Positions 1 through 64,000 of a stretch of 64,000 nucleotides of DNA are shown one piece after another. Within the stretch, counting starts at the first letter, position 1; each line of letters opens with the position of its first letter. Both the position numbers and the translations under genes were made by a program. This DNA is from Pseudanabaena mucicola str. Chao 1806 (lineage in GTDB: Bacteria; Cyanobacteriota; Cyanobacteriia; Pseudanabaenales; Pseudanabaenaceae). The notes beneath the pieces were generated by a model, which worked only from the letters and a program-made list of their open reading frames with translations, was not told the origin of the DNA and searched no databases. The stretch is from assembly GCF_030323025.1 (NCBI RefSeq), contig NZ_CP097329.1, positions 1,581,001 through 1,645,000 of the forward strand, read 5' to 3'.

Positions 1-653
1 TTTTAGGGGCAATACCTCAGCAACCGAATACTAAGACTGATGATAGTCAGCTTTTATTTTTCTTCCTTGGTCCTGAAGAAGCGCAGCAAATGCTAAGTCA
101 GGTGCAGAAATCTAATCCTGAAGTTGGTAAGAAAGCACAGATCATTGTGCGATCAATGAATGATGCTTACCAAGTGATCCGCCAAAATAAAGACAAGAAA
201 GTTCTATTTCAGTTTATCCCTGCTAAAGCTAGCATCGAATCTGCAAGAACTATTTTGAGTGCACAGGGTGTTGCGGCTGACAAAATACCAAATGTACCTG
301 TTTTCTTTGCGATCGGTGGACAAGCTAATAGTCAAGGCTTGTTAACTATGAGCATCGATCAAAATGGCAAGAAGGAGCAAGTCGTTCCTTTCTTCCTTGA
401 CAAAGCAGATCTGCAAAACCTGCTTGATCGCGCTAGCAAGGATCAACCAGATATTACCAAAGCGACTAAAATTCAGGTTGCATCGTTGTTCCAAGTCTTA
501 GACTCAATGGTCACTAAGGATAACAAACCCAATCCTGAGGTCGAGCGATTTCAGTTTGTGCCGTCACGGACTTCGTTTGAGTACATTCTCAAAAACACTA
601 AGCAATCAGCTAATCCTCAGTTAGCACCTCAGACTACCCCAGCTAAGAAATAG
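1..653 (+). CDS. Tic22-like protein, 5' end outside the window
   Basis: The open frame runs in from the left edge (codons in phase with position 3), so only the C-terminal ~216 residues are present; the internal ATG at 90 is not a true start. The visible part has a motif around FFFLGPEEAQQ, a VFFAIGG strand and a QVVPFFLDKADLQNLLD segment, which resemble cyanobacterial Tic22. That family is periplasmic or thylakoid-lumen soluble and related to the plastid import factor, with a proposed role in outer-membrane biogenesis. The Gln/Pro-rich tail is low complexity. A GC-rich terminator follows the stop directly. The signal peptide cannot be seen. The family call is from recognition of the pattern and is moderately secure. 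Confidence 0.65.
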   Translation, partial: LGAIPQQPNTKTDDSQLLFFFLGPEEAQQMLSQVQKSNPEVGKKAQIIVRSMNDAYQVIRQNKDKKVLFQFIPAKASIESARTILSAQGVAADKIPNVPVFFAIGGQANSQGLLTMSIDQNGKKEQVVPFFLDKADLQNLLDRASKDQPDITKATKIQVASLFQVLDSMVTKDNKPNPEVERFQFVPSRTSFEYILKNTKQSANPQLAPQTTPAKK

Positions 654-655
654 CC

Positions 656-687
656 AAAAGAGGGCGCAAAGCGCTCTCTTTTTTAAT
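656..687 (+). terminator. Rho-independent terminator of the tic22-like gene
   Basis: An imperfect GC-rich hairpin (AGAGGGCGC with GCGCTCTCT around a short loop) followed by a run of T lies three bases after the stop codon. Confidence 0.7.
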
Positions 688-713
688 GCCAGTTCAGTTC
701 AAGTTGGCAAATT

Positions 714-808
714 TAGGGTTTACGCAAACCGAACGAGTTTATTAGGCTTGAAGTAGATTTGGTGTGGGGGCGAAGCCCGCACCAAATCTACCCAATGCGT
801 AAGTCCTA
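714..808 (+). repeat. Family 1 palindromic MITE-like repeat, copy A
   Basis: The ends are TAGGGTTTACGC and GCGTAAGTCCTA, a near-perfect terminal inverted repeat bounded by TA. The central hairpin has the loop GAA and arms that start GTAGATTTGG. The other copies are at 7016, 27811 and 52642. No coding capacity is present. Confidence 0.75.
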
Positions 809-816
809 AAATTTTA

Positions 817-867
817 AAAATCCAGAAATGAAGACCTTGCTAAGCAAGGTCTTCATTTCTGGATTTT
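817..867. repeat. Perfect 51-nt hairpin, 25-bp arms
   Basis: The arms at 817-841 and 843-867 are perfectly complementary around a single A. The apex CCTTGCTAAGCAAGG is shared with the hairpin at 21878-21928 although the outer arm sequence is different. Confidence 0.85.
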
Positions 868-899
868 GAGAGAGTTACAAATTATCCTGAACTCGTTTT

Positions 900-2345
900 T
901 TACCAATCCCAATCAGAGTCTTGATTGTTACGACTGCGACTACTTCCGTAGCCCGTATCACGACTGTCCCGATCGCTATAGTTGCGACTTGAATAATCGC
1001 GTGAGCCATAATCTCGGCTATCTCTGTCTCTCTTGCCATAATCTCTCTGGGGTTCACGCCCGTAGTCACGACTATCACGGCTATTTTGGTTATCACGATT
1101 GTTATCGCGGTTTATGTAAGCAGATGGAGCCGCCGACTTAACATCAGGTGCTCCGCCAAAGGCAATTAATAGCGGGAAGCGGAGTAAATCTACGGAAATA
1201 AGCTCTTCAGATTCATCAATCACGACTAGGGGGCTAAATCCTTCTTTGACAAGGCGATCTCCTTTAGTTGCTAAAGGCTCAGGATCTTCAAATAGGGCAA
1301 TGCCTTTATCAGAACCAAAATGCTCTCTGGTCAAGCCTAAACAGTCTTGAAATCCACGTCGCCATTCACCCAGACGCTCTGGAGAAGTTGCTAAAACAAG
1401 TACCCGCAATTTTTCCCCATAAATGGCTTTAAGGACGGAGATTGCTGCTGAAGTAACCAGAATATTTTGTAAGCGTGTTCCCATGGTGCGGATTGCACCA
1501 CGTCCTGACTGCTCAAAAAACCATTTAGATACGCGATCAGCATGAACCTGCTCAAAGGTACGCCGCAGTTTCCATGCTGGTCCATAATAATCAGGCAAAG
1601 TCCGATAACGCTCTAGCAACTGCTCTACCCTTTGCTTGTAATCAGCAAAGGTTTGCTCAGATAAGAGTAATGGCTCAACTTCCTTGGTGGGCTTCTTGTC
1701 ATTAACTACTATGGTTTCGGCTTCAACTTTAGCAGGTGGGGCTATGAGGTTTAGTTTTTCGGCACTAGCAACCAAATCTTGTAAGCTGCCTACTAAATAA
1801 TCCTTAAAGCCTTGCACACGCACCGCAATATCCTGTGATGCCCCAGCATAGGTGCTAGTCATTTCTTTGTCGAGTCGTTCTTTGCGCTTCTCCAGCACAG
1901 CGATCGCCGCTTGTAGTTCTTGCTTTTGATATTCTAACCTTGCAACATCGGCTTGAGCGAGGCGAATAATTCCAGCTTGCAGATCATCTATTTGATCCTG
2001 TAAAACCTTAGCTTTTGTAGTTTTAAGCTGATCTAACTCTTCTTTAAGAGATGCTTCTTCCTGTTTTAATTGGTCAATAACCGCCAATTTTTCTTCACCT
2101 TTTTCTAAGCGATCAAGATTTTGTTCTGTTATAGGCTCAGTAGCCAATATATTCTCGGAATAATTATTCTCATTAGCGATCGCTGTAACTGTGGGCATAA
2201 TATCATTGCTAATATCAGCAGAAAAATGGGGAATATTGTCAGTTACATTCTCATCTAAAATCTGGGATGAGGTTATTTCTTCGTAGGATTCTCCTTGGTC
2301 AGAAGGATTTAAATTTTCTTCTACGGGTAATTGATCGGGCTCCAT
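900..2345 (-). CDS. DUF3086 family coiled-coil protein
   Basis: This 481-residue protein has no assigned function and belongs to a cyanobacterium-restricted family. Residues ~1-80 are acidic and low complexity, ~80-170 form a long heptad-rich coiled coil (many E/Q/L/K), and ~225-405 hold the conserved globular DUF3086 region with motifs such as LVLATSPERLGEWRRGF and VVIDESEELI. The last ~75 residues are an Arg/Asp/Ser/Tyr-rich tail with RDS and RDYG repeats, likely disordered. There is no signal peptide or membrane segment, so it is probably cytoplasmic. It appears monocistronic, with repeat elements on both sides. Interaction with nucleic acid through the RD-rich tail is only a suggestion. 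Confidence 0.8.
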   Translation of the reverse strand: MEPDQLPVEENLNPSDQGESYEEITSSQILDENVTDNIPHFSADISNDIMPTVTAIANENNYSENILATEPITEQNLDRLEKGEEKLAVIDQLKQEEASLKEELDQLKTTKAKVLQDQIDDLQAGIIRLAQADVARLEYQKQELQAAIAVLEKRKERLDKEMTSTYAGASQDIAVRVQGFKDYLVGSLQDLVASAEKLNLIAPPAKVEAETIVVNDKKPTKEVEPLLLSEQTFADYKQRVEQLLERYRTLPDYYGPAWKLRRTFEQVHADRVSKWFFEQSGRGAIRTMGTRLQNILVTSAAISVLKAIYGEKLRVLVLATSPERLGEWRRGFQDCLGLTREHFGSDKGIALFEDPEPLATKGDRLVKEGFSPLVVIDESEELISVDLLRFPLLIAFGGAPDVKSAAPSAYINRDNNRDNQNSRDSRDYGREPQRDYGKRDRDSRDYGSRDYSSRNYSDRDSRDTGYGSSRSRNNQDSDWDW

Positions 2346-2406
2346 AAAGTTCTCATCGCATCGAGTCTACCTATTTTACAGCGCTTTGCGCTTACTTAAA
2401 ACCTAG

Positions 2407-2451
2407 GAATATTTTTGAAAGTGGCGCTTCGTAACACTTTCAAAAATATTC
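2407..2451. repeat. Perfect hairpin, 17-bp arms
   Basis: Arms GAATATTTTTGAAAGTG and its exact complement enclose an 11-nt centre (2424-2434). No U-tract follows, so it is not a classic terminator. Confidence 0.8.
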
Positions 2452-2836
2452 TGTACTATTCAAAGCTTCAATCAATAGGCTGTATACTTATTTCTTGACA
2501 TTGAGGTTGTACTCAAAAAAATTATGCCTAAAAATAAACGACAAGTTAAAAACTTTACTAATGCTGGCAATTTTGCAAACACATTAAGCCAATACAAACA
2601 CATTAAGCCAACAAATTAATTTTACAGACAGCAAAGTGAAAACAACTAAAAATATGGGCTTTGAATCTAGATATTGTAATCATTACTGAGTCTTTAGAAA
2701 ATTCTAGACGATGAAAAAATATGAAAAATTAATTGAAAAATTATCAACACTAATTCAAGAAGAAAAAGAAAAAATAGATAGAGTATCAGAAGTACAGAAC
2801 GATAAATAAGTTTAGAAGAAAAATATTCTGATTTGA

Positions 2837-2945
2837 TAAGTAAGTGCTTGTGCACAATAAATTACCAAAACCCATAAAGTTGCGTCCCTAAGCGGCACAA
2901 CTTTATGGGTTTTGGTTCGTAACTAATTATGCCTAGCTACTTAAG
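2837..2945. repeat. Family 4 palindromic element, copy 1
   Basis: The core hairpin has perfect 19-bp arms (2864-2882 and 2898-2916) reading ACCAAAACCCATAAAGTTG on the left. The right flank, ending in CTAGCTACTTA, is shared with the element at 32371-32476, whose arms have a different sequence of the same length. Confidence 0.6.
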
Positions 2946-3206
2946 AAGTAATATAGCAAAAAATAATAGGCAGCATCAGCAACAATTTTAGGCGCTTTCA
3001 ATATCAAGTATAATTACTCAGTGCCAAAGCGAGATGCTCCCTATTATTTGCGAAAAAATCAGTTGTATAAATTGATCTAGAATAATAGTGAATTTAAGAT
3101 CAAATCAATATTTAGATAAGTGTATTCTATATATTTTTAGTGTTTCTACAATTTTGATTTAATATTTATTATTTGTTAGATTGTAACTTAGAAATTTATA
3201 TTGCAT

Positions 3207-3977
3207 ATGCTTAAAGATGCTATTCCTAGCCAAAATTTAATAGTTACTCCAGTATCTATTTTATCCTTCGACGAGCAAATCAATCTGATGATAAAATGGG
3301 CAAATACAAATTTAAGTAAGATGGTTTGTGTTGCTAATGTACATATGTTAGTTGAAGCTTGGCAGAATCCTAATTTTGCGGATGTACTGAAAGATGCAGA
3401 TTTAGTTACTCCTGATGGTATGCCCTTAGTTTGGATGGTGAAGATTTTAGGGCATCAACAAGCACAGAGAGTAGCAGGCACAGATATCTTTCAATCAGTT
3501 TGTAAACATGCAGAGTCAAACCAAATTAGTATATTTCTACTAGGCTCCAAGACTGATGTACTGGAAAAAATAAGCCAAAGATTACAGACAGAGTTTCCAA
3601 ATTTGCAGATAGCTGGAAGTGTATCTCCACCATTCCGACCATTGTCTAAGACTGTAGATATGGATATAGTACAAAGAGTGAATACTAGTGGAGCAAAAAT
3701 TTTATTTGTTGCCCTGGGATGTCCTAAACAAGAGTTATGGATGGCACAGCACCGTGACAAAATTCAAGCTGTTATGATAGGAGTAGGCGGAGTGTTTCCT
3801 GTTTATGCTGGAGTACTCAAAGAAACCCCAAAGTTTATGCAAGTGTCTGGTTTAGAGTGGTTGTTTCGACTTTCACAAGAACCTCGTAGGCTTTGGAAAC
3901 GTTATGCTACAACTATCCCTATTTTTATATGTTTGATGATTAAACAAATTATTTTCTCTAGTATTAACCAAAAATGA
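3207..3977 (+). CDS. WecG/TagA/CpsF family glycosyltransferase
   Basis: This 256-residue protein resembles enzymes that transfer N-acetylmannosamine-type sugars to lipid-linked intermediates in exopolysaccharide, teichoic acid or O-antigen assembly. It shows the family pattern ANVHMLVEAW, TPDGMPLVW, an RVAGTDIF block, a middle FLLGSK strand and the late LGCPKQELWMAQH motif. The C-terminal ISL-like hydrophobic stretch (PIFICLMIKQI) probably contacts the membrane. The ATG at 3207 is preferred over the TTG six bases upstream. It stands alone here, without a polysaccharide cluster, and is followed by a 61-nt perfect hairpin. Sugar specificity cannot be read from the sequence. Confidence 0.88.
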   Translation: MLKDAIPSQNLIVTPVSILSFDEQINLMIKWANTNLSKMVCVANVHMLVEAWQNPNFADVLKDADLVTPDGMPLVWMVKILGHQQAQRVAGTDIFQSVCKHAESNQISIFLLGSKTDVLEKISQRLQTEFPNLQIAGSVSPPFRPLSKTVDMDIVQRVNTSGAKILFVALGCPKQELWMAQHRDKIQAVMIGVGGVFPVYAGVLKETPKFMQVSGLEWLFRLSQEPRRLWKRYATTIPIFICLMIKQIIFSSINQK

Positions 3978-3981
3978 AATA

Positions 3982-4076
3982 TAGCGTTTACCTGTCTAGT
4001 GAGGAACATAGCCTTGTTTCCCAGCAAAATGCTGGGAAACAAGGCTATGTTCCTCACTTGCTTGAAAAGAGCTATA
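3982..4076. repeat. Palindromic element with perfect 29-bp hairpin arms
   Basis: The arms at 3998-4026 and 4030-4058 are fully complementary around AAA. The flanks TATAGCGTTTACC on the left and TTGAAAA...GCTATA on the right are shared with the element at 44723-44817, which has a quite different interior. Confidence 0.75.
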
Positions 4077-4254
4077 ACTGTCCCAATATTTGATGGACGG
4101 GAGAATCAGTCACAAAATTGTGGAGTTTATTTATTTCGTTGTCAAAACTTTCTAAAAAAATCTTAAATAAATCATAATTGATGATATCTTCTCGATGAAC
4201 GACTTTAGCAAAACCATTGTGATAACAGTAAAAGTTGGTCTTTGCTTGAGACAA
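4072..4254 (-). CDS. Possible small hypothetical protein
   Basis: A 60-codon frame without recognisable homology, starting three bases from the divergent arylsulfatase pseudogene start and ending inside the repeat at 3982-4076. Its composition (Phe/Asn/Asp-rich) is protein-like, but no ribosome binding site or domain is seen. It could be a remnant or chance. Confidence 0.2.
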   Translation of the reverse strand: MSQAKTNFYCYHNGFAKVVHREDIINYDLFKIFLESFDNEINKLHNFVTDSPVHQILGQL

Positions 4255-4256
4255 TT

Positions 4257-4692
4257 ATGACAAAAGTTAAAAATTTTACCAAGAGAGAGTTTTTCCAAAT
4301 CTTTCTAAATTCCACTTGGCAACGGGAAACTAAAAAGCGATCGCTCAAATAATCAGTTTTTTAACAGCGATCTCCTTGTTTTTCTCTAGCATTTTCCCAT
4401 TACCTGCCTTTGCTGACTATGGCGATACCTTGCCATTACCACAACCACCTTTCAAGGGCAAAATTGGCACAACTTACAAGGAGTCACAACCTGACTTTCC
4501 TAAACCAATTAAAGCTCCTGCTAAAGCACCCAATGTATTGCTTGTTATCCTTGATGATGTGGGATTTGGACAAACTAGCACCTTTGGCGGCTTAATTGAT
4601 ACTCCCAATTTAGACCGCTTAGCCGCTAGGGGGCTGCGTTACAACCAGTTCCACACCACTGCGCTCTGCTCACCCACTAGAGCCGCTTTACT
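4257..4692 (+). pseudogene. Arylsulfatase pseudogene (frameshift plus 3' truncation)
   Basis: An ATG frame from 4257 (MTKVKNFTKREFFQ) runs to a five-A homopolymer at 4332-4336. One extra A there would join it to the next frame, which continues with a hydrophobic signal-peptide core ending PLPAFA and then the sulfatase N-domain. The sulfatase part has [14 protein letters not shown] (metal-binding Asp pair) and CSPTRAALL, the CxPxR motif whose Cys becomes formylglycine. Homology stops right after that motif near 4692, so roughly four fifths of a normal ~500-800-residue arylsulfatase is gone. The intact ancestor would have been an exported enzyme releasing sulfate from esters. Confidence 0.75.
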
Positions 4693-4732
4693 TATCCATA
4701 AGTGTTTCTACTCACTATATATGCTTAAGTAG

Positions 4733-5071
4733 ATATATTTATCACATATCTGAGAGACATCCGATATTAATTGAAGGCAAAGCTGAGGGTAATGCTGAAG
4801 AAAAAATAAAGTCGCTCTCTAAATTCTACGTTCTAACATGGACAAGGATTTGATCGTCGAATTTATGGAACTTACTCTCAGGCAAATCTAATAACTCCAA
4901 AAGCTTGAAATCAAACAACCTCAAATACCACAGTCAAAAAATCAAGATAGCTTTCTCAAGTAAGTTGTGATTATGAATTACCCTGAAATTGACTTTATTT
5001 ATGGACGATTTTTAAAACCAATTGCTAAAAATTTGATTTTCGGTGTAAGATAATGAACCGTTAATTTGTTT
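4733..5071. other. 339-bp gap before the tRNA gene
   Basis: No supported gene. A frame with EGKAEGNAEEK-like sequence near 4775 and a 26-codon frame at 4974 look like fragments. No long inverted repeat is present. Confidence 0.35.
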
Positions 5072-5145
5072 GGGCTAGTAGCTCAGTTGTATAGAGCAAT
5101 CGCCTTCTAAGCGATCGGTCGATGGTTAGAGTCCATCCTAGCCTG
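5072..5145 (+). tRNA. tRNA-Arg(UCU), with a U19-A56 in place of G19-C56
   Basis: The cloverleaf folds with acceptor GGGCTAG/CTAGCCT (a G-U at the first pair), D stem GCTC/GAGC, anticodon stem ATCGC/GCGAT with loop CTTCTAA (anticodon UCU after U33), a CGGTC variable loop and T stem GATGG/CCATC. CCA is not encoded. The D loop reads AGTTGTATA where AGTTGGATA is standard, and the T loop reads TTAGAGT where TTCGAGT is standard. The two changes fall on partners 19 and 56 and would keep a Watson-Crick pair. It reads AGA codons. A terminator-like hairpin follows at 5164-5198. Confidence 0.85.
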
Positions 5146-5163
5146 TTTCTCCAACAATCCAGT

Positions 5164-5198
5164 AAAAGGGATATTCTTCGCGAAGAATATCCCTTTTA
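5164..5198. terminator. Bidirectional terminator between tRNA-Arg and the channel gene
   Basis: The hairpin AAAGGGATATTC-TTCGC-GAAGAATATCCCTTT is nearly perfect and has A/T runs on both sides, so it can end transcription from the tRNA on the plus strand and from the convergent channel gene on the minus strand. Confidence 0.75.
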
Positions 5199-6953
5199 GG
5201 TAACTGCAACTTGGAATGGAGCAACTCGCCAGAGTTGGTCTAGTTTGGTAGCAGGCATTGTCAAATAGAGGATATCTCCTGCACTGAGACAAGCTTCTAG
5301 CAAATTCCATCCGTGAATTGTTTGACAGGCGGTTTCGATATAAAGCGGTACAAAATCCGCCGTCATTGAGGCTTCACATACGGGTTTACCACAGAAGGGA
5401 TGATTGGGAGTAATCATTGTTGCGATCGCTACCCACAGGCTATCTGCAACAATACCATTGCCGAGAATCCTTCCTCCTAAAGCAGAGGAGGCAAAGGCGG
5501 GAGCCGCAATTTCTGGGGGACTAAGCACTGCTTCAAAATCAAATACTTCCTGGGCCATACCTGCATAATAGGGATCGTCATAGCGCACAACTACACGACA
5601 ACGAGGAGCAATTCCTTTAGCATTTAGAGCAATTTCAAGATTTGCCGTATCGTTGCTGGTGACAGCCAGTAAACTTTCAGCTTTATCTAAATTGGCAGCT
5701 TTGAGTGTAGCAGGTAAGCTTGCATCACCGTGAATGACGGGGATATTGTGTGATCGAACTGTATCTAAAAAGCGATTATTCGGATCGCGTTCAATAATCA
5801 GAACTTCGTAACCATAGTTCACTAACTGCATGGCTGTCTGTACACCTACACTACCCAAACCACAAATCACAATATGATTACGTTGTGGTACACGAGCAGC
5901 GTCCCAGAAGTTCCGTAACCTTGAGCCGAGAATAAAATCATTGAGAATCGCGTAGAAAATTCCAATTACTGCTGTACCAATCAACATCATGATGATTGTA
6001 AAGACTTTAATGCTATCTGTGGAATGCTCCACTACGCGCTCATTGCCACCTGCTCCTGTAATCATTCCAACAGAAAAATAAAGAGCATCAACAAAAGAAA
6101 TCTTTAGTTGCAAACTGGTATATACCAAAGTTGCTGAAAAAATCGTTAGCAATAGGGCGATCGCTGTAAATAGAACTGCTTTTCCATGTTCATGAAAATG
6201 GCGAAATCCCATAAACAACTTCGAGATTTTTTGTAGAATCGGTCGCGATGCAGTTCTGACATTGGGTTGTGTGCCTAGCAAAAGGCGATCCCCGATTTGT
6301 AATGTGCGTCCACTGAGTACCGCACTAACAAGATCCACCTTAGCTTCATCATAGGGAAGGTAATAAATCAACATCCGTGTCCGATCTTCCCAAAATTCTG
6401 ATAGAGGCTTGTCACACCAAGGGTGGCGCTCATCGATATATTCTTCGTGAATTGGCCAAATTTGATTAAAGAGTCGCAACTGCCCGATCGCTTCACTTCC
6501 CATCGCACTAAAGGCAAATACGGGAGCCGCCAGTGCGGCAACGCTCATGGTGACATGATTCGGCAAGGTTAAATCTAATCTTGTACCCAAACTGGAGTTA
6601 AATAAACGATTAATAATTCGGACATGGGGATTAAGTACTCGCGCCTGCATTAATATGCTGAGATTGCGGGTTTCATCGGCTCCTGCCAAAATTAAGGTCT
6701 GAGCATCGCGAATTCCTGCGGCTAGCAAAGTCTCTGCCGCCGCCAGATCACCAATGACAATTTCTGCATCCGATTGGTGAATGTGCTTGTCATGAATACC
6801 AATAACAAAGCAACCTTGCTGTTTGAGCAAGCTCAAAATCTTGTAACCCGTTCGGTCTAGACCACAGACGATAATGCGGGGTTTCATGGCATATAGGCGA
6901 TCCTGTTCGCTACCCATAAGGCTATCGAAATTATTGTGAGCTATAGATGACAT
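5196..6953 (-). CDS. Two-RCK (TrkA-N/C) potassium-channel-like membrane protein
   Basis: This 585-residue protein has an N-terminal Rossmann RCK domain (IIVCGLDRTGYKIL, ~26-150), a regulatory lobe, two membrane helices (~262-285 and ~320-345) flanking a pore-like loop, and a second RCK domain (IVICGLGSVGVQTA, ~368-490) with a C-terminal TrkA-C-like region. The pore loop reads ALYFSVGMITGAGGNE rather than the canonical TVGYG selectivity filter, so K+ selectivity is uncertain. RCK domains bind nucleotides or Ca2+ and gate ion flux at the plasma or thylakoid membrane. The upstream gap holds a family 1 repeat; no operon partner is seen. Confidence 0.8.
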   Translation of the reverse strand: MSSIAHNNFDSLMGSEQDRLYAMKPRIIVCGLDRTGYKILSLLKQQGCFVIGIHDKHIHQSDAEIVIGDLAAAETLLAAGIRDAQTLILAGADETRNLSILMQARVLNPHVRIINRLFNSSLGTRLDLTLPNHVTMSVAALAAPVFAFSAMGSEAIGQLRLFNQIWPIHEEYIDERHPWCDKPLSEFWEDRTRMLIYYLPYDEAKVDLVSAVLSGRTLQIGDRLLLGTQPNVRTASRPILQKISKLFMGFRHFHEHGKAVLFTAIALLLTIFSATLVYTSLQLKISFVDALYFSVGMITGAGGNERVVEHSTDSIKVFTIIMMLIGTAVIGIFYAILNDFILGSRLRNFWDAARVPQRNHIVICGLGSVGVQTAMQLVNYGYEVLIIERDPNNRFLDTVRSHNIPVIHGDASLPATLKAANLDKAESLLAVTSNDTANLEIALNAKGIAPRCRVVVRYDDPYYAGMAQEVFDFEAVLSPPEIAAPAFASSALGGRILGNGIVADSLWVAIATMITPNHPFCGKPVCEASMTADFVPLYIETACQTIHGWNLLEACLSAGDILYLTMPATKLDQLWRVAPFQVAVT

Positions 6954-7015
6954 TGCGACTGTAGCTCACAACACGAATTAAATAAAAGGCGGTACAACGA
7001 GCCGCTATTTATTTA

Positions 7016-7108
7016 TAGGACTTACGCATTGGGTAGATGTGGTGCGGGCTTCGCCCACACCACATCTACCTCAATCCTAAGAAATTCGTTTGGTTGGCGT
7101 AAGTCCTA
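7016..7108 (-). repeat. Family 1 palindromic MITE-like repeat, copy B
   Basis: The ends TAGGACTTACGC and GCGTAAGTCCTA are bounded by TA. It is in the opposite orientation to copy A. Read in the orientation of copy A, its loop is GAA. It has one G-T mismatch in the central arm. Confidence 0.8.
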
Positions 7109-7168
7109 ATTTAATCAGGGTAATGCTGCAAAGTAATTTTTTTTAGTAAGTGCGTTGCATGGCTACCT

Positions 7169-7672
7169 TTAATCGGAACCAAAAGTTGTGATCCATTTGT
7201 GTTGAATGGCGGTTTCAATCAGACTTTGAATGATCGCTAACCATACAATATTTTCTACTAACAGAATGATGATTGCTAAAGCCATTGAGATTAAAGGCAA
7301 CTGTATAAGTGAGGTTAATTCGTGATCAATTGTGGTAACAGAACGAATACAGGCAAATGCTAGAATAGCCCCCGATTTGAGATGGAAGTTGTGATCGCGC
7401 CGCACAATGTAGCGATAAGTAACGGCAAACAGAAAGCCTGCAAAGCCAATCATTGCTAGCCTAATTAGTAACATCAGGTCAATACCTAGTTCAAAGTTAA
7501 TGATTAGCTGCACATTTGTTAGGTAATTTTGTAAGAAGTGATGACATAGGGCGATCACAAAAAATGCAAAAACGCTAGCGATCGCGCCAAGGCAGCCAGC
7601 TTTTAGAGAATCAATGCGATCCGAAAGTGATAAATTTTTTGATTCTGTCGAAATAAATTTAGAAGATTGCAC
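7169..7672 (-). CDS. Hypothetical four-helix membrane protein
   Basis: A 167-residue protein with four hydrophobic segments (about 28-48, 62-85, 98-112 and 124-152) and short polar loops containing RYIVRRDHNFHLKSGAILAF. It is probably an integral membrane protein; no catalytic motif is visible and I do not recognise a characterised family. It lies between galE and the channel gene on the same strand but is separated from both by repeats, so it is probably transcribed alone. Confidence 0.65.
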   Translation of the reverse strand: MQSSKFISTESKNLSLSDRIDSLKAGCLGAIASVFAFFVIALCHHFLQNYLTNVQLIINFELGIDLMLLIRLAMIGFAGFLFAVTYRYIVRRDHNFHLKSGAILAFACIRSVTTIDHELTSLIQLPLISMALAIIILLVENIVWLAIIQSLIETAIQHKWITTFGSD

Positions 7673-7780
7673 GCTCGTGAACTATATTTTGGGCTATAGC
7701 AATCCTACCTGAGTTCAGAGGCGATAGAAAATCTTTAGACTACTGAGCAATCTTTTACCTTGTTTTTTATGCAACAAAGC

Positions 7781-7820
7781 CAGCTTTTAAAATTTGCCAG
7801 CTTAACCCGAACTGGCGTTA
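7781..7820 (-). repeat. Family 3 end fragment
   Basis: Read on the minus strand the segment begins TAACGCCAGTTCGGGTTAAG and continues CTGGCAAATTT, closely matching the conserved left end of the element at 21845-21993. Only this end is present. Confidence 0.6.
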
Positions 7821-7866
7821 AAAAAAGGTAAAAGTCTTGAGAACTGTAACGAATAATAATCTAAAT

Positions 7867-8856
7867 TTAGGCATGGCGTTTTTGATGCCATTGCCATGCG
7901 TGCTGCAAAATCACCTTTATATCCACATATTTTGGCTGCCACTTGAGTATTTTTCTTGCTTTCTCGCTACTGCCAACCAAAGCTGGAGGATCACCCGCAC
8001 GGCGATCGCCAAATATTACATTGATTAACTTACCTGAAATTTCCTGGGCCGTATCGATCACTTCCTTCACTGAGAAGCCATTACCATTCCCTAGGTTAAA
8101 AATCTCACTCTTATTGCCTTGGAGTAAATACTGCAAACCCAACACATGGGCATCCGCCAGATCATTCACATGGATATAGTCACGGATACAGGTTCCATCA
8201 GCAGTGGGATAGTCCGTTCCATATATTGTAATTGCCTCACGCTTACCCAAAGCCGTTAGCAAAACTAGGGGGATCAAGTGGGTTTCAGGGTTATGATCTT
8301 CGCCGATCATACCATCTGGATCTGCTCCCGCCGCATTGAAATATCGAAAGATTACCGACTTTAATCCATAGGCAACATCAAAATCCTGCAAAATTCGCTC
8401 AACCATCAACTTAGTTGCACCATAGGGATTAATCGGTACTTGAGGATGCTCTTCAGTCATCGGTATTTGCTGCGGTATGCCATAGGTAGCGCAGGTAGAA
8501 GAAAACACAAAGGCTTTGATATTAGCGGCAACCATTGCTTCCAATAGGGTCAAAGTCCCAACGACATTGTTGCGGTAATACTTATCAGGTTGAGTGACGG
8601 ACTCGCCCACATACGCATAGGCAGCAAAGTGCATGACGGCGCTGATTTGGCGATCGCGAAATAATTGATCGAGTAAAGGGCGATCATTGGTATCCCCAAC
8701 AATCAATTCTGCTCCTAAGGTTTCGGCGATGTCTTGATGACCATAGACGAGGTTGTCTAAAATCAAAACCTGATATCCATCTTGTTGCAACACTTTGACT
8801 GCATGGGAGCCGATATATCCAGCACCACCTGTAACGAGGATTGTTTGCTTACTCAT
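7867..8856 (-). CDS. galE: UDP-glucose 4-epimerase
   Basis: A 329-residue short-chain dehydrogenase-type epimerase that interconverts UDP-glucose and UDP-galactose with bound NAD+, supplying galactose for galactolipids and polysaccharides. The N-terminal NAD motif TGGAGYIGSH is at residues ~10-19, the catalytic Ser/Thr region SSTCATYG at ~119, and the YxxxK pair in NPYGATKLMVE at ~143-153. RYFNAAGADPDG and the IRDYIHVNDLADAH block near 220 are typical of GalE. Length is normal. It lies downstream of ylxR on the same strand but is separated by 110 bp with a hairpin, so cotranscription is unlikely. Confidence 0.95.
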   Translation of the reverse strand: MSKQTILVTGGAGYIGSHAVKVLQQDGYQVLILDNLVYGHQDIAETLGAELIVGDTNDRPLLDQLFRDRQISAVMHFAAYAYVGESVTQPDKYYRNNVVGTLTLLEAMVAANIKAFVFSSTCATYGIPQQIPMTEEHPQVPINPYGATKLMVERILQDFDVAYGLKSVIFRYFNAAGADPDGMIGEDHNPETHLIPLVLLTALGKREAITIYGTDYPTADGTCIRDYIHVNDLADAHVLGLQYLLQGNKSEIFNLGNGNGFSVKEVIDTAQEISGKLINVIFGDRRAGDPPALVGSSEKARKILKWQPKYVDIKVILQHAWQWHQKRHA

Positions 8857-8910
8857 GACTGTTTATATCCAAATTTATGGCTGTAGGTCTAACTTCTATA
8901 GCATTCATTT

Positions 8911-8951
8911 CAAGAGTTATTTACCCGCCTTCGGCGGGTAAATAACTCTTG
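8911..8951. repeat. Perfect hairpin, 19-bp arms and 3-nt loop
   Basis: The arms at 8911-8929 and 8933-8951 (left arm CAAGAGTTATTTACCCGCC) enclose TTC. It sits between ylxR and galE and is flanked by CTATAGCA and GCACTATAAG, weak outer inverted repeats. Without a U-tract it is not a canonical terminator, though it may act as an mRNA 3' barrier. Confidence 0.85.
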
Positions 8952-8966
8952 ATCGCTGGCAAAGCA

Positions 8967-9251
8967 CTATAAGCGCGATTTAAGGATGTCGAAAATTTCA
9001 GAAGGAATCTGAGTACGTAGCGATCGCCCCAAGCGATTTTTTTTCTGAGCTATTTGTAAACACTCCAATTTTTTACACAAGTAGGCTGATCGCCCCATTC
9101 CATCATCAAGTTGAATTTGAAATTGCTGAGGATGACCACCTGCTCTATGAATATCAGATTGCTTAATCGGTACACGCATCACTCGCCAAAAGTTGTCTCG
9201 CATAGCGATACATTGGCAACTAACACAACGTCGATGAAGTTTCAAAGCCAA
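8967..9251 (-). CDS. ylxR: YlxR (DUF448) family RNA-binding protein
   Basis: This 94-residue basic protein carries the N-terminal RRCVSCQ motif and the later GRSAYLCKKLEC segment of the YlxR family. These proteins are encoded between nusA and infB in most bacteria and are thought to bind RNA or act as transcription or RNase P-related cofactors. It starts 21 bp after the nusA stop, so it is cotranscribed with rimP and nusA. The usual next gene, infB, is not here. Confidence 0.85.
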   Translation of the reverse strand: MALKLHRRCVSCQCIAMRDNFWRVMRVPIKQSDIHRAGGHPQQFQIQLDDGMGRSAYLCKKLECLQIAQKKNRLGRSLRTQIPSEIFDILKSRL

Positions 9252-9272
9252 ACTAATATCCCTCTTTTTGGT

Positions 9273-10517
9273 TTATTCCTGATCATCTTCATAATCAGGA
9301 TCATCCTCATCTTGACCAGAAGCATCTAGATTTTCAGCCAGTCTTGCGTTGCTTTCCTGAATCTTGCGATCCTCTTCCTCGTAGTCATATTTTGCCAAGT
9401 TTTTGATATCAATCTTCCATCCAGTTAATCGTGCGGCCAAACGTACGTTTTGACCTTCCTTACCGATCGCTAAACTAAGCTGATCCTCTGGAACCAACAC
9501 ATGGGCAATTCTCTCATTGGCATTGATCAAGCGCACTTCATGAATGCGAGCAGGACTAAGGGAATTGGCAATATAGGTTGAAGGATCAGGTGACCAACGG
9601 ATCACATCAATCTTTTCCCCACGCAACTCTGAAACAACGGCTTGAATACGCGCACCCCTAGCACCAATACACGCACCAACAGGATCAACATCTCGCTCAA
9701 GGGTATCGACAGCAATTTTTGTACGGGGACCTACCGCAGGGGATGGTGGGTTTGCTTCTCTTGCAACCGCAACAATCCGTACAATTTCTTCTTCAATTTC
9801 AGGCACTTCATTTGCAAATAGATATACGACCAAGCCCGCATCTGCTCGTGAAACCAATAGTTGAGGACCTCGACGCGAACCTTCAAATACCTTCTTGAGA
9901 TAGACCTTTAGCGTCATATTGGGACGATAGGGTCTTTCCCCTGCTAGTTGCTCTCGCTTAGGTAACTCCGCCTCTACTTCAGGTTGTCCAAAGCCGCTAC
10001 TGACCGCCACAATCACAGAAGTATTTTCAAAGCGAAGTACTCGACCTTGCAAGACAGTACCTTCAACGTCTTGAAACTCCTCTTGAATGATTTTGCGCTG
10101 TTGATCCCGTAGTTTTTGAGCGAGGACTTGCTTCGTTTGGATCGCCGCCATCCGTCCAAAGTCGCCCTGCTCAGGGGTCACATCAACCACTACTGTGCCA
10201 CCTGCTTGTGCCTCAGGTGCAACTTCACGTACTTCCGACAAGCCAATTTCATGATCTGCGTCTTTAACTTCATCAACAATCATTTTCGTTGCCAAGACTC
10301 GAAAACCTTCGCCTTCAATATCCAACTCCACATCAAAGTTATTAAAATACTCTTCTTCAAAGGTAATTCCCTCAGATCGATAAGTTTTACGGAAACGTTC
10401 ATATCCTTTGAGTAAAGCTTCACGTAAGGCATTTTGGACGGCGTGCTTGGGGAGATTACGCTCTTTGCTAATCACTTCTACCATCTGTCCCAAACCAGGC
10501 AAATTCAACAATGACAT
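9273..10517 (-). CDS. nusA: Transcription termination/antitermination factor NusA
   Basis: A 414-residue NusA with the usual order: N-terminal RNA-polymerase-binding domain (1-~125), S1 domain (~130-200), and KH1 and KH2 domains (~225-345) with GACIGARGARIQAVVSEL and LAIGKEGQNVRLAARL, the two GxxG loops. The C-terminal acidic tail (DEDDPDYEDDQE) replaces the acidic repeats of enterobacterial NusA, as expected for cyanobacteria. It binds RNA polymerase and nascent RNA to modulate pausing and termination. It is the middle gene of a rimP-nusA-ylxR operon with gaps of 30 and 21 bp. Confidence 0.96.
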   Translation of the reverse strand: MSLLNLPGLGQMVEVISKERNLPKHAVQNALREALLKGYERFRKTYRSEGITFEEEYFNNFDVELDIEGEGFRVLATKMIVDEVKDADHEIGLSEVREVAPEAQAGGTVVVDVTPEQGDFGRMAAIQTKQVLAQKLRDQQRKIIQEEFQDVEGTVLQGRVLRFENTSVIVAVSSGFGQPEVEAELPKREQLAGERPYRPNMTLKVYLKKVFEGSRRGPQLLVSRADAGLVVYLFANEVPEIEEEIVRIVAVAREANPPSPAVGPRTKIAVDTLERDVDPVGACIGARGARIQAVVSELRGEKIDVIRWSPDPSTYIANSLSPARIHEVRLINANERIAHVLVPEDQLSLAIGKEGQNVRLAARLTGWKIDIKNLAKYDYEEEDRKIQESNARLAENLDASGQDEDDPDYEDDQE

Positions 10518-10547
10518 AATTTTTCTCGCTTGTATTCTATTTAGTTT

Positions 10548-11009
10548 TTATTCTGTTTTTGCTAGTTCCACCCGATCAACAAGTTCTCGGGGAATATTGA
10601 TCAGGCGACCTTTGATGCTAATCATGACCTGCGTTTCGTTTCGAGAGACCAGATGCCCAACCCAACTTTGTTTACCTTCATGAGGAACTTTTGTGTTGAC
10701 TGTCACCATAAAGCCTTTGAAAGCAATAAACTCGCGATCGCCCTGTAACTGACGTTCAGCTCCAGGGCTAGAAATCTCCAACACGTAGGCATGAGGAATT
10801 ATATCAATTGCATCAAGGGCTAGTTCTAGAGCACGGCTCATGCGTTCGCAGTCATCCAAGCCAGTATTTTGCTCAGGATTACGAATATCGACCCGTAACA
10901 CTACTGGGTTTTTATTAGTATGTAGCACGACATCAACAACCTCTAACCCAAGGGGAGAGGCAACTTCTTCAGCAATTTGAAAAATTTGCGGAATTAGAGG
11001 GTGACTCAT
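10548..11009 (-). CDS. rimP: Ribosome maturation factor RimP
   Basis: A 153-residue protein needed for maturation of the 30S subunit. It shows the RimP pattern GLEVVDVVLH near the start, VLRVDIRNPEQNTGLDDCERMSR in the middle (the last part being the conserved DDC motif) and YVLEISSPGAERQL (SSPG motif). The C-terminal SH3-like domain covers ~95-150. It is the first gene of the rimP-nusA-ylxR operon; a triplicated TTACGAG microrepeat lies upstream near 11045-11066. Confidence 0.93.
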   Translation of the reverse strand: MSHPLIPQIFQIAEEVASPLGLEVVDVVLHTNKNPVVLRVDIRNPEQNTGLDDCERMSRALELALDAIDIIPHAYVLEISSPGAERQLQGDREFIAFKGFMVTVNTKVPHEGKQSWVGHLVSRNETQVMISIKGRLINIPRELVDRVELAKTE

Positions 11010-11475
11010 AGATTTACAATTTGAGCTATTTAACGTTTGGTCTTTACGAGTTACGAGTTACGAGTTAATAGTTAAGTTTTTTGCATCAAGTATTTAAAAG
11101 CGTTGCTTAAAAACAGGCTAGAAAACTAGCTTAAAAACAAAAAAGTGGGACAATTGCCCACTCTTTGAGTGCTTTTATCTATAAACCGATTACAGATAAG
11201 GCTTCACAATTGTGATGCCCTAGCTGATATAGACTCAAATCTCACTTGCAAAACTTGCAACAAGTATTATTTGAGTGTCTCTCTATCGGAGCTTGCGTAC
11301 TGTAGGTACAACACCAAAATACAAAAAATACTTAAAACTTATACCTTAAGTACATCTGAACTATATTAGTGCTTGCTTTTGCTTTTTGCCTACTAGTCCT
11401 AAAATTTATACTATCACGATTATCCCAGATCGAGAATAAACAAATGACATAAAACATCATTTGGGAGCATCTCAA
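11010..11475. other. 466-bp gap upstream of rimP
   Basis: The tandem TTACGAG units near 11045-11066 are followed by AT-rich sequence without a convincing gene; a 66-codon plus-strand frame at 11169 has no protein-like features. The promoter of rimP-nusA must lie here, but no clear -35/-10 pair could be chosen. Confidence 0.4.
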
Positions 11476-11931
11476 TTACTCAACATCACCTTGCCATAGC
11501 AAATCTTTAGCTTTGTCTAGACGACGTAAAGAACCACCAACAGCGTAAAGATGTTCCTTCAAATGATACCAGTCCAATATTTCAAACCTTTGCTCTGATG
11601 TTGCTATGGCCGCAAATAAGTTCCAGATCCCGTCATGCCCATCACCCAAACAAGAGAATATTTCTGCCAATGGTTGTTTTTGTACCCAATTTGAGTTCAC
11701 CAATGCAGCTTTATAATTTTCTTTCTTTCCCTGCTTTTGTCCCACTGCTTTTTTCGACAAAAAAATTCCCACGTTGGCACTGACATTTTCTAGCATTTGA
11801 TCCCGCACCGCTATTTCTATGCCTTCTAGTGTTTTCAATTGCTCGGCATCTTTTGCTTCTGCATTCCGATACAAGATTTCCGCTATCTCTCTGGTGCAGG
11901 CTTCAAGTCTTTCTTTTTCTTCTGGTGTCAT
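11476..11931 (-). pseudogene. ISKra4-family transposase remnant with internal deletion
   Basis: The frame opens with MTPEEKERLEACTREIAEIL, typical of the start of ISKra4-type transposases, and ends with EILDWYHLKEHLYAVGGSL, a motif from the catalytic part. The stretch between them is far too short (151 residues against roughly 350-450), so the middle of the gene, including catalytic residues, is deleted in frame. It probably cannot transpose. Confidence 0.75.
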
Positions 11932-12337
11932 TTGCTTGGACTGGTTATCTTTTTTCTATTTTACCTCTCATTTCTCTTAAGTATTTATACTCAGCACCTA
12001 ATTGAGATGCTCTCGATGCTATACCACTAGGACTTAAGCCAACAACCAAGAATTCAATTTCTTGGTTGTTGGCTTAAGTCAGATGAAGTAGACTAAAGAA
12101 CTTTTATGATCAACCCATTTCAACGGGTTTAAGCTTTTAGCCCGTAATTTATTACAGAGCTATTGAGTAAGTCCTAACCACAAGAAATCAGTTCTTTATT
12201 TTACTCTGTATTTCTAGTTGCTATTGCAATTAGGATGCAGAGTGTTATATCAGATTTTAGTTAGTTCAAAACCGTATAAATGTTATATAGAGATAAGCCG
12301 CTATAATGCACTCAAAAATGCATTACGAACAAATTCT
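11932..12337. other. 406-bp gap with a perfect hairpin
   Basis: A hairpin with perfect 22-bp arms occupies 12031-12080. Further on, CCCATTTCAACGGG and GAGTAAGTCCTAAC are repeat-like. No gene is supported; the upstream extension of the amino-acid-binding protein frame to 12218 is not needed. Confidence 0.5.
12031..12080. repeat. Perfect hairpin, 22-bp arms
   Basis: The arms at 12031-12052 and 12059-12080 (left arm GACTTAAGCCAACAACCAAG plus AA) are fully complementary around a 6-nt centre. Confidence 0.85.
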
Positions 12338-13504
12338 ATGGATCCCCAGTTTCGATCGCGTCGTCAAGGTTTTCGGCACTTATGGAAAAATCTCTGGCAC
12401 AGAATTTTGCCTAGCCAAATGTCCAAGCAATTCTGGCAACGTCTGATCGCTTGGTTGATCACAGGATTATGTCTATTTTTGTGTTTATTTACTCTTGCCG
12501 CCTGTGAGCCAGTCCCCACGCCTGAACAAATCAGTGGTAACAGTGCAGGGAATCGTGACTATCTCAAAATGGTTCTAAAACGGGGCAAACTAAATTGTGG
12601 AGTTAGTGGCGAATTACCTGGATTTAGCTTTGTTAATAAAGAAGGCAAATATTCGGGGCTAGATGTTGATATTTGTCGGGCGATCGCTGCCGCCTTATTT
12701 GACAATCCCGATGCAGTGCAATTCCGAAATCTCAATGCGAAGGAACGCTTCACCGCTTTGCAGTCGGGGGAGGTAGATGTGCTGAGTCGCAACACTACAT
12801 GGACTTTGAGCCGTGATACGAGTTCGCGATTATCATTTATGCCCGTAGTTTTTTATGATGGACAGGGGCTAATGGTTCGCAAAGATAGCAATATTAAGGA
12901 GATCGGCGATCTTAAAGATGCTGATATTTGCGCCCAAACAGGGACAACTACTGAGCAGAACCTTGCTGACCAAATGCGTAAGCGCAATATTCCCTATAAG
13001 CCTGTTGTATATGAAGAGGTCAACGCCACCTTTAATGCTTACCAATCAGGACGTTGCAAGGCAATTACTGCCGATCGCTCTGCTTTAGTAGTGCGCCGTA
13101 CTCGCCTAGCTGATCCAGAGAATCATGTAGTTTTAGATTTTGTTATTTCTAAGGAACCGCTTGCGCCAGCCGTTAGCGATGGTGACTCGAAATGGTCAGA
13201 TATTGTGAAATGGATTATTTTTGCAGCGATCGAGGCTGAGGATTTAGACATTTCTTCAACTAATTTAGCCACTCAATTACAAAACAAAAATGCGGAAGTA
13301 CGCCGATTTTTAGGTGTGGATGGCAGCCTTGGCAAGGATATGGGTATTAATAATGACTTTACGTTAAAAATGATCAAGCATGTAGGTAATTATGCCGAAA
13401 TCTATGATCGCAATCTCGGTAAAGATAGTGCTTTTAAACTACCGCGAGGACAAAATGAACTCTGGCGAAATGGAGGTTTAATATACTCTCCACCATTTCG
13501 TTAA
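12338..13504 (+). CDS. Amino acid ABC transporter solute-binding lipoprotein
   Basis: A 388-residue periplasmic binding protein of the general L-amino-acid type (AapJ/BztA, NatF-like in cyanobacteria). After a basic N-terminus, a hydrophobic stretch ends in LFTLAAC, a lipobox whose Cys would be lipidated. The mature part starts with LKRGKLNCGVSGELPGFSF, followed by GLDVDICRAIAAALF (the solute-binding family 3 signature) and NTTWTLSRDT. The ATG at 12338 is preferred; an upstream extension would add 40 unlikely residues. No permease or ATPase gene adjoins it, so partners must be encoded elsewhere. Confidence 0.88.
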   Translation: MDPQFRSRRQGFRHLWKNLWHRILPSQMSKQFWQRLIAWLITGLCLFLCLFTLAACEPVPTPEQISGNSAGNRDYLKMVLKRGKLNCGVSGELPGFSFVNKEGKYSGLDVDICRAIAAALFDNPDAVQFRNLNAKERFTALQSGEVDVLSRNTTWTLSRDTSSRLSFMPVVFYDGQGLMVRKDSNIKEIGDLKDADICAQTGTTTEQNLADQMRKRNIPYKPVVYEEVNATFNAYQSGRCKAITADRSALVVRRTRLADPENHVVLDFVISKEPLAPAVSDGDSKWSDIVKWIIFAAIEAEDLDISSTNLATQLQNKNAEVRRFLGVDGSLGKDMGINNDFTLKMIKHVGNYAEIYDRNLGKDSAFKLPRGQNELWRNGGLIYSPPFR

Positions 13505-13544
13505 TTAATTTAGTTTCTCTCCTTATAGGGAGAGAAACTAATAA

Positions 13545-14135
13545 CTACCACCCAAAAACCGAAGTGATCGCTGGTTGAGAAGTAGCACTAGCTACAACCT
13601 CAACTTTATCTTCACTAATTAGCTCTTCGGTACAGAAAGTCGCTTGACTAAATCCGCCGAAGCGTTGCACCGTGCTAGCCCTTACCCTTACATTTGGTGC
13701 AGGGAACCAGAAACGCTCATAGGAACTCATCGATGGATAATCAGTAATGAGTACTAGTGCTTCTTCGTCATCAATTTCGTAACGACCAATTACAGGCATT
13801 ACTTCCGCATAGCCCACTTCTCTTAATAGCTTGCCTTTACGACCTGTTTCGTCATCTGGTACAAGGGCAAATACGGTTTCCCCTGAGTGGGTTTCACCAT
13901 CGTCTTTATCCCAAGCCATCGTGCCATCCCATTTCACATAGGCTCCACCGATCGCATTAGTGGGTTCAATTTCGTGCATTTGGCAAATTTCGATGACCTT
14001 GGGATCGTCGGCATTGAGGGGATTAACCAAAATTTCGGAGCCACCTCTCTCTGCCCGACGGAAGGCAAGGTGATGGGTCGTACGTAGGGATCGCCATTTG
14101 CCTGCGCTCTTTTGAAAAAATTCTAATGCGTTCAT
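13545..14135 (-). CDS. cpcS: Phycobilin lyase of the CpcS/CpeS family
   Basis: This 196-residue lipocalin-fold enzyme attaches phycocyanobilin to the conserved Cys of allophycocyanin and phycocyanin beta subunits. The N-terminus MNALEFFQKSAGKWRS and the blocks HHLAFRRAERGGSEI, TMAWDKDDGETHSGETVFA and SSYERFWFPAPNVR are typical of CpcS-I proteins. The last 20 residues vary. The gene stands alone, convergent with the amino-acid-binding protein gene. Its natural substrates include ApcF, which is also encoded in this window. Confidence 0.88.
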   Translation of the reverse strand: MNALEFFQKSAGKWRSLRTTHHLAFRRAERGGSEILVNPLNADDPKVIEICQMHEIEPTNAIGGAYVKWDGTMAWDKDDGETHSGETVFALVPDDETGRKGKLLREVGYAEVMPVIGRYEIDDEEALVLITDYPSMSSYERFWFPAPNVRVRASTVQRFGGFSQATFCTEELISEDKVEVVASATSQPAITSVFGW

Positions 14136-14222
14136 GTTACTAAATCAAAAATAAATCAAAAGTCAAAAATCTAATTATTCCTATGGTATAGCAATGCAAG
14201 CTTTGCTTAGGACATAAAGCCC

Positions 14223-14263
14223 AAAAGATGAGTTGCGGCGCTTCGCGCCGCAACTCATCTTTT
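14223..14263. repeat. Perfect hairpin, 19-bp arms and TTC loop
   Basis: The arms at 14223-14241 and 14245-14263 (left arm AAAAGATGAGTTGCGGCGC) are exact complements. It lies just after the sugar-binding protein gene. Confidence 0.85.
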
Positions 14264-14276
14264 AGGTTTTGAAGTG

Positions 14277-15560
14277 TTATAAAGAGTTCCAACGTTCGGC
14301 AGCTGAGGCGATCGCTTTATCGCTAGGCTTTTGCTTGAGCATTGCCAATTGCAATTCCTCATAGATAATCTTCCGCAATTTCTCAATATCCTTAGCAGGG
14401 GGAATCAAGACTTCAGATTGCGACAGTTGCGAGGCACTAATCAATCTGGCGCGATCAAGTAATGACGAATCTTTAGCAGATTCTGTAAAATAGCGATCGC
14501 TCACACTCTTAATCGTTGATGGCAAAGAATTTTCAATTTTGGAAAAGCTAAGCTGATTTTCTGCATTAGTTAAATAGAGCGCAAACTTGACCGCAAGGGC
14601 TTTATTTGTTGATGTTGTTGGTACAGCAACATTCATCACTGCCGCACTCTTTTTGCCAGTTGAACCCGTAATTTGTGCGCCCACATCAGTAACTTTGGCG
14701 ACCTCTGGCGCATTCAGAGCTACTGTTTTTAAAAATTGCGGTCCCGTCAATAAAATTGCTAATTCTCCAGATTGATAAAGCTCGATCGCTTTGCGGTGAC
14801 TTTCCGTTAAGATTTCACGGGGAATCAATTGCTTCTCAAATAGATTGACCCAATAGTCAAAGGCAGTTTTACCCGCCGCATCATTAAAGGCTGCTTTACC
14901 ATTAGCATCGAGCAACTTCATACCCATTTGCACCATTGCTTCGAGAACCTGACCACCATCCATCGTCAAGAGGAAGGCATATTTACCAGTTTTCGCCTTA
15001 ATTTGTTCCGAAACCTTAGTCAGTTCCTCAAAAGTTTTAGGAGGTTTTGCAGGATCTAAACCTGCCTTCTCAAAAATAGAACGATTGTAAATAGTGATAT
15101 CCGTTGCCACATACCAAGGTAAGCCAAAGGTAGCAGTATCCAATTGATTTGCTTTCCAGATATTTGGAAAATAGCTAGATTTATCAGCTTCAGAAATGTT
15201 TGCTGCCATATCGACTAACGCCTTTTTCTCCGCTAGTTTAGATGCAAACTGAGGATTGAGATTCACCACATCAGGAGCCGTTTTAGCCGCAACAGAACTC
15301 AAAATCTTAGTTTCCATTTCTCCCCAAGGCACATCCACCCATTCCACTTCCGCCATAGGGTTCTCTTTAACAAAGGCAGCAATTAAGTCCGTCATATATT
15401 TATCAAATTGTGGCTTTAATTGCATTGTCCAAAAGACAATTTTACTTTTGCCTGAAGAGCTTGGGGATTGATTGGTTTGTACTCCGCAGGCTCCGAGTAA
15501 AAATAGCGTCGAGAATCCAATAAATTTACGACGATTAAGGCGAAGATTGAGATTTTGCAT
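14277..15560 (-). CDS. Family 1 extracellular solute-binding lipoprotein (sugar type)
   Basis: A 427-residue ABC transporter binding protein. The N-terminus has twin-arginine-like RRKFIGF and a lipobox FLLGAC. The mature domain starts KIVFWTMQLKPQFDKYM and includes DVVNLNPQFASKL, GLPWYVATDITIYN and AVMNVAVPTTSTNK, matching the SBP family 1 fold for sugars or glycerol phosphate. It follows the phosphoesterase gene by 24 bp on the same strand and is probably cotranscribed. No permease genes are near; the substrate is unknown. Confidence 0.85.
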   Translation of the reverse strand: MQNLNLRLNRRKFIGFSTLFLLGACGVQTNQSPSSSGKSKIVFWTMQLKPQFDKYMTDLIAAFVKENPMAEVEWVDVPWGEMETKILSSVAAKTAPDVVNLNPQFASKLAEKKALVDMAANISEADKSSYFPNIWKANQLDTATFGLPWYVATDITIYNRSIFEKAGLDPAKPPKTFEELTKVSEQIKAKTGKYAFLLTMDGGQVLEAMVQMGMKLLDANGKAAFNDAAGKTAFDYWVNLFEKQLIPREILTESHRKAIELYQSGELAILLTGPQFLKTVALNAPEVAKVTDVGAQITGSTGKKSAAVMNVAVPTTSTNKALAVKFALYLTNAENQLSFSKIENSLPSTIKSVSDRYFTESAKDSSLLDRARLISASQLSQSEVLIPPAKDIEKLRKIIYEELQLAMLKQKPSDKAIASAAERWNSL

Positions 15561-15584
15561 GGGAATTGGGTGTTGATCAATAAT

Positions 15585-16691
15585 TTAAGCTGATTGTATG
15601 GTAAGCGATCGCTTTAGATATAGAGTTACATTATTATCTTTAGGCGGCACATCGCTAAAGGCTTCAAAATATTCCTGAGCCACTTTAGGGAAATGGGGAA
15701 AATGGAAATCAGCATCACCATCAGCGATATATGCCCAAAAGTAACGTAGGTCAGGAGTCATTTTCTCAGCTACTTCTAAAGGCAAATTGAGGGGTGGATG
15801 CGTCAGTAGGCGCAATACAAAGGGATGGGAATGATTGCCCATCCATTCCCGAGAGAAATGCAAGAAATCAGTATGCTCAGGAATTGATTTCACTCGAAAG
15901 GATTCTACTTCTAAGCGATCGCCTAAATCATCGGAAATATAACTGAGAACACGGTAGGGGTGGGGGTAGCTCACAAGGGAGCCAGTAGTAATGTCATAAA
16001 GATCATAGCGATCGCTATAGGCAATATCTTGTACATGCAGATGTCCTGTGAAAACCATCTTCACATTTGCCCGATGCAAAATCTCGCATAGTTGTTGCGT
16101 ATTACCCAGCATATAACGCTTTCCGAGAGCATTGCGAGACTGGTCATGCATATGTTCCAGCACATTATGATGGATCGTCACCAAGTTCAATCCGTAATCC
16201 TTGCGATCAAGAACATTCTGCAACCACTCTAACTGCTCCTGATCAATCCAGCCAATCTGCTGACCTTCCTCATTAAAGCGATTAGAATTCAATCCAATTA
16301 ACCGTACATTAGGTAATACTTCGCATTCATAATAGAGTTTATTGGGTTCGCTGATTCCTTTTGTAAATCCAAATTGCGTATAGTGCGGCGTAAATTGATC
16401 AAAGGTCTCGACCCTTGGTAAATCATGATTTCCTGCGATGACATAGACTGGATAGGGAAGTTTTGCAAGTCGCTCAGCTAGCCATTGGTGGTTTTCAGGT
16501 TCACCATGCTGGGTGAGATCCCCTGGTAATAGTAAAAAATCTAAGTCTAGGGTTGCCAGATGAGACAGCACCTCTTCAAAGGCGGGAATGCTGTACTCAA
16601 CAAGATGAAATCGCGCAGGATGTTGCCAAATCGTGTGGGGCAATGCAATATGCAAATCCGAAGCGATCGCAAATTTAAACTTAAGTGCCAC
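15585..16691 (-). CDS. Calcineurin-like metallophosphoesterase
   Basis: A 368-residue enzyme with all five metal-ligand motifs of the superfamily in order: ASDLHIAL (D-x-H), LLPGDLTQHG (GD), AGNHDLPR (GNHD), TIHHNVLEH (H) and FTGHLHVQD (GHxH). It therefore binds a dinuclear metal centre and should hydrolyse phosphoester bonds; the closest pattern is that of CpdA-like cyclic-nucleotide phosphodiesterases, but the substrate is not established. The C-terminal ~120 residues are family-specific. No signal peptide is present. It is the first gene of a likely two-gene unit with the sugar-binding lipoprotein. Confidence 0.85.
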   Translation of the reverse strand: MALKFKFAIASDLHIALPHTIWQHPARFHLVEYSIPAFEEVLSHLATLDLDFLLLPGDLTQHGEPENHQWLAERLAKLPYPVYVIAGNHDLPRVETFDQFTPHYTQFGFTKGISEPNKLYYECEVLPNVRLIGLNSNRFNEEGQQIGWIDQEQLEWLQNVLDRKDYGLNLVTIHHNVLEHMHDQSRNALGKRYMLGNTQQLCEILHRANVKMVFTGHLHVQDIAYSDRYDLYDITTGSLVSYPHPYRVLSYISDDLGDRLEVESFRVKSIPEHTDFLHFSREWMGNHSHPFVLRLLTHPPLNLPLEVAEKMTPDLRYFWAYIADGDADFHFPHFPKVAQEYFEAFSDVPPKDNNVTLYLKRSLTIQSA

Positions 16692-16770
16692 CTAGATCCA
16701 AACCATAAATAATTACTTTTTGATTATAGGCTATAGCCAGTATAGTGCGATCAGTTTCCTGAAATCGTCT

Positions 16771-16877
16771 ATATAGCGGTTTTCTTTTTGCCTACGGCAA
16801 AATAAAAACTCAAAACTCTTAATGGGACTGATTTTTTGTTTTCAAATGAGTACACACTCATTTGAAAACCGCTATAT
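16771..16877 (-). repeat. Family 2 palindromic element, copy a
   Basis: The ends are ATATAGCGGTTTTC and GAAAACCGCTATAT. Two internal stem-loops are present: TTTTGCCTACGGCAAAA and CAAATGAGTACACACTCATTTG. It is nearly identical, in inverse orientation, to 39183-39287, with about two substitutions over 105 bp. Confidence 0.85.
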
Positions 16878-16893
16878 CTTGTCTGGGTAGGAG

Positions 16894-18033
16894 CTAATCC
16901 AATAGCGATCGCTTGAGAGTAACAGCAAACGTACTGCCTTTGCCCACTTGACTGATCACATGGATACTACCTTCCATTTTTTGGACTAACTCATTGGCGA
17001 TCGCTAGTCCTAATCCCGTACCTGCAATCTCACCTTCTGCTTGTCTACCACGAAAATTACGTTCAAATAAATGGGGCAAATCTGCATCAGGAATGCCCAC
17101 ACCAGTATCTTGGACATAGATATAAACTGTGTCAGGCTTTACATCTGCACCTAGTAACACATAGCCGCCTTTGGGAGTGTATTTAAGAGCATTCTCGGCA
17201 AGGTTGCCGATCGCTTCTCTGAGGGCAGACTCGTTACCTAAAACCTTGGGTAAATGGGAAGGGATATTTGATAGAAATTGAATATTCCGTTCTTGGGCGA
17301 TCGCGCTGGCGAAGTTGGTAATCCCGTCCAAAATTTCACTCAAGTCAATAGCACTAAGTTCTATTATTGCTGCAGGCAAGAAGACTTTTTCGTGTTCCGC
17401 TTCCGATAATAAGAGCGGAGTAGGACGATCAATTTCACTTAGCAAATCTTGAATATGCTGAGTTTCACGCAAAATTCCCTTGACAAACTTTTGATTGGGA
17501 TCATCAGTCACAATCCGCCGTGATAATAGCTGACCAAAGGTACGAATTGCAGTTAGAGGATTACGGAGTTGATGCAAGAGTGAAGACAAAAAATTACTTT
17601 GCTGTTCGTAGTTGCGTTGTTGATTGGCGACTAACCATTGGTTGCGTCGATCCAAAGCACAGGCGATCGCTAAGGTATTCGCAATTTGTTGAATTTGCGA
17701 TTGTTCATAGTCCAACCAGTCGCGATCTTCCCGTCCCGTCATCAAAAAACCTAAAATTGTCTCCTCATAGATTAAGGGCAAAATAAAGCGACGTTGTCTG
17801 ACTAAACCACCAGCCCCCATAGATAAAGTTGGCAAAGCCTCAGTCGCAAAAGACTCGGGTAAAGCGATCACCCCCTCTTCAGGGAAAACGGCAACTTCTA
17901 TCAAGTGGGGTGGCATCCCATCCGCAGCATTTTCCGTAATATACATAGCACTAGCTACTGCCCCCAAACTTTGGGTCAGTAATATAATTTGCGATCGGGC
18001 TAAGGCTATGAGGTCGGGACTAGCGGAGAGCAT
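16894..18033 (-). CDS. GAF-domain sensor histidine kinase
   Basis: A 379-residue soluble kinase. Residues ~1-130 form a GAF-like sensory domain (RRFILPLIYEETILGFLMTG). The HisKA domain has LLHQLRNPLTAIRTFGQLL with the phosphoacceptor His at ~158. HATPase_c follows with the N box NLAENALKYTPKGG, G1 DTGVGIPD, the F box LFERNF and G2 GTGLGLAIANEL. No membrane helix is seen, so it senses a cytoplasmic signal. No response regulator gene adjoins it. GAF ligand and Cys chromophore attachment are not evident. Confidence 0.92.
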   Translation of the reverse strand: MLSASPDLIALARSQIILLTQSLGAVASAMYITENAADGMPPHLIEVAVFPEEGVIALPESFATEALPTLSMGAGGLVRQRRFILPLIYEETILGFLMTGREDRDWLDYEQSQIQQIANTLAIACALDRRNQWLVANQQRNYEQQSNFLSSLLHQLRNPLTAIRTFGQLLSRRIVTDDPNQKFVKGILRETQHIQDLLSEIDRPTPLLLSEAEHEKVFLPAAIIELSAIDLSEILDGITNFASAIAQERNIQFLSNIPSHLPKVLGNESALREAIGNLAENALKYTPKGGYVLLGADVKPDTVYIYVQDTGVGIPDADLPHLFERNFRGRQAEGEIAGTGLGLAIANELVQKMEGSIHVISQVGKGSTFAVTLKRSLLD

Positions 18034-18060
18034 GGGATAGTAAAAGATAAGGACACAAAA

Positions 18061-18936
18061 CTATCGTGATTTTAGTCGTTCATAACGATTAAAAAGTTCA
18101 TTAGTAATTTTGATGGCTGTCTGATTATGACTTGCTAAACATAGTGCATATAAAACTGAGTTTGTAGAATTTTTTATTAGAACAGGACGACTAACATGTT
18201 GAAAGAGTAACCTTAATTGCTCTGTATAAAGACTAGCTAGCCACTCAGCCTTAATTGTGTCCCGACTTAATGTGGGTTCAGATGAGTTGCCAAATAAATC
18301 TAGCTGAGTTACTGGAGATTCCTTATAAATTTGAGTAATCCATTCTGTATTACCCATAACTTTATTTATTTGTCTTACCACTTCTAGATCTGGATTTTGC
18401 TCTCTAGGAAGAAGTCTCGTAACGCCCATTACTGAAAAGTTTACAAAGATATCACAGGTTTTAGTATTAGCAAGTTCCTTGACTGTCTCCCAATCTACTT
18501 GTAGTCCACATGGAACTAAAAAAACAAAAGCCCGTTTCTTCGACGAATATGGAATTTTTGGAATTATTTCGTTGTATAAGATATCATTACAGTCGCCTTG
18601 ATAAGTTTCAATAATCTGATTTGGAAAATCTTCACGCAACTTTCTGACACGTTCTACTCTTTGAGGGTTAACATCCACAAACCAGTGTCCGTCAAATTTA
18701 ATTTCTGTTTGAAGCGCTCGAACAGGTGAACCATTTATGTAACGCTGTTCATCCTCTTTTGCTCTAGGTCTGACTGAGCCTGCAAACGCATCAATGTAGT
18801 AGTAATCTTTAAGCCAACTCTTTTTTTGCTCATTCATAATTACAGAATAAGCTTTGAGGTACTTTGCTAGTAAATCTAGTTTCTCCTCAGACCACCTGCC
18901 AATAATGCCTTCGCCTTCATTCCCAAACTTACTCAT
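18061..18936 (-). CDS. tcmP: Three-Cys-motif partner protein TcmP
   Basis: This 291-residue protein matches the TcmP family, defined by its habit of lying beside a three-Cys-motif (Gp37/Gp68-type) protein, as here. Visible marks are EKLDLLAKYLKAYSVIM near the start, YYYIDAFAGSV at ~45-55 (a methyltransferase-like G-rich loop with an acidic residue), WFVDVNPQRVERVRKL and an EGD-like YQGDCNDIL strand. The order suggests a Rossmann-type methyltransferase fold, but no activity is established. It starts 13 bp after the DUF5131 gene stop and is cotranscribed with it. Confidence 0.85.
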   Translation of the reverse strand: MSKFGNEGEGIIGRWSEEKLDLLAKYLKAYSVIMNEQKKSWLKDYYYIDAFAGSVRPRAKEDEQRYINGSPVRALQTEIKFDGHWFVDVNPQRVERVRKLREDFPNQIIETYQGDCNDILYNEIIPKIPYSSKKRAFVFLVPCGLQVDWETVKELANTKTCDIFVNFSVMGVTRLLPREQNPDLEVVRQINKVMGNTEWITQIYKESPVTQLDLFGNSSEPTLSRDTIKAEWLASLYTEQLRLLFQHVSRPVLIKNSTNSVLYALCLASHNQTAIKITNELFNRYERLKSR

Positions 18937-18949
18937 AATAATATTTTCT

Positions 18950-19741
18950 TTATTTAGAAGAGACTAAATACTTTGCTTCTAATGCACTAGAACTTTGAAA
19001 TTTAGAAACTTTTTTGTTTTGCCACCTATTAATATGGCTATACCAAGCATCAGGCATTTCTTCCCAAATCTTTTCTTCAAGGATTCTACCACCTGCTTTT
19101 GAGTGATTACCTCCCCACTGCTTAAAGAAAAAAGCAACGTCAGATTCTTGAGATTGCCGCAAAATATCTCTCACCCATTCAGCCTCTATAGGTCGATGTT
19201 TGTGTCCAGACTCGCCTCCAACAATTATCCAGTCAATTCCCTCTAAATTCAAAGAAAGTGAACCTAACAAAGGTTCACAGGAAAGAAAGCGAACTTTTGA
19301 TGGCACTTGCCTTAAAGCATCAATTCTATGAGCATATTTTTGATTCTCTACAGATACGCCAATCCAGATATTTTCAGCCCAATCTAACTTAGAGGCTAGT
19401 TTAGCCAAGTTTTTATCTCGTTTAGTCAAAATTTGATATATATGCCAAGGTGTATCTCGCATAACAGCAAAAATATCTTGTAAATACTCAAAAGGGATAT
19501 CTTTATGAAAAAGATCACTCATAGAGTTCACAAATATTCGACTAGGTGTACGCCATTTCTTTGGCTGATCCAATCTATCTGGATGCAAAGTTAAATTAAA
19601 TCCATCTGGAAAAGCTTTAGGAAATCTTTCTGTTATTGTCTCAGCATAGCAATAACGACAGCCAAGACTCACCTTACTACAACCAGTAGTAGGATTCCAA
19701 GTTTTGTCAGTCCATTCAATACCAGTGTTACTACTTGACAT
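18950..19741 (-). CDS. DUF5131 / phage Gp37-Gp68 family three-Cys-motif protein
   Basis: A protein of about 263 residues, starting at the ATG at 19741; the GTG at 19756 would place the -10 hexamer inside the coding region. It has the family start IEWTDKTWNPTTGCSKVSLG and the CxxxxxxCxYC cluster CSKVSLGCRYC, resembling the [4Fe-4S] ligands of radical-SAM enzymes, followed by PSRIFVNSMSDLFH, IYQILTKRD, WIGVSVEN and FLSCEPLLG, and IIVGGESG. The family occurs in phages and mobile islands; its reaction is unknown, and a radical-SAM reaction is only suggested by the motif. It forms a two-gene cassette with tcmP. Confidence 0.88.
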   Translation of the reverse strand: MSSSNTGIEWTDKTWNPTTGCSKVSLGCRYCYAETITERFPKAFPDGFNLTLHPDRLDQPKKWRTPSRIFVNSMSDLFHKDIPFEYLQDIFAVMRDTPWHIYQILTKRDKNLAKLASKLDWAENIWIGVSVENQKYAHRIDALRQVPSKVRFLSCEPLLGSLSLNLEGIDWIIVGGESGHKHRPIEAEWVRDILRQSQESDVAFFFKQWGGNHSKAGGRILEEKIWEEMPDAWYSHINRWQNKKVSKFQSSSALEAKYLVSSK

Positions 19742-19747
19742 TTTGTA

Positions 19748-19776
19748 ATTATACACTTTTCAGTGAAGTCGTTAAT
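19748..19776 (-). promoter_or_regulatory. Predicted promoter giving a leaderless DUF5131 transcript
   Basis: On the minus strand a perfect TATAAT (19748-19753) lies exactly six bases before the ATG at 19741. A poor -35 (TTAACG, 16 bp away) precedes it. Transcription starting seven bases after the hexamer would begin at the A of the start codon. Confidence 0.5.
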
Positions 19777-19906
19777 CTGCTTTACTCTGGTCAAATTCAT
19801 GTCAGCATAAAGTTTACTTTTTTTAACTGTTAAAAATTTTTTAATGAAATATTGAAAGTGCGCTTCAGTTAAACTAAAGGAAGTCATTTTATAAAAATAA
19901 GTATAT

Positions 19907-21829
19907 ATGCGGTTAAGTGAAGTTACCCACCCTAACCAGTTACATGGTTTGACGATCTCGCAATTGGAATCTATAGCCAAGGAAATTCGGCAAAAGCATT
20001 TAGAAACGATCGCGGCTACAGGCGGACACCTTGGTCCGGGGCTAGGCGTAGTCGAACTAACCCTCGCTCTATACCAAACCCTTGATTTGGATCGCGACAA
20101 GGTGGTGTGGGATGTGGGGCATCAAGCCTATCCCCATAAATTGATCACAGGACGCTATAAAAATTTTCATACTTTGCGTCAAAAGGATGGGATTGCAGGT
20201 TATCTCAATCGTCGTGAAAGTGAATTTGATCACTTCGGGGCAGGGCACGCATCGACCAGTATTTCGGCAGCTCTCGGTATGGCGATCGCCCGTGATTTGC
20301 AAGGCGATAATTACAAAACTGTGGCGATCATCGGTGATGGCTCCTTGACAGGTGGCATGGCGTTAGAAGCAATCAACCATGCAGGACATCTTCCCAAAAC
20401 GAATTTATTAGTTGTCCTCAATGACAATGAAATGTCAATTTCTCCCAATGTGGGCGCAATTCCCAAGTATTTGAATAAAATGCGCCTCAGCCCACCGATG
20501 AAATTCATCACCAACAATCTTGAGGGACAGATCCGCAATATCCCCTTTGTTGGCGAACAAATCAGCCCTGAGATTGAGCGGATCAAAGACAATCTAAAGA
20601 TTGTGACGATGGTACAAAACAAAGTTGGAGCCGTCTTTGAAGAACTTGGTTTTACATATATTGGTCCTGTTGATGGTCACAACATTAAAGAAATGATCGA
20701 TACTTTCAAAATGGCTCATACGCTCACGGGTCCCGTTATGGTTCACGTTAGCACCACTAAGGGCAAAGGTTACAGCTATGCTGAAGCCGATCGCGTTGGC
20801 TACCATGCTCAAAACTCCTTTGACCTCGCCACAGGTAAAGCTAAGCCTTCTAGTTCTAGTAAACCCAAACCTCCTAGCTACTCCAAGGTTTTTGCTGATA
20901 CCCTGATCAAACTCGCTGAGCATGACAAGCGCATCGTAGCAATTACCGCCGCCATGTCCACAGGTACAGGTTTAGACAAATTCCAAGCCGTCTTACCCAA
21001 TCAATTTGTAGATGTTGGTATTGCAGAGCAGCACGCAGTCACCCTCGCTGCAGGTATGGCTTGTGAAGGAATGCGTCCTGTTGCTGCGATTTATTCTACC
21101 TTCCTGCAACGCGCCTACGATCAGATCGTTCATGATGTCTGTATCCAGAATTTGCCCGTCTTCTTCTGTTTAGATCGTGCAGGTATTGTTGGAGCCGATG
21201 GACCTACTCACCAAGGGATGTATGACATTTCCTATCTGCGATGTATTCCGAATATAGTGCTGATGGCTCCTAAGGATGAAGCAGAAATGCAAAGTATGAT
21301 CGTCACGGGCTTGACCCACAATGGCGCAAGTGCAATGCGTTACCCTCGTGGTAACGGTGTGGGCGTACCATTGCAAGATGAAGATATCGAGCCATTACCA
21401 ATTGGCAAAGCGGAAGTTTTGCGCGAAGGTAAGGATATCCTGTTACTTGCCTATGGTTCTATGGTTTATCCTTCGCTACAGGTTGCGGAACTTCTCAATG
21501 AGCATGGTGTAAGCGCTACCGTCGTTAATGCTCGCTTTGCCAAGCCCCTCGATACCGAGTTAATTTTGCCCCTTGCCCAAAAAATTGGTAAAGTGGTCAC
21601 CCTTGAGGAAGGCTGCTTGATGGGTGGATTTGGTAGCGCGGTTTTAGAAGCTCTGAATGATGCTAATGTGTTAGCCCCAGTTTACCGCATTGGTGTTCCT
21701 GACATTCTTGTGGAACATGCTTCTCCAGAGCAGTCCTTTAATTCTCTTAGTATGTCTAGCGGTCAGATTTGCGATCGCATTCTCAACCAATTTGCCTTTA
21801 ATAAACAAACTGCGGCAAGTGCTAGTTAG
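19907..21829 (+). CDS. dxs: 1-deoxy-D-xylulose-5-phosphate synthase
   Basis: A 640-residue thiamine-diphosphate enzyme joining pyruvate and glyceraldehyde 3-phosphate in the first step of the MEP isoprenoid pathway. The TPP-binding motif [18 protein letters not shown]...LNDNEMSIS lies at ~148-185. The second (Pyr) domain has [18 protein letters not shown] with the catalytic Glu, and [14 protein letters not shown]; the transketolase C domain closes the protein ([12 protein letters not shown]). [14 protein letters not shown] near 40 contains the conserved His. Length is normal. It is divergent from the DUF5131/tcmP cassette, with 165 bp between starts, and is followed by a family 3 element. Confidence 0.97.
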
Positions 21830-21844
21830 GTCTGTAAATTTTTC

Positions 21845-21993
21845 TAACGTCAGTTCGAGTTAAGCTGGCAAATTTTAAAAGCTCAAAAGTAAAAGCCTTG
21901 CTAAGCAAGGCTTTTACTTTTGAGCTTTGAGAGAGGGTTTGCTACGCAAACCCTCTCTCAAAGACTGTTCCAAATTATTCCGAACTCGCGTTA
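21845..21993 (+). repeat. Family 3 palindromic element, best preserved copy
   Basis: The ends are TAACGTCAGTTCGAGTTAAG and CCGAACTCGCGTTA, an imperfect terminal inverted repeat. Inside are two perfect hairpins: 21878-21928 (25-bp arms, one-base centre) and 21926-21962 (17-bp arms, TAC loop) that share three bases. The element follows dxs and may also stop its transcription. The ends resemble the IS982 ends at 38033 and 39035. Confidence 0.75.
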
Positions 21994-22051
21994 AGTTAAA
22001 GAACCTCCCCGAAACATCTATTGAGCCAAAAAAATTACTTTGCAGAACTAC

Positions 22052-23260
22052 CTAACTTTTAGGTCTGACAATACCAAAGACTGAGGTATAGCCATGCAAA
22101 AAGGTTGTACCACCAACAGGTCCAATTTCTCCTGAACAGAAAAAGCCACTAAAGGCAATTAAGCCAATATGCTTTTGTAATAACTCTGAGTCAAAATTGG
22201 GCTTGCCATAGAGACGCTCACCACGTCCCATGCAGGAAAACATCAGGGCTGCCGTAGGGGTTACATTAGGAGCCTTTAGGTTTAACTGATTCATGTAATT
22301 GATTAGAGCTTCCTCTAGATCTTCAGCCGATGCCTTACCATCCCGTAAATGTAACTGAATTCTTTGTCCAGGACGCATCCGATCACCAACAGCGATCGCT
22401 CCAGAGCGTGGATCGACACCAATTATATTGCGAATTAAGAAATCGCCTTGTGATGGATTTAATTTAAACTCATTCATTACCACCCCAATAAATAGGGAAT
22501 GTTGCGCGAGTTCGCGATCGCTTTGGCTCAAATCGCCAACCGTATCTTGTAATAAAGCTAAAGGCGGCTTACCTTCCAATCCCAAAATCAAATTGCGCTC
22601 ACATTCAGAAACCTGCATGATCTTGCCGATAGGACGACAACCCTGAGCAACTACAGGATCAATAGTTACATCTCCCCATAACGCTACACCAAGCAAACCT
22701 GTGCGATAAAGCTTGTATTTATTTGCTTCATGAAAGCAAAACAGGGCATTCGCTCCCATGCCGCCGCTACTAGCTAATCCACCAACTTTCACAGCATTAG
22801 GATAGGCAAAATCCAATCCCTGAATCAAGTCGTTAATCGGAAATGAAAATGGATCGCCCACTAATACAAAACTAGGATCGAGGGAGGGACTAACATCCGT
22901 CAATTTTTCCCATCGATCAGGGGAGCTATCAAGATCTGGTAGCTCATTATCATCGAGATGAAATACTTTTGCTTCAGTATTTGGTAAATGACCGACTAAA
23001 AGAGCGATCGCAGGCTTATCTTCAAACTCACGACCATTGCCGATGATCCCACTACCAGAGCAACCAACTAACTTTTTGATTGGTAGTTTTTCGGCAAGTA
23101 AAGGTAATAAGCGAGGATAATCACTGGAAAAAGCCGTGGATATAAATAAAAAACCTAAATCAAGAGATTGCTCACCTAGTGTAGCTAGCACTTGCTGAGA
23201 CAAATCTTGTACCGCAGCTTCTAACGATATTTTTGTCGAAAGACTAGTAATCCACTTCAT
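22052..23260 (-). CDS. FIST domain signal-transduction protein
   Basis: A 402-residue protein with FIST_N (~20-215) and FIST_C (~220-380) domains. Typical blocks are LLPLLAEKLPIKKLVGCSGSGIIGNGREF, here at ~50-80, VGGLASSGGMGANALF in the middle, and ALMFSCMGRGERLYG...GFFCSGEIGPVGG at the end, where GFFCSGEIGP is the family signature. FIST domains are thought to bind small ligands such as amino acids and to act as input modules. This one stands alone without an output domain. No membrane segment is seen. Confidence 0.88.
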   Translation of the reverse strand: MKWITSLSTKISLEAAVQDLSQQVLATLGEQSLDLGFLFISTAFSSDYPRLLPLLAEKLPIKKLVGCSGSGIIGNGREFEDKPAIALLVGHLPNTEAKVFHLDDNELPDLDSSPDRWEKLTDVSPSLDPSFVLVGDPFSFPINDLIQGLDFAYPNAVKVGGLASSGGMGANALFCFHEANKYKLYRTGLLGVALWGDVTIDPVVAQGCRPIGKIMQVSECERNLILGLEGKPPLALLQDTVGDLSQSDRELAQHSLFIGVVMNEFKLNPSQGDFLIRNIIGVDPRSGAIAVGDRMRPGQRIQLHLRDGKASAEDLEEALINYMNQLNLKAPNVTPTAALMFSCMGRGERLYGKPNFDSELLQKHIGLIAFSGFFCSGEIGPVGGTTFLHGYTSVFGIVRPKS

Positions 23261-23726
23261 ACACCTAGCCCCACATCAATTTCATTTCCAGTCATTTCCT
23301 TATAAAATGCTTATAAACCTGCTTATAAAAGGTTAAATTAAACCATTTATATCTAGCTTAGTATCTAAGCTTACATCGCAGTGAGATCTTTCCGACATTT
23401 CCTCAATTCGATATATAGATTTACTGATTCATAAAGTACGGTTCAAGTTCCTCGCTTTTGTCGGGTAATCACAATTCTGTGACTTGCTTACTGGAAAAAT
23501 ACTACAAAAAAGTGGATCTTGACGAATTTTGTCAGAATCGACTTTCTGGTAATGTTAATGTGGCGTTTGGTAAACCAAGATTTGGTGAGACGCTGAAACC
23601 ACAGTAAAATAATTTCGATAACTGCCCTAAAGGCAAGTTATGAAGTTTAAGTTATATATAGTTTACAAACTTTACAAATCCATTTACAGATACATTTATT
23701 ACAGCTTAATCAACGGAGAAAACTAT
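23261..23726. other. 466-bp leader and promoter region of apcF
   Basis: No gene is supported. The upstream in-frame extension of apcF to 23640 is AT-rich Lys/Tyr codons and is not protein-like. The sequence contains CTTATAAAATGCTTATAAACCTGCTTATAAAAGG microrepeats near 23300 (three CTTATAAA units) and a TTGACG hexamer at 23518 without a well-spaced -10. Confidence 0.4.
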
Positions 23727-24227
23727 ATGCCACAGGATGCAATCACTAGCCTGATCAGTACATACGATGCCACTGGTAAATATTTTGATCGTGATGCCTT
23801 GGATACCCTCAAATCCTACTTTGCTACAGGTAGCGCTCGTCTGGCGGCTTCGGCGGCAATCACTGCTAATGCTGCATCGCTTGTTCGTAAGGCTGGCTCA
23901 CAATTATTTGAAGAAGTTCCTGATCTGATCCGTCCTGGTGGTAATGCCTACACTACCCGTCGATTTGCGGCTTGTTTGCGTGATTTGGACTATTATCTGC
24001 GTTATGCATCCTATGCGCTAGTTGCAGGGAACAATGATGTCCTCGACGAAAGAGTATTACAAGGTTTGCGTGATACCTATAGTTCTCTGGGTGTAGCCAT
24101 TGGTCCAACTGTACGTGGCATCCAAATTTTGAAGGAGCTAGTTTTTGATCTGGTAGGTGATGATTCCGAATGGCTCGGCGAACCTTTTGAATATATGGCT
24201 AGTGAATTGGCAGAAAAAAATCTATAG
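23727..24227 (+). CDS. apcF: Allophycocyanin beta-18 type subunit ApcF
   Basis: A 166-residue phycobiliprotein starting at the ATG at 23727, preceded by GGAGA. The fold marks are TSLISTYDATGKYFDRDAL, the helix ASAAITANAASLVRKAG, RPGGNAYTTRR with the usually methylated Asn, and RRFAACLRDLDYYLRYASYA, whose Cys83 carries phycocyanobilin. TYSSLGVAIGPTVRGIQ is typical of ApcF rather than ApcB. ApcF sits in the basal core cylinders of the phycobilisome with ApcE and helps pass energy to photosystem II. It is monocistronic with its own terminator. CpcS, encoded at 13545, is the expected lyase. Confidence 0.92.
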   Translation: MPQDAITSLISTYDATGKYFDRDALDTLKSYFATGSARLAASAAITANAASLVRKAGSQLFEEVPDLIRPGGNAYTTRRFAACLRDLDYYLRYASYALVAGNNDVLDERVLQGLRDTYSSLGVAIGPTVRGIQILKELVFDLVGDDSEWLGEPFEYMASELAEKNL

Positions 24228-24240
24228 TGATCGCTAGATT

Positions 24241-24273
24241 AAAAAAGGGGTGTGCCTAGCATGCCCCTTTTTT
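24241..24273 (+). terminator. Terminator of apcF
   Basis: A GGGG-rich hairpin with A-run and T-run arms begins 14 bp after the stop; the stem tolerates two G-T pairs. Confidence 0.8.
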
Positions 24274-24351
24274 GATTTATTTAATCTTCAAAATGATTTA
24301 AGATTGTTAATAATCGCATAAGTTCGATTTTGTCTAGGAGAGATTTTATAT

Positions 24352-25431
24352 ATGGCTTTAGTACCAATGCGCCTGCTGCTCGATCATGCGGCTGAAAATG
24401 GATATGGTATCCCTGCATTTAACGTCAACAACATGGAGCAGATTCAAGCGATCATGCAGGCTGCGAATGAAACCAACAGCCCTGTAATCCTACAAGCTTC
24501 TCGTGGTGCGCGTAATTACGCGGGTGAAAATTTCCTACGTCACTTAATTTTGGCTGCTACCGAAACTTATCCTCATCTCCCTATCGTGATGCACCAAGAT
24601 CACGGTAATGCACCTTCGACTTGCTACTCAGCAATTCAAAACGGCTTTACCAGTGTCATGATGGATGGCTCTTTGGAAGCTGATGCTAAGACTCCTGCAA
24701 GCTATGAGTACAACGTAGCTGTTACTTCGGAAGTGGTCAAAGTTGCCCATGCATTTGGCGCAAGCGTCGAAGGTGAATTAGGTTGCTTAGGTTCTCTCGA
24801 AACTGGTAAGGGCGAAGCTGAAGATGGACATGGTTTTGAAGGTGCTTTAGATCATTCCCAGCTTTTAACTGATCCTGATGAAGCTGCTGACTTCGTTGAA
24901 CGTACTCAAGTTGACGCTTTGGCTGTAGCGATCGGTACTAGCCACGGTGCTTATAAGTTTACTCGCAAGCCTACTGGCGAAATCTTGGCTATTAGCCGCA
25001 TTGAAGAAATTCATAACCGTCTACCTAATACTCACCTTGTCATGCATGGTTCTTCTTCAGTTCCTGAAGATTTACTTGCCATGATCAATGAGTATGGTGG
25101 TGCAATTCCTGAAACCTATGGTGTACCTGTTGAAGAAATTCAAAAGGGCATCAAGAGTGGTGTACGCAAGGTTAATATTGACACCGATTGTCGTCTTGCG
25201 ATCACTGCTGCAGTGCGTGAAGCGATGTCGAAGAATCCTAAGGAGTTTGATCCTCGTCACTTCTTGAAGCCATCGATCAAGTACATGCAAAAAGTATGTG
25301 CTGATCGCTATGTTCAGTTTGAAGCTGCTGGTCAAGCTAGCAAGATCAAGCAAGTTAGCATTTATGACTTCGTTCCTAAGTATGCTACTGGCGAATTGAA
25401 GCAAGTTAGCCGTCAAGCTGTTAAGGCTTAG
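24352..25431 (+). CDS. fba: Class II fructose-1,6-bisphosphate aldolase
   Basis: A 359-residue zinc-dependent aldolase for glycolysis and the Calvin-Benson cycle, also acting on sedoheptulose bisphosphate. The class II marks are [27 protein letters not shown] (zinc-binding His and catalytic Asp), [25 protein letters not shown] (Glu ligand), VMHGSSSVP (His ligand) and [14 protein letters not shown]. Length matches cyanobacterial CbbA. The start has an AGGAGA site nine bases upstream. A strong terminator follows. Confidence 0.97.
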
Positions 25432-25488
25432 TCATTACATAAATATAGATTTACTGAGCAAAGCTTGAGTCAGTCTAATTGCTAGAAG

Positions 25489-25521
25489 AATCAAGGGGCG
25501 CATTGCGCTCCTTGATTTTTT
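25489..25521 (+). terminator. Terminator of fba
   Basis: AATCAAGGGGCGCA pairs with TGCGCTCCTTGATT (one G-T pair), followed by a T run. Confidence 0.85.
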
Positions 25522-25572
25522 GTTATTAATCTGTTGATGAAGTAGTGATCGCTTTTACCTTTACTCTCTTTT

Positions 25573-26043
25573 ATGCAAAACCTTGCAGCAAATTTAAAAA
25601 TTACAATTCATCCAGTAGATGAAAAATTGCTTGCTTTAGCGATCATGATCGCTACCAAAGCCCATGATGGTCAATTTGATAAAGCAGGTAAGCCCTATAT
25701 TTTGCATCCTTTAGCGGTGATGGCGCAGATGGACACACTCGAAAGTAAGATTGTGGCGGTTCTACACGATGCGATCGAGGATTCTGATCTGAAGATTACA
25801 GACTTGGTACAACAAGGATTTCCTGACTTTATCATTAAAGCGATCGCTGCAATTACTAAGTTAGTTGGGGAGCCTTATGAAGATTATATTTTGCGGGTAA
25901 AGTCTAATCCGATCGCCTATAAAGTCAAGATTGCGGATGTAACTCACAATATGGATCTCAGTCGGATTGCCAATCCCACAGAAAAGGATTTTCAGCGTTT
26001 AGAGAAATATCAAAATGTTCTCCAAGAGTTACAACAAGAGTGA
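25573..26043 (+). CDS. Small HD-domain alarmone-hydrolase-like protein (MESH1/SAH type)
   Basis: A 156-residue stand-alone HD domain like the hydrolase half of RelA/SpoT. It shows AHDGQFDKAGKPYILHP, VAVLHDAIEDSDL (HD pair plus ED) and VKIADVTHNMDLSRI, which together supply the metal and nucleotide ligands of the (p)ppGpp hydrolase fold. No synthetase, TGS or ACT domain is present. It may degrade (p)ppGpp or, as reported for animal MESH1, NADPH. It ends five bases before a degenerate DNA methyltransferase gene on the same strand. Confidence 0.85.
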   Translation: MQNLAANLKITIHPVDEKLLALAIMIATKAHDGQFDKAGKPYILHPLAVMAQMDTLESKIVAVLHDAIEDSDLKITDLVQQGFPDFIIKAIAAITKLVGEPYEDYILRVKSNPIAYKVKIADVTHNMDLSRIANPTEKDFQRLEKYQNVLQELQQE

Positions 26044-26048
26044 AACTA

Positions 26049-26736
26049 ATGAGTCTAGAAACTTCGGAAAAACAGGTAATCTCGAAACGGAGAGTAACCG
26101 ATCATGGTGAGGTTTTTACCAACCAGCGTGAGGTGAAAGCGATGCTGGAGTTGGTAAAGCATGAAACAGAACGCATTGAGTCGAAATTTTTAGAACCTGC
26201 CTGTGGAACGGGGAAATTTTTGGCGGAGGTTTTAGAGCGTAAGCTGCAAGTTGTAAAGATGCGTTATGGCAAGGTGCAGCTAGAGTATGAACGGAATGCA
26301 GTTTTGGCGATTTCTTCGATCTATGGAATTGATATTTTAGAGGACAATGTTCAGGAATGTCGCGATCGCCTATTCAATATATTTGATCAGGAATATACGA
26401 GACTTTTTGCAGATCTGGCGAATGATCAATGTCGGGAGGTAGTGCGCTATATCTTGAGCCGTAATACCATTCATGGCGATGCGTTGACTTTAAAAACGGC
26501 GGATGATTGTCCTGAGCCGATCATTTTTTCGGAATGGTCGCCTGTGAATGGCAGCATGATTAAGCGGCTCGATTTTAGTTTTAAGGAGTTGTTGCATCAT
26601 GAGAGCATGATGGATTTGCCTTATGGATTTGCCTTTGTTTGCGGATACAGGTGAGGATGTGTTTATCCCGACTCCGATTGAGGATTTTCCTGTGGTGCAA
26701 TTTTTGAGGGCTGGGGATGATGCTAAAAAATACTAA
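26049..26736 (+). pseudogene. DNA methyltransferase (N6-type) broken by a 13-bp tandem duplication
   Basis: The product starts MSLETSEKQVISKRRVTDHG and has FLEPACGTGKFLAEVL, the SAM-binding motif I, then GIDILEDNVQECRDRL. It resembles small N6-adenine methylases of restriction-modification systems; an NPPY motif is not visible. The 13-mer ATGGATTTGCCTT occurs twice in tandem at 26610-26622 and 26623-26635, which shifts the frame and stops translation at 26654. Removing one unit restores an in-frame end (FADTGEDVFIPTPIEDFP) down to 26736. A second damaged R-M gene follows. Confidence 0.75.
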
Positions 26737-26990
26737 TTACAATTCTGACGTTTTAACTTGCTTGGCAAACTTGAGCAATTATGGGGTGTTTACGACTCCG
26801 AGCTAGGTGAATCAGATTTTGGATTTGTTGCCTGTGGAGTTGTGGTCAAATCCTGATGCAAAATTTCTTGATCCTGTGTGCAAGTCGGGGGTATTTATAC
26901 GGGAGATTGCGAAGCAGTTGATTGAGGGTTTGGAGCCTATGTTCCCAGAGTTACAGGAACGGGCTAATCATATTTATCAATGTCTAGAAG
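26720..26990 (+). pseudogene. Large restriction-modification protein, N-terminal remnant
   Basis: The frame from the ATG at 26720 reads MLKNTNYNSDVLTCLANLSN, then YGVFTTPS, an in-frame TAG, and VNQILDLLPVELWSNPDAKF and LDPVCKSGVFIREIAKQLIEGL. This is the start of a large methylase/nuclease (Eco57I-like) whose motif I is DPVCKSGVF. The stop looks like a paired loss and gain of one G around CCGAGCTAGGTG. Homology ends near 26990 where IS256 sequence begins, so most of the protein is lost. Confidence 0.65.
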
Positions 26991-27465
26991 CTAGAGATGG
27001 AGGCGCTCCTCTAAGAGGATAGCAAATCGATTGAGCGCAGGTTTCCAGTCACGAATAGAGCCTCGTTCACTTCTTGGAGATATTCCGCAAGGCCAAGTAA
27101 ACTAGTTTGAAAGCAGCCTCATCGGAAGGAAAAATCTGTTGAGATTTAATCACTTTCCGCAAACTGCTATTCATCCACTCAATCGCATTAGTGGTATAAA
27201 TCGCCCTACGAATCTCGGACGGGAAAGTAAAGAATGGGATAATGTTCGCCCAATGACTGCGCCAAGACTTAGAGATCGACGGATATTGTTTGTCCCATTT
27301 TTCAGCAAAGAGTTCGAGATTAAACTCTGCTTCTGATTCGGTCGCAACAGCATAAATTGCCTTGAGATCAGAACAAACTTGCTTGCGTTGTTGCCATGTC
27401 ACAAAAGCGACCGAGTTACGCACCATATGAACAATACATAACTGTATCTGTGTCTTGGGAAACAC
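26991..27465 (-). pseudogene. IS256-family (mutator type) transposase, C-terminal remnant
   Basis: The main frame (27067-27465) has QIQLCIVHMVRNSVAFV, TTNAIEWMNSSLRKVIK and LVYLALRNISKK, typical of the C-terminal half of IS256 transposases. After NISKK a stop appears. One missing G restores a frame reading ERGSIRDWKPALNRFAILLE to 26991, the normal end. The N-terminal half, with the first catalytic Asp, is missing where the IS5-type element starts at about 27466. Confidence 0.8.
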
Positions 27466-27489
27466 TGTAGACCTCTTGCAGAACTGAAA

Positions 27490-27752
27490 TTATGACTGAG
27501 GAGAGGAAGTATTTGAGGTAGGAAGAGAGACTTCAAAGTTATAAATGGCAGCAATCAAATTACAACGTAAACCAAAACGACGACGACGGTTACGATAGGG
27601 TAAAGCAAGAATTTTAAAAATCTTCAGACGGCGATTAATATGCTCAATCGCAATACGTTGACGAGCAAGTTGGCGATTAAACTGCTTATCTTGCTTGGAT
27701 AAAGCCCCGTTTTTAGGCTTTTTGATAGGAATCAGTAGGTTTTGACTTGCTT
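27490..27752 (-). pseudogene. IS5-family transposase C-terminal fragment
   Basis: On the minus strand the fragment includes KKPKNGALSKQDKQFNRQLA, RQRIAIEHINRRLKIF and PYRNRRRRFGLRCNLIAAIY, the conserved DDE C-terminus of this IS group, and ends at a TAA (27490-27492). About 85 residues remain; upstream frames are closed. Confidence 0.75.
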
Positions 27753-27810
27753 AGTATTTCATCGCTGAATTATTAGGGCTAATGTAAAATTTCAAAGCTC
27801 ATAAATCTAA

Positions 27811-27903
27811 TAGGACTTACGTATTGGGTAGATGTGGTGCGGGCTTCGCCCGCACCACATCTACCTCAAACTTAATAAATTCGTTCGGTTTGCGTAAGTC
27901 CTA
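27811..27903 (-). repeat. Family 1 palindromic MITE-like repeat, copy C
   Basis: The 93-bp unit has ends TAGGACTTACG and CGTAAGTCCTA and lies inside the decayed IS5-type element. Its orientation is that of copy B. Confidence 0.85.
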
Positions 27904-28004
27904 TCTAACATATTTTCAGTTCTGCAAGAGGTCTATTGTCTTGCGCTTTCAGTCTTTTGATAATGTCAAGTCTATTCTCTGTTAAGGTATATCGCAATCC
28001 AGCC

Positions 28005-29960
28005 TCAAAATTCAATAAAGTTCTTATCAATCTTGCTAGTACCAGAGAGATCGAGATAATTAACTTCAATGAGTTTGCGGATTTCCATTTTTTGTTTACG
28101 AGCTTCTTCGATTTTCGATTGGCAATAATAACCAAAGGAAGGATCGGCAATTACATCCGTATTTTTGTATTTCTCTAGCCAAGACTTTTCTCGTTTTTCA
28201 CACATAATATATTGAATTTTGGCGATCGCAGTTCTGACGACCATCTGTGGACGCAGTATGCCAATACGCGAATTTTCATCGAGCCAGAGCAAATGCTGTA
28301 ACTGCTGAGCTACCTCAGGCTGTTCTGCACAAAGAAGTTGTAATTGCTGGACTAGGTGATCGGGATAGGGTTCTTTTGCCGCTAGGGAAGTCTTTTGTTG
28401 ATTGATGAGATTAAGAATAGTTAGCCAAAGATAGCGATGATTGGAAAGGCTAAATTCGATATCTTCTTCGTTAATTACTTCATACACATAAGCGCGATGT
28501 TCAGGAAAGTGTAAATAGATTTGCAAAATCTGAGTTTCAGCACTATGGAGGGCATTAGCAACTGTGATCAGTGAAGGTGCAGGCTTAGTACTATTCCAAC
28601 GTGTATTGCGTAACTGACGACGGAGATCTTGCTCTAGACGCAACGCTAGATAGGAATTCCCCTGAGCTAATCTCTGTGCGGAAGTATGGATATAGTGCGT
28701 CCGAAAAAAGGAATCAACGGGAAGATTATTTAATAATTGCGCGATCGCTTGGCTACTCTTTTGGAAGTGATCCGCTTGATTGAGATCTTGACCTGTAAGG
28801 ATCTGTTCGATTTGCCAATCTAGAAATAGTGGTGCATTTTTGAGCAAGTCTTGATATGAACTAGCGCTATGTTGCTTGAGATATTCATCAGCATCCTTGC
28901 CATCGGGCATGGTAAGCACCCTTAATTGCACCGTGCCATTAAAAACTAATTCTTTAAACCCCGCGATCGCCTTTTCGGCTGCTGTGATTCCCGCCTTGTC
29001 CGCATCGAAATTTAAAATTACATTTTTTGATTCGGTATAGCGCAATAACTGCTTCATCTGTTCAGCATTGAGAGCAACACCCATCGTGGCGATCGCTTGA
29101 CCGATTCCTGCTTGATGCAAAGCGATCGCATCAAAATAACCTTCTACGACAATAGCTTGATCGGATTTGGCAATGGCATCTCTTGCCTTATCCATCGCAA
29201 ATAAAACAGTACCCTTGCTAAAGAGTTCCGTTTCAGGAGAGTTTAAATACTTTGGTTCTTCATCACCGAGCGATCGCCCACCAAAGGCAATCACACGACC
29301 ACGGGTATCGTGAATAGGAATCATCAAGCGATCGCGAAAGCGATCGTAAAATCCATTCCCTGTTTTGCGCGGAACGATTAAACCTGCTTCTTCCAATAAT
29401 TTCAAGGGAATTTGCTTTTGCTGCACTAGATATCCCATCAGAGTTTCCCAACCCGCAGGTGCATACCCCAGTTGAAATTTTTGGATTGTCTCCTTGCTCA
29501 TCTGTCGCTTTTCGGTGAGATAAGCGAGAGCCTGTCGCCCTTGGGCTGCATAAAGAGCATGTTGGTAAAAACTCGTCGTCAGTGCCATCACCTCATAAAG
29601 GCGATCGCGATGGGAAATTTGACGTTGGATTTCCTTCGCTTTTTCTGGTTCGACAGTTTGAATGGGAACGTTATAGCGCTTTGCTAAATCTAAAACTACG
29701 TCAGAGAACGATCGCTTATCGATCTCCATCAAAAACTTCACAGCCCCACCTGCTGCCCCACAGTTAAAGCAGTGGTACATCTGCCGTGATGGATTAACTG
29801 TCAAGGCTGTGGCATTTGTACCATTATGAAAAGGACAAGCTCCCCGAAAATTTGACCCACTTTTGCGTAGCACAACGCGCTCAGACACGATATCAACAAT
29901 GTCTGCCCGTTGACTTACTTGGTCAATCGTATCTTTGTGGATCTGGAACTGTGCAGACAT
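28005..29960 (-). CDS. dnaG: DNA primase
   Basis: A 651-residue primase that makes RNA primers at the replication fork. The zinc-binding domain has CPFHNGTN and YHCFNCGAAGG (CHC2 ligands, ~41-66). The RNA polymerase domain includes GRVIAFGGRSLGD, the TOPRIM motif VVEGYFDAIALHQAG with the catalytic Glu, and VILNFDADKAG (DxD). The linker between the zinc ligands (GTNATALTVNP) departs from the usual EKSPSFTVNP. The C-terminal ~200 residues bind helicase DnaB and are more variable. Length is normal. Its 3' end abuts the IS5 debris, and the last ~15 codons may have been altered by it. Confidence 0.95.
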   Translation of the reverse strand: MSAQFQIHKDTIDQVSQRADIVDIVSERVVLRKSGSNFRGACPFHNGTNATALTVNPSRQMYHCFNCGAAGGAVKFLMEIDKRSFSDVVLDLAKRYNVPIQTVEPEKAKEIQRQISHRDRLYEVMALTTSFYQHALYAAQGRQALAYLTEKRQMSKETIQKFQLGYAPAGWETLMGYLVQQKQIPLKLLEEAGLIVPRKTGNGFYDRFRDRLMIPIHDTRGRVIAFGGRSLGDEEPKYLNSPETELFSKGTVLFAMDKARDAIAKSDQAIVVEGYFDAIALHQAGIGQAIATMGVALNAEQMKQLLRYTESKNVILNFDADKAGITAAEKAIAGFKELVFNGTVQLRVLTMPDGKDADEYLKQHSASSYQDLLKNAPLFLDWQIEQILTGQDLNQADHFQKSSQAIAQLLNNLPVDSFFRTHYIHTSAQRLAQGNSYLALRLEQDLRRQLRNTRWNSTKPAPSLITVANALHSAETQILQIYLHFPEHRAYVYEVINEEDIEFSLSNHRYLWLTILNLINQQKTSLAAKEPYPDHLVQQLQLLCAEQPEVAQQLQHLLWLDENSRIGILRPQMVVRTAIAKIQYIMCEKREKSWLEKYKNTDVIADPSFGYYCQSKIEEARKQKMEIRKLIEVNYLDLSGTSKIDKNFIEF

Positions 29961-29998
29961 AGAAGCGATCGCCTATTTGTAAACCGCAGTATGCTCTT

Positions 29999-30078
29999 AT
30001 AGTGATTTCTCATTTTGCTGTAGTCAAAATGAAAATTTTAAACTCTTATGAGTATGCACTCATTTGAAAACTACTATA
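29999..30078 (-). repeat. Family 2 palindromic element, diverged short copy
   Basis: Read on the minus strand it begins TATAGTAGTTTTCAAATGAG and ends AAATCACTATA, retaining the CAAATGAG...CTCAT and CATTTTGACTACAGCAAAATG stem-loops but lacking the middle of copies a and b. Confidence 0.65.
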
Positions 30079-30182
30079 ACTATTCTATATTAAGGGTTCT
30101 GCGATTTAATAAAGAATCAAACTTTTTGTGGTGAGGCTTCGCCGAACCATAAAAAATCGGTTCCTTATTTTCCTGCATATCC

Positions 30183-30725
30183 TTAATCGCCATCATAATC
30201 TTTTGATTGTTCTGGAGAGTTTTTGATGGAAGCAATCTTAAGCGATCGCTTATTTCTAACTGTATGAAATTTTACTTTGCGATGGACTCGTTTAACGCTA
30301 CTTAAAGTAAATAGAGTTAAAAACGCTCCTAGTAAGCTCACCTGCCACAAACCACATCCCGTTGCCGCTCCTAGTGCTGCGGCTACCCAAACCGAAGCCG
30401 CAGTAGTGAGTCCCCTTACTTTCGGTGTCCCTCTCGTCGAAGAAGATGGTTGCAAAATTAACCCTGCGCCTAAAAATCCTACACCTGTAGTCACGCCTTG
30501 CAATGTTCGACTCAGCGCATTGGTTGACGCAAAGGTAGAATCTCCTTCTGCTTGTAGTGGAATCATCACAAATAAAGCAGCTCCCATACTCACCAGCATA
30601 AATGTTCTCATTCCAGCGGATCTACCACCTTTCTGCCGATTAAAACCAATGATCCCCCCAACTAATAGCGCCAAAATTAGCCGAAATGCCAATTGCCAAG
30701 AGTTATGAATAAACATTGCATCCAT
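30183..30725 (-). CDS. MgtC/SapB family inner-membrane protein
   Basis: A 180-residue protein with five hydrophobic segments, opening with FRLILALLVGGIIGFNRQ and GGRSAGMRTFMLVSMGAALFV, the MgtC signature, and LTTAASVWVAAALGAATGCG. MgtC proteins affect F-type ATPase and growth at low Mg2+; in free-living bacteria the role is often unclear. The ACT-like C-terminal domain of Salmonella MgtC is absent, which makes it the short SapB form. It has no operon partner. Confidence 0.88.
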   Translation of the reverse strand: MDAMFIHNSWQLAFRLILALLVGGIIGFNRQKGGRSAGMRTFMLVSMGAALFVMIPLQAEGDSTFASTNALSRTLQGVTTGVGFLGAGLILQPSSSTRGTPKVRGLTTAASVWVAAALGAATGCGLWQVSLLGAFLTLFTLSSVKRVHRKVKFHTVRNKRSLKIASIKNSPEQSKDYDGD

Positions 30726-31163
30726 TTTCTGTTGAGCCTCATTGAATGTTTACTTAAAGTTGTCTTAGAGATGTTGTTTTATGGAAGTCTGTCACTATAT
30801 TATTTGCGTTATTTGCGATCGCTGATATGCTGTAGACAAAATGAAAACTCTTGCTAGAAATGATTTTTAGGTTTCAAATAAAGAAACCGATTTTCAGTAG
30901 TATGGCTTCACCGCACTACTGAAAATCGATTCTTTATTTTAGTTCTGAATATATTAATCACTGATGTTACGTGGAACAAATATCACCCTCACCCCCCTGC
31001 CCCCTCTCCCATCAAGGGAGAGGGGGAGCTAGACTAATTTCTTGTTCCCCTCTCCCTTAATGGGAGAGGGGCTAGGGGTGAGGGTCTTAGAAACTTCCAC
31101 GTAACATCAGTTAATCAGTAAAATTAGGATAGATGTACTTTTCGCTTCTATCCTAATTTATCT
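30726..31163. other. 438-bp gap made almost entirely of repeats
   Basis: The segment holds a hairpin at about 30890-30941 (arms GATTTTCAGTAGT around GGCTTCACC) and the 150-bp palindromic element at 30961-31110. No gene was found. Confidence 0.5.
30961..31110. repeat. 150-bp palindromic element with GA/CT-rich core
   Basis: The outer arms CTGATGTTACGTGGAA (30961-30976) and TTCCACGTAACATCAG (31095-31110) are perfect complements. The core is a strand-asymmetric CCCTCTCCC / GGGAGAGGGG inverted repeat interrupted by a 20-bp AT-rich spacer. Cores of this kind occur widely in bacterial genomes. Confidence 0.8.
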
Positions 31164-32135
31164 CTATGCTGGACGCTCAGCTCCAGTTTCTACAGGTAGA
31201 TCTGACTGACTATATTCAGTCCAAGAACCTTCATAAACGCGCACTTTAGGATATCCCAATAAATGCTTTAGTACTACATATTGCAAAGAGGCTTCTCTTC
31301 CTGTGGTGCAGGTCACAATAATATCCTTTGATTTATCAATCTTCTTATCAGCTAGAATTTTCTCGATTTCACTGAGGGGCTTTAGCTTATGAGGATTTTG
31401 AGGATCGGTAAAAGTCGGCCAAGGAATATTACGCGCTCCAGGGATATGACCATTACGCACGAAAAACTTCTCTTCTCCAGCAAAAGCTTTTGGTGGTCTT
31501 GGGTCGATGAAAACGACACCCTGTTTACCAATTAAGTCTTTAACTTGAGCAAGATTCACGCGAATATTCTTATTATCGCGAACACTCAGTTTACTGGTCT
31601 TGTACTTGGGGAAAACCTGAGTTAATTCAGCATTATCTTGTTTGTAGCCACTAAAGCCTCCATCAAGAACTGCAACTGGCTTTCTAAACCCAATTCGCTC
31701 TAGAGCATAAGCAATTTGGCTAGCACCTAAGACATCACGACCGTCTGAATAGACCAATACCTTACTCTGATCTGTTACACCAGCCTTAGCAAGCAAGTCA
31801 GCTAGTTTATCAGAATCAACTAGCTGAACGGGCAAACCATCCTTAGGCACACGCACCAAGTTGTCAGCAAAGTTGACAGCATTAGGTAAATGTTCCTTAA
31901 AATAATCCAAAGGATTCCAACGCACATCAAGAATCCTCAGATCGGGATCATTTACATGGTCATTCACCCATTTTGGCGAGACAAATTCAATCTTTGTTCC
32001 AGAACTTTGGGCATATATTGGTGCTAAAGATAAGATGCTGCCTATGGCAACTATTAATATGAGAATTGTAGAGATTAAAGCGAGAGGAGTGAACTGGAAT
32101 CTTTGAGATTTATTTCTAGAATTTTTTTTCTTCAT
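31164..32135 (-). CDS. Exported two-domain rhodanese (sulfurtransferase)
   Basis: This 323-residue protein has a basic N-terminus and a hydrophobic helix (LALISTILILIVAIGSIL) ending near PIYAQS, so it is secreted or membrane-anchored. Two rhodanese domains follow (~50-165 and ~180-315). The first lacks an active Cys. The second ends in IIVTCTTGREASL with the persulfide-forming Cys. It resembles thiosulfate/3-mercaptopyruvate sulfurtransferases (SseA type). Length is normal for the exported form. Confidence 0.9.
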   Translation of the reverse strand: MKKKNSRNKSQRFQFTPLALISTILILIVAIGSILSLAPIYAQSSGTKIEFVSPKWVNDHVNDPDLRILDVRWNPLDYFKEHLPNAVNFADNLVRVPKDGLPVQLVDSDKLADLLAKAGVTDQSKVLVYSDGRDVLGASQIAYALERIGFRKPVAVLDGGFSGYKQDNAELTQVFPKYKTSKLSVRDNKNIRVNLAQVKDLIGKQGVVFIDPRPPKAFAGEEKFFVRNGHIPGARNIPWPTFTDPQNPHKLKPLSEIEKILADKKIDKSKDIIVTCTTGREASLQYVVLKHLLGYPKVRVYEGSWTEYSQSDLPVETGAERPA

Positions 32136-32586
32136 GGTACAAGTGAATTTGCTGAAAAGCTTTTAAGATAGGCACTTTTTAGAGAAAGAAATACAAACTA
32201 CACTATTATCATATAGATACCGTATTTTGTTTGTATACGACATTGCATAACAAGTCAATTTTGAGATTAGATGAATCAATAATTATTTATAGAAATGATT
32301 GGTAAATCCTTGATGTTTAGAGAACCTAATAATTTGGAATTAAAAGAAGTTAGGATTTACATTTTTAAATTAAGTAGCTCAACTTAATTAAAAACGAAAC
32401 CGATAGTTTTGTTCCACAAGCTACACGTGCGGAACAAAACTATCGGTTTTTAGTTTACTTATGTCTAGCTACTTACATTTATAGAAATCTTAAATTAAAG
32501 TCAGTTCGACTGAGGCGAAAATTGATAAAGGTTGCTTCGCATTTTTTACCATTTACTTAATAAAGTAATTTACAGAATGTTATACC
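32136..32586. other. 451-bp gap with a family 4 element
   Basis: The only structure is the palindromic element at 32371-32476. A TCAGTTCGACTGAGG segment near 32503 resembles family 3/IS982 ends. The promoter for the rhodanese gene should lie at 32140-32280. Confidence 0.45.
32371..32476. repeat. Family 4 palindromic element, copy 2
   Basis: The core hairpin has perfect 19-bp arms (32397-32415 and 32431-32449, left arm AAACCGATAGTTTTGTTCC). The outer flanks are TAAGTAGCT and AGCTACTTA. Compared with copy 1, the arm length is the same and the arm sequence is different. Confidence 0.7.
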
Positions 32587-33495
32587 TCAGCGCATATTTT
32601 GTTGATTTTGTTGATTTTGTTGAATTAAATGATTGAGATCTAGCAGTTTCGTATTACTTTCACCAAAGATTAAAGGTAAGTTTCCATTCCATTTGTCGAT
32701 CACCTGCTTTTGTAAAAGTTCAGGAGATAGTGTATCTCGCAAAATTTTCTGAGCTTCACCTTCACCTCGAGCTAAATTTACTTTAGCTTCTGCTTCTTTA
32801 ATTGCTTTTAAAGCAATAAATTCAGCGCGTTTAGCCTCTTGTTCTGCAATCTGTTTGGCTTCTACTGCATCTCGAAATCTTTGGGAAAAATGCACATGCA
32901 CCAAAGAAATATCATCAACTGCAATGTTATAGCCTGATAATCTTGTCGTTAACAAGGCATCAACTTCATCCTTGACATTTCCTCGTTTTGTAATGATTTC
33001 TTCGGCAGTATATTTCGCCATTACAGCTTTTAAGACTTCTTCCACTGCAGGATCGATAATCCTATCAATAATCGCTAACTTATCACCAATTTGTTGATAG
33101 ATCAGATTGACATGCTCAGGAATAATATGCCAGTTAAGTGCAACATCGGTAAATACTTCCTGCAAATCCTTAGATGATGCTTCCGCCGATATTTCTTGCT
33201 TTTGGACGCGCACACTTAGCTTTTGGACAGTTTGTGCGATCGGTAAAATAGGATGAATTCCCTCATCAAGAATATGTGGTTGAACCTTGCCAAATTGCAT
33301 CAATACACCACGTTCACCTGCATTTACTACCACAAAAAAACAGCAGACGAATGCAGTCAATAGAACTAGAGATGCAACGAGACGAAACATTGCCAAATCA
33401 GCATTTTTGCGGTTTGTTTGGCGATTGACATGGTTATTAGCTTGTTTATTTGGCGATCGCAACTCATCCACATTTTCCATCTCAGTTACTTTCAT
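32587..33495 (-). CDS. Prohibitin/SPFH family membrane protein
   Basis: A 302-residue protein with one N-terminal membrane helix (LVASLVLLTAFVCCFFVVV, ~36-55) followed by an SPFH domain (NAGERGVLMQFGKV, ILPIAQTVQKLSVRVQKQEI) and a coiled-coil region rich in Ala/Glu (AKQIAEQEAKRAEFIALKAI). Prohibitins form ring assemblies that scaffold membrane proteases and other proteins. The C-terminus is a QQNQQNQQN repeat encoded by a tandem nine-base unit, which may vary in length. No partner gene is adjacent. Confidence 0.92.
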   Translation of the reverse strand: MKVTEMENVDELRSPNKQANNHVNRQTNRKNADLAMFRLVASLVLLTAFVCCFFVVVNAGERGVLMQFGKVQPHILDEGIHPILPIAQTVQKLSVRVQKQEISAEASSKDLQEVFTDVALNWHIIPEHVNLIYQQIGDKLAIIDRIIDPAVEEVLKAVMAKYTAEEIITKRGNVKDEVDALLTTRLSGYNIAVDDISLVHVHFSQRFRDAVEAKQIAEQEAKRAEFIALKAIKEAEAKVNLARGEGEAQKILRDTLSPELLQKQVIDKWNGNLPLIFGESNTKLLDLNHLIQQNQQNQQNMR

Positions 33496-33921
33496 AATTA
33501 AGAGCCTATTTAGGGCATATACAAGGACTTTAAGAATTTTGCTTGATTTTTATCAATGTTTCAGATTGTCAATAAGCTTTGAGAAAATGTATTTTAGACT
33601 ATAATCTACGGTAATTACATAGACATAACGTAGTTTTGATGATAAAAGTATTGAATAAAGTATTTAAACACTTTATTTAATACTTTTATAAGTATGAGGC
33701 AAGTATGAGTGTAGCTTCACTTTAAACTGCAATCTGCCTATAAAAATGTTTATTGAGTTTTTTTAAATGATTATGTACTCATTTGAAATCGAAAAATAAT
33801 CCTAGTAACGGCTTTGAGTTTTCATTTTGCCGTAGTCAAAATGAAAACTGCAATAGAATTTGGATTTAATTTGTATTTTTGGTTAGTTTACGATTATTTA
33901 ATTTTAATGTAGTGAGGCGAA
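33496..33921. other. 426-bp divergent gap between prohibitin and cysA-like genes
   Basis: A perfect short hairpin, TATTGAATAAAGTATTTAAA-CAC-TTTATTTAATA, lies near 33647-33680, and a diverged family 2 copy spans about 33765-33855 (CTCATTTGAAAT, CATTTTGCCGTAGTCAAAATG). Both promoters must lie here; no clear hexamer pair was chosen. Confidence 0.4.
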
Positions 33922-34929
33922 ATGAGTATTTTAGTTCAAGATATTTCTAAGAGATTTGGCGATTTTCAGGCAGTCGATCAGGTTAATTTAGAAGTGCTTA
34001 GTGATTCATTAGTGGCGTTGCTAGGACCCTCAGGTTCAGGAAAGTCAACTTTATTAAGGATTATGGCAGGCTTAGAAAAGCCAGATCATGGTCAAGTATG
34101 GATTGAGAATGAAGATGCCACCTATCGCTCCGTCCAAGAGCGCAAGATTGGATTTGTTTTCCAGCACTATGCACTTTTTAAGCATTTAACTGTTCGACAA
34201 AATATCACTTTTGGACTAAATATTCGCAAAGTGCCTAAGCATGTTATTAAGAAAAAAGCTGATGAACTTCTCGATTTAATTCAACTTCACGGATTAGGAG
34301 ATCGCTATCCATCCCAACTATCAGGTGGTCAGCGTCAAAGGGTTGCCCTTGCTAGAGCGTTAGCTGCTCAGCCTCGTACATTGCTTTTAGATGAGCCATT
34401 TGGAGCCTTAGATGCTAAGGTTCGCAAAGAACTGCGGACATGGTTGAGAGAACTTCACGAAAAAGTTCATGTTACTACTATTTTTGTTACTCACGATCAA
34501 GAAGAAGCAATGGAAGTAGCTGATAAGGTTGTGATTATGAATAAGGGTAAGGTCGAGCAGATTGGCACTGCCGCCGATATCTACGATCATCCTGCTTCCG
34601 AATTCGTGATGCGTTTCATTGGTGAGACTAACATTATCTCCAAGGCAAGATATCACTTCCCACATTTAGAAGTTGAGGATCATCATCAAGTATTTCTGCG
34701 TCCTCATGATGTCCTCATTCAATCAGAGCCAGACGAAAGCTTTGCTCCAGCCACTGTCAACTATACATTTAATTTAGGTTGGGAAGGTCAGGCCGAATTA
34801 GTACTTAAGGACAACCAAAAATTGATTGTCAAACTTGAACGTGATCAATTCGATAGTCTTGGTTTACGTCCTCAACAAGAAGTGTATGTCAAACCTGCTC
34901 GCGCCAAAGTGTTTGCGGGAGTTTCCTAA
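33922..34929 (+). CDS. cysA: Sulfate/thiosulfate ABC transporter ATPase (CysA type)
   Basis: A 335-residue ATP-binding subunit that powers sulfate or thiosulfate import. The Walker A is GPSGSGKST, the signature is [15 protein letters not shown], the Walker B is [13 protein letters not shown], and the H loop is [13 protein letters not shown]. The C-terminal ~95 residues form a TOBE-like domain with [10 protein letters not shown], as in CysA. No cysT, cysW or sbp gene is next to it, so it must work with a membrane complex encoded elsewhere. Molybdate or a related anion is an alternative substrate. Confidence 0.85.
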
Positions 34930-34985
34930 ATTTTATTAAGTCGTTGAGCATAATTAAAACCAAAAACCAGAGAGTGGGCTGTTCG

Positions 34986-37916
34986 CTATGCGGGAATTCC
35001 ACTCTTATTTCGCCTTTTACGATTGCGAAGGAATGACTTGCGAAGTTCCTCCGCACCTAGCAAAATTGGCGGACAGATTAGCAAGAGTAGCCATTGCCAA
35101 GTAGTCAACGGAGCAGTTGCAAATATCTGACGTAAGGGCAAAAATTCAATGATTGAGATAATCAGGATCCATTCTGTGGCGATTCCTAACCATATGAAAG
35201 GATTAGAGAAGAAACCAATTCGGAAGATCGAAGTCTGCTCAGAACGACAGGCAAAGACGTTTCCGTCTTGACAAGCCACGATGATCGCTAAGGTCATCGT
35301 TGTTGCTTGAGCATAGATGAAAGTGATTTCTGGGTTAGTGGTATGGGACAGAATGGCAGGTGCAATCGCTTGTAATGAGTTGAAGTCATATCCATAACTA
35401 TGCCATACCCAAAAGAAGCCTAACATTCCTAATGCTGCCTCGATTAGCCCTAGGAAACAGTAAGCACGTAATAGCAAAGAGCGATCAAGCAATGGTTTCG
35501 ATTTAGCTCTGGGTGGCAACTGCATTGTTCCTAATTCTGCACGTTCGGTTCCTAATGCGAGAGCAGGCAAAATATCTGTTCCTAAATCAACGATCAGAAT
35601 TTGCATAATCACCAATGCAGGTGGAATTTTGAAGATCACCATCGCTAGGAATGGGACTAGTTCCGCCACATTCGATGCCAAAATATAGGTCATAAACTTG
35701 CGGATATTTTGATACACTGAACGCCCCTGCTCGATCGCTACCACAATCGTCGCAAAGTTATCATCAGTCAGCACAATATCGGCAGCCTCTCGCGCCACAT
35801 CTGTGCCATTCTGCCCCATTGCCACGCCAATATTTGCCGCCCGTAACGCGGGCGCATCATTGACCCCATCACCCGTGACCGCCACGATTTCACCAATACT
35901 TTTATAGGCTTTTACCAAGCGTAATTTATGCTCAGGAGACATCCGTGCAAATACTAGACCATGCCGATATTTCACAACTTGCCTTAGTTGAGCATCGGAT
36001 AGATGCCCCATGCCTTCGCCTGTGATGACCCGCACTCGATCGCCAACTAGTCCAATTTGACGGGCGATCGCCTCGGCTGTAAGCCCGTAATCTCCTGTTA
36101 CCATCGTGACTTTGATACCTGCTTGATGACATTGGGCGATCGCTTTGGGTACTTCATCGCGAGGTGGATCAAACATGGCAACTAAACCGATGAAGATCAA
36201 ATTTTGCTCTAGATCCTGAGCCTTCAGATCGATCAATTCCTGTCCACCCCGTCGTGCAGCTAGCCCTAATACCCGAAAACCTTGCTTAGCCAAATCATCA
36301 TTAGCTGTGACCACTTCCAGCCAATAGTCATGGGTCAATTCCTGCCGATCCCCATCACGCAAAATCCAATGACAATGTTTCAGTACTTCTAAGGGTGCGC
36401 CCTTGGTAAAGGCAAGATAGGGAAGTTCATCCTTCCATAATGATGATGATTGCCAATTCAAAATGACAGTCATCATTAAGCGACGCGAATCAAAGGGAAT
36501 TTCTCGTAGGCGTGGGAACTTCTTTTGTAATTCTTCTAAATTTAATTCTGTCTTTGCTGCTGCCACTATGAGAGCCGCTTCTGTGGGATCGCCAATTTCT
36601 TGCCAGCGACTGGGAGCGTTGAGATGAACTAAACGGGCATTAGAACAGAGAGCAGAACCAATGAGCAGAATTTTAGCTTTCCATACAATTTCGGAATCTG
36701 CAGGAAGGTTGACTTGTCCACTAGTGGGATCGTAACCTGCGCCTGTGACTTCAATTAGTTGGTTTTGATTGGCAATAGAATGCTCAGTGTCGCGATCAGG
36801 TTGCGTTGGTAGCCACAGATAACGCACCGTCATTTCATTTTTGGTTAATGTGCCTGTTTTATCGGTGCAAATGACTGTTGTAGCACTCAGAGACTCCACT
36901 GCTGAAAGTCTTCTCACCAGAGCGTTCTTTCTTGCCATGCGGCGGACTCCGATCGCTAGAGACAAAGTGACTGTCGGTAATAGTCCCTCTGGCACTAGTG
37001 CCACAATAATCCCGATCGCAAAAATAAAGCTTTCTTTGACTTCTATACCAACGAAAAAATATGCTAATAAAAAGATCAGCACCCCCATACTGACAGCGAT
37101 CGCGGTGATGATTCGCACGATCCGCGCCACTTGGACTTCTAGGGTACTGGGATCGCGCTTCACCACAGTGGTCAAATGCGCCACCTGCCCAAACTCAGTT
37201 TCTGCACCCGTCGAATAAACTACGGCTACGGCTCGACCAGCCGCCACGGTGGATCCTGCTAAAACAAGGTTGGCGATTTCTGAGGGATTGACCTTTTCCT
37301 GTAATGGCTGTTCCCCTTGGCGCAGCATCGTCTTGCCACCACGTACTGAAACTGCTTCTCGTAGCCTTACAGGGTAAGCACTCCGAGCTACAGGCAGCGA
37401 TTCCCCCGTCATCACTGACACATCGAGATATAGACTTTCTGCAGAAATTAAACGAGCATCTGCAGAAATGCGATCGCCTTCTTCCAACTGCATGACATCA
37501 CCGCGCACCAGTTCTCGCGCAGGAATCTGCTTGAGTTCGCCATCGCGATAAACCTTGACCTGCATCGGTAATACTTTTTTTAAAGCAGACAAAGCTTTCT
37601 CTGCTTGGAACTCTTGCCAAAAACTAAAAATTCCATTAATCCAGATAACTGACCAAATTGCCCAGCCCAGTTCAGGAGTCCGAGAAATAAAAGCTAAAAC
37701 TCCTGCAACCCATAGCAACAAAGCCATGAAGTGAGTCAATTGATCTAAAAATCTCAGCCACAATGGACGCTGCACAGGTTCAGGCAATTCATTTGCACCA
37801 AACTTCTCTAATCTTTCTCTAGCTTCGTCCTGTGATAATCCATTAGCATGAGTGTTGAGGGACTCATAGACTTCTTCAAAGGACAAAGCCCAGATTGGTC
37901 GATGAAGTGATGTCAT
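34986..37916 (-). CDS. P2-type cation-transporting ATPase
   Basis: This 976-residue pump has the full P-type set: actuator motif MTGESLPV, phosphorylation site VICTDKTGTLTKNEMTV (~350), nucleotide-binding AFTKGAPLEVL, and the hinge TGDGVNDAPALRAA. About ten membrane helices are visible (four before, six after the catalytic domains). Helix 4 reads IIVALVPEGLLPTVTLSLA; PEGLL is the form seen in Na+,K+-type P2C pumps, while Ca2+ pumps usually have PEGLP. The N-terminal cation-ATPase domain (RPIWALSFEEVYESLNTHAN) is present. The ion is therefore unresolved (Na+, K+ or Ca2+). Confidence 0.93.
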   Translation of the reverse strand: MTSLHRPIWALSFEEVYESLNTHANGLSQDEARERLEKFGANELPEPVQRPLWLRFLDQLTHFMALLLWVAGVLAFISRTPELGWAIWSVIWINGIFSFWQEFQAEKALSALKKVLPMQVKVYRDGELKQIPARELVRGDVMQLEEGDRISADARLISAESLYLDVSVMTGESLPVARSAYPVRLREAVSVRGGKTMLRQGEQPLQEKVNPSEIANLVLAGSTVAAGRAVAVVYSTGAETEFGQVAHLTTVVKRDPSTLEVQVARIVRIITAIAVSMGVLIFLLAYFFVGIEVKESFIFAIGIIVALVPEGLLPTVTLSLAIGVRRMARKNALVRRLSAVESLSATTVICTDKTGTLTKNEMTVRYLWLPTQPDRDTEHSIANQNQLIEVTGAGYDPTSGQVNLPADSEIVWKAKILLIGSALCSNARLVHLNAPSRWQEIGDPTEAALIVAAAKTELNLEELQKKFPRLREIPFDSRRLMMTVILNWQSSSLWKDELPYLAFTKGAPLEVLKHCHWILRDGDRQELTHDYWLEVVTANDDLAKQGFRVLGLAARRGGQELIDLKAQDLEQNLIFIGLVAMFDPPRDEVPKAIAQCHQAGIKVTMVTGDYGLTAEAIARQIGLVGDRVRVITGEGMGHLSDAQLRQVVKYRHGLVFARMSPEHKLRLVKAYKSIGEIVAVTGDGVNDAPALRAANIGVAMGQNGTDVAREAADIVLTDDNFATIVVAIEQGRSVYQNIRKFMTYILASNVAELVPFLAMVIFKIPPALVIMQILIVDLGTDILPALALGTERAELGTMQLPPRAKSKPLLDRSLLLRAYCFLGLIEAALGMLGFFWVWHSYGYDFNSLQAIAPAILSHTTNPEITFIYAQATTMTLAIIVACQDGNVFACRSEQTSIFRIGFFSNPFIWLGIATEWILIISIIEFLPLRQIFATAPLTTWQWLLLLICPPILLGAEELRKSFLRNRKRRNKSGIPA

Positions 37917-38025
37917 ACCTTTCTACTCCTTGTTAATCGCATCTTCGTAGAGATGTGATTAAACCTAACACTAGACACTTTTATGAAACCTTAAATCAAC
38001 CTAACATCTGTTGAGCAACGTACGA

Positions 38026-38032
38026 TTAGTTA
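38026..38032 (+). repeat. IS982 target site duplication, left
   Basis: TTAGTTA lies directly outside the left IS end and is repeated at 39036-39042. Confidence 0.85.
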
Positions 38033-39035
38033 ACGTGAGTTCGACGGAGTAGACAAAAGCAAAAGAAAAGCTGAGACTAGGTTTGAAGAACTAAAAGCCT
38101 CAGCAATATGGACAATATCGTATCGCACTTGGATATCACCCAAATCTTCTGTGAAGTCGATGATTTCTGCCAAAGTTTTGAAAAACACTGGCAAGAGCAA
38201 CCAATGTTACCGTCAATGATAGGAGAAAGGAAAAGCCAGTCACGAATGAGACTAAGTGAAGTGATGACCATCGTGATTGGCTTTCATGGGTCAGGATACA
38301 AGACATTCAAAGAGTTCTACACGATGACCGTATTACCATTTTGGCGAAAGGCTTTCCCACACTTGGTAAGTTATACAAGATTTGTGGAGTTAATGCCATG
38401 GACATTGATGTTGTTATGTTGCTTCCTGCATACACGCAAAGGGGAAGTGACAGGTATATCGTTCATTGACTCAACCCCAATCGATGTCTGTGTAAACTGT
38501 CGCGCCCATGCCCACAAAGTATTCAAAGGAATGGTCAATTGGGGTAAAAACTCCGTTGGTTGGCACTTTGGTTTCAAACTCCATGTGATTGTCAATGACA
38601 AGGGAGAATTGCTAGCTTTTAAACTTACTCCCGCCAATGTCGATGATCGTGAACCTGTACCTGACATGACTCAGGATCTATTTGGAAAGCTATTTGGCGA
38701 CCGTGGTTATATCTCCCAAAAACTATTTGAGCAGTTGTATCAGCAAGGGTTAGAACTGATTACCAAGCGTAAGAAAAAAATGAAAAACTGTCTAGTCAAG
38801 CTAATCGATAAGATTTTGCTCCGCAAACGAGCAATTATTGAGGCGGTCAATGACCAACTGAAAAACATTTCTCAGATTGAGCATTCAAGACATCGCAGCT
38901 TTTTCAATTTCCTAGTTAACCTTTTGGCTGGGTTAGTTGCTTATTCCTATCGCGAGACTAAACCTGCTTTGGATCTTCAAGTCAAAGGCTTGCCTGCTCT
39001 ACCTCCTGCTTGCTTTTAGTTCGTCGAACTCACGT
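38033..39035 (+). mobile_element. Complete IS982-family insertion sequence (1003 bp)
   Basis: The terminal inverted repeats begin ACGTGAGTTCGACG at 38033 and end with its complement at 39035. A 7-bp direct repeat, TTAGTTA, flanks both ends, indicating a recent, intact insertion. One transposase gene fills the interior. The insertion separates the P-type ATPase gene from the GH57 gene without breaking either. Confidence 0.92.
38108..39019 (+). CDS. IS982 family transposase
   Basis: A 303-residue DDE transposase with the IS982 hallmarks: LSEVMTIVIGFHGSGYKTFKEFY near the N-terminus, SFIDSTPIDVC (first catalytic Asp), KNSVGWHFGFKLHVI, LFGDRGYISQKLFEQLY (second Asp) and RAIIEAVNDQLKNISQIEHSRHRS (catalytic Glu). 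The frame is full length and uninterrupted, so the element is probably active. It cuts and re-joins the element's ends. Confidence 0.95.
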   Translation: MDNIVSHLDITQIFCEVDDFCQSFEKHWQEQPMLPSMIGERKSQSRMRLSEVMTIVIGFHGSGYKTFKEFYTMTVLPFWRKAFPHLVSYTRFVELMPWTLMLLCCFLHTRKGEVTGISFIDSTPIDVCVNCRAHAHKVFKGMVNWGKNSVGWHFGFKLHVIVNDKGELLAFKLTPANVDDREPVPDMTQDLFGKLFGDRGYISQKLFEQLYQQGLELITKRKKKMKNCLVKLIDKILLRKRAIIEAVNDQLKNISQIEHSRHRSFFNFLVNLLAGLVAYSYRETKPALDLQVKGLPALPPACF

Positions 39036-39042
39036 TTAGTTA
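39036..39042 (+). repeat. IS982 target site duplication, right
   Basis: TTAGTTA, identical to 38026-38032. Confidence 0.85.
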
Positions 39043-39182
39043 AGGTTATATGAATTCGATATAGTCATTTTTGTTCAGTTAATGTCATCTTCGACTACAC
39101 TCAGCCAACGTTAGCTGAGCGTAGCCGAAGTTGGCTGTTCTCGCTGATTCTAAAAGCGATATTAGGAGCTTGTAGTCGAGTT

Positions 39183-39287
39183 TATAGCGGTTTTCAAATG
39201 AGTGTGTACTCATTTGAAAACAAAAAATCAGTCCCATTAAGAGTTTTGAGTTTTCATTTTGCCGTAGGCAAAATGAAAACCGCTATA
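39183..39287 (+). repeat. Family 2 palindromic element, copy b
   Basis: The ends TATAGCGGTTTTC and GAAAACCGCTATA are perfect complements. The internal stem-loops are CAAATGAGTGTGTACTCATTTG and CATTTTGCCGTAGGCAAAATG. It is nearly identical to the inverted copy at 16771-16877. Confidence 0.88.
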
Positions 39288-39309
39288 GCTGAGCTTAGTC
39301 GAAGCTCGA

Positions 39310-41979
39310 TTAGGCATGAAGCCAAGCTTCTGTGGCAATTCCTAATTTACTAGCAGTATCAATTAACTGATGTAGTTCCAAATTAGAAATACCTTCACAG
39401 AGATTAATCTCAATGTGGATTGGTTGTTTGTCAACGGATTCTAAATCGAGAATCTGTCTGGCAAGGACACATTGAGGAGCAATCCTTTTAAATAGATAAT
39501 TCAGAAATGCTTCCTGTGAGAGATTAAGATTTAGTTTAAGATTGAGGTGATCGCTAATTGATAGTGATTCTTCAATTTGATTGAGATGCTTGAATAGTGC
39601 TTTCTCATGGAGATCTTGAATTTGAGAAAGTTCCTGAATCTGTCTCAAAATATATTTTTCGAGAATTTTGGCATCTTCTAATTGAGTAAATTTACAACCA
39701 AGATTAATTGCCTCAATCGCGACGGCATCTAGTCCCACATTTGGTAATGATGCTCCTGTTTCCAGTTTCTTCAGTTCCTCCGTGAGGCGATTGTTGAGAA
39801 CAATATCGGCGGCTACTTGCAATTCAGGTGGAACAGGTAAGCCATCACGACGGAAGGAAATTAATATTCCGTAATTATCACGATAAACTTGCTCGTATAG
39901 CTGATCAAGGCGAGTCAAAGTCTCATCAGCTAACACTTGCAGAATTCGATGGCGCTCCTCAGCGAATAGATGATGCAGACTAAACTGTTCTCCGCTAAAG
40001 GTACTTGCCATCGCCAAGATCACCGAAGCAGTATTCGCTTGTTTAAGAGTTTTAAAGAGAGTTGCTTTGATCTCTTCATATTCCCGTCGTCCTGTAAAGG
40101 GTTGAATGCAACAATGGAAGTCATCGCCGCCCAGATGAAGAACTGCAAAAATATAACTAACCGATTCTTGGGTAATCCGCGAAGTTAAGTAAATCTGCCC
40201 GATCGCTAAGGACATCGAGCCAATCCGTTGCAGTTGATAATCCTGCTGCTGGATTTGGTAGCAATAGATTTGTTGCGATCGCCCATAATTACCGAGAGTC
40301 GAACTTAGGGCATATTGAGCTGCAACTTGGGCAAGACTAATACGATTGGTAATTACCTGTTTGCGATAAACACCTTCACCATCTTTAAACTCAGCGAGGT
40401 TACTCGGAGCCTTTACCATACGATGAATAAATTCATCCTCTAGCAATACTCCTGCAACATCAGCCGCTAACTCGATCGCTCTAGCGGCATAGCGCAAAAT
40501 CTGCACGGTTTCAGGACGAGACAATTCTTCAAAGAACCAACCGCAACTGGTAAACATCAACAGCGCATGACGTTGCATCTCCAACAAGCGCAGCGCATCA
40601 ATTCTCTGAGCCGAGGAAGTAACCTTGTTACCGCATTGCTGCTCAAAGAATCTATCTAAAGTCGGGGAAAAGTCGGGGATGTTATCGCGCAATGAATCTT
40701 GCAACACTTCGATGTAGCGATCGCGGGCTTCCCAAGGATCATTAAAATATTTGCGTCCGATATCTACATAAACTGTCGCAAGGCGATCTCGTAGCCAATT
40801 CAAGCTTTCTCGCAGGGGTTTGCGCCAGAGTTGTTGATAGTTCGATCCTTCGCCACCACAGTTACAACCACCCTGCCAGCGATCAACCCCATGGGCACAA
40901 CTCCAAGCAGTCACAGGTTTCAGTTCTGCTTCGTAGGTAGGCGGGAATAGACTTAAATAATGGGCATAATTAGTCATTGTCCAGCCGCGCTTAGGAAATT
41001 CTTCTACAAAGGCATAGGATAGAGTTTTTTCGGTGAAATGCTTATGATGTCCGAAGGTTTCGCCATCGGTTGCCACAGAAACCATTTGATGCGGACGATG
41101 ATCATTTCTGACGGCTTGGCTGAGACGTTTAACAAAATTGTGGGAACTGCCTAAGAGATCGCCAAAACCCATATCGCGAGAGATTGGACCATCGTAAAAA
41201 AATACATCAATGTAAGCATCAGTATCGGGTGGCAAATGGAACTGCCCGAGGTCTGATACATTGCCGACACTATTGCTATGACGACGCAAATAGCAACGAT
41301 AGGGACGATTGGGATCAATCTGTGCGCCGCCTACTTCCTCCCATGCAGGATTGGGATTATCTTTGGTAGACATGGGACGACAGCGCTGCGCTTGTGACGG
41401 AGCCAAGACAATAAACTTGATCCCTTCTATAACTAAAGCCTCAAGAGTCTCATAATCAACAGCTGTTTCCGCTAACCACATGCCTTCGGGATCGCGCCCA
41501 AATCGGGATTTGAAGTCGGCTTTACCCCAGCGAATTTGCGTCAACTTGTCGCGCCAATTGGCTAGGGGCATAATGATGTGGTTATATACCTGTGCGATCG
41601 CATTGCCATGACCATTAAGGCGTTCAGCACTGCGTTTATCGGCATCGAGAATTGCTTGATAGGTATCTCGATCATAAAATTCCATCCATGAGAGCAGCGT
41701 AGGTCCCATGTTAAAACTCATGTATTCGTAGTTATTGACAATCTTTACGATTTTGCCATCATGACGCTCGATTCGTGAGAATGCATTGGGGCGATAGCAT
41801 TCATGGTGAATCCGCGCATTCCAGTCATGAAATGGAGCCGCGCTTTCTTGCCGCTCGATCGCATTGAGGTAAGGATTTTCACGCGGAGGCTGGTAAAAAT
41901 GACCGTGAATTGTAATATAAATTCCCGAATCAGTTGAACGCTGGACATTAGGCGAAGAAACAGAAGCAGCAACAGTCAC
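39310..41979 (-). CDS. Glycoside hydrolase family 57 protein with DUF3536
   Basis: An 889-residue protein. The N-terminal ~300 residues are a GH57 barrel (IYITIHGHFYQPPRENPYL, GMWLAETAVDYETLEALV, where the Glu after WLA is the likely nucleophile, and SVATDGETFGHHKHF near 310 with the acidic partner). The rest (~330-870) is DUF3536. GH57 enzymes act on alpha-glucans as amylases, branching enzymes or amylopullulanases; the DUF3536 subgroup lacks an assigned substrate. No signal peptide is present, so a role in glycogen metabolism is likely. It stands alone on the minus strand. Confidence 0.9.
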   Translation of the reverse strand: MTVAASVSSPNVQRSTDSGIYITIHGHFYQPPRENPYLNAIERQESAAPFHDWNARIHHECYRPNAFSRIERHDGKIVKIVNNYEYMSFNMGPTLLSWMEFYDRDTYQAILDADKRSAERLNGHGNAIAQVYNHIIMPLANWRDKLTQIRWGKADFKSRFGRDPEGMWLAETAVDYETLEALVIEGIKFIVLAPSQAQRCRPMSTKDNPNPAWEEVGGAQIDPNRPYRCYLRRHSNSVGNVSDLGQFHLPPDTDAYIDVFFYDGPISRDMGFGDLLGSSHNFVKRLSQAVRNDHRPHQMVSVATDGETFGHHKHFTEKTLSYAFVEEFPKRGWTMTNYAHYLSLFPPTYEAELKPVTAWSCAHGVDRWQGGCNCGGEGSNYQQLWRKPLRESLNWLRDRLATVYVDIGRKYFNDPWEARDRYIEVLQDSLRDNIPDFSPTLDRFFEQQCGNKVTSSAQRIDALRLLEMQRHALLMFTSCGWFFEELSRPETVQILRYAARAIELAADVAGVLLEDEFIHRMVKAPSNLAEFKDGEGVYRKQVITNRISLAQVAAQYALSSTLGNYGRSQQIYCYQIQQQDYQLQRIGSMSLAIGQIYLTSRITQESVSYIFAVLHLGGDDFHCCIQPFTGRREYEEIKATLFKTLKQANTASVILAMASTFSGEQFSLHHLFAEERHRILQVLADETLTRLDQLYEQVYRDNYGILISFRRDGLPVPPELQVAADIVLNNRLTEELKKLETGASLPNVGLDAVAIEAINLGCKFTQLEDAKILEKYILRQIQELSQIQDLHEKALFKHLNQIEESLSISDHLNLKLNLNLSQEAFLNYLFKRIAPQCVLARQILDLESVDKQPIHIEINLCEGISNLELHQLIDTASKLGIATEAWLHA

Positions 41980-42084
41980 GCAAATCTTCCCTTGAAAGCA
42001 AACGATATTGTCTATCTTGGCAGATCTGTTTAGTAGTTCGCAAGGAAGTATAGAAAAGTTTTGTAAATGCTAATAAAAAATCTG

Positions 42085-42123
42085 CCAATAAAAAAGCTGC
42101 ACTTAGTGCAGCTTTTTTATTGG
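42085..42123 (-). terminator. Terminator-like hairpin downstream of the transketolase scar
   Basis: The arms at 42085-42102 and 42106-42123 (AAAAAAGCTGCAC core) are perfect around TTA, with U-tracts on both strands. It lies 48 bp after the stop of the transketolase fragment and probably was its terminator. Confidence 0.8.
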
Positions 42124-42170
42124 ATACAAGATGGTCGGCGCAAAGCGTCGTCTATCTTTACCTAGGTTAA

Positions 42171-42371
42171 CTAACCGATAACCTTGCGAGCAGTTGCCAC
42201 AACATTATCAACTGTGAACCAAAACTTCTCGTAAACAACAGAATCAAGAGCCGAAGCACCGAAGGTAGCAATGCCGATCGCTGCACCATCAGAACCAATA
42301 TGCTTGTGCCAGCCAAAGGTGCTAACAGCTTCAACTCTGACGCGCTTCTTAACGGATGCAGAAAGTACGGA
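42171..42371 (-). pseudogene. Transketolase 3' fragment
   Basis: On the minus strand a 66-residue frame reads SVLSASVKKRVRVEAVSTFG, then WHKHIGSDGAAIGIATFGAS and EKFWFTVDNVVATARKVIG before a TAG. This is the end of a transketolase (compare VKKR-VxVEA, FGASAP, FTVDNVV). An in-frame stop lies just upstream and no start is available, so about 90% of the gene is missing. It is either a duplication remnant or the end of a rearranged gene. Confidence 0.8.
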
Positions 42372-42728
42372 TTATTTGTGAAATATTTTCGTGAATCATT
42401 GCGTTGCAAAAACAGCTTGGCTAATAATAATATAAATATGAATTTAGGGGGATTTTAATGTGGGTCAAAATAATTGGAATCCTAGACAGCCAAACATTAG
42501 AGTCAGAATGAAAAACAATCCTAGAAATCAAGGCTTAACAACTGGTCATGTTGTGGATTCCGCAATCAAGCGGATATGCTGCCATGTTTTATTTCTATTT
42601 CGTGATACTTCTAGATTACTCTTCCTGTGGCGGGTTTGATCGGAATTTGCTGTAAATGATATGTAAGTGATTTCTACAACTGATTTAGAATTGCTATATA
42701 AGAAGCAGCGTCTCTCACTATTTTTTAA
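42372..42728. other. 357-bp gap with a possible degenerate frame
   Basis: A GTG-started frame at 42460 reads VGQNNWNPRQPNIRVRMKNN and then RNQGLTTGHVVDSAIK, which looks like protein but drifts into low-quality sequence and stops after 59 codons. It may be a remnant; no family is recognised. No strong inverted repeats are seen. Confidence 0.3.
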
Positions 42729-43211
42729 TTACTTCAACCACTCTTCGAGACTAGTAGTTAACTTTTCCTTAATCTGGGTAGTAAGTTGATCGCGCCTTTG
42801 TTTCTGCATCCATTTTTGAAACTGCTTCTCATATTCTTCACTATCGGTTTGATATGTCACCCATGCGTCTAGGGCTACAGCCAAACCCCAAAATAATAGC
42901 GGATAAATTGCCCAGCCAATAGAGCCTGAGGTAAATAGGTTCAGGGCAACTAAAAAAGAATTGACGATCACATATTTCAACAAATTTGATTGAAAAGACT
43001 TCTTCTTATATTTATCAAATTCTACCCGTTCCTTGCGTACTGATTGCTGTGATTGCCATTCCTGAATGGCGACGAGGAAATCAGCTTCACTTACCCCCAT
43101 ATCTGAGGCAATTTCATATATTTGCTGTTTAGTAAGATTTTGACCATTAGTTCTCTTTGCGAGAGCATAGCGAAGAATCTGATCAACCTGTTCTTCTGAG
43201 TAAGTATCCAT
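42729..43211 (-). CDS. 2TM domain protein
   Basis: This 160-residue protein has an N-terminal helical segment of the type MDTYSEEQVDQILRYALAKR (~1-55, similar to the small domains placed before 2TM regions) and two membrane helices (~78-100 and ~103-120) with the short LFTSGSIGWAIYPLLFWGLA hairpin, followed by a charged tail. The function of 2TM proteins is unknown. It starts 32 bp upstream of a DUF-free stretch and follows idi on the same strand, so the pair may be cotranscribed in the order idi then 2TM. Confidence 0.65.
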   Translation of the reverse strand: MDTYSEEQVDQILRYALAKRTNGQNLTKQQIYEIASDMGVSEADFLVAIQEWQSQQSVRKERVEFDKYKKKSFQSNLLKYVIVNSFLVALNLFTSGSIGWAIYPLLFWGLAVALDAWVTYQTDSEEYEKQFQKWMQKQRRDQLTTQIKEKLTTSLEEWLK

Positions 43212-43242
43212 AATTTCCCTCCTTAGTTAGTACTAGTTAGTA

Positions 43243-43794
43243 TTACTTCAAGGCTGCAACTAGGCGATCGCAGCAGTCTCGTAGCCAATAGGTATAGGTC
43301 TCGGGATGTTTTTTGATATCCGCTTGCAAAACTGCTAAATCAATCCATTTCCAATCCTCGGCTTCTTCAGGATTGAGAACTGGTTCGCGATCGCTATAGC
43401 CGACAAACACATGATCAAACTCGTACTCAATTAAATTATGGTCTAATTCCGCACGATAGACAAAACTAAACAACTCCTGCAATTCACAATCAAAGCCCAT
43501 TTCCTCTTGCAAACGACGATGGGCGGCGATCAAATTTGGTTCCTCATCGCGAGGATGACTACAACAAGTATTTGTCCAGAGACCACCTGAATGATATTTA
43601 TGCTTGGCGCGTTTTTGCAGCAAAAGCTGGTCTTGGGAATTTAACACGAAAATCGAAAAGGCTCGATGCAATAGCCCATCACGGTGTGCCTGCAATTTCT
43701 CAGCAGTCCCAATTTGGCGATCGCTAGTATCGACTAAAATAATTTTTTCTTCTAATTTATGATCTAATTGAGCAGTTGAACTTACAGTGTTCAT
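43243..43794 (-). CDS. idi: Isopentenyl-diphosphate delta-isomerase, type I (Nudix)
   Basis: A 183-residue enzyme interconverting IPP and DMAPP, with Mg2+/Zn2+ at the active site. It shows LLHRAFSIFVLNSQDQLLLQ, WTNTCCSHPRDEE with the catalytic Cys, and a Nudix-like AHRRLQEEMGFDCEL. EYEFDHVFVGYSDREP and EEAEDWKWIDLAVL provide the remaining acidic ligands. Length matches the bacterial/eukaryotic type I enzyme. Many cyanobacteria instead carry the flavin-dependent type II enzyme, so the presence of type I is notable. It links to dxs in this window. Confidence 0.94.
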   Translation of the reverse strand: MNTVSSTAQLDHKLEEKIILVDTSDRQIGTAEKLQAHRDGLLHRAFSIFVLNSQDQLLLQKRAKHKYHSGGLWTNTCCSHPRDEEPNLIAAHRRLQEEMGFDCELQELFSFVYRAELDHNLIEYEFDHVFVGYSDREPVLNPEEAEDWKWIDLAVLQADIKKHPETYTYWLRDCCDRLVAALK

Positions 43795-44109
43795 AAAATA
43801 ATTGGTGGTCTTTAATGTGGCTAAGGATATATAAGGATATATGCCGCATATCCTTGTTCTAAATATGTTAAAAATTTAGTGAATCAAGACTTGTAAAATA
43901 TTATCTGGTTTTGATTCAGATTGAAATTATAAGGTTCAATCACACTTTTTATGTTGTCTGTCATTACAGTCCTGCGGGAAATGTACTGGGTCAATTTACA
44001 ACTAATGTTTTAAAGCCTTAAATTCACAGTACTATGCAAAGCAATTTAAACGAACTTCTAAAAGTATAGAATAGAATATATTACAAAACTACACATTCGC
44101 AGGAGTTTT
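43795..44109. other. 315-bp divergent spacer between idi and the phasin-like gene
   Basis: The AT-rich spacer contains two promoters by necessity but no clear hexamer pair, gene or long inverted repeat. An ATATAAGGATATATG microrepeat lies near 43830. Confidence 0.35.
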
Positions 44110-44538
44110 ATGGATACCATCGACTTAGAAAAGCTTTTACAAAGGGGCTACTACGTCACTCTGGGTGCAACATCATCGTTGATTGAGGTAATCCAAGACC
44201 CCATCAAACGCGAAGAAAACTTGAGATTGTTGGGGCGTAATTTTGATGAATTAACCCAAGCACTTGCAGAAAAAGGTGTGGCAACAGAGGCAGAAGCACG
44301 CAGCTATGTGGATAGCTTTATCGCTCAGCAAGTTAGCGGCAAGTCCGTCACTAATTCAGAATCAACAGGTTTAACCACAGTGACTACTACTGCGAAAACC
44401 GTTGATGATAATGTGACTGATCAGTACACTGAAAAGTCTGATCAAAAGGTAAAAGCGAGTATGCGTGATGAGATTGCAGAACTTACACAGCAGCTAGCAA
44501 GTTTACGTTCTGAATTAGAACAGTTACGCTCAAATTAA
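44110..44538 (+). CDS. Phasin-like coiled-coil protein
   Basis: A 142-residue protein with an AGGAG site eight bases before the ATG. Residues 1-75 are amphipathic helix (GYYVTLGATSSLIEVIQDPI), followed by a Thr/Ser/Val-rich linker and a C-terminal leucine-heptad coiled coil (EIAELTQQLASLRSELEQL). This pattern matches cyanobacterial phasin-like proteins, which coat polyhydroxyalkanoate granules or act as small scaffolds. No PHA genes are nearby, so the role is uncertain. Confidence 0.55.
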   Translation: MDTIDLEKLLQRGYYVTLGATSSLIEVIQDPIKREENLRLLGRNFDELTQALAEKGVATEAEARSYVDSFIAQQVSGKSVTNSESTGLTTVTTTAKTVDDNVTDQYTEKSDQKVKASMRDEIAELTQQLASLRSELEQLRSN

Positions 44539-44564
44539 CATCCAAAGGCGCAAAAAGTCTTTGG

Positions 44565-44703
44565 GGCTAGTACAGCAATTTGAGCTTACTTAAATTTTTA
44601 AAAATTTAAGTAAGCTCAAAGCACAAAATTAAAAGCCTCGCTCAGCAAGGCTTTTAATTTTTGTGCTTACTTAAATTTGCCAACGTAACCCGAACTGACG
44701 TTA
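44565..44703 (-). repeat. Family 3 element, copy with two palindromes
   Basis: The minus-strand left end TAACGTCAGTTCGGGTTACG matches the other copies. Inside are a perfect 42-bp palindrome without a loop (44579-44620) and a second hairpin (AAGCACAAAATTAAAAGCC with one extra base opposite), whose apex CGCTCAGCAAGG echoes the CCTTGCTAAGCAAGG apex elsewhere. Confidence 0.75.
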
Positions 44704-44722
44704 TACATTACAGTGCAAGGCA

Positions 44723-44817
44723 TATAGCGTTTACCAGTCTGGTGAAGTACCCCCGCCCAAAAAGGGGAAACAAAACTATGGACATCTCTTATTTGAAAAA
44801 CGCTGAAAAACGCTATA
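44723..44817. repeat. TATAGCGTTT-family element, second copy
   Basis: The left flank TATAGCGTTTACCAGTCTGG and right flank GAAAAACGCTATAG correspond to those at 3982-4076. The interior is different (CCCCGCCCAAAAAGGGG). Confidence 0.6.
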
Positions 44818-44907
44818 GATGAATACATTAATTTACTTCTGTTAAAGTTTGGACTCCTAGACCTTTGTGACTTGGAATACAGAAATTGATTTCAATTCTA
44901 AAGTTTA

Positions 44908-44957
44908 ATCGTAGTGGTTTGCATACTGTATACAGTACCTAAACCACTGCGATTTTT
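44908..44957 (+). promoter_or_regulatory. Long double palindrome in the porin leader (operator or attenuator)
   Basis: The outer arms ATCGTAGTGGTTT (44908-44920) and AAACCACTGCGAT (44941-44953) differ at one position, and between them lies the perfect palindrome TACTGTATACAGTA (44924-44937). A T5 run follows. The structure ends 34 bp before the porin start and could be a repressor site or an intrinsic terminator acting as attenuator. Confidence 0.5.
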
Positions 44958-44990
44958 AGTCCATCGCTTATATTACTGGTTTGAGGAGTT

Positions 44991-46904
44991 ATGTCAAAGG
45001 CTTTCAATAGTTCGCTTTTATGTCTGGCGGTGTTTGTCGCGTTGTCTAGTTTGTCTGATGCATCCGCTAAAGCTGCACCTCAGAATTATAACATTTCACA
45101 AAAAGATTCTGCTACCAACTCATCAACAGCAAATTTAGCAAGTATTCCATCAACATTGGCTCCGAGTTCAATTAGTAATCTAATTGATCGACAAGAAGCA
45201 GCCGTCACGCTTGAGCAAAATATATCATCATCATCTTCCATCACAAATTTAGGAGTTGATAAACTGGTTGAGCCGACAGAAGTTTCCGCAGTTACTTCTG
45301 TTTCTCAATTATCTGATGTGCGACCCACTGACTGGGCTTTTACAGCTCTTCAATCTTTAGTGGAACGTTATGGATGTATTGCTGGTTATCCAGATAGTAC
45401 TTTCCGTGGTGGTAAAGCATTAGCCCGCTATGAATTTGCTGCTGGCTTAAATGCTTGTTTGGATAAAATCAATGAAATTATCTCCGCAGGTCTAGCTGAT
45501 AAGGTATCTAAAGAAGATTTGGCAACTGTTCAGAAATTGCAAGAAGAATATGCTGCCGAGCTTGCAACCTTACGTGGTCGCGTTGACTCCCTTGACAAGA
45601 AGGTTACCACAATTGAATCTCAACAGTTCTCACCTACTACAAAACTTAGTGGGCTTGCTTTCTTTAATATAACAGGTGCAACTGCTTCTGCTCCTGTCAG
45701 GGCGGAGCGTAATTCAACCACTCCCGATAACATCAATGCAGTTCCAATTCGTGGTGTTGGTGGCGTTCCAAGTACATCATTAAGCAGTAATCCGAATATA
45801 ACCTTTGGATATTATTTATTCCTGACTCTCACAACTTCTTTTACAGGCAAGGATTCTCTGGTAACTCAGTTAGTAACTGGTAATGGCAACTCCCCTGCGA
45901 ATAATTTCGCATCGGCTGGCTATACCAATTCTTGGGGAACTCCGTTTCTTGATCAGACTGGTGTACCAACAGGAGCAGGGCTTCCAGGTGCAAACAGTTT
46001 CAATATCCGTGAATTGTTTTACAGCTTTCCTGTAGCTAGCAATGTTAATTTGGCGATCGGTCCTCGTATTAACTTCTATCGATTCTTCGATCAAAATAGA
46101 TTCACCAGTTTCCTAACTGGTGCAACTAGCTTTAACTCTAATGGCAGCACTCTATCCAATGCTGTTGATCGCGGTTCAGGTGCGGTTATAGCTTGGACGA
46201 TTAGCCCTCAATTTAGATTGACTGCTGCTTATTTAGGAGAAAACACAGAATTTTTGAGTGGTGGAAACTTTAATACCTCAAGTAATCCCAGAGAAGGGCT
46301 TTTCGGAGGTACAAATACACTAACTGCTGAGTTAGTATACTCTCCAAGTCGGGATGCAAACATTAGGTTCTTATATACTCGCTCTAATATTAGGACTAAT
46401 GCTGCTACTGGATTGCTTGGTGGGGCAACTGCTGAGCCTTTGCCCTATGGTATTGCTGATGATGGTCAAGGTGGACCAATTGATAATGCAACCGCAGATA
46501 CAATTATCCTCAACTTTGATTGGTTGATTTCTAAGAACTTTGGCATATTTGGTCGCTACTCCTACGGTAGTACAAAGATTTCGCCACTTACTATTGGCAG
46601 ACCAGGCGGTAACATCAATGTTAATGCTTTCCAATTTGGACTGGGATTCCCCGATTTGTTTAAGGAAGGTGCGTTAGGTGTTCTTTCCTTTGTGGTTCCC
46701 TATAGCTACAGTAGTGGACGTAATTTCCTCGTATCTGGTGGTGGTGATGGCGCAACTCAGTACGATCTTGAGTTGTCTTATTATTATCCAGTCACAAAAA
46801 ATATTGCGATCGTCCCTGCGTTTTATGCAATTTTTAACCCCAATAGTTTCTCAACAAACCCAACAGTATTCGTTGGTAATCTCCGTACTCAGTTTAGCTT
46901 CTAA
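44991..46904 (+). CDS. SLH-domain iron-uptake porin
   Basis: A 637-residue outer-membrane protein with a GAGGAG ribosome site. After a signal peptide (LLCLAVFVALSSLSDASA-KA) and a Ser/Thr-rich linker comes an SLH domain (VSQLSDVRPTDWAFTALQSL...AGYPDSTFRG...LARYEFAAGL, ~102-160), a short coiled coil (ELATLRGRVDSLDKKVTTIE), and a C-terminal beta-barrel of the OprB-like type (~205-637) ending in RTQFSF. These porins anchor to peptidoglycan-linked polymer and conduct inorganic iron and other small solutes. A paired terminator follows. Confidence 0.9.
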   Translation: MSKAFNSSLLCLAVFVALSSLSDASAKAAPQNYNISQKDSATNSSTANLASIPSTLAPSSISNLIDRQEAAVTLEQNISSSSSITNLGVDKLVEPTEVSAVTSVSQLSDVRPTDWAFTALQSLVERYGCIAGYPDSTFRGGKALARYEFAAGLNACLDKINEIISAGLADKVSKEDLATVQKLQEEYAAELATLRGRVDSLDKKVTTIESQQFSPTTKLSGLAFFNITGATASAPVRAERNSTTPDNINAVPIRGVGGVPSTSLSSNPNITFGYYLFLTLTTSFTGKDSLVTQLVTGNGNSPANNFASAGYTNSWGTPFLDQTGVPTGAGLPGANSFNIRELFYSFPVASNVNLAIGPRINFYRFFDQNRFTSFLTGATSFNSNGSTLSNAVDRGSGAVIAWTISPQFRLTAAYLGENTEFLSGGNFNTSSNPREGLFGGTNTLTAELVYSPSRDANIRFLYTRSNIRTNAATGLLGGATAEPLPYGIADDGQGGPIDNATADTIILNFDWLISKNFGIFGRYSYGSTKISPLTIGRPGGNINVNAFQFGLGFPDLFKEGALGVLSFVVPYSYSSGRNFLVSGGGDGATQYDLELSYYYPVTKNIAIVPAFYAIFNPNSFSTNPTVFVGNLRTQFSF

Positions 46905-46905
46905 T

Positions 46906-47039
46906 TAACGTTAGCTGCAGTTAAACTGACAAATTTCACAAGCTCGAAGACCAAAGGGTTACTGAGCAGCCCTTTGGTCTTCGAGCATTAAAAAAGAATC
47001 GTCATGGCAATTAATGGATTACCATGACGATTCTTTTTT
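46906..47039 (+). terminator. Tandem hairpins after the porin gene (family 3 end plus terminator)
   Basis: The first hairpin (46942-46958 with 46970-46986) has perfect 17-bp arms beginning GCTCGAAGACC and is preceded by a family 3-like TAACGTTAGCTGCAGTTAAA end. The second (46990-47007 with 47022-47039) has perfect 18-bp arms ending in T6, a typical terminator. Confidence 0.75.
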
Positions 47040-47241
47040 ATGCGATCTCATTTGATCATGTAGTTGTTTTGAATAACTTTTAGAGGGGGCTTCGATGTTA
47101 CTCAGCCCTTACTCAGCCCTTGGTGTTAGCTAGCTGATCGAAATTGAGTAATTTTGTTATCAAATGTTAACATATTTTTTGCGTCTTTTACTTTTTGTAG
47201 TTTATAATACAATTGCAAAGATTAAGTTGTGAGCTAAAAAA

Positions 47242-47397
47242 ATGAAAGGTATTCGTGAAAATCAAAGACAGCAACGGAATAGCGAGTATCGTGATCGCCA
47301 AAGATTTGAAGATGAACTGAAAGGTAATGAACCCCAAGAACACCTCCATCAAAACTATCGTCATTGGGCATGGTTACCCGCACCTAAGTCTAAATAA
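47242..47397 (+). CDS. Small basic/acidic protein of 51 residues
   Basis: The frame opens MKGIRENQRQQRNSEYRDRQ and ends HRHWAWLPAPKSK-like (NYRHWAWLPAPKSK). It is hydrophilic, without a signal peptide or membrane helix. Its own strong terminator (AAAAAAGGCTCGCT, an A, then the exact complement) overlaps the stop, supporting expression as a separate unit. No homologue is recognised. Confidence 0.55.
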   Translation: MKGIRENQRQQRNSEYRDRQRFEDELKGNEPQEHLHQNYRHWAWLPAPKSK

Positions 47398-47424
47398 AAA
47401 AGGCTCGCTAAGCGAGCCTTTTTT
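47396..47424 (+). terminator. Terminator of the 51-residue gene
   Basis: A perfect 14-bp stem around one A with A- and T-runs. The same GGCTCGCTAAGCGAGCC stem recurs at 54654-54686. Confidence 0.88.
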
Positions 47425-47446
47425 ATTATGGAATATATATTTAAAT

Positions 47447-48256
47447 TTATCTTGCCCAATAGATTACTTTCTTTTCAATGACTACGAATAATGTATATAG
47501 CATTACCCCTAAAATAGCCAGAGTAATTAGTGCTGCAAATGCTAATGGTACATTGAAGTCTGATGCTGCCTGTACAATTAAGTAACCTAAACCTGCATTA
47601 GATGCGATGGACTCGGCAATTACAGCACCGATAAATGAAAAAGAAACGGCGATCTTGAGAGAAGCAAATACATAGGGCAATGTATGCGGCCATCCAACTT
47701 TCTGGAAAATCTCAAAATCTGATGCGCCTAAAGCATATAGTACATCCTTCATTTCTGGCTCAATCGTTTCTAAACCTAAAGCCACATTAACCGCAATCGG
47801 AAAAAATGCTAGCAGAAAAGCGGTGATAATCGCAGGGATGGCATTTGCCCCAAACCAAACTGCTAACAATGGTACTAGAGCTGACTTAGGAATAGTATTG
47901 AATGCAACTAGAAGTGGATAAAAAGTAAGATAAATCAATCTGGAATAACCTATAAAAAAGCCTAACACCACACCGATAAAACTCGCAATCAAGAATCCTG
48001 CAAAGGTTGTCCAGATTGTTCTTAGGGAATTTTCCGTAAGTTGAGGTGCAAATTTGATATAGGCATCAAGAATTCTAGTAGGAGCTGGTAAGTTAAAGGG
48101 CTTAATTTGAAAAATCCATACTGCTGCTTCCCAAACTATAAACAAGACAACCGTAGCGATCGCTGGCAAAATGATAGTCGCAGATCTAGTATTTAAAAAA
48201 GCTTCAAAATCAAATTTTTTAGGCGATCGTCTTACATTATCTACTGTTCCTTGCAT
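47447..48256 (-). CDS. ABC transporter permease (SsuC/TauC/NrtB type)
   Basis: A 269-residue inner-membrane subunit with about six helices and the permease EAA motif (YALGASDFEIFQKVGWPHTLPYVFASLKI). The start at 48256 (MQGTVDNVRRSPKKF), with GAGG seven bases upstream, is preferred; extending upstream would translate part of a repeat. It is the third gene of the operon binding protein - ATPase - permease and works with them to import an anion or precursor molecule such as sulfonate, nitrate, taurine or a thiamine precursor. Confidence 0.88.
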   Translation of the reverse strand: MQGTVDNVRRSPKKFDFEAFLNTRSATIILPAIATVVLFIVWEAAVWIFQIKPFNLPAPTRILDAYIKFAPQLTENSLRTIWTTFAGFLIASFIGVVLGFFIGYSRLIYLTFYPLLVAFNTIPKSALVPLLAVWFGANAIPAIITAFLLAFFPIAVNVALGLETIEPEMKDVLYALGASDFEIFQKVGWPHTLPYVFASLKIAVSFSFIGAVIAESIASNAGLGYLIVQAASDFNVPLAFAALITLAILGVMLYTLFVVIEKKVIYWAR

Positions 48257-48303
48257 ATTCAATCCTCGTCTAATATAAACAATACGAATATTACTTACAA
48301 ATC

Positions 48304-48344
48304 GAGTGAATGTGGTTCGGGCAAAGCCCGAACCACATTCACTC
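48304..48344. repeat. Perfect hairpin, 19-bp arms and AAA loop, in a family 1-related element
   Basis: The left arm GAGTGAATGTGGTTCGGGC is exactly complementary to the right arm. The downstream sequence AAAACTTCGTAAATTCGTTA and ATAAGTACTA parallels the right half of the family 1 repeats (CTTAATAAATTCGTT, GTAAGTCCTA). The core TGTGGTTCGGGC pairs within itself where family 1 has TGTGGTGCGGGC. Confidence 0.65.
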
Positions 48345-48452
48345 AAAACTTCGTAAATTCGTTAGTATTACATAAGTACTAACCAATTTTCATCAATTCT
48401 TTTAGAACAGAATATACAAAGTAAAGGTAACCGATGTACATTCTATTCACGT

Positions 48453-49280
48453 TCAATTCTTATGAATATGACGACGTAGTTCTGCTGCTAGATGAGCAAA
48501 TTCATCGCTGAGACACATTTCCAGAGTTCTTGGACGAGGCAAATCAATCTCTAGCTCAAAGGCAATTTCACTCGGACGCGGACTCATAACATAGACTTTG
48601 TCTGATAAGAAGACGGACTCTCGCAAATCATGGGTAATCAATATACCAACACATTTTGCTTGCATCCACAAATCTTGTAGCATTACCCACATTTCTTCAC
48701 GAGTAAAGGCATCCAATGCTCCAAAAGGTTCATCTAGCAATAAGATCTCAGGCTGATGAATTAAAGAACGACAGAGCGAAGCTCTCTGGCGCATTCCTCC
48801 AGACAATTGCCAAGGAAATTGTTGCTGAAAATCCTTTAAGCCTACAGCTTGTAGTAGCTTCTGAGCCATGCCCACATAATGAGCATGATTAACTTTAAAA
48901 TCACGCTTATAGGGGTGAACAACTTCTAATGGCAACAATACATTGTCAATAGTGCGTCGCCAAGGCAGAAGAACAGGATTTTGGAAGGCAATACCTACAT
49001 TTTTGAGAGGCTTAATCACAGGTTGACCGTGACAACGTAACTCTCCAATTTTAGTAGGACTCAAACCTGAAACCATTCGTAAAATCGAAGTCTTACCACA
49101 TCCGCTAGGACCAACGAATGAAACAAACTCACCTAGATTAATACTGAGAGAAATTTCTTGAATAATTCGACGAATCGAATCTCCAAATGGATATTCTAGA
49201 CCAATCTTATCAAACTCTAGCAAGGGCATAGAATGAGAAATGCTTTCGGTAGAACTAGATGATGTTATGGGATGTACCAT
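48453..49280 (-). CDS. ABC transporter ATPase (SsuB/TauB/NrtD type)
   Basis: A 275-residue ATPase with Walker A GPSGCGKTS, signature LSGGMRQRASLCRSL, Walker [14 protein letters not shown] and H loop ITHDLRESVFLSDKVYVMS. EMWVMLQDLWMQAKC is typical of the sulfonate/nitrate/taurine class. It lies 24 bp downstream of the binding protein gene and couples ATP hydrolysis to transport through the permease at 47447. Confidence 0.92.
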   Translation of the reverse strand: MVHPITSSSSTESISHSMPLLEFDKIGLEYPFGDSIRRIIQEISLSINLGEFVSFVGPSGCGKTSILRMVSGLSPTKIGELRCHGQPVIKPLKNVGIAFQNPVLLPWRRTIDNVLLPLEVVHPYKRDFKVNHAHYVGMAQKLLQAVGLKDFQQQFPWQLSGGMRQRASLCRSLIHQPEILLLDEPFGALDAFTREEMWVMLQDLWMQAKCVGILITHDLRESVFLSDKVYVMSPRPSEIAFELEIDLPRPRTLEMCLSDEFAHLAAELRRHIHKN

Positions 49281-49304
49281 TTTGTCGTTGGGTGAGCAGA
49301 GAAA

Positions 49305-50453
49305 TTAGAGCAATGGTTTGCGATCGCTAGCAGGAGGAACCAATCTTTTGTCTTTAGGAGGCAAAAATTTATCAGTAAAAATATCAGCAACTGTTACAGG
49401 CTTCAACTTAAATCCTTCAACAGTCTGGTTAACACTCTTTTCTAAGCGCTTCATTTCAGCACCACCAAAACCAGCAGCTTCTACTTCTGGGGTAACATAC
49501 ATCCTTTCGATTGCTAGTTTCAAACGAAGCTTTTCAGCTTCACGATCCATCAATTTACTCTGATCCTTAGCGATAACCAAATCCAAGGCGGCACTAGGAT
49601 CTTTAATAACATCCTGCATTCCACGGAAGTATCCTCTTAGAAAGGCTTTAATTGCCTCAGGGTTTTTGTCAGCAAATTCTTTCTTCGCTAAAATACCATT
49701 GCCATAGAAATCCAAACCAAATTCATCATAGAAGAAGATTTGAATATCATCCATCGTTTTTCCACCCTTAATTAAGGAAGGAACAACAGAGGTATAAAAA
49801 CCACTCACTGCATCCACTTTACCTTGGAGTAAAAAAGTCTCACGCAGTTTTGGCTCCATTGTTTCCCAAGTTACCGAATCAGGAGCAATTTTCACTTCTT
49901 TGGCAAAAAGAGGAAAGAGTTTGCGAGGACCATCTCCAGCAGGAGCACCTAGTTTTTTACCTACTAACTCCTCAGGAGTTTTAATACCATTTGCTTTAAA
50001 AGTTACAATTGAGAAAGGAGCCTTGTTTTGATAGAAGGCAACGGCGACAATTTTATCATTCGGATTTTTGTCGTTAAAATCCATCGCGTTATAGATATCG
50101 CTAAACCCTAAATCATACTTTCCAGTACCGAGTTTGCTAATTGTGTCAGCATTTCCAAAACCGCGCTCATAGCTGACATCTAGACCTTCTTCAGCAAAGT
50201 ATCCTTTTTCGATCGCTACAATTAGAGGCGCATCAAGACTTTGTGTCAGAAAAGGCAATTGTACTCGAATAGCTTGCTTAGCTTTTTTGTCAGGAGTAGT
50301 AGCTACTTGAGTAGCAGTTGGAGCTGGAGTTTTGTCTCCAGAAACTGTAGTGCTTGTATTACTAGGAGGAGCAGAATTACACGCTACAAGAATCGCAGTT
50401 GAAGCAGCAATAAGTAAGACATTACTTAATTTCTTCTGAAAAATATGACGCAT
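49305..50453 (-). CDS. NMT1/SsuA-type ABC solute-binding lipoprotein
   Basis: A 382-residue binding protein starting at MRHIFQKKLSNVLLIAAST; a 16-residue upstream extension is unlikely. The lipobox ILVAC is followed by a Ser/Thr/Pro linker. The mature part has QSLDAPLIVAIEKGYFAEEGLDVSYERGFG, the NMT1/THI5-like pattern, and FYDEFGLDFYGNGILA. This class binds sulfonates, taurine, nitrate or the thiamine precursor HMP; the substrate cannot be told. It is first in the operon, and two similar palindromic sites lie upstream. Confidence 0.88.
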   Translation of the reverse strand: MRHIFQKKLSNVLLIAASTAILVACNSAPPSNTSTTVSGDKTPAPTATQVATTPDKKAKQAIRVQLPFLTQSLDAPLIVAIEKGYFAEEGLDVSYERGFGNADTISKLGTGKYDLGFSDIYNAMDFNDKNPNDKIVAVAFYQNKAPFSIVTFKANGIKTPEELVGKKLGAPAGDGPRKLFPLFAKEVKIAPDSVTWETMEPKLRETFLLQGKVDAVSGFYTSVVPSLIKGGKTMDDIQIFFYDEFGLDFYGNGILAKKEFADKNPEAIKAFLRGYFRGMQDVIKDPSAALDLVIAKDQSKLMDREAEKLRLKLAIERMYVTPEVEAAGFGGAEMKRLEKSVNQTVEGFKLKPVTVADIFTDKFLPPKDKRLVPPASDRKPLL

Positions 50454-50482
50454 TATTTCTCTGTAAGAATAATTGAAGGTTG

Positions 50483-50498
50483 TGTATACTGAATACAA
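50483..50498 (-). promoter_or_regulatory. TGTATAC-type palindromic site 1
   Basis: TGTATACTGAATACAA is an imperfect palindrome 30 bp upstream of the binding protein start and is repeated at 50536-50552 in the same orientation with one added base. It resembles GntR/FadR-like operators, but this is inference. Confidence 0.4.
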
Positions 50499-50535
50499 CA
50501 ACCTAGTTATTTAAAGTTAGGGAAAAAGAAAATTC

Positions 50536-50552
50536 TGTATACTTGAATACAA
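50536..50552 (-). promoter_or_regulatory. TGTATAC-type palindromic site 2
   Basis: TGTATACTTGAATACAA repeats site 1; the starts are 53 bp apart, about five helical turns, as for cooperative binding. Confidence 0.4.
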
Positions 50553-50637
50553 TAAAATTTAGGATTCTCAAGTGAAAGTCTAATTGGTAAGTTGTCTCGC
50601 TGAATCAGAAATCCTTATCGCTTCAACTCGGGGAGTT

Positions 50638-51501
50638 TCAAATATAAGAAGCTACAGGTTCTAGCAATAATTCCAATAAGACATCATGTAAAAGGTGAGT
50701 CTGCTCCAGCATCGCCATATGACCGCAATTAGGAAGTTCCACAACATTCTCTCCATAAGCGTTAAAAGAATGATGAAAACTCGCAAGATGTCGCACATAT
50801 TTTGGTTCCATAATAGAATCATCTGCGCCTGCTACAAAATAGACAGGTTGCTTTAATCGAGAAACAATTTGAGGCAATTTATGAACTTCTTCTTCACTTG
50901 TGGAGTCAAGTAATGTGCCTCTTGCCGCCGCATATTTCGCCGATACAAAATCGATCGCTCTTTGTTTTCCCCAACAGATATCTAAGGAATTTTGCACACT
51001 ATCCCTCGCAAATTGAGCATGAACTAAGGGGAGATTCTGTAACCATTGGGGTCGGAGTTTAAGGATGATTTTGCCTGCGGTACGAAACTTCTCAAATTCT
51101 TCTTTAATATAAATGCCTCCACCTGCATTGAGGCAGACGACACCAAGAATCCGATCGCTAAGTAGATTGGCTGCCCAAAGTGCGATCGCACCACCGAGGG
51201 AATGTCCCACTAGCCAAACTTGATTAATCTCTAAATGATCGAGTAATGCTTCTAAGTCTTTGGCATAGCTTACGAGTGAATAGTCATCGCGATCGCCAAT
51301 TTCCGACTTACCAAACCCGCGCAAATCGTAAGACAGACATTGAAAATTTGACTGTAACTGATTAATCAAGGGCTGCCAATAGTTTTGACTCAGCATCCAA
51401 CCATGCAAAAAAACGATGGGAAAAGATACTTTTGCTCCTGATTGTGGAGAGGTAGTAAGACTATAGTTGTGTTTTGCTCCTTGAATGATGACACTAGACA
51501 T
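50638..51501 (-). CDS. Alpha/beta hydrolase
   Basis: A 287-residue alpha/beta-hydrolase with HGWMLSQNYWQPL (oxyanion hole), DLRGFGKSEIGDRDDYSL, the nucleophile elbow WLVGHSLGGAIALWA (Ser ~101), a late AGADDSIMEP (acid) and LPNCGHMAMLEQ (His). The reaction is unknown. It is on the same strand as the NMT1-type operon but separated from it by the two palindromic sites, so it is probably transcribed alone. Confidence 0.87.
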   Translation of the reverse strand: MSSVIIQGAKHNYSLTTSPQSGAKVSFPIVFLHGWMLSQNYWQPLINQLQSNFQCLSYDLRGFGKSEIGDRDDYSLVSYAKDLEALLDHLEINQVWLVGHSLGGAIALWAANLLSDRILGVVCLNAGGGIYIKEEFEKFRTAGKIILKLRPQWLQNLPLVHAQFARDSVQNSLDICWGKQRAIDFVSAKYAAARGTLLDSTSEEEVHKLPQIVSRLKQPVYFVAGADDSIMEPKYVRHLASFHHSFNAYGENVVELPNCGHMAMLEQTHLLHDVLLELLLEPVASYI

Positions 51502-51764
51502 ATAGATAAAAGCCTATAGTTAGAAACAAAATGCGATCACTAAGGTTATCATAACGTAAGACCGTAAATGGATGCACTTAACTAAAAAGACTTTATCAGA
51601 TTTACCAGTCTAGTCTTTTGCTCTCGGCTTGTACAACTAGGTCGTCCTAAACAGCTAAAGCTTTAGCAATCCTAAATGGTTTGTGGAAGCGCACCCTGAA
51701 GATGTGCGCTTCCACAAACCCCAAAATCTACACAAAATCTACAAATGATTTAGGATTGCCATAT
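51502..51764. repeat. Palindromic element between the hydrolase and TauE/SafE genes
   Basis: A hairpin with perfect 17-bp arms (GGTTTGTGGAAGCGCAC) occurs within 51680-51720. The flanks GCAATCCTAAAT and ATTTAGGATTGC (51667-51679 and 51745-51757 approximately) are complementary, giving an element of about 95 bp. Confidence 0.7.
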
Positions 51765-52541
51765 TTAAACAGTCCAGCTTTTAATAAAAAAGTAGATGGT
51801 TAAAACTGTACCAACACCAATTACAAAATATCTGACTAAAATTGGTGCGATTTTTTGAGCATAGTAAGCACTTATATATCCGCCGATTGATGCACCGATC
51901 GCAGCAATAAATCCTTGTTGCCAGAGAATCACTCCTGAAATTACAAAGGGGATCACTGTGATAGCGTTAATACAACTAGTCAGCATCACCTTATAAGCAT
52001 TCATGCGATTAATATTGGTCATCCCCATCAAGGCAAAGGAGGCAAGAAATAAAATTCCCATGCCACCGCCAAAAAAACCGCCATATATCGCGACGATTAA
52101 CTGCAAAAGGGTAACTGAGACCGATCTTAATAATTTGAGATTTGCAAATTGGGACTGTTTGCTCTCAACCCATTTTGTTAGATTTTTGCTAAAGGCAAAG
52201 GCAAGAGTAGCAATTAGTAACAAGTAAGGCAAAATCCGCAAAAAAACAGTCGGTGGAGTTCTTAAGAGCAAGATTGCACCTACTAATCCCCCGATCGCAC
52301 CCAAAATACATACTTGAATCAGTGATCGCTTATCTTGAGAAAATTCATGGCGATAGGCTCCTGCACTGGCTAATGTCCCTGGTAAAAGGGCGATCGAGTT
52401 GGTTGCATTTGCAGGAATGGGAGGGAGTCCTGCAAACATTAATGTAGGAAATAAAATGAAACTTCCTCCCCCAGCAATTCCATTTAACCCACCAGCTAGC
52501 AGAGCTGCCACAAAAATTAGTAAGTACTGCTCAATCATCAT
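51765..52541 (-). CDS. TauE/SafE family anion exporter-like membrane protein
   Basis: A protein of about 258 residues with seven to eight membrane helices and the family motif ALLAGGLNGIAGGGSFILFP near the N-terminus, plus YGGFFGGGMGILFLASFALMG, the repeated half-domain motif. TauE/SafE proteins export sulfite, sulfoacetate or related organic anions. The start near 52541 (MMIEQYLL) is chosen because the upstream 22 codons are hydrophilic and variable; it could also begin at 52607. Proximity to the NMT1-type operon would fit sulfonate metabolism but does not prove it. Confidence 0.85.
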   Translation of the reverse strand: MMIEQYLLIFVAALLAGGLNGIAGGGSFILFPTLMFAGLPPIPANATNSIALLPGTLASAGAYRHEFSQDKRSLIQVCILGAIGGLVGAILLLRTPPTVFLRILPYLLLIATLAFAFSKNLTKWVESKQSQFANLKLLRSVSVTLLQLIVAIYGGFFGGGMGILFLASFALMGMTNINRMNAYKVMLTSCINAITVIPFVISGVILWQQGFIAAIGASIGGYISAYYAQKIAPILVRYFVIGVGTVLTIYFFIKSWTV

Positions 52542-52641
52542 TAGTAAAGCTCTGGTTTTGTTAGGTCTTCTCATTATGAAACCAATTTTGATATTTCCTG
52601 TGTCCAAGGAACGGGAAATATCAAAAACAGTTTTTTATATT

Positions 52642-52734
52642 TAGGACTTACGCAAACCGAACGAATTTATTACGCATTGGGTAGATGTGGTGCGGGCTTC
52701 GCCCGCACCACATCTACCCAATGCGTAAGTCCTA
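52642..52734 (+). repeat. Family 1 palindromic MITE-like repeat, copy D (inverted loop)
   Basis: Its 26-bp hairpin arms (from ACGCATTGGGTAGATGTGG on the left to its exact complement on the right) are longer than in copies A to C, and the loop is TTC where the same orientation of A, B and C reads GAA. The left part before the arm, GCAAACCGAACGAATTTATTA, is as in the other copies. Confidence 0.88.
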
Positions 52735-52930
52735 ATATTGAGAATAGCTGTGGTTTTATAGATGCCTTTGTAGATGACTTATTTTGCCCTAAGATTAATG
52801 ATGTAAGCAATTATTGTGGTCTTAGTGTGTCTAGGTTACGCTAAACCTTGAGTTTATTTTAAGTGCGTTTAAAGCTTAAAACTTAGTCGCAACCCTTCCG
52901 CTATAGGCACTGATACATATTTTAATCGTT

Positions 52931-54514
52931 ATGCCCAAAGTTCTCGTTTCTGACCCCATCGATCAAGTTGGTATCGATATTCTTTCTCAAGTTGCCACCG
53001 TTGACGTAAAAACTACTCTCAGCCCTGAAGAATTAATCCAAGTTCTTCCTGAATATGATGCGATCATGATTCGCTCTGGTACAAGGCTCACCCAAGATGC
53101 GATCGAAGCTGGCAAAAATCTCAAAATTATTGGTCGCGCTGGTGTTGGGGTCGATAACGTAGACGTACCCACTGCTACTCGTATGGGGATTGTGGTTGTC
53201 AATTCTCCCGAGGGCAACACGATCGCTGCGGCTGAGCATGCCCTAGCTATGATGATGTCTCTATCGCGGTTTATTCCTGCGGCTAACGCATCACTTAAGG
53301 GTGGTAAGTGGGATCGCAAGAGTTTTACTGGGGTTGAAGTTTATAAGAAAACCCTTGGTATTCTTGGTTTGGGTAAAATTGGGTCTCATGTAGCTACGGT
53401 TGCCAAATCTTTGGGGATGCGAATTCTTGCGTATGATCCATTCTTAACAACAGAGCGTGCAGAAAAGCTCGGCGTAAATCTTGTAGAACTCGAAATTTTG
53501 TTACGTGAAGCTGATTACATTACGCTGCACTTGCCGAAAACTAAGGATACGGCTCATTTGATCAATGCTGATCGCATTGCCATCATGAAGGATGGAGTCC
53601 GAATCATCAACTGTGCTAGAGGTGGAATTATTGATGAAAGTGCGATCGCTGAGGCAATTAAGAGTGGCAAGGTGGCAGGGATCGCTCTTGATGTATTTGA
53701 AAATGAACCCCTCGAAGCTGAGTCGGTACTCCGTGAACTGGGTGCAAATGTCATTTTGACTCCTCACCTTGGTGCATCCACTGAAGAAGCCCAGACTAAC
53801 GTCGCTGTGGATGTCGCTGAGCAAATTCGAGATGTATTACTAGGGCTTCCTGCGCGTTCAGCAGTCAATATTCCTGGGCTTCGTCCCGATGTTTGGCAAA
53901 AACTTAAGCCCTACCTCCAACTCGCCGAAATGTTGGGCAACTTGGTTGGTCAATTGGCAGGCGGTCGTGTGGACAATCTCAATGTCAAGCTCCAAGGTGA
54001 AATCGCTAATAGCGAAAGTCAGCCCATCGTAGTTGCGGCTCTCAAAGGTTTGCTGTCGCCTGCATTGCGTGAGCGCGTTAACTTCGTAAATGCTAGCATC
54101 GAAGCGAAAGAACGTGGTATTCACGTTACAGAGACCCGTGATCCTTCCGTTGAAGATTACAGTGGCTCCATCCATTTGACTGCTCATGGTAGTCAAGGTC
54201 AACAGTCGGTTACAGGCGCATTGCTTGGCAAATCAGAAATTAGGATTACCAGCATTAATGAGTTTCCCATCAATGTTGCGCCTACCCACTATATGTTGCT
54301 GACTCTCCACCGCGATATGCCCGGTATCATCGGTCGTATCGGTACATTACTTGGCAACTTTAATGTCAATATTGCCAGTATGCAGGTAGGTCGTCGCATG
54401 GTTCGTGGTGAAGCGGTTATGGTTCTCAGCATTGATGATCCATTGCCTAGCGGTTTACTTGATGAAATCGTGCATATTCAAGGCGTAACCGATGCCTTTG
54501 TGGTTAAGCTATAG
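52931..54514 (+). CDS. serA: D-3-phosphoglycerate dehydrogenase
   Basis: A 527-residue enzyme of the serine branch, oxidising 3-phosphoglycerate with NAD+. The catalytic and NAD domains (1-~315) have GRAGVGVDNVD, GILGLGKIGSHVA, NCARGGIIDE and LTPHLGASTEEAQ with Arg, Glu and His at the usual sites. The middle domain covers ~320-445. The C-terminal ACT domain has HRDMPGIIGRIGTLLGNFNV. This is the long form with the extra substrate-binding domain. It is followed by a strong terminator-like hairpin at 54654. Confidence 0.96.
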   Translation: MPKVLVSDPIDQVGIDILSQVATVDVKTTLSPEELIQVLPEYDAIMIRSGTRLTQDAIEAGKNLKIIGRAGVGVDNVDVPTATRMGIVVVNSPEGNTIAAAEHALAMMMSLSRFIPAANASLKGGKWDRKSFTGVEVYKKTLGILGLGKIGSHVATVAKSLGMRILAYDPFLTTERAEKLGVNLVELEILLREADYITLHLPKTKDTAHLINADRIAIMKDGVRIINCARGGIIDESAIAEAIKSGKVAGIALDVFENEPLEAESVLRELGANVILTPHLGASTEEAQTNVAVDVAEQIRDVLLGLPARSAVNIPGLRPDVWQKLKPYLQLAEMLGNLVGQLAGGRVDNLNVKLQGEIANSESQPIVVAALKGLLSPALRERVNFVNASIEAKERGIHVTETRDPSVEDYSGSIHLTAHGSQGQQSVTGALLGKSEIRITSINEFPINVAPTHYMLLTLHRDMPGIIGRIGTLLGNFNVNIASMQVGRRMVRGEAVMVLSIDDPLPSGLLDEIVHIQGVTDAFVVKL

Positions 54515-54653
54515 CTATAAATTAATTGGTAAGCAAGAGCTTTAAGATTCTTGTTCTCATTAATCTTGGTAAAACGTCGAGCTATGTTAATCCGTATCGC
54601 TTTCTGAGTTGCCAAAAGGCTTATCTCGAAGATATAAACAAGCATACAAAAAT

Positions 54654-54686
54654 AAACAAAAGGCTCGCTAAGCGAGCCTTTTGTTT
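54654..54686. terminator. Bidirectional terminator between serA and the DUF29-like gene
   Basis: The arms AAACAAAAGGCTCGCT and its exact complement enclose one A. It lies 140 bp after serA and overlaps the region downstream of the convergent gene. Confidence 0.8.
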
Positions 54687-54690
54687 CAGA

Positions 54691-55125
54691 TTAGACAATG
54701 GATTCTTCATGAATTAATCTTATTGCCTCTGTCAAAATTTCTTCGCGATCGCACATTTGTGCTAACTCCTGAGACTCATAACGCCCTTCAAAAACCTCAA
54801 GAGCTGCACTAGCAATGGCAAGATTATAAGCTTCTGCTAAGGTTTCGCTAAGTTCTGATTTGCTGAGATAAGTTCCTTTAGCTTTGCGTCGCTGATTGGC
54901 ACGCCGAATTTGAGTTATCGAGTTATAAATGGAGAGATCCCATGATCGTGTAGAACGCTTTTCTACCTTTTGCTTGATGAGATGAATTAACAGAATAATA
55001 CTGTAGCTAAAAATTTTGTTGATTTTGTCATCCTTACTCATCTCAGTCATTTCCTCCACCAAAACCAGCGCTGCAGGAAGATCACCACAAACCAGTAGTT
55101 CCTTTAAGGTCAATAATTCTTCCAT
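54691..55125 (-). CDS. DUF29-like hypothetical protein
   Basis: A 144-residue helical protein with SYSIILLIHLIKQKVEKRST, RSWDLSIYNSITQIRRANQR and ASAALEVFEGRYESQELAQM, a pattern common in cyanobacterial proteins grouped with DUF29. Many copies occur per genome in this phylum. Function is unknown; it has no membrane helix. It is divergent from prmC with 30 bp between starts. Confidence 0.6.
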   Translation of the reverse strand: MEELLTLKELLVCGDLPAALVLVEEMTEMSKDDKINKIFSYSIILLIHLIKQKVEKRSTRSWDLSIYNSITQIRRANQRRKAKGTYLSKSELSETLAEAYNLAIASAALEVFEGRYESQELAQMCDREEILTEAIRLIHEESIV

Positions 55126-55155
55126 AAATATTTAGCTTTATCTGATTAACAATTA

Positions 55156-56043
55156 ATGTCGATTATAGATTTTTACGAATGGTATGATCTCTGTCTAAGT
55201 GCTGCCCAGAAAAGCAATGTGCCGAGCTTTGAACTTGACTGGCTGATATTGCGACTCACGCATCTCGATAAATTAGATCTGAGATTGCGATCGCCAAATA
55301 TCACGCAGAAAGTTACGCCTGAATTATTAACTAAGCTCGATCAACTCTGGCAAAAAAGATTACACGATCGCCTACCTGTGCAATATTTAGCAGGTTCAGT
55401 CACATGGCGCGATCTCGATTTACAAGTTACCCCCGCCGTTTTAATCCCCCGTCCCGAAACGGAATTAATCATTGATATTGTTGCTGAACATTGCCAAGAT
55501 ATGATTTATCAAAAAGGAGTTTGGATAGATCTAGGCACAGGTAGCGGTGCGATCGCGATCGCCTTAGCTCAACATTTTCCCGACGCTCAAATTTATGCCG
55601 TTGATGTTAGTGAATCCGCTTTAGAAATTGCCAAAATTAATGCCAATATAAACAACCAGATAAATAAACAGAAAATTCAATTTCATCATGGCATTTGGTT
55701 TGAACCTTTGGCAAAATTAAATCTACAAAACCAATTAGTAGGAGTTGTGTCTAACCCCCCTTATATTCCTAGCGATGAAGTTTTAAATTTACAGCCAGAA
55801 GTAGCTAAACATGAGCCACACTCAGCACTAGATGGCGGCATAGATGGACTTGATGACATTCGGGAATTAGTCAACGTTGCGCCAGCATTTTTAATTTCTG
55901 GTGGATTTTGGATTGTTGAAATGATGGCAGGTCAAGCGGAAATTGTGCGATCGCTTTTACGAGCAAATGGCAAATATAAAAATATTCAAATTCATCTAGA
56001 TTACTCAGGTATTGAAAGATTTGTATCGGCTCAGATAAATTAG
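55156..56043 (+). CDS. prmC: Peptide chain release factor N5-glutamine methyltransferase
   Basis: A 295-residue enzyme that methylates the GGQ glutamine of release factors 1 and 2. The N-terminal helical domain binds the factor. The Rossmann domain has WIDLGTGSGAIAIALAQHFP (motif I), YAVDVSESALEIAKINA and the NPPY motif SNPPYIPSDEVLNLQPEV, and the late GGIDGLDDIRELV is typical of PrmC. Length is normal. Its stop overlaps the convergent tic20 gene by 4 bp. Confidence 0.94.
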   Translation: MSIIDFYEWYDLCLSAAQKSNVPSFELDWLILRLTHLDKLDLRLRSPNITQKVTPELLTKLDQLWQKRLHDRLPVQYLAGSVTWRDLDLQVTPAVLIPRPETELIIDIVAEHCQDMIYQKGVWIDLGTGSGAIAIALAQHFPDAQIYAVDVSESALEIAKINANINNQINKQKIQFHHGIWFEPLAKLNLQNQLVGVVSNPPYIPSDEVLNLQPEVAKHEPHSALDGGIDGLDDIRELVNVAPAFLISGGFWIVEMMAGQAEIVRSLLRANGKYKNIQIHLDYSGIERFVSAQIN

Positions 56044-56543
56044 CGTATTTGCGAATAGCCCACATCAGAAATCACAGGAATCTTATCAGCATATTTGCCA
56101 CGAATACATTGAAAAATGCCATATATAGAAGCTGCTGTTATCCCTAAGAAAGTAACACTAGCGATTATCTGAAGTATGAATGGGAAGAAGGCTAGGTTAC
56201 CTAGAATCATAGATAAAATTTCAGTTAAAGCCCCCATTAAGGCAACAATAATATCTAGCAATAATGCTTGCATCGCATTGAAGCGAATGAAATGATTCAC
56301 CTTATAACTTCTAACTACAAAAATGAATACACAAAACCAAGCGACAAAACGAATTGATATAAAATCAATAATTGAAATTGATAAAATTTTATTTACATAA
56401 AGGATTGGCAAAAAAACAGTCATTAATGGTGTAAATTGCAGGAACAAAAATGCTCCGAATACTACAACTGCGGCTAACGGTAATATATAAGGTAAACTGG
56501 CATAAAGCCTGTCTAAATAATCGACTGAACTACGGCGTACCAT
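56040..56543 (-). CDS. Tic20 family membrane protein, paralogue 2
   Basis: A 167-residue protein with four membrane helices (about 19-35, 45-70, 85-110 and 130-150) and the family marks RLYASLPYILPLAAVVVFG and VNHFIRFNAMQALLLDIIVA. Tic20 is the presumed channel of the plastid inner-envelope translocon; cyanobacterial homologues have no assigned substrate. Its start lies 2 bp after the stop of paralogue 1, so the two are translationally linked. The loop sequences have diverged from paralogue 1, but the helix pattern is retained. Confidence 0.85.
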   Translation of the reverse strand: MVRRSSVDYLDRLYASLPYILPLAAVVVFGAFLFLQFTPLMTVFLPILYVNKILSISIIDFISIRFVAWFCVFIFVVRSYKVNHFIRFNAMQALLLDIIVALMGALTEILSMILGNLAFFPFILQIIASVTFLGITAASIYGIFQCIRGKYADKIPVISDVGYSQIR

Positions 56544-56545
56544 TG

Positions 56546-57055
56546 TTATACCTCACATTGGAATGATGCAGCTTGCGAAAGTGTAGGAATATCTGAATAT
56601 TCACCTTTAATGCTTTGATAAACTGCATATCCAGTTAACAGGATCGCACCAATAAACATCGTATTCGCAAAAATTGCACTAATCACTGATGGCAAAGCAT
56701 CATTAGAAATCTGTTCAAGGAATTGGAAAAGAATTTGACCAATAAATAAGATAATTTGCATCAATAAGGCTTGCATGGTGTTAAAGCGAATAAATCGAGG
56801 AATACGGGCATCTCTGACCACCAAAAAATATAAGCCCATAAACAAGAAAAACTCGCCTGTTAATCCCAGAAAAGGTACTAGTGGGAATGACAGCACATTG
56901 CTATAGAGCCAAATGAAAGGAATAAAGGGAAGGATAAGCAAGGGAAACTGTTGAAATAAAATAGCTCCATAGATCACCCCAGCCGACATAGGCAAGAGAT
57001 AGGGCAAGCAACTATAAAAGCGATGTAAGGGAGTTGCAGCTTGCTGCCAATTCAT
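56546..57055 (-). CDS. Tic20 family membrane protein, paralogue 1
   Basis: A 169-residue protein starting at MNWQQAATPLHRFYSCLPYL, with GGAAA nine bases upstream. It has four helices and RIPRFIRFNTMQALLMQIIL, the Tic20 signature shared with paralogue 2. It is the first gene of the pair and divergent from chlH, with 332 bp between starts. A Tic22-like gene lies at the other end of this window. Confidence 0.87.
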   Translation of the reverse strand: MNWQQAATPLHRFYSCLPYLLPMSAGVIYGAILFQQFPLLILPFIPFIWLYSNVLSFPLVPFLGLTGEFFLFMGLYFLVVRDARIPRFIRFNTMQALLMQIILFIGQILFQFLEQISNDALPSVISAIFANTMFIGAILLTGYAVYQSIKGEYSDIPTLSQAASFQCEV

Positions 57056-57387
57056 AAAGATTTCCTTTGAGTTCAGGGCGTTTATTGGCATTATAGCGAT
57101 CACAGCCTCACAATTGAGAGACTACAACATATAAGATATTTAAGAAATGTTTACATTTTGCTGTCACCAAGTTTAAGAAATGTAATGAAATGTAAACAAA
57201 TCAATTTCAAATTATTGCATTTATTAGCCACAATCAACTACGGCAATGCTTCTCTGGTATTAAATAATGAATAGGTATAAATCTTTAATTGCAAATTGTT
57301 GCTTTATGTAACAGTTTGAGTAACACATAACCAAACGCAATTTATATAAAATTCCAAAAAATCAGGACAGTAATTTAAGGAGACTGC
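57056..57387. promoter_or_regulatory. Divergent tic20/chlH control region with direct and inverted repeats
   Basis: TTTAAGAAATGT occurs twice (57139-57150 and 57172-57183, 33 bp apart). GTTTACATTT (57149-57158) and its complement AAATGTAAAC (57188-57197) form a 10-bp inverted repeat across it. These may be binding sites for a regulator shared by both genes. The rest is AT-rich leader; an AAGGAGA ribosome site precedes chlH. Confidence 0.4.
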
Positions 57388-60300
57388 ATGTTCACTTCTG
57401 TGCCACCGATCGCAACATTATCTAGTAGACGTATCATTCCCGAAAATCTACAGGGTCGGGTCTTAATGAAGTTGGTCTATGTAGTGCTTGAGCCACAATA
57501 CCAGAGCGCTATGTCGGCGGCTGTAAAGTCCATTAACAAGAACAACTCTAACCTAGCGATCGAGGTAAGTGGTTATTTAATTGAGGAACTTCGTAGTCCA
57601 GAAAATTATGAGGTTTTTAAAGAAGATATCGCCAAGGCAGATATTTTTATCGCATCTTTAATTTTTATTGATGATCTGGCTACGAAAATTGCTCAAGCAG
57701 TTGCGCCCCATCGCGATCGCCTATCCGCTTGCGTCGTATTCCCATCGATGCCAGAGGTAATGCGTCTCAATAAAATGGGGAGCTTTAGTATGGAAAACCT
57801 AGGGCAATCTAAGAGTGCGATCGCTCAGTTTATGCGGAAGCGTAAGGAGAAATCTGGTAGTTCGTTCCAAGACAGTATGCTCAAAGTAGTGCAAACGCTG
57901 CCGAAGATTCTCAAATATATGCCCATGGATCGAGCGCAGGATGCTCGTAATTTCATGCTCAGCTTCCAATATTGGCTAGGTGGATCTACAGAAAATATTG
58001 AAAACTTCCTGCTAATGTTGGCGCAAAATTATCTGCCAACGGTTAAAGAGAAGGCTAAGGAAAACGGCTCTGCTCCTTTGCAAATCAAAGATCCCGTTAC
58101 CTATCTAGACATGGGTCTATGGCATCCCCTCGCGCCGAAAATGTTTGAATCCACAGCCGAATATTTAGCATGGTTTAACGCCCGTACTGATATTCCCAAT
58201 GATATGAAGGATCCCCTTGCCCCTTGTGTGGGCTTGTTGATGGCAAGGACGCACCTCGTTACAGGCGATGACGCGCATTATGTGGCGATGGTGCAGGAAT
58301 TGGAATCACTTGGGGCGCGTGTAATTTCTGTATTCAATGGGGGCTTGGATTTCTCGAAGGCAGTTGAAGAATATTTCTATGATCCGAAGCAAAAGGATCG
58401 GGCGATCGTTGATAGTGTCGTCTCGCTCACAGGTTTTGCGCTGGTTGGTGGTCCCGCTAAGCAAGATCATCCCAAGGCGATCGAAGCACTCGAAAAGCTG
58501 AATCGCCCCTACATGGTTGCCCTGCCCCTAGTCTTCCAAACTACGGAAGAATGGCAAGATAGCGATCTTGGTTTGCATCCTGTCCAAGTTGCATTACAAG
58601 TTGCTTTACCAGAACTCGATGGTGGACTTGATCCGATTGTGTTATCGGGTCGCGATAGTGCGACAGGAAGATCCCATGCTTTAAGCGATCGCGTCGAAAC
58701 TATTGCCAATCGTGCGATTAAATGGGCAAATTTGCGCCGCAAACCTCGCCACGAGAAGAAACTGGCGATTACAATTTTCAGTTTTCCACCTGACAAGGGC
58801 AATATTGGCACGGCGGCTTATTTGGACGTATTCTCCTCCATTCACAAAGTCGCCGAAGCCTTGCGCGATAATGGCTACGACATCACCGATCTGCCCAAGA
58901 CTTCCCATGACATGATGACAGAAATCTTGCATGATCCCGAAGCAATGGTCGGTAGTCCCGAATTGAACATCGCTTACAAAATGTCCGTCAGCGAATACGA
59001 AGCCAACACTCCCTATGTTGAAGACATTATCGAGCAATGGGGTGCTGCCCCCGGACATCTCAACTCCGATGGACAGAACTTGCTCATTTACGGTAAGCAA
59101 TACGGCAACCTCTTCGTAGGCGTACAACCCACCTTTGGTTATGAAGGTGATCCCATGCGATTGCTCTTTAGCAAATCTGCTTCACCCCATCATGGCTTCG
59201 TGGCTTACTACACCTACCTCAATCACATTTGGGGAGCCGATGCCGTCCTCCATTTCGGAACTCACGGCTCGATGGAATTCATGCCGGGTAAACAAGTGGG
59301 AATGTCGGGCGACTGTTACCCAGACAGCTTGATCGGCGCATTGCCCAATATCTATTACTACGCCGTCAACAACCCATCGGAAGGCACGATCGCTAAGCGG
59401 CGCGGCTATGCCACGATCATCAGCTACATCACTCCTGCGCCCGAAAATGCAGGCTTGAGCCGCAACTTGCAAGAACTGAGCGAATTGATTGCTTCCTATA
59501 AAGACTTGCGTCTCGGTGGTCGTGGTGTCCAAATCACTAATACGATCATGGACAAGGTGCGCCTAGTCAATCTCGATAAGGATGTGGAACTTCCTGAACA
59601 AGATGCTAAGGATATGTCCCTTGAGGAACGCGATAACGTCATCGGTCAGGTTTACAACAAGCTGATGGAAATTGAATCTCGCGTTCTCCCTTGCGGTCTG
59701 CACGTTGTGGGTGAACCTCCTAAAGTGGAAGATGTCACCGATGTGTTGACCAGCATTGCTAGTTTTGATCGCCCCGAAGATAACATGAAGTCTCTTTTAA
59801 GAATCATGTGTGACAGTATCGGACGCGATATCGAACAGCTTTACAAATCCAGCGACAAGGGTATTTACGCTGATGTGGAACTCCTAGCAAACATTCGGGC
59901 GATCGCCAATAAAGCTGTAGGCGCATTGGTCAAAGCAAAAGCTGATGACGATGGCAGAGTTTCCAAGCTCTCCGTTCTCAACTTCTTTAGAATGGGCAAA
60001 ACCGAACCTTGGATTGAAGTTTTTCAAGATAATGGCTATCCCAATGTCAACAAAGATGACATCAAGCCTCTCTTTGAATTTCTAGAATTCTGTCTCAAGC
60101 AAATTGTTGCAGACAACGAACTTGGCGGCTTGATCAAGGCTCTCGAAGGCGATTACATCACCCCCAGCCCCGGTGGTGACCCCATCCGTAATCCCTTAGT
60201 GCTACCCACTGGCAAGAATATGCACGCCCTCGATCCTAACTCGATTCCCACGAGTGCCGCAGTGCAAGCTGCAAAAACTGTGGTCGATCGCCTCTTAGAG

Positions 60301-61392
60301 CGTCAGCGCCAAGACAACAATGGAGTCTATCCCGAAACGATCGCGGTTGTTCTGTGGGGAACCGACAACATCAAGACCTATGGCGAATCACTCGCTCAAG
60401 TTCTTTGCATGATTGGCGTGAAACCCATGCCTGATGCCCTCGGTCGCATCAACCGATTGGAATTGATTCCCCTCGAAGAATTGGGTCGTCCTCGCGTGGA
60501 TGTGGTGGTTAACTGCTCAGGTGTATTCCGCGATTTATTCGTGAATCAAATGGACTTGATCGATCGCGCCGTGCGTATGGCAGCCGAAGCCGATGAGCCT
60601 TTGGAAATGAACTTTGTCCGCAAACACGCGATCGCCCAAGCCGAAGAATTTGGCTTAACCATCAGTCAAGCCGCAACTCGCGTCTTCAGTAACTCATCGG
60701 GTTCCTATTCCTCCAACGTTAACCTCGCTGTAGAAAACAGTACATGGGAAAACGAAGAAGAATTGCAACAGATGTACTTATCGCGCAAGTCCTTCGCCTT
60801 TGGTGGTAATGTCAGCAACACCCAACAGCGTCAGCTTTACGAAGCCTCACTGAAGACCGTTGACATGACCTTCCAAAACTTGGACTCTTCCGAAATCAGT
60901 CTTACCGATGTCTCCCACTACTTCGACTCTGACCCCACTAAGCTCGTTGGCAGTCTTCGTAAAGATGGCAAAAAACCTGCCTCCTTCATCGCGGATACCA
61001 CCACCGCTAATGCACAAGTTCGCACTCTAACCGAGACAGTTCGCCTCGATACCCGCACCAAGATTCTCAATCCAAAATGGTATGAGGGAATGCTCAAGAG
61101 TGGTTACGAAGGTGTGCGCGAAATCTCGAAGCGCCTAGTCAACACAATGGGCTGGTCGGCAACGGCTGGCGCAGTGGATAACTGGGTTTATGAAGATGTC
61201 AATGATGTCTATGTGAACGATAAAGAGATGTGCGATCGGCTCAAAAATCTCAACCCCAACTCGTTCCGTAAGATTGTCGGCACTCTTCTAGAAGTCAATG
61301 GTCGCGGCTATTGGGAAACCAGTGAAGAGAATCTGGATAGATTGCGTGAACTCTATCAAGAACTCGAAGACCGCATTGAAGGTGTAGAGTAA
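57388..61392 (+). CDS. chlH: Magnesium chelatase subunit H
   Basis: A 1334-residue porphyrin-binding subunit that, with ChlI and ChlD, inserts Mg2+ into protoporphyrin IX at the entry to chlorophyll synthesis. It opens with the DUF3479 region ([14 protein letters not shown], ~27-200), then the CobN/Mg-chelatase core from ~200 onward with [26 protein letters not shown] and conserved [38 protein letters not shown] is near 1040. ChlH also has reported roles in signalling and interacts with Gun4. Length is full. It is monocistronic with a strong terminator. Confidence 0.97.
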
Positions 61393-61398
61393 AAACTC

Positions 61399-61430
61399 AA
61401 AAAAGGCGGCGCAATGCGTCGCCTTTTTTT
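61399..61430 (+). terminator. Terminator of chlH
   Basis: AAAAAAGGCGGCGCA pairs with TGCGTCGCCTTTTTT (one G-T), six bases after the stop. Confidence 0.88.
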
Positions 61431-61467
61431 ATAGGAAAAATTACTATATTGCTTAAATATATTCGTA

Positions 61468-61497
61468 TTGACAATGTAAATACACTTTACTTAAAAT
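61468..61497 (+). promoter_or_regulatory. Predicted promoter giving a leaderless brnT-like transcript
   Basis: TTGACA (61468-61473) and TAAAAT (61492-61497) are 18 bp apart. The hexamer is six bases before the ATG at 61504, so the start point predicted seven bases downstream is the A of the start codon. No ribosome site lies between. Confidence 0.6.
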
Positions 61498-61503
61498 ATC
61501 AAT

Positions 61504-61800
61504 ATGGATGTATTTTTTCGATTAAACGGCATTAACTTTGTTTGGAATGAAGAGAAAGCTCGTATTAATCCTATTAATCATGATGGTGTGACATTTCCGC
61601 AAGCTACTGAAGCCTTTTTTGACCCATTTTTAGTAGTAGTTGATGCAAGTCGTAATGATGAGGAAAGAGATGCTGTCATTGGTTTAGATAAACGATGGAA
61701 TCTTCTATATGTTGTTTATGTTGAACGTGAGAATGATTTAGTTAGGATTATTTCAGCAAGGAAAGCAACCCGTAAGGAGCGTGAATATTATGAAGCTTGA
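61504..61800 (+). CDS. brnT: BrnT-family toxin
   Basis: A 98-residue small protein with FVWNEEKARINPINHDGVTF near the N-terminus, DPFLVVVDASRNDEERDAVI in the middle and LLYVVYVERENDLVRIISAR, ending KATRKEREYYEA. These are the landmarks of BrnT, a ribonuclease toxin of the RelE-like fold. The ATG has no Shine-Dalgarno sequence. It overlaps the next gene by 11 bp. The usual partner BrnA is a ribbon-helix-helix protein, as the next gene appears to be. Confidence 0.85.
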   Translation: MDVFFRLNGINFVWNEEKARINPINHDGVTFPQATEAFFDPFLVVVDASRNDEERDAVIGLDKRWNLLYVVYVERENDLVRIISARKATRKEREYYEA

Positions 61801-62068
61801 GGCTTTAAAACAAAGACTGGATAAAAATCGTCCGATGACAACGGTGACTATCCGCATTCCTGAAGATGTGATTGAAGATTTGAAAAAAGTTGCACCGCTA
61901 TTAGGATTTTCAGGATATCAGCCTTTGGTGCGTGCTTATATTGGTCAAGGACTTAGGGCAGATCTTGAAAGGTTAGATGGAGATACTGTGTCTATGTTTA
62001 TTGAGAGTCTGAAACGTCATGGTGTGAGCGATGATGTGATTCGTGAGGCTTTGAGTGATGTTGCCTAA
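61790..62068 (+). CDS. Ribbon-helix-helix antitoxin (BrnA-like)
   Basis: A protein of 92 residues starting at MKLEALKQRLDKNRPMTTV. TVTIRIPEDVIEDLKKVAPL matches the beta-strand and first helix of a MetJ/CopG-type ribbon-helix-helix, followed by GFSGYQPLVRAYIGQGLRAD, common in BrnA-like antitoxins. It should neutralise BrnT and bind the operon promoter. It overlaps BrnT by 11 bp, consistent with translational coupling. The C-terminal ~30 residues are unusual for the family. Confidence 0.75.
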   Translation: MKLEALKQRLDKNRPMTTVTIRIPEDVIEDLKKVAPLLGFSGYQPLVRAYIGQGLRADLERLDGDTVSMFIESLKRHGVSDDVIREALSDVA

Positions 62069-62330
62069 AATGATTTCTGCTCAAGTTATAGGCGATCGCA
62101 CTTTGTTGATTGAGTTTAGCGATCGTGAGTTCAATCAATACGATATCTCTAATTTGCTCAATAAACCAATGTTTGCACCGTTGAAAAATCCTAGCTTTTT
62201 TAAGGATTTTAGGATTGAGGCTGGTGGTTATGGGTTGGTTTGGAATGAGGATATTGATATTAGTGAGTACGAACTTTGGAAAAACGGAGTTAGCATTAAA
62301 TATGAACTACCGAAATTACATCACAATTGA
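62058..62330 (+). CDS. DUF2442 protein
   Basis: A protein of 90 residues with KMISAQVIGDRTLLIEFSDR, LLNKPMFAPLKNPSFFKDFR and GYGLVWNEDIDISEYELW, the DUF2442 pattern. The family occurs near toxin-antitoxin genes and has been suggested to be part of such pairs. It overlaps the BrnA-like gene by 11 bp and the DUF433 gene by 29 bp, so the four genes form one coupled run. Confidence 0.8.
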   Translation: MLPKMISAQVIGDRTLLIEFSDREFNQYDISNLLNKPMFAPLKNPSFFKDFRIEAGGYGLVWNEDIDISEYELWKNGVSIKYELPKLHHN

Positions 62331-62535
62331 GCCAAATAAGAGCGGGGGCAAGCCTTGTGTGCGTGGTTTGCGAATTACGGTTTATGAGGTGCTTGAGTAT
62401 TTGGCTTCTAATATGACAGAAGCAGAGATACTCGAATATTTTCCTGATCTAATGCGGGAAGATTTTAAGGCTTGTATTGCATACGCGGCTGACCGCGAGC
62501 GTCGGTTTATGACAGTGCCAGTTGGTTCATTGTAA
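62302..62535 (+). CDS. DUF433 protein, antitoxin-like
   Basis: A 77-residue protein starting at MNYRNYITIEPNKSGGKPCV, with RGLRITVYEVLEYLASNMTE and ILEYFPDLMREDFKACIAYA, the DUF433 helix-turn-helix-like fold seen in VapB-type antitoxins. Its common partner is a PIN-like DUF5615 protein; here it follows DUF2442 instead. It overlaps DUF2442 by 29 bp. Confidence 0.85.
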   Translation: MNYRNYITIEPNKSGGKPCVRGLRITVYEVLEYLASNMTEAEILEYFPDLMREDFKACIAYAADRERRFMTVPVGSL

Positions 62536-62573
62536 AATTGTAGATACGAAATAAGCAATATCAGGAAATTATC

Positions 62574-62843
62574 ATGACAATTCGTGAACTTGTTATTGAA
62601 ATGAAGTTACTAGAGCGACGCTTGACGCTCTATGAGGAAAAATATGGGGTGTTGAGCGAGGATTTTTATACGGCGCTGATGTCTGGTAGTTTGGCTGAAT
62701 ATGATGAGTATGATGAAACTCGTACCGATTTTAGTCGATGGAAAGGGATTTATGAGACATGGAGGCGGCGAAAGCATTCATATACTGACCAGCTAAAGGT
62801 GAGTGTCTTCTCGGAAATGTTGCAGTTTCAGCCAACTTACTAG
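62574..62843 (+). CDS. Hypothetical partner of the TumE-like protein
   Basis: An 89-residue protein, MTIRELVIEMKLLERRLTLY, with a helical coiled-coil start and the later YDEYDETRTDFSRWKGIYET and WRRRKHSYTDQL. It has an AGGAAA site. It resembles small genes that precede TumE-like toxins in cyanobacteria and is the candidate antitoxin, but lacks the helix-turn-helix expected of TumA. Confidence 0.6.
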   Translation: MTIRELVIEMKLLERRLTLYEEKYGVLSEDFYTALMSGSLAEYDEYDETRTDFSRWKGIYETWRRRKHSYTDQLKVSVFSEMLQFQPTY

Positions 62844-62846
62844 TAT

Positions 62847-63272
62847 ATGAACCCCTCTCAATCTCCTTTAAATTCTCTAGCTGAATACAGCGAGTTTGTA
62901 TCACAACTTCTGAATCGGGCTAATGTTATTCGCTCTACACTGGTGATTTGGTCAAATAGTCCATATACAGGGACTGCTGAAGGTGAGGTGTTTTTTACAG
63001 GGAGTATTCGATTGCGAATGAGAGAAGAGTTGGATTTTGATGCAGCTTTAATTTCATCCTATGGCTATGAGGTTTATCGCGGCAATGAAAGGCTATATTG
63101 GTATGATGATTTTCCCCATCCTCAAGATTTGTCTCTTGCTTCAACTTTTCCGCATCACAAGCATATTCCACCCGAAATAAGGCGTAATCGAATCCCAGCG
63201 CCAGATCTCAGTTTTACATATCCCAATTTACCTTTTTTGCTTCGAGAGATTGATTTGTTGATAAATAATTGA
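62847..63272 (+). CDS. TumE-like toxin (DUF6516)
   Basis: A 141-residue protein beginning [20 protein letters not shown]. The family pattern is [18 protein letters not shown] (an early strand), [20 protein letters not shown] and [16 protein letters not shown], where PHHKH is the conserved His-rich motif. TumE is a toxin paired with TumA on plasmids. It starts 3 bp after the previous gene's stop, so they are coupled. A chance of function other than a toxin remains. Confidence 0.75.
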
Positions 63273-63285
63273 GATTGATTAGATT

Positions 63286-63374
63286 TGAAAGACGCTCTAG
63301 AGGCGATCGCTGAGTCAGAAAGATTAGGTGAGCAGCCAATTCCTTGGGAGTCGGTAGTGGGAGAGTTAGTTTAG
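63286..63374 (+). pseudogene. Type II antitoxin C-terminal remnant
   Basis: A frame without a good start reads LKDALEAIAESERLGEQPIP and WESVVGELV before TAG. The GEQPIPWE...ELG pattern is the C-terminus of RelB/ParD-like antitoxins (normally IPWEEVKAEL). The N-terminus is absent, so it is a decayed module. Confidence 0.55.
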
Positions 63375-63443
63375 CATCTTAAAATAATTATAAACACAAT
63401 AAATATGAGATAATAAAAGGATATTTGAAAATTTCTAAAATCT

Positions 63444-64000
63444 ATGATTAGAACTGGGGATGTACGCATACTAGCAAGGGCTTTTATGCAAGATTTGACA
63501 AATACGCTTATAGCGGAAAATCGGGATAGGGTTCAGGCACAATTTTCTCTAGATGAATCTCAAAAGCAGGTTGTTAAGTCTCAAGCAAAGTTCATGCGTG
63601 TTGTTGCTCCTGCTGGTTCTGGCAAAACGCAAACACTAACGGCTAAAGCAGGAAATGTTTTAGCAAATAATCCAAATGCAAGGATTTTATGTTTGACTTT
63701 TACAAATGCAGCAGCTAATGAGATTCAAGACCGTATTGTTCAAAAAATTCCATCTTCCTCTAATCTCCCTATCAAAGTCTCAACGTTAAATGCCTTTGGC
63801 TATGATCTTCTAAGATCGATAAATCCATCTTTACAAATAGCTTCATCTAATGGAAGAGGTCTTGGTAGAGCTATTAATTTGACAAAGACAATGATGGTAG
63901 AAAGTAATGTTTGGCAGGATAGAAGAGATAATTCAAGGCTTTGCTCTCCAATCTTAGAACTTACAAACATGATGAAGAGTCTTGGCTTTAACCATCAACA
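63444..64000 (+). CDS. UvrD/Rep-like superfamily 1 helicase, 3' end outside the window
   Basis: The frame starts MIRTGDVRILARAFMQDLTN at the ATG at 63444 and stays open to the right edge (185 codons present). FSLDESQKQVV is the Q motif, VVAPAGSGKTQTLTAKA is Walker A (motif I), LCLTFTNAAANEIQDRI is motif Ia, and KVSTLNAFGYDLL follows as motif Ic. Helicases of this group remodel DNA during repair or defence. It follows the toxin-antitoxin cluster and could be part of a mobile defence region. Confidence 0.85.
   Translation, partial: MIRTGDVRILARAFMQDLTNTLIAENRDRVQAQFSLDESQKQVVKSQAKFMRVVAPAGSGKTQTLTAKAGNVLANNPNARILCLTFTNAAANEIQDRIVQKIPSSSNLPIKVSTLNAFGYDLLRSINPSLQIASSNGRGLGRAINLTKTMMVESNVWQDRRDNSRLCSPILELTNMMKSLGFNHQ

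Follow-up and report, generated by a model that had tools for sequence, protein, structure and literature searches.

The window, the whole 64,000-nucleotide stretch of DNA analysed here, contains a two-gene unit in which a DUF5131 gene is transcribed first and a TcmP gene second, both on the same strand and separated by 13 bp. The features of the locus are the following.

18045-19857, no strand assigned: non-homologous segment with the pair, delimited by blastn against 15 congeneric spacers and a junction check
18061-18936, minus strand: TcmP, 291 aa, with a predicted RlmJ-like methyltransferase fold, of the short class (PDC-M41A) without the C-terminal wHTH
18505-18516, minus strand: TcmP motif IV, residues 141-144, Val-Pro-Cys-Gly, where 11 close relatives have Asp-Pro-Tyr-Gly
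18937-18949, minus strand: 13 bp separating the two genes, from the sequence and its ORFs
18950-19741, minus strand: DUF5131, with a predicted spore-photoproduct-lyase-like radical-SAM fold; the longest ORF reaches GTG 19756, ATG 19741 being preferred
19649-19681, minus strand: three-Cys motif C-X6-C-X2-C of DUF5131 (C26, C33 and C36, numbered from the GTG start)

Both proteins belong to the families named: DUF5131 matched PF07505 with 312.3 bits (E 2.9e-93; gathering score 28.9 bits), and TcmP matched TIGR04474 with 208.7 bits (E 1.5e-61; curated cut-off 53 bits). The host genome is a single 4.53-Mb contig, and a whole-genome search found each gene in a single copy. Both adjoining genes are also matched by the PDC-M41 models of PADLOC, PDC-M41A for TcmP (4e-59) and PDC-M41B for DUF5131 (1.6e-106), and DUF5131 matches PDC-M30B as well. 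The pair is already catalogued as the phage-defence candidate PDC-M41, with PDC-M30 as its relative, and this is the same TcmP and DUF5131 two-gene unit; the description of the system as uncharacterised in the first-pass annotation therefore needs the correction that it is not wholly uncatalogued. Comparison with relatives favours ATG 19741 as the more likely DUF5131 start rather than GTG 19756. With either start, the interval of the first-pass annotation, which had an upper limit of 19776, reaches beyond the DUF5131 gene. A promoter-like site on the minus strand (19748-19775) stops 7 bp upstream of the DUF5131 ATG and would imply a near-leaderless transcript; the promoter scan found nine sites against 6.4 expected, which is near the chance rate.

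The pair is flanked by a histidine kinase gene on the left and by dxs on the right, and these flanking genes diverge. In comparison with a same-species genome, homology stops sharply at 18044 and returns at 19858, and the 1.8-kb segment between has a GC content of 0.353 against 0.414 for the whole window. The pair was present by blastn in none of the kinase-dxs spacers of 15 congeneric genomes. These results, together with the family matches, confirm the 13-bp-spaced unit next to dxs that had been described from the sequence. Of 38 genomes examined from the order, four have a window-type TcmP; they include the window genome and all belong to its genus, and the other three carriers (G012, G015 and G026) have it at different loci. 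Because of the empty site in relatives, the low GC content and the different loci in these three genomes, the two genes seem to be mobile together. The junction check found no terminal repeats at the ends of the insert, no Rfam RNA was found at the insert, and transposase genes were not enriched near pairs (DDE_Tnp_1, 2/140 versus 3/132 in controls). The kinase-dxs spacer (window 18034-19906; loci L016-L035) is a variable site among relatives: 10 of the 15 congeneric spacers encode a small secreted-looking protein with a Cys-rich CDC(M/K)GCR(Q/R) motif near its C-terminus, that of G013 contains a membrane-like ORF of 161 aa, a further two contain other ORFs and the last two almost nothing.

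AlphaFold2 models were built on alignments of 42 (DUF5131) and 40 (TcmP) sequences. The TcmP model (pLDDT 91.8) is nearest in fold to RlmJ (Z 16.4, 3.4 A, 215 residues), followed by Trm1 (Z 15.1), and the RlmJ match extends over nearly the whole TcmP chain, which supports the methyltransferase-like fold proposed earlier. When TcmP was aligned by hhalign with an alignment of two RlmJ-family proteins, the match had a probability of 95% and a score of 59, whereas 12 column-shuffled decoys reached a probability of at most 0.17% and a score of 14. K19 of TcmP was aligned with residue 18, the motif X Lys, of an RlmJ-family protein, D49 fell within motif I, and position 141 fell on the motif IV Asp. 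K19 is Lys in all 126 other ungapped rows of the TcmP alignment, whose 128 rows include two copies of the window protein. The fold match, a sequence profile far above decoys and two aligned catalytic residues agree in showing that TcmP is related to RlmJ, which methylates A2030 of 23S rRNA at N6 (m6A). The likeness, at the level of the TcmP family, covers the near full-length fold, the motif X Lys, the motif I region, a GSP segment and the motif IV Asp. TcmP differs from RlmJ (PF04378) in having a motif IV of DP-x-G type where RlmJ has DPPY and in being paired with a radical-SAM gene; the window TcmP, moreover, lacks the Asp and, with no Pfam match at E 0.1, falls outside PF04378. Sequence searches with TcmP and DUF5131 against solved structures gave no convincing match, and a viral search using the window TcmP alone confirmed no relative. 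Weak sub-threshold hits to TIGR04474 occur in many genomes of the gammaproteobacterial phylum, and the RlmJ N-terminal signature was seen in two of six such loci read. Long TcmPs (L009 2255-3403 and L010 2326-3582) carry a terminal GMT-wHTH domain (PF22560; 2.6e-22 and 8e-7), the name of which recalls GMT mobile elements; the short class to which the window TcmP belongs is without it.

The window TcmP is altered at its catalytic motif, a feature absent from the earlier sequence-only annotation. All 128 other distinct TcmPs have Asp at position 141, in motif sets that exclude one truncated TcmP (L065), and Val stands there solely in the window copy; two residues further on, the window protein has Cys where the 11 close relatives have Tyr. 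For E. coli RlmJ, PMC3814359 reports that activity requires the motif X Lys as well as the motif IV Asp and is abolished by the substitution D164A. Because Val replaces the Asp equivalent to D164 of E. coli RlmJ, the window TcmP should, as predicted from its sequence, be unable to methylate.

The DUF5131 model (pLDDT 86.7) is, among the PDB chains compared, nearest in fold to spore photoproduct lyase (SPL; Z 14.3, 2.9 A, 197 residues), followed by viperins (Z 11.5) and RlmN (Z 11.1); the predicted fold is a partial TIM barrel whose top-ranked matches are radical-SAM enzymes, with SPL first. The three Cys of the C-X6-C-X2-C motif (TGCSKVSLGCRYCYA) are shared by all 42 aligned proteins, as the description of a three-Cys protein had led one to expect, and the window DUF5131 retains them together with 13 further tabulated positions identical in all 42. 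The canonical radical-SAM motif is CX3CX2C; this motif is absent from DUF5131, which did not match PF04055 at E 0.1 or TIGR04070 (spore photoproduct lyase) at E 1, and its sequence-profile search against solved radical-SAM proteins gave no hit. It matches mobile-pair A (TIGR04471) at 7.8e-25, under the cut-off of that family. The direct profile match between DUF5131 and SPL scored 25.1 against a decoy maximum of 23.1, hardly above decoys, and the comparison of DUF5131 with the alternative TcmP partner scored 31.1 against 21.2 for decoys. In SPL, the catalytic Cys is the hydrogen donor; it aligns to Ser78 of DUF5131, identical in 42 of 42 proteins, in a weak alignment that is barely above decoys. 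The predicted fold suggests that DUF5131 is a radical-SAM-like, SPL-like enzyme, in keeping with the radical-SAM-like protein of the first-pass annotation. Since the sequence-profile support lies near the decoys, the link to SPL rests on the predicted fold together with the exchange of TcmP partners, in which other families of the SPL-like radical-SAM group (a group that includes TIGR04070, PA0069/Rv2578c and mobile pair A/B) occupy the place of DUF5131.

A radical-SAM-like gene adjoins TcmP in 105 of the 108 places read, and 22 of these partners are something other than DUF5131: 18 are PA0069-type, three match the SPL model and one other was judged by eye. The three exceptions are two fragmentary or truncated TcmPs and one TcmP at a contig end. 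Among 386 cyanobacterial genomes, a TcmP match was found in 57 and a DUF5131 match in 73. DUF5131 lies within 3 kb in 44 of the 55 cyanobacterial TcmP places over the cut-off; ten of the other 11 have a CX3CX2C radical-SAM gene of PA0069/mobile-pair-B type within about 125 bp, and the last (G419) is a fragmented TcmP. The ten partners gave E <1e-160 against an HMM built on three genes of this kind, a pair of which belong to the ten; the three source genes match NCBIfam PA0069, Rv2578c and radical-SAM mobile pair B, each below cut-off, and the one tested against PF04055 matched it. For two further phyla (398 + 398 genomes, from gammaproteobacterial and Peribacillus loci, the phylum names being inferred), we read the 53 of 57 over-cut-off TcmP places that have a locus; three of the four unread ones are second TcmPs a few kb from a read one. 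DUF5131 is the partner in 39 of these 53 places and a PA0069-type gene in eight, while three partners match TIGR04070 (E 1.7e-23, 2.6e-15 and 7e-9), one of them also matching SPL in a PDB search; one other, radical-SAM-like as judged by eye, lies 13 bp downstream, and two places are exceptions. Seen from the other gene, TcmP lies within 3 kb in 66 of the best-scoring 80 diverse DUF5131 loci and within 105 bp in 64, in four arrangements.

The proposition that TcmP is always paired with DUF5131 was rejected: another radical-SAM-like gene takes its place beside 10 TcmPs of cyanobacteria and 12 of the 53 from the other phyla. The replacement of DUF5131 beside TcmP by several SPL-like families is the best evidence for the identity of DUF5131, and it suggests that the system is defined by the association rather than by DUF5131. 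The obligate partnership claimed by the first-pass annotation thus holds for TcmP as a need for a radical-SAM-like neighbour, but the neighbour may be other than DUF5131, and DUF5131 often occurs without TcmP; that the pairing recurs was borne out in bacteria, plasmids and phages. Some loci hold more than one TcmP: on S. meliloti pSymA (L103 5253-10914), one DUF5131 and two TcmPs, of the short and the long class, lie by a large helicase-like ORF, and a second TcmP is close to the first also in G660, G688 and G745. On a P. aeruginosa conjugative plasmid (L110 4922-8079), an integrase, DUF5131 and a long TcmP follow one another consecutively.

On balance, we consider it probable that the locus is a mobile pair modifying nucleic-acid bases, in which the methyltransferase is here disabled and the radical enzyme intact. 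On this reading TcmP is a class I methyltransferase of the RlmJ type; where intact, it would most likely act on an exocyclic amine in RNA or DNA, with adenine N6 as the first choice, and would use the motif IV Asp and the Lys of the first helix for catalysis. Its SPL-like radical-SAM partner, here DUF5131, would most likely carry out radical chemistry on the same substrate, as a further modification or as reversal or repair. The nucleic-acid modification or repair already considered in the first-pass annotation fits both nearest structures, RlmJ and SPL. The window pair should not methylate, because its TcmP is without the catalytic Asp; its DUF5131 keeps the three Cys and the further tabulated invariant positions. 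The pair would then be either partly decayed or a unit whose TcmP persists as a non-catalytic subunit. As to what intact pairs do, defence or conflict has close to an even chance, nucleic-acid repair or maintenance is rather unlikely, and a role of another kind is unlikely.

That the two genes form an anti-phage defence unit modifying or damaging invading nucleic acid, of which the window copy is a disabled remnant, is a reading to which we give slightly less than an even chance. The PADLOC candidates PDC-M41 and PDC-M30 and the patchy distribution speak for it, as do a few contexts picked by hand. BREX, Abi or Hna-like neighbours occur in three of eight hand-picked plasmid or phage regions: BREX genes lie by the pair on a Nostoc plasmid, Abi genes on a Leisingera plasmid, and a helicase-like ORF, taken as Hna, adjoins the two TcmPs of S. 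meliloti pSymA (the Hna/TcmP locus tags come from a table in PMC12445080). In Gordonia phage Jablanski, likewise hand-picked, the pair lies between the integrase and the immunity repressor. In PMC10855318, 32 of the 100 P. aeruginosa strains have a predicted PDC-M30, and the resistant group accounts for 68.8% of these carriers, which is a correlation only. The neighbourhood statistics argue against defence in cyanobacteria. For each of 20 cyanobacterial loci with DUF5131, TcmP or both, a crude ORF caller supplied the seven ORFs that lie closest to the centre and are no shorter than 100 aa, and control regions were taken 100 kb off on the same contigs (133 proteins, of which one very long one was dropped and 132 were scanned). 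The 140 neighbour proteins matched 15 PADLOC families versus 152 for the 132 control proteins, these being counts of families matched, not of proteins with a match, as one protein can match many models. There was thus no enrichment, and a defence island as the main evidence was rejected for cyanobacteria; the defence role suggested in the first-pass annotation keeps only the hand-picked contexts on its side.

The ileS gene lies near the pair, DUF5131 or TcmP remnants in 5 of 42 cyanobacterial loci (L191, L192, L203, L204 and L246), all of one family, and in none of 80 diverse loci. This neighbour, too, counts against defence, and a functional link to IleRS was rejected, as the association is confined to one cyanobacterial family and shared descent is likelier. 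No phage assay was found in the accessible parts of the literature. Its chiefly open-access sources (PMC12445080, PMC12429752, PMC10855318 and PMC11878078) gave, in their accessible parts, no reaction for TcmP or DUF5131, and the same is true of the accessible parts of PMC12629846, PMC10853773 and PMC12988326; what touches the two proteins there consists of table entries, correlations and general remarks on PDCs. No literature was found on the name DUF5131, and among the matches listed the name TcmP appeared in other meanings only. PDC-M41 is a listed candidate only, to which the folds, the partner swap and the Asp loss in the window copy are added here.

The converse distribution bears on another possibility, which we regard as unlikely, namely that TcmP leaves a harmful mark which the SPL-like enzyme takes off or neutralises, the solitary DUF5131 of phages being an antidote. 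Every intact TcmP that was read with sufficient flanks has a radical-SAM-like neighbour, whereas DUF5131 without TcmP is frequent, above all in viral contigs. In cyanobacteria, it was found at 22 of 66 places scoring at least about 146 bits, a count that excludes lower-scoring rows and fragments and in which some of the 22 places may lie at contig ends. The best-scoring diverse loci comprise 10 without TcmP (at least 2 kb on both sides) versus 66 with it, and the best-scoring viral contig loci comprise 32 versus 37 (viral against genome loci, Fisher p 1.7e-5). The 80 diverse and 80 viral loci are the best-scoring of larger sets, not random samples, and the flank filter (<2 kb on one side) set aside 4 of 14 diverse and 11 of 43 viral TcmP-less loci, TcmP-bearing loci being unfiltered. 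The viral and genome sets also differ in divergence, and within a hand-made similarity band (viral 7 of 13 versus genome 66 of 76) the p value is 0.011. Intact DUF5131 stands beside an interrupted or stop-broken TcmP in G012, G347, G355 and G124 and beside a remnant in G134, five genomes in all, and beside the motif-dead TcmP of the window; in the cyanobacterial set, no intact TcmP was found beside a broken DUF5131, save in G192, where DUF5131 runs off the contig. The broken TcmPs of draft genomes are, however, possibly sequencing errors, G355 and G124 having a single stop each. The asymmetry fits an antidote, but it would also follow if TcmP is useless on its own, needing the product of its partner, or if DUF5131 has a job of its own.

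No constant substitute partner was found in the 32 TcmP-less viral loci, in which no cluster except DUF5131 spans more than 5 of the 32. Among viral loci L259-L337, a cluster with a helicase-like member occurs in five TcmP-less loci and an ASCH-like one in three, the names being tentative. A TcmP-less DUF5131 (L150 8307-9596) lies near a putative cytosine-C5 DNA methyltransferase gene, named by eye. Extending the harmful-mark idea, TcmP and an SPL-like radical-SAM enzyme may form a general modification-and-reversal system, toxin-antidote-like and with exchangeable radical halves. TcmP would place on bases a mark that is harmful or denotes non-self, to be removed or converted by the radical enzyme; phages would have only the radical half, as an antidote, and hosts like the present one would disarm TcmP first and keep the radical half. 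We consider this a speculative and distinctly unlikely generalisation.

It is also doubtful that a non-catalytic TcmP has been retained in this lineage to serve DUF5131 as a subunit for binding or specificity. In favour of such a subunit, both motif changes fall within three residues, the remaining ORF is intact and the protein is not fast-evolving. Relaxed selection on the gene as a whole was rejected, as dN/dS over the full length of the window TcmP shows no rise; the Asp loss is therefore recent, or TcmP has been retained and is still under selection. On the other side, the same change occurs in 0 of 128 other distinct TcmPs, and the window protein has eight private changes at otherwise invariant columns, a number that is high yet in the range of the other eleven (1-9). 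A light-damage repair unit of SPL type carried by cyanobacteria is very unlikely, since, for all that SPL is the nearest DUF5131 fold and three TcmP partners match TIGR04070, pairs also occur in plasmids, phages and many non-photosynthetic bacteria and the SPL catalytic Cys falls on the invariant Ser in the weak alignment.

The kinship of TcmP with RlmJ, the SPL fold of DUF5131 as predicted, the partner rule with its swaps and the Asp loss in the window copy are new here. For tests of defence or methylation, an intact relative would be preferable to the window copy, which is a natural loss of the catalytic site; a phage challenge with the window pair could come out negative merely because its TcmP is predicted to be dead. 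Where earlier there were two families with no known reaction and a defence candidate, named residues are now available to test, and a pair that occurs in phages as well as in the three phyla surveyed gains a biochemical hypothesis, that of an m6A-type methyltransferase joined to an SPL-like radical enzyme.
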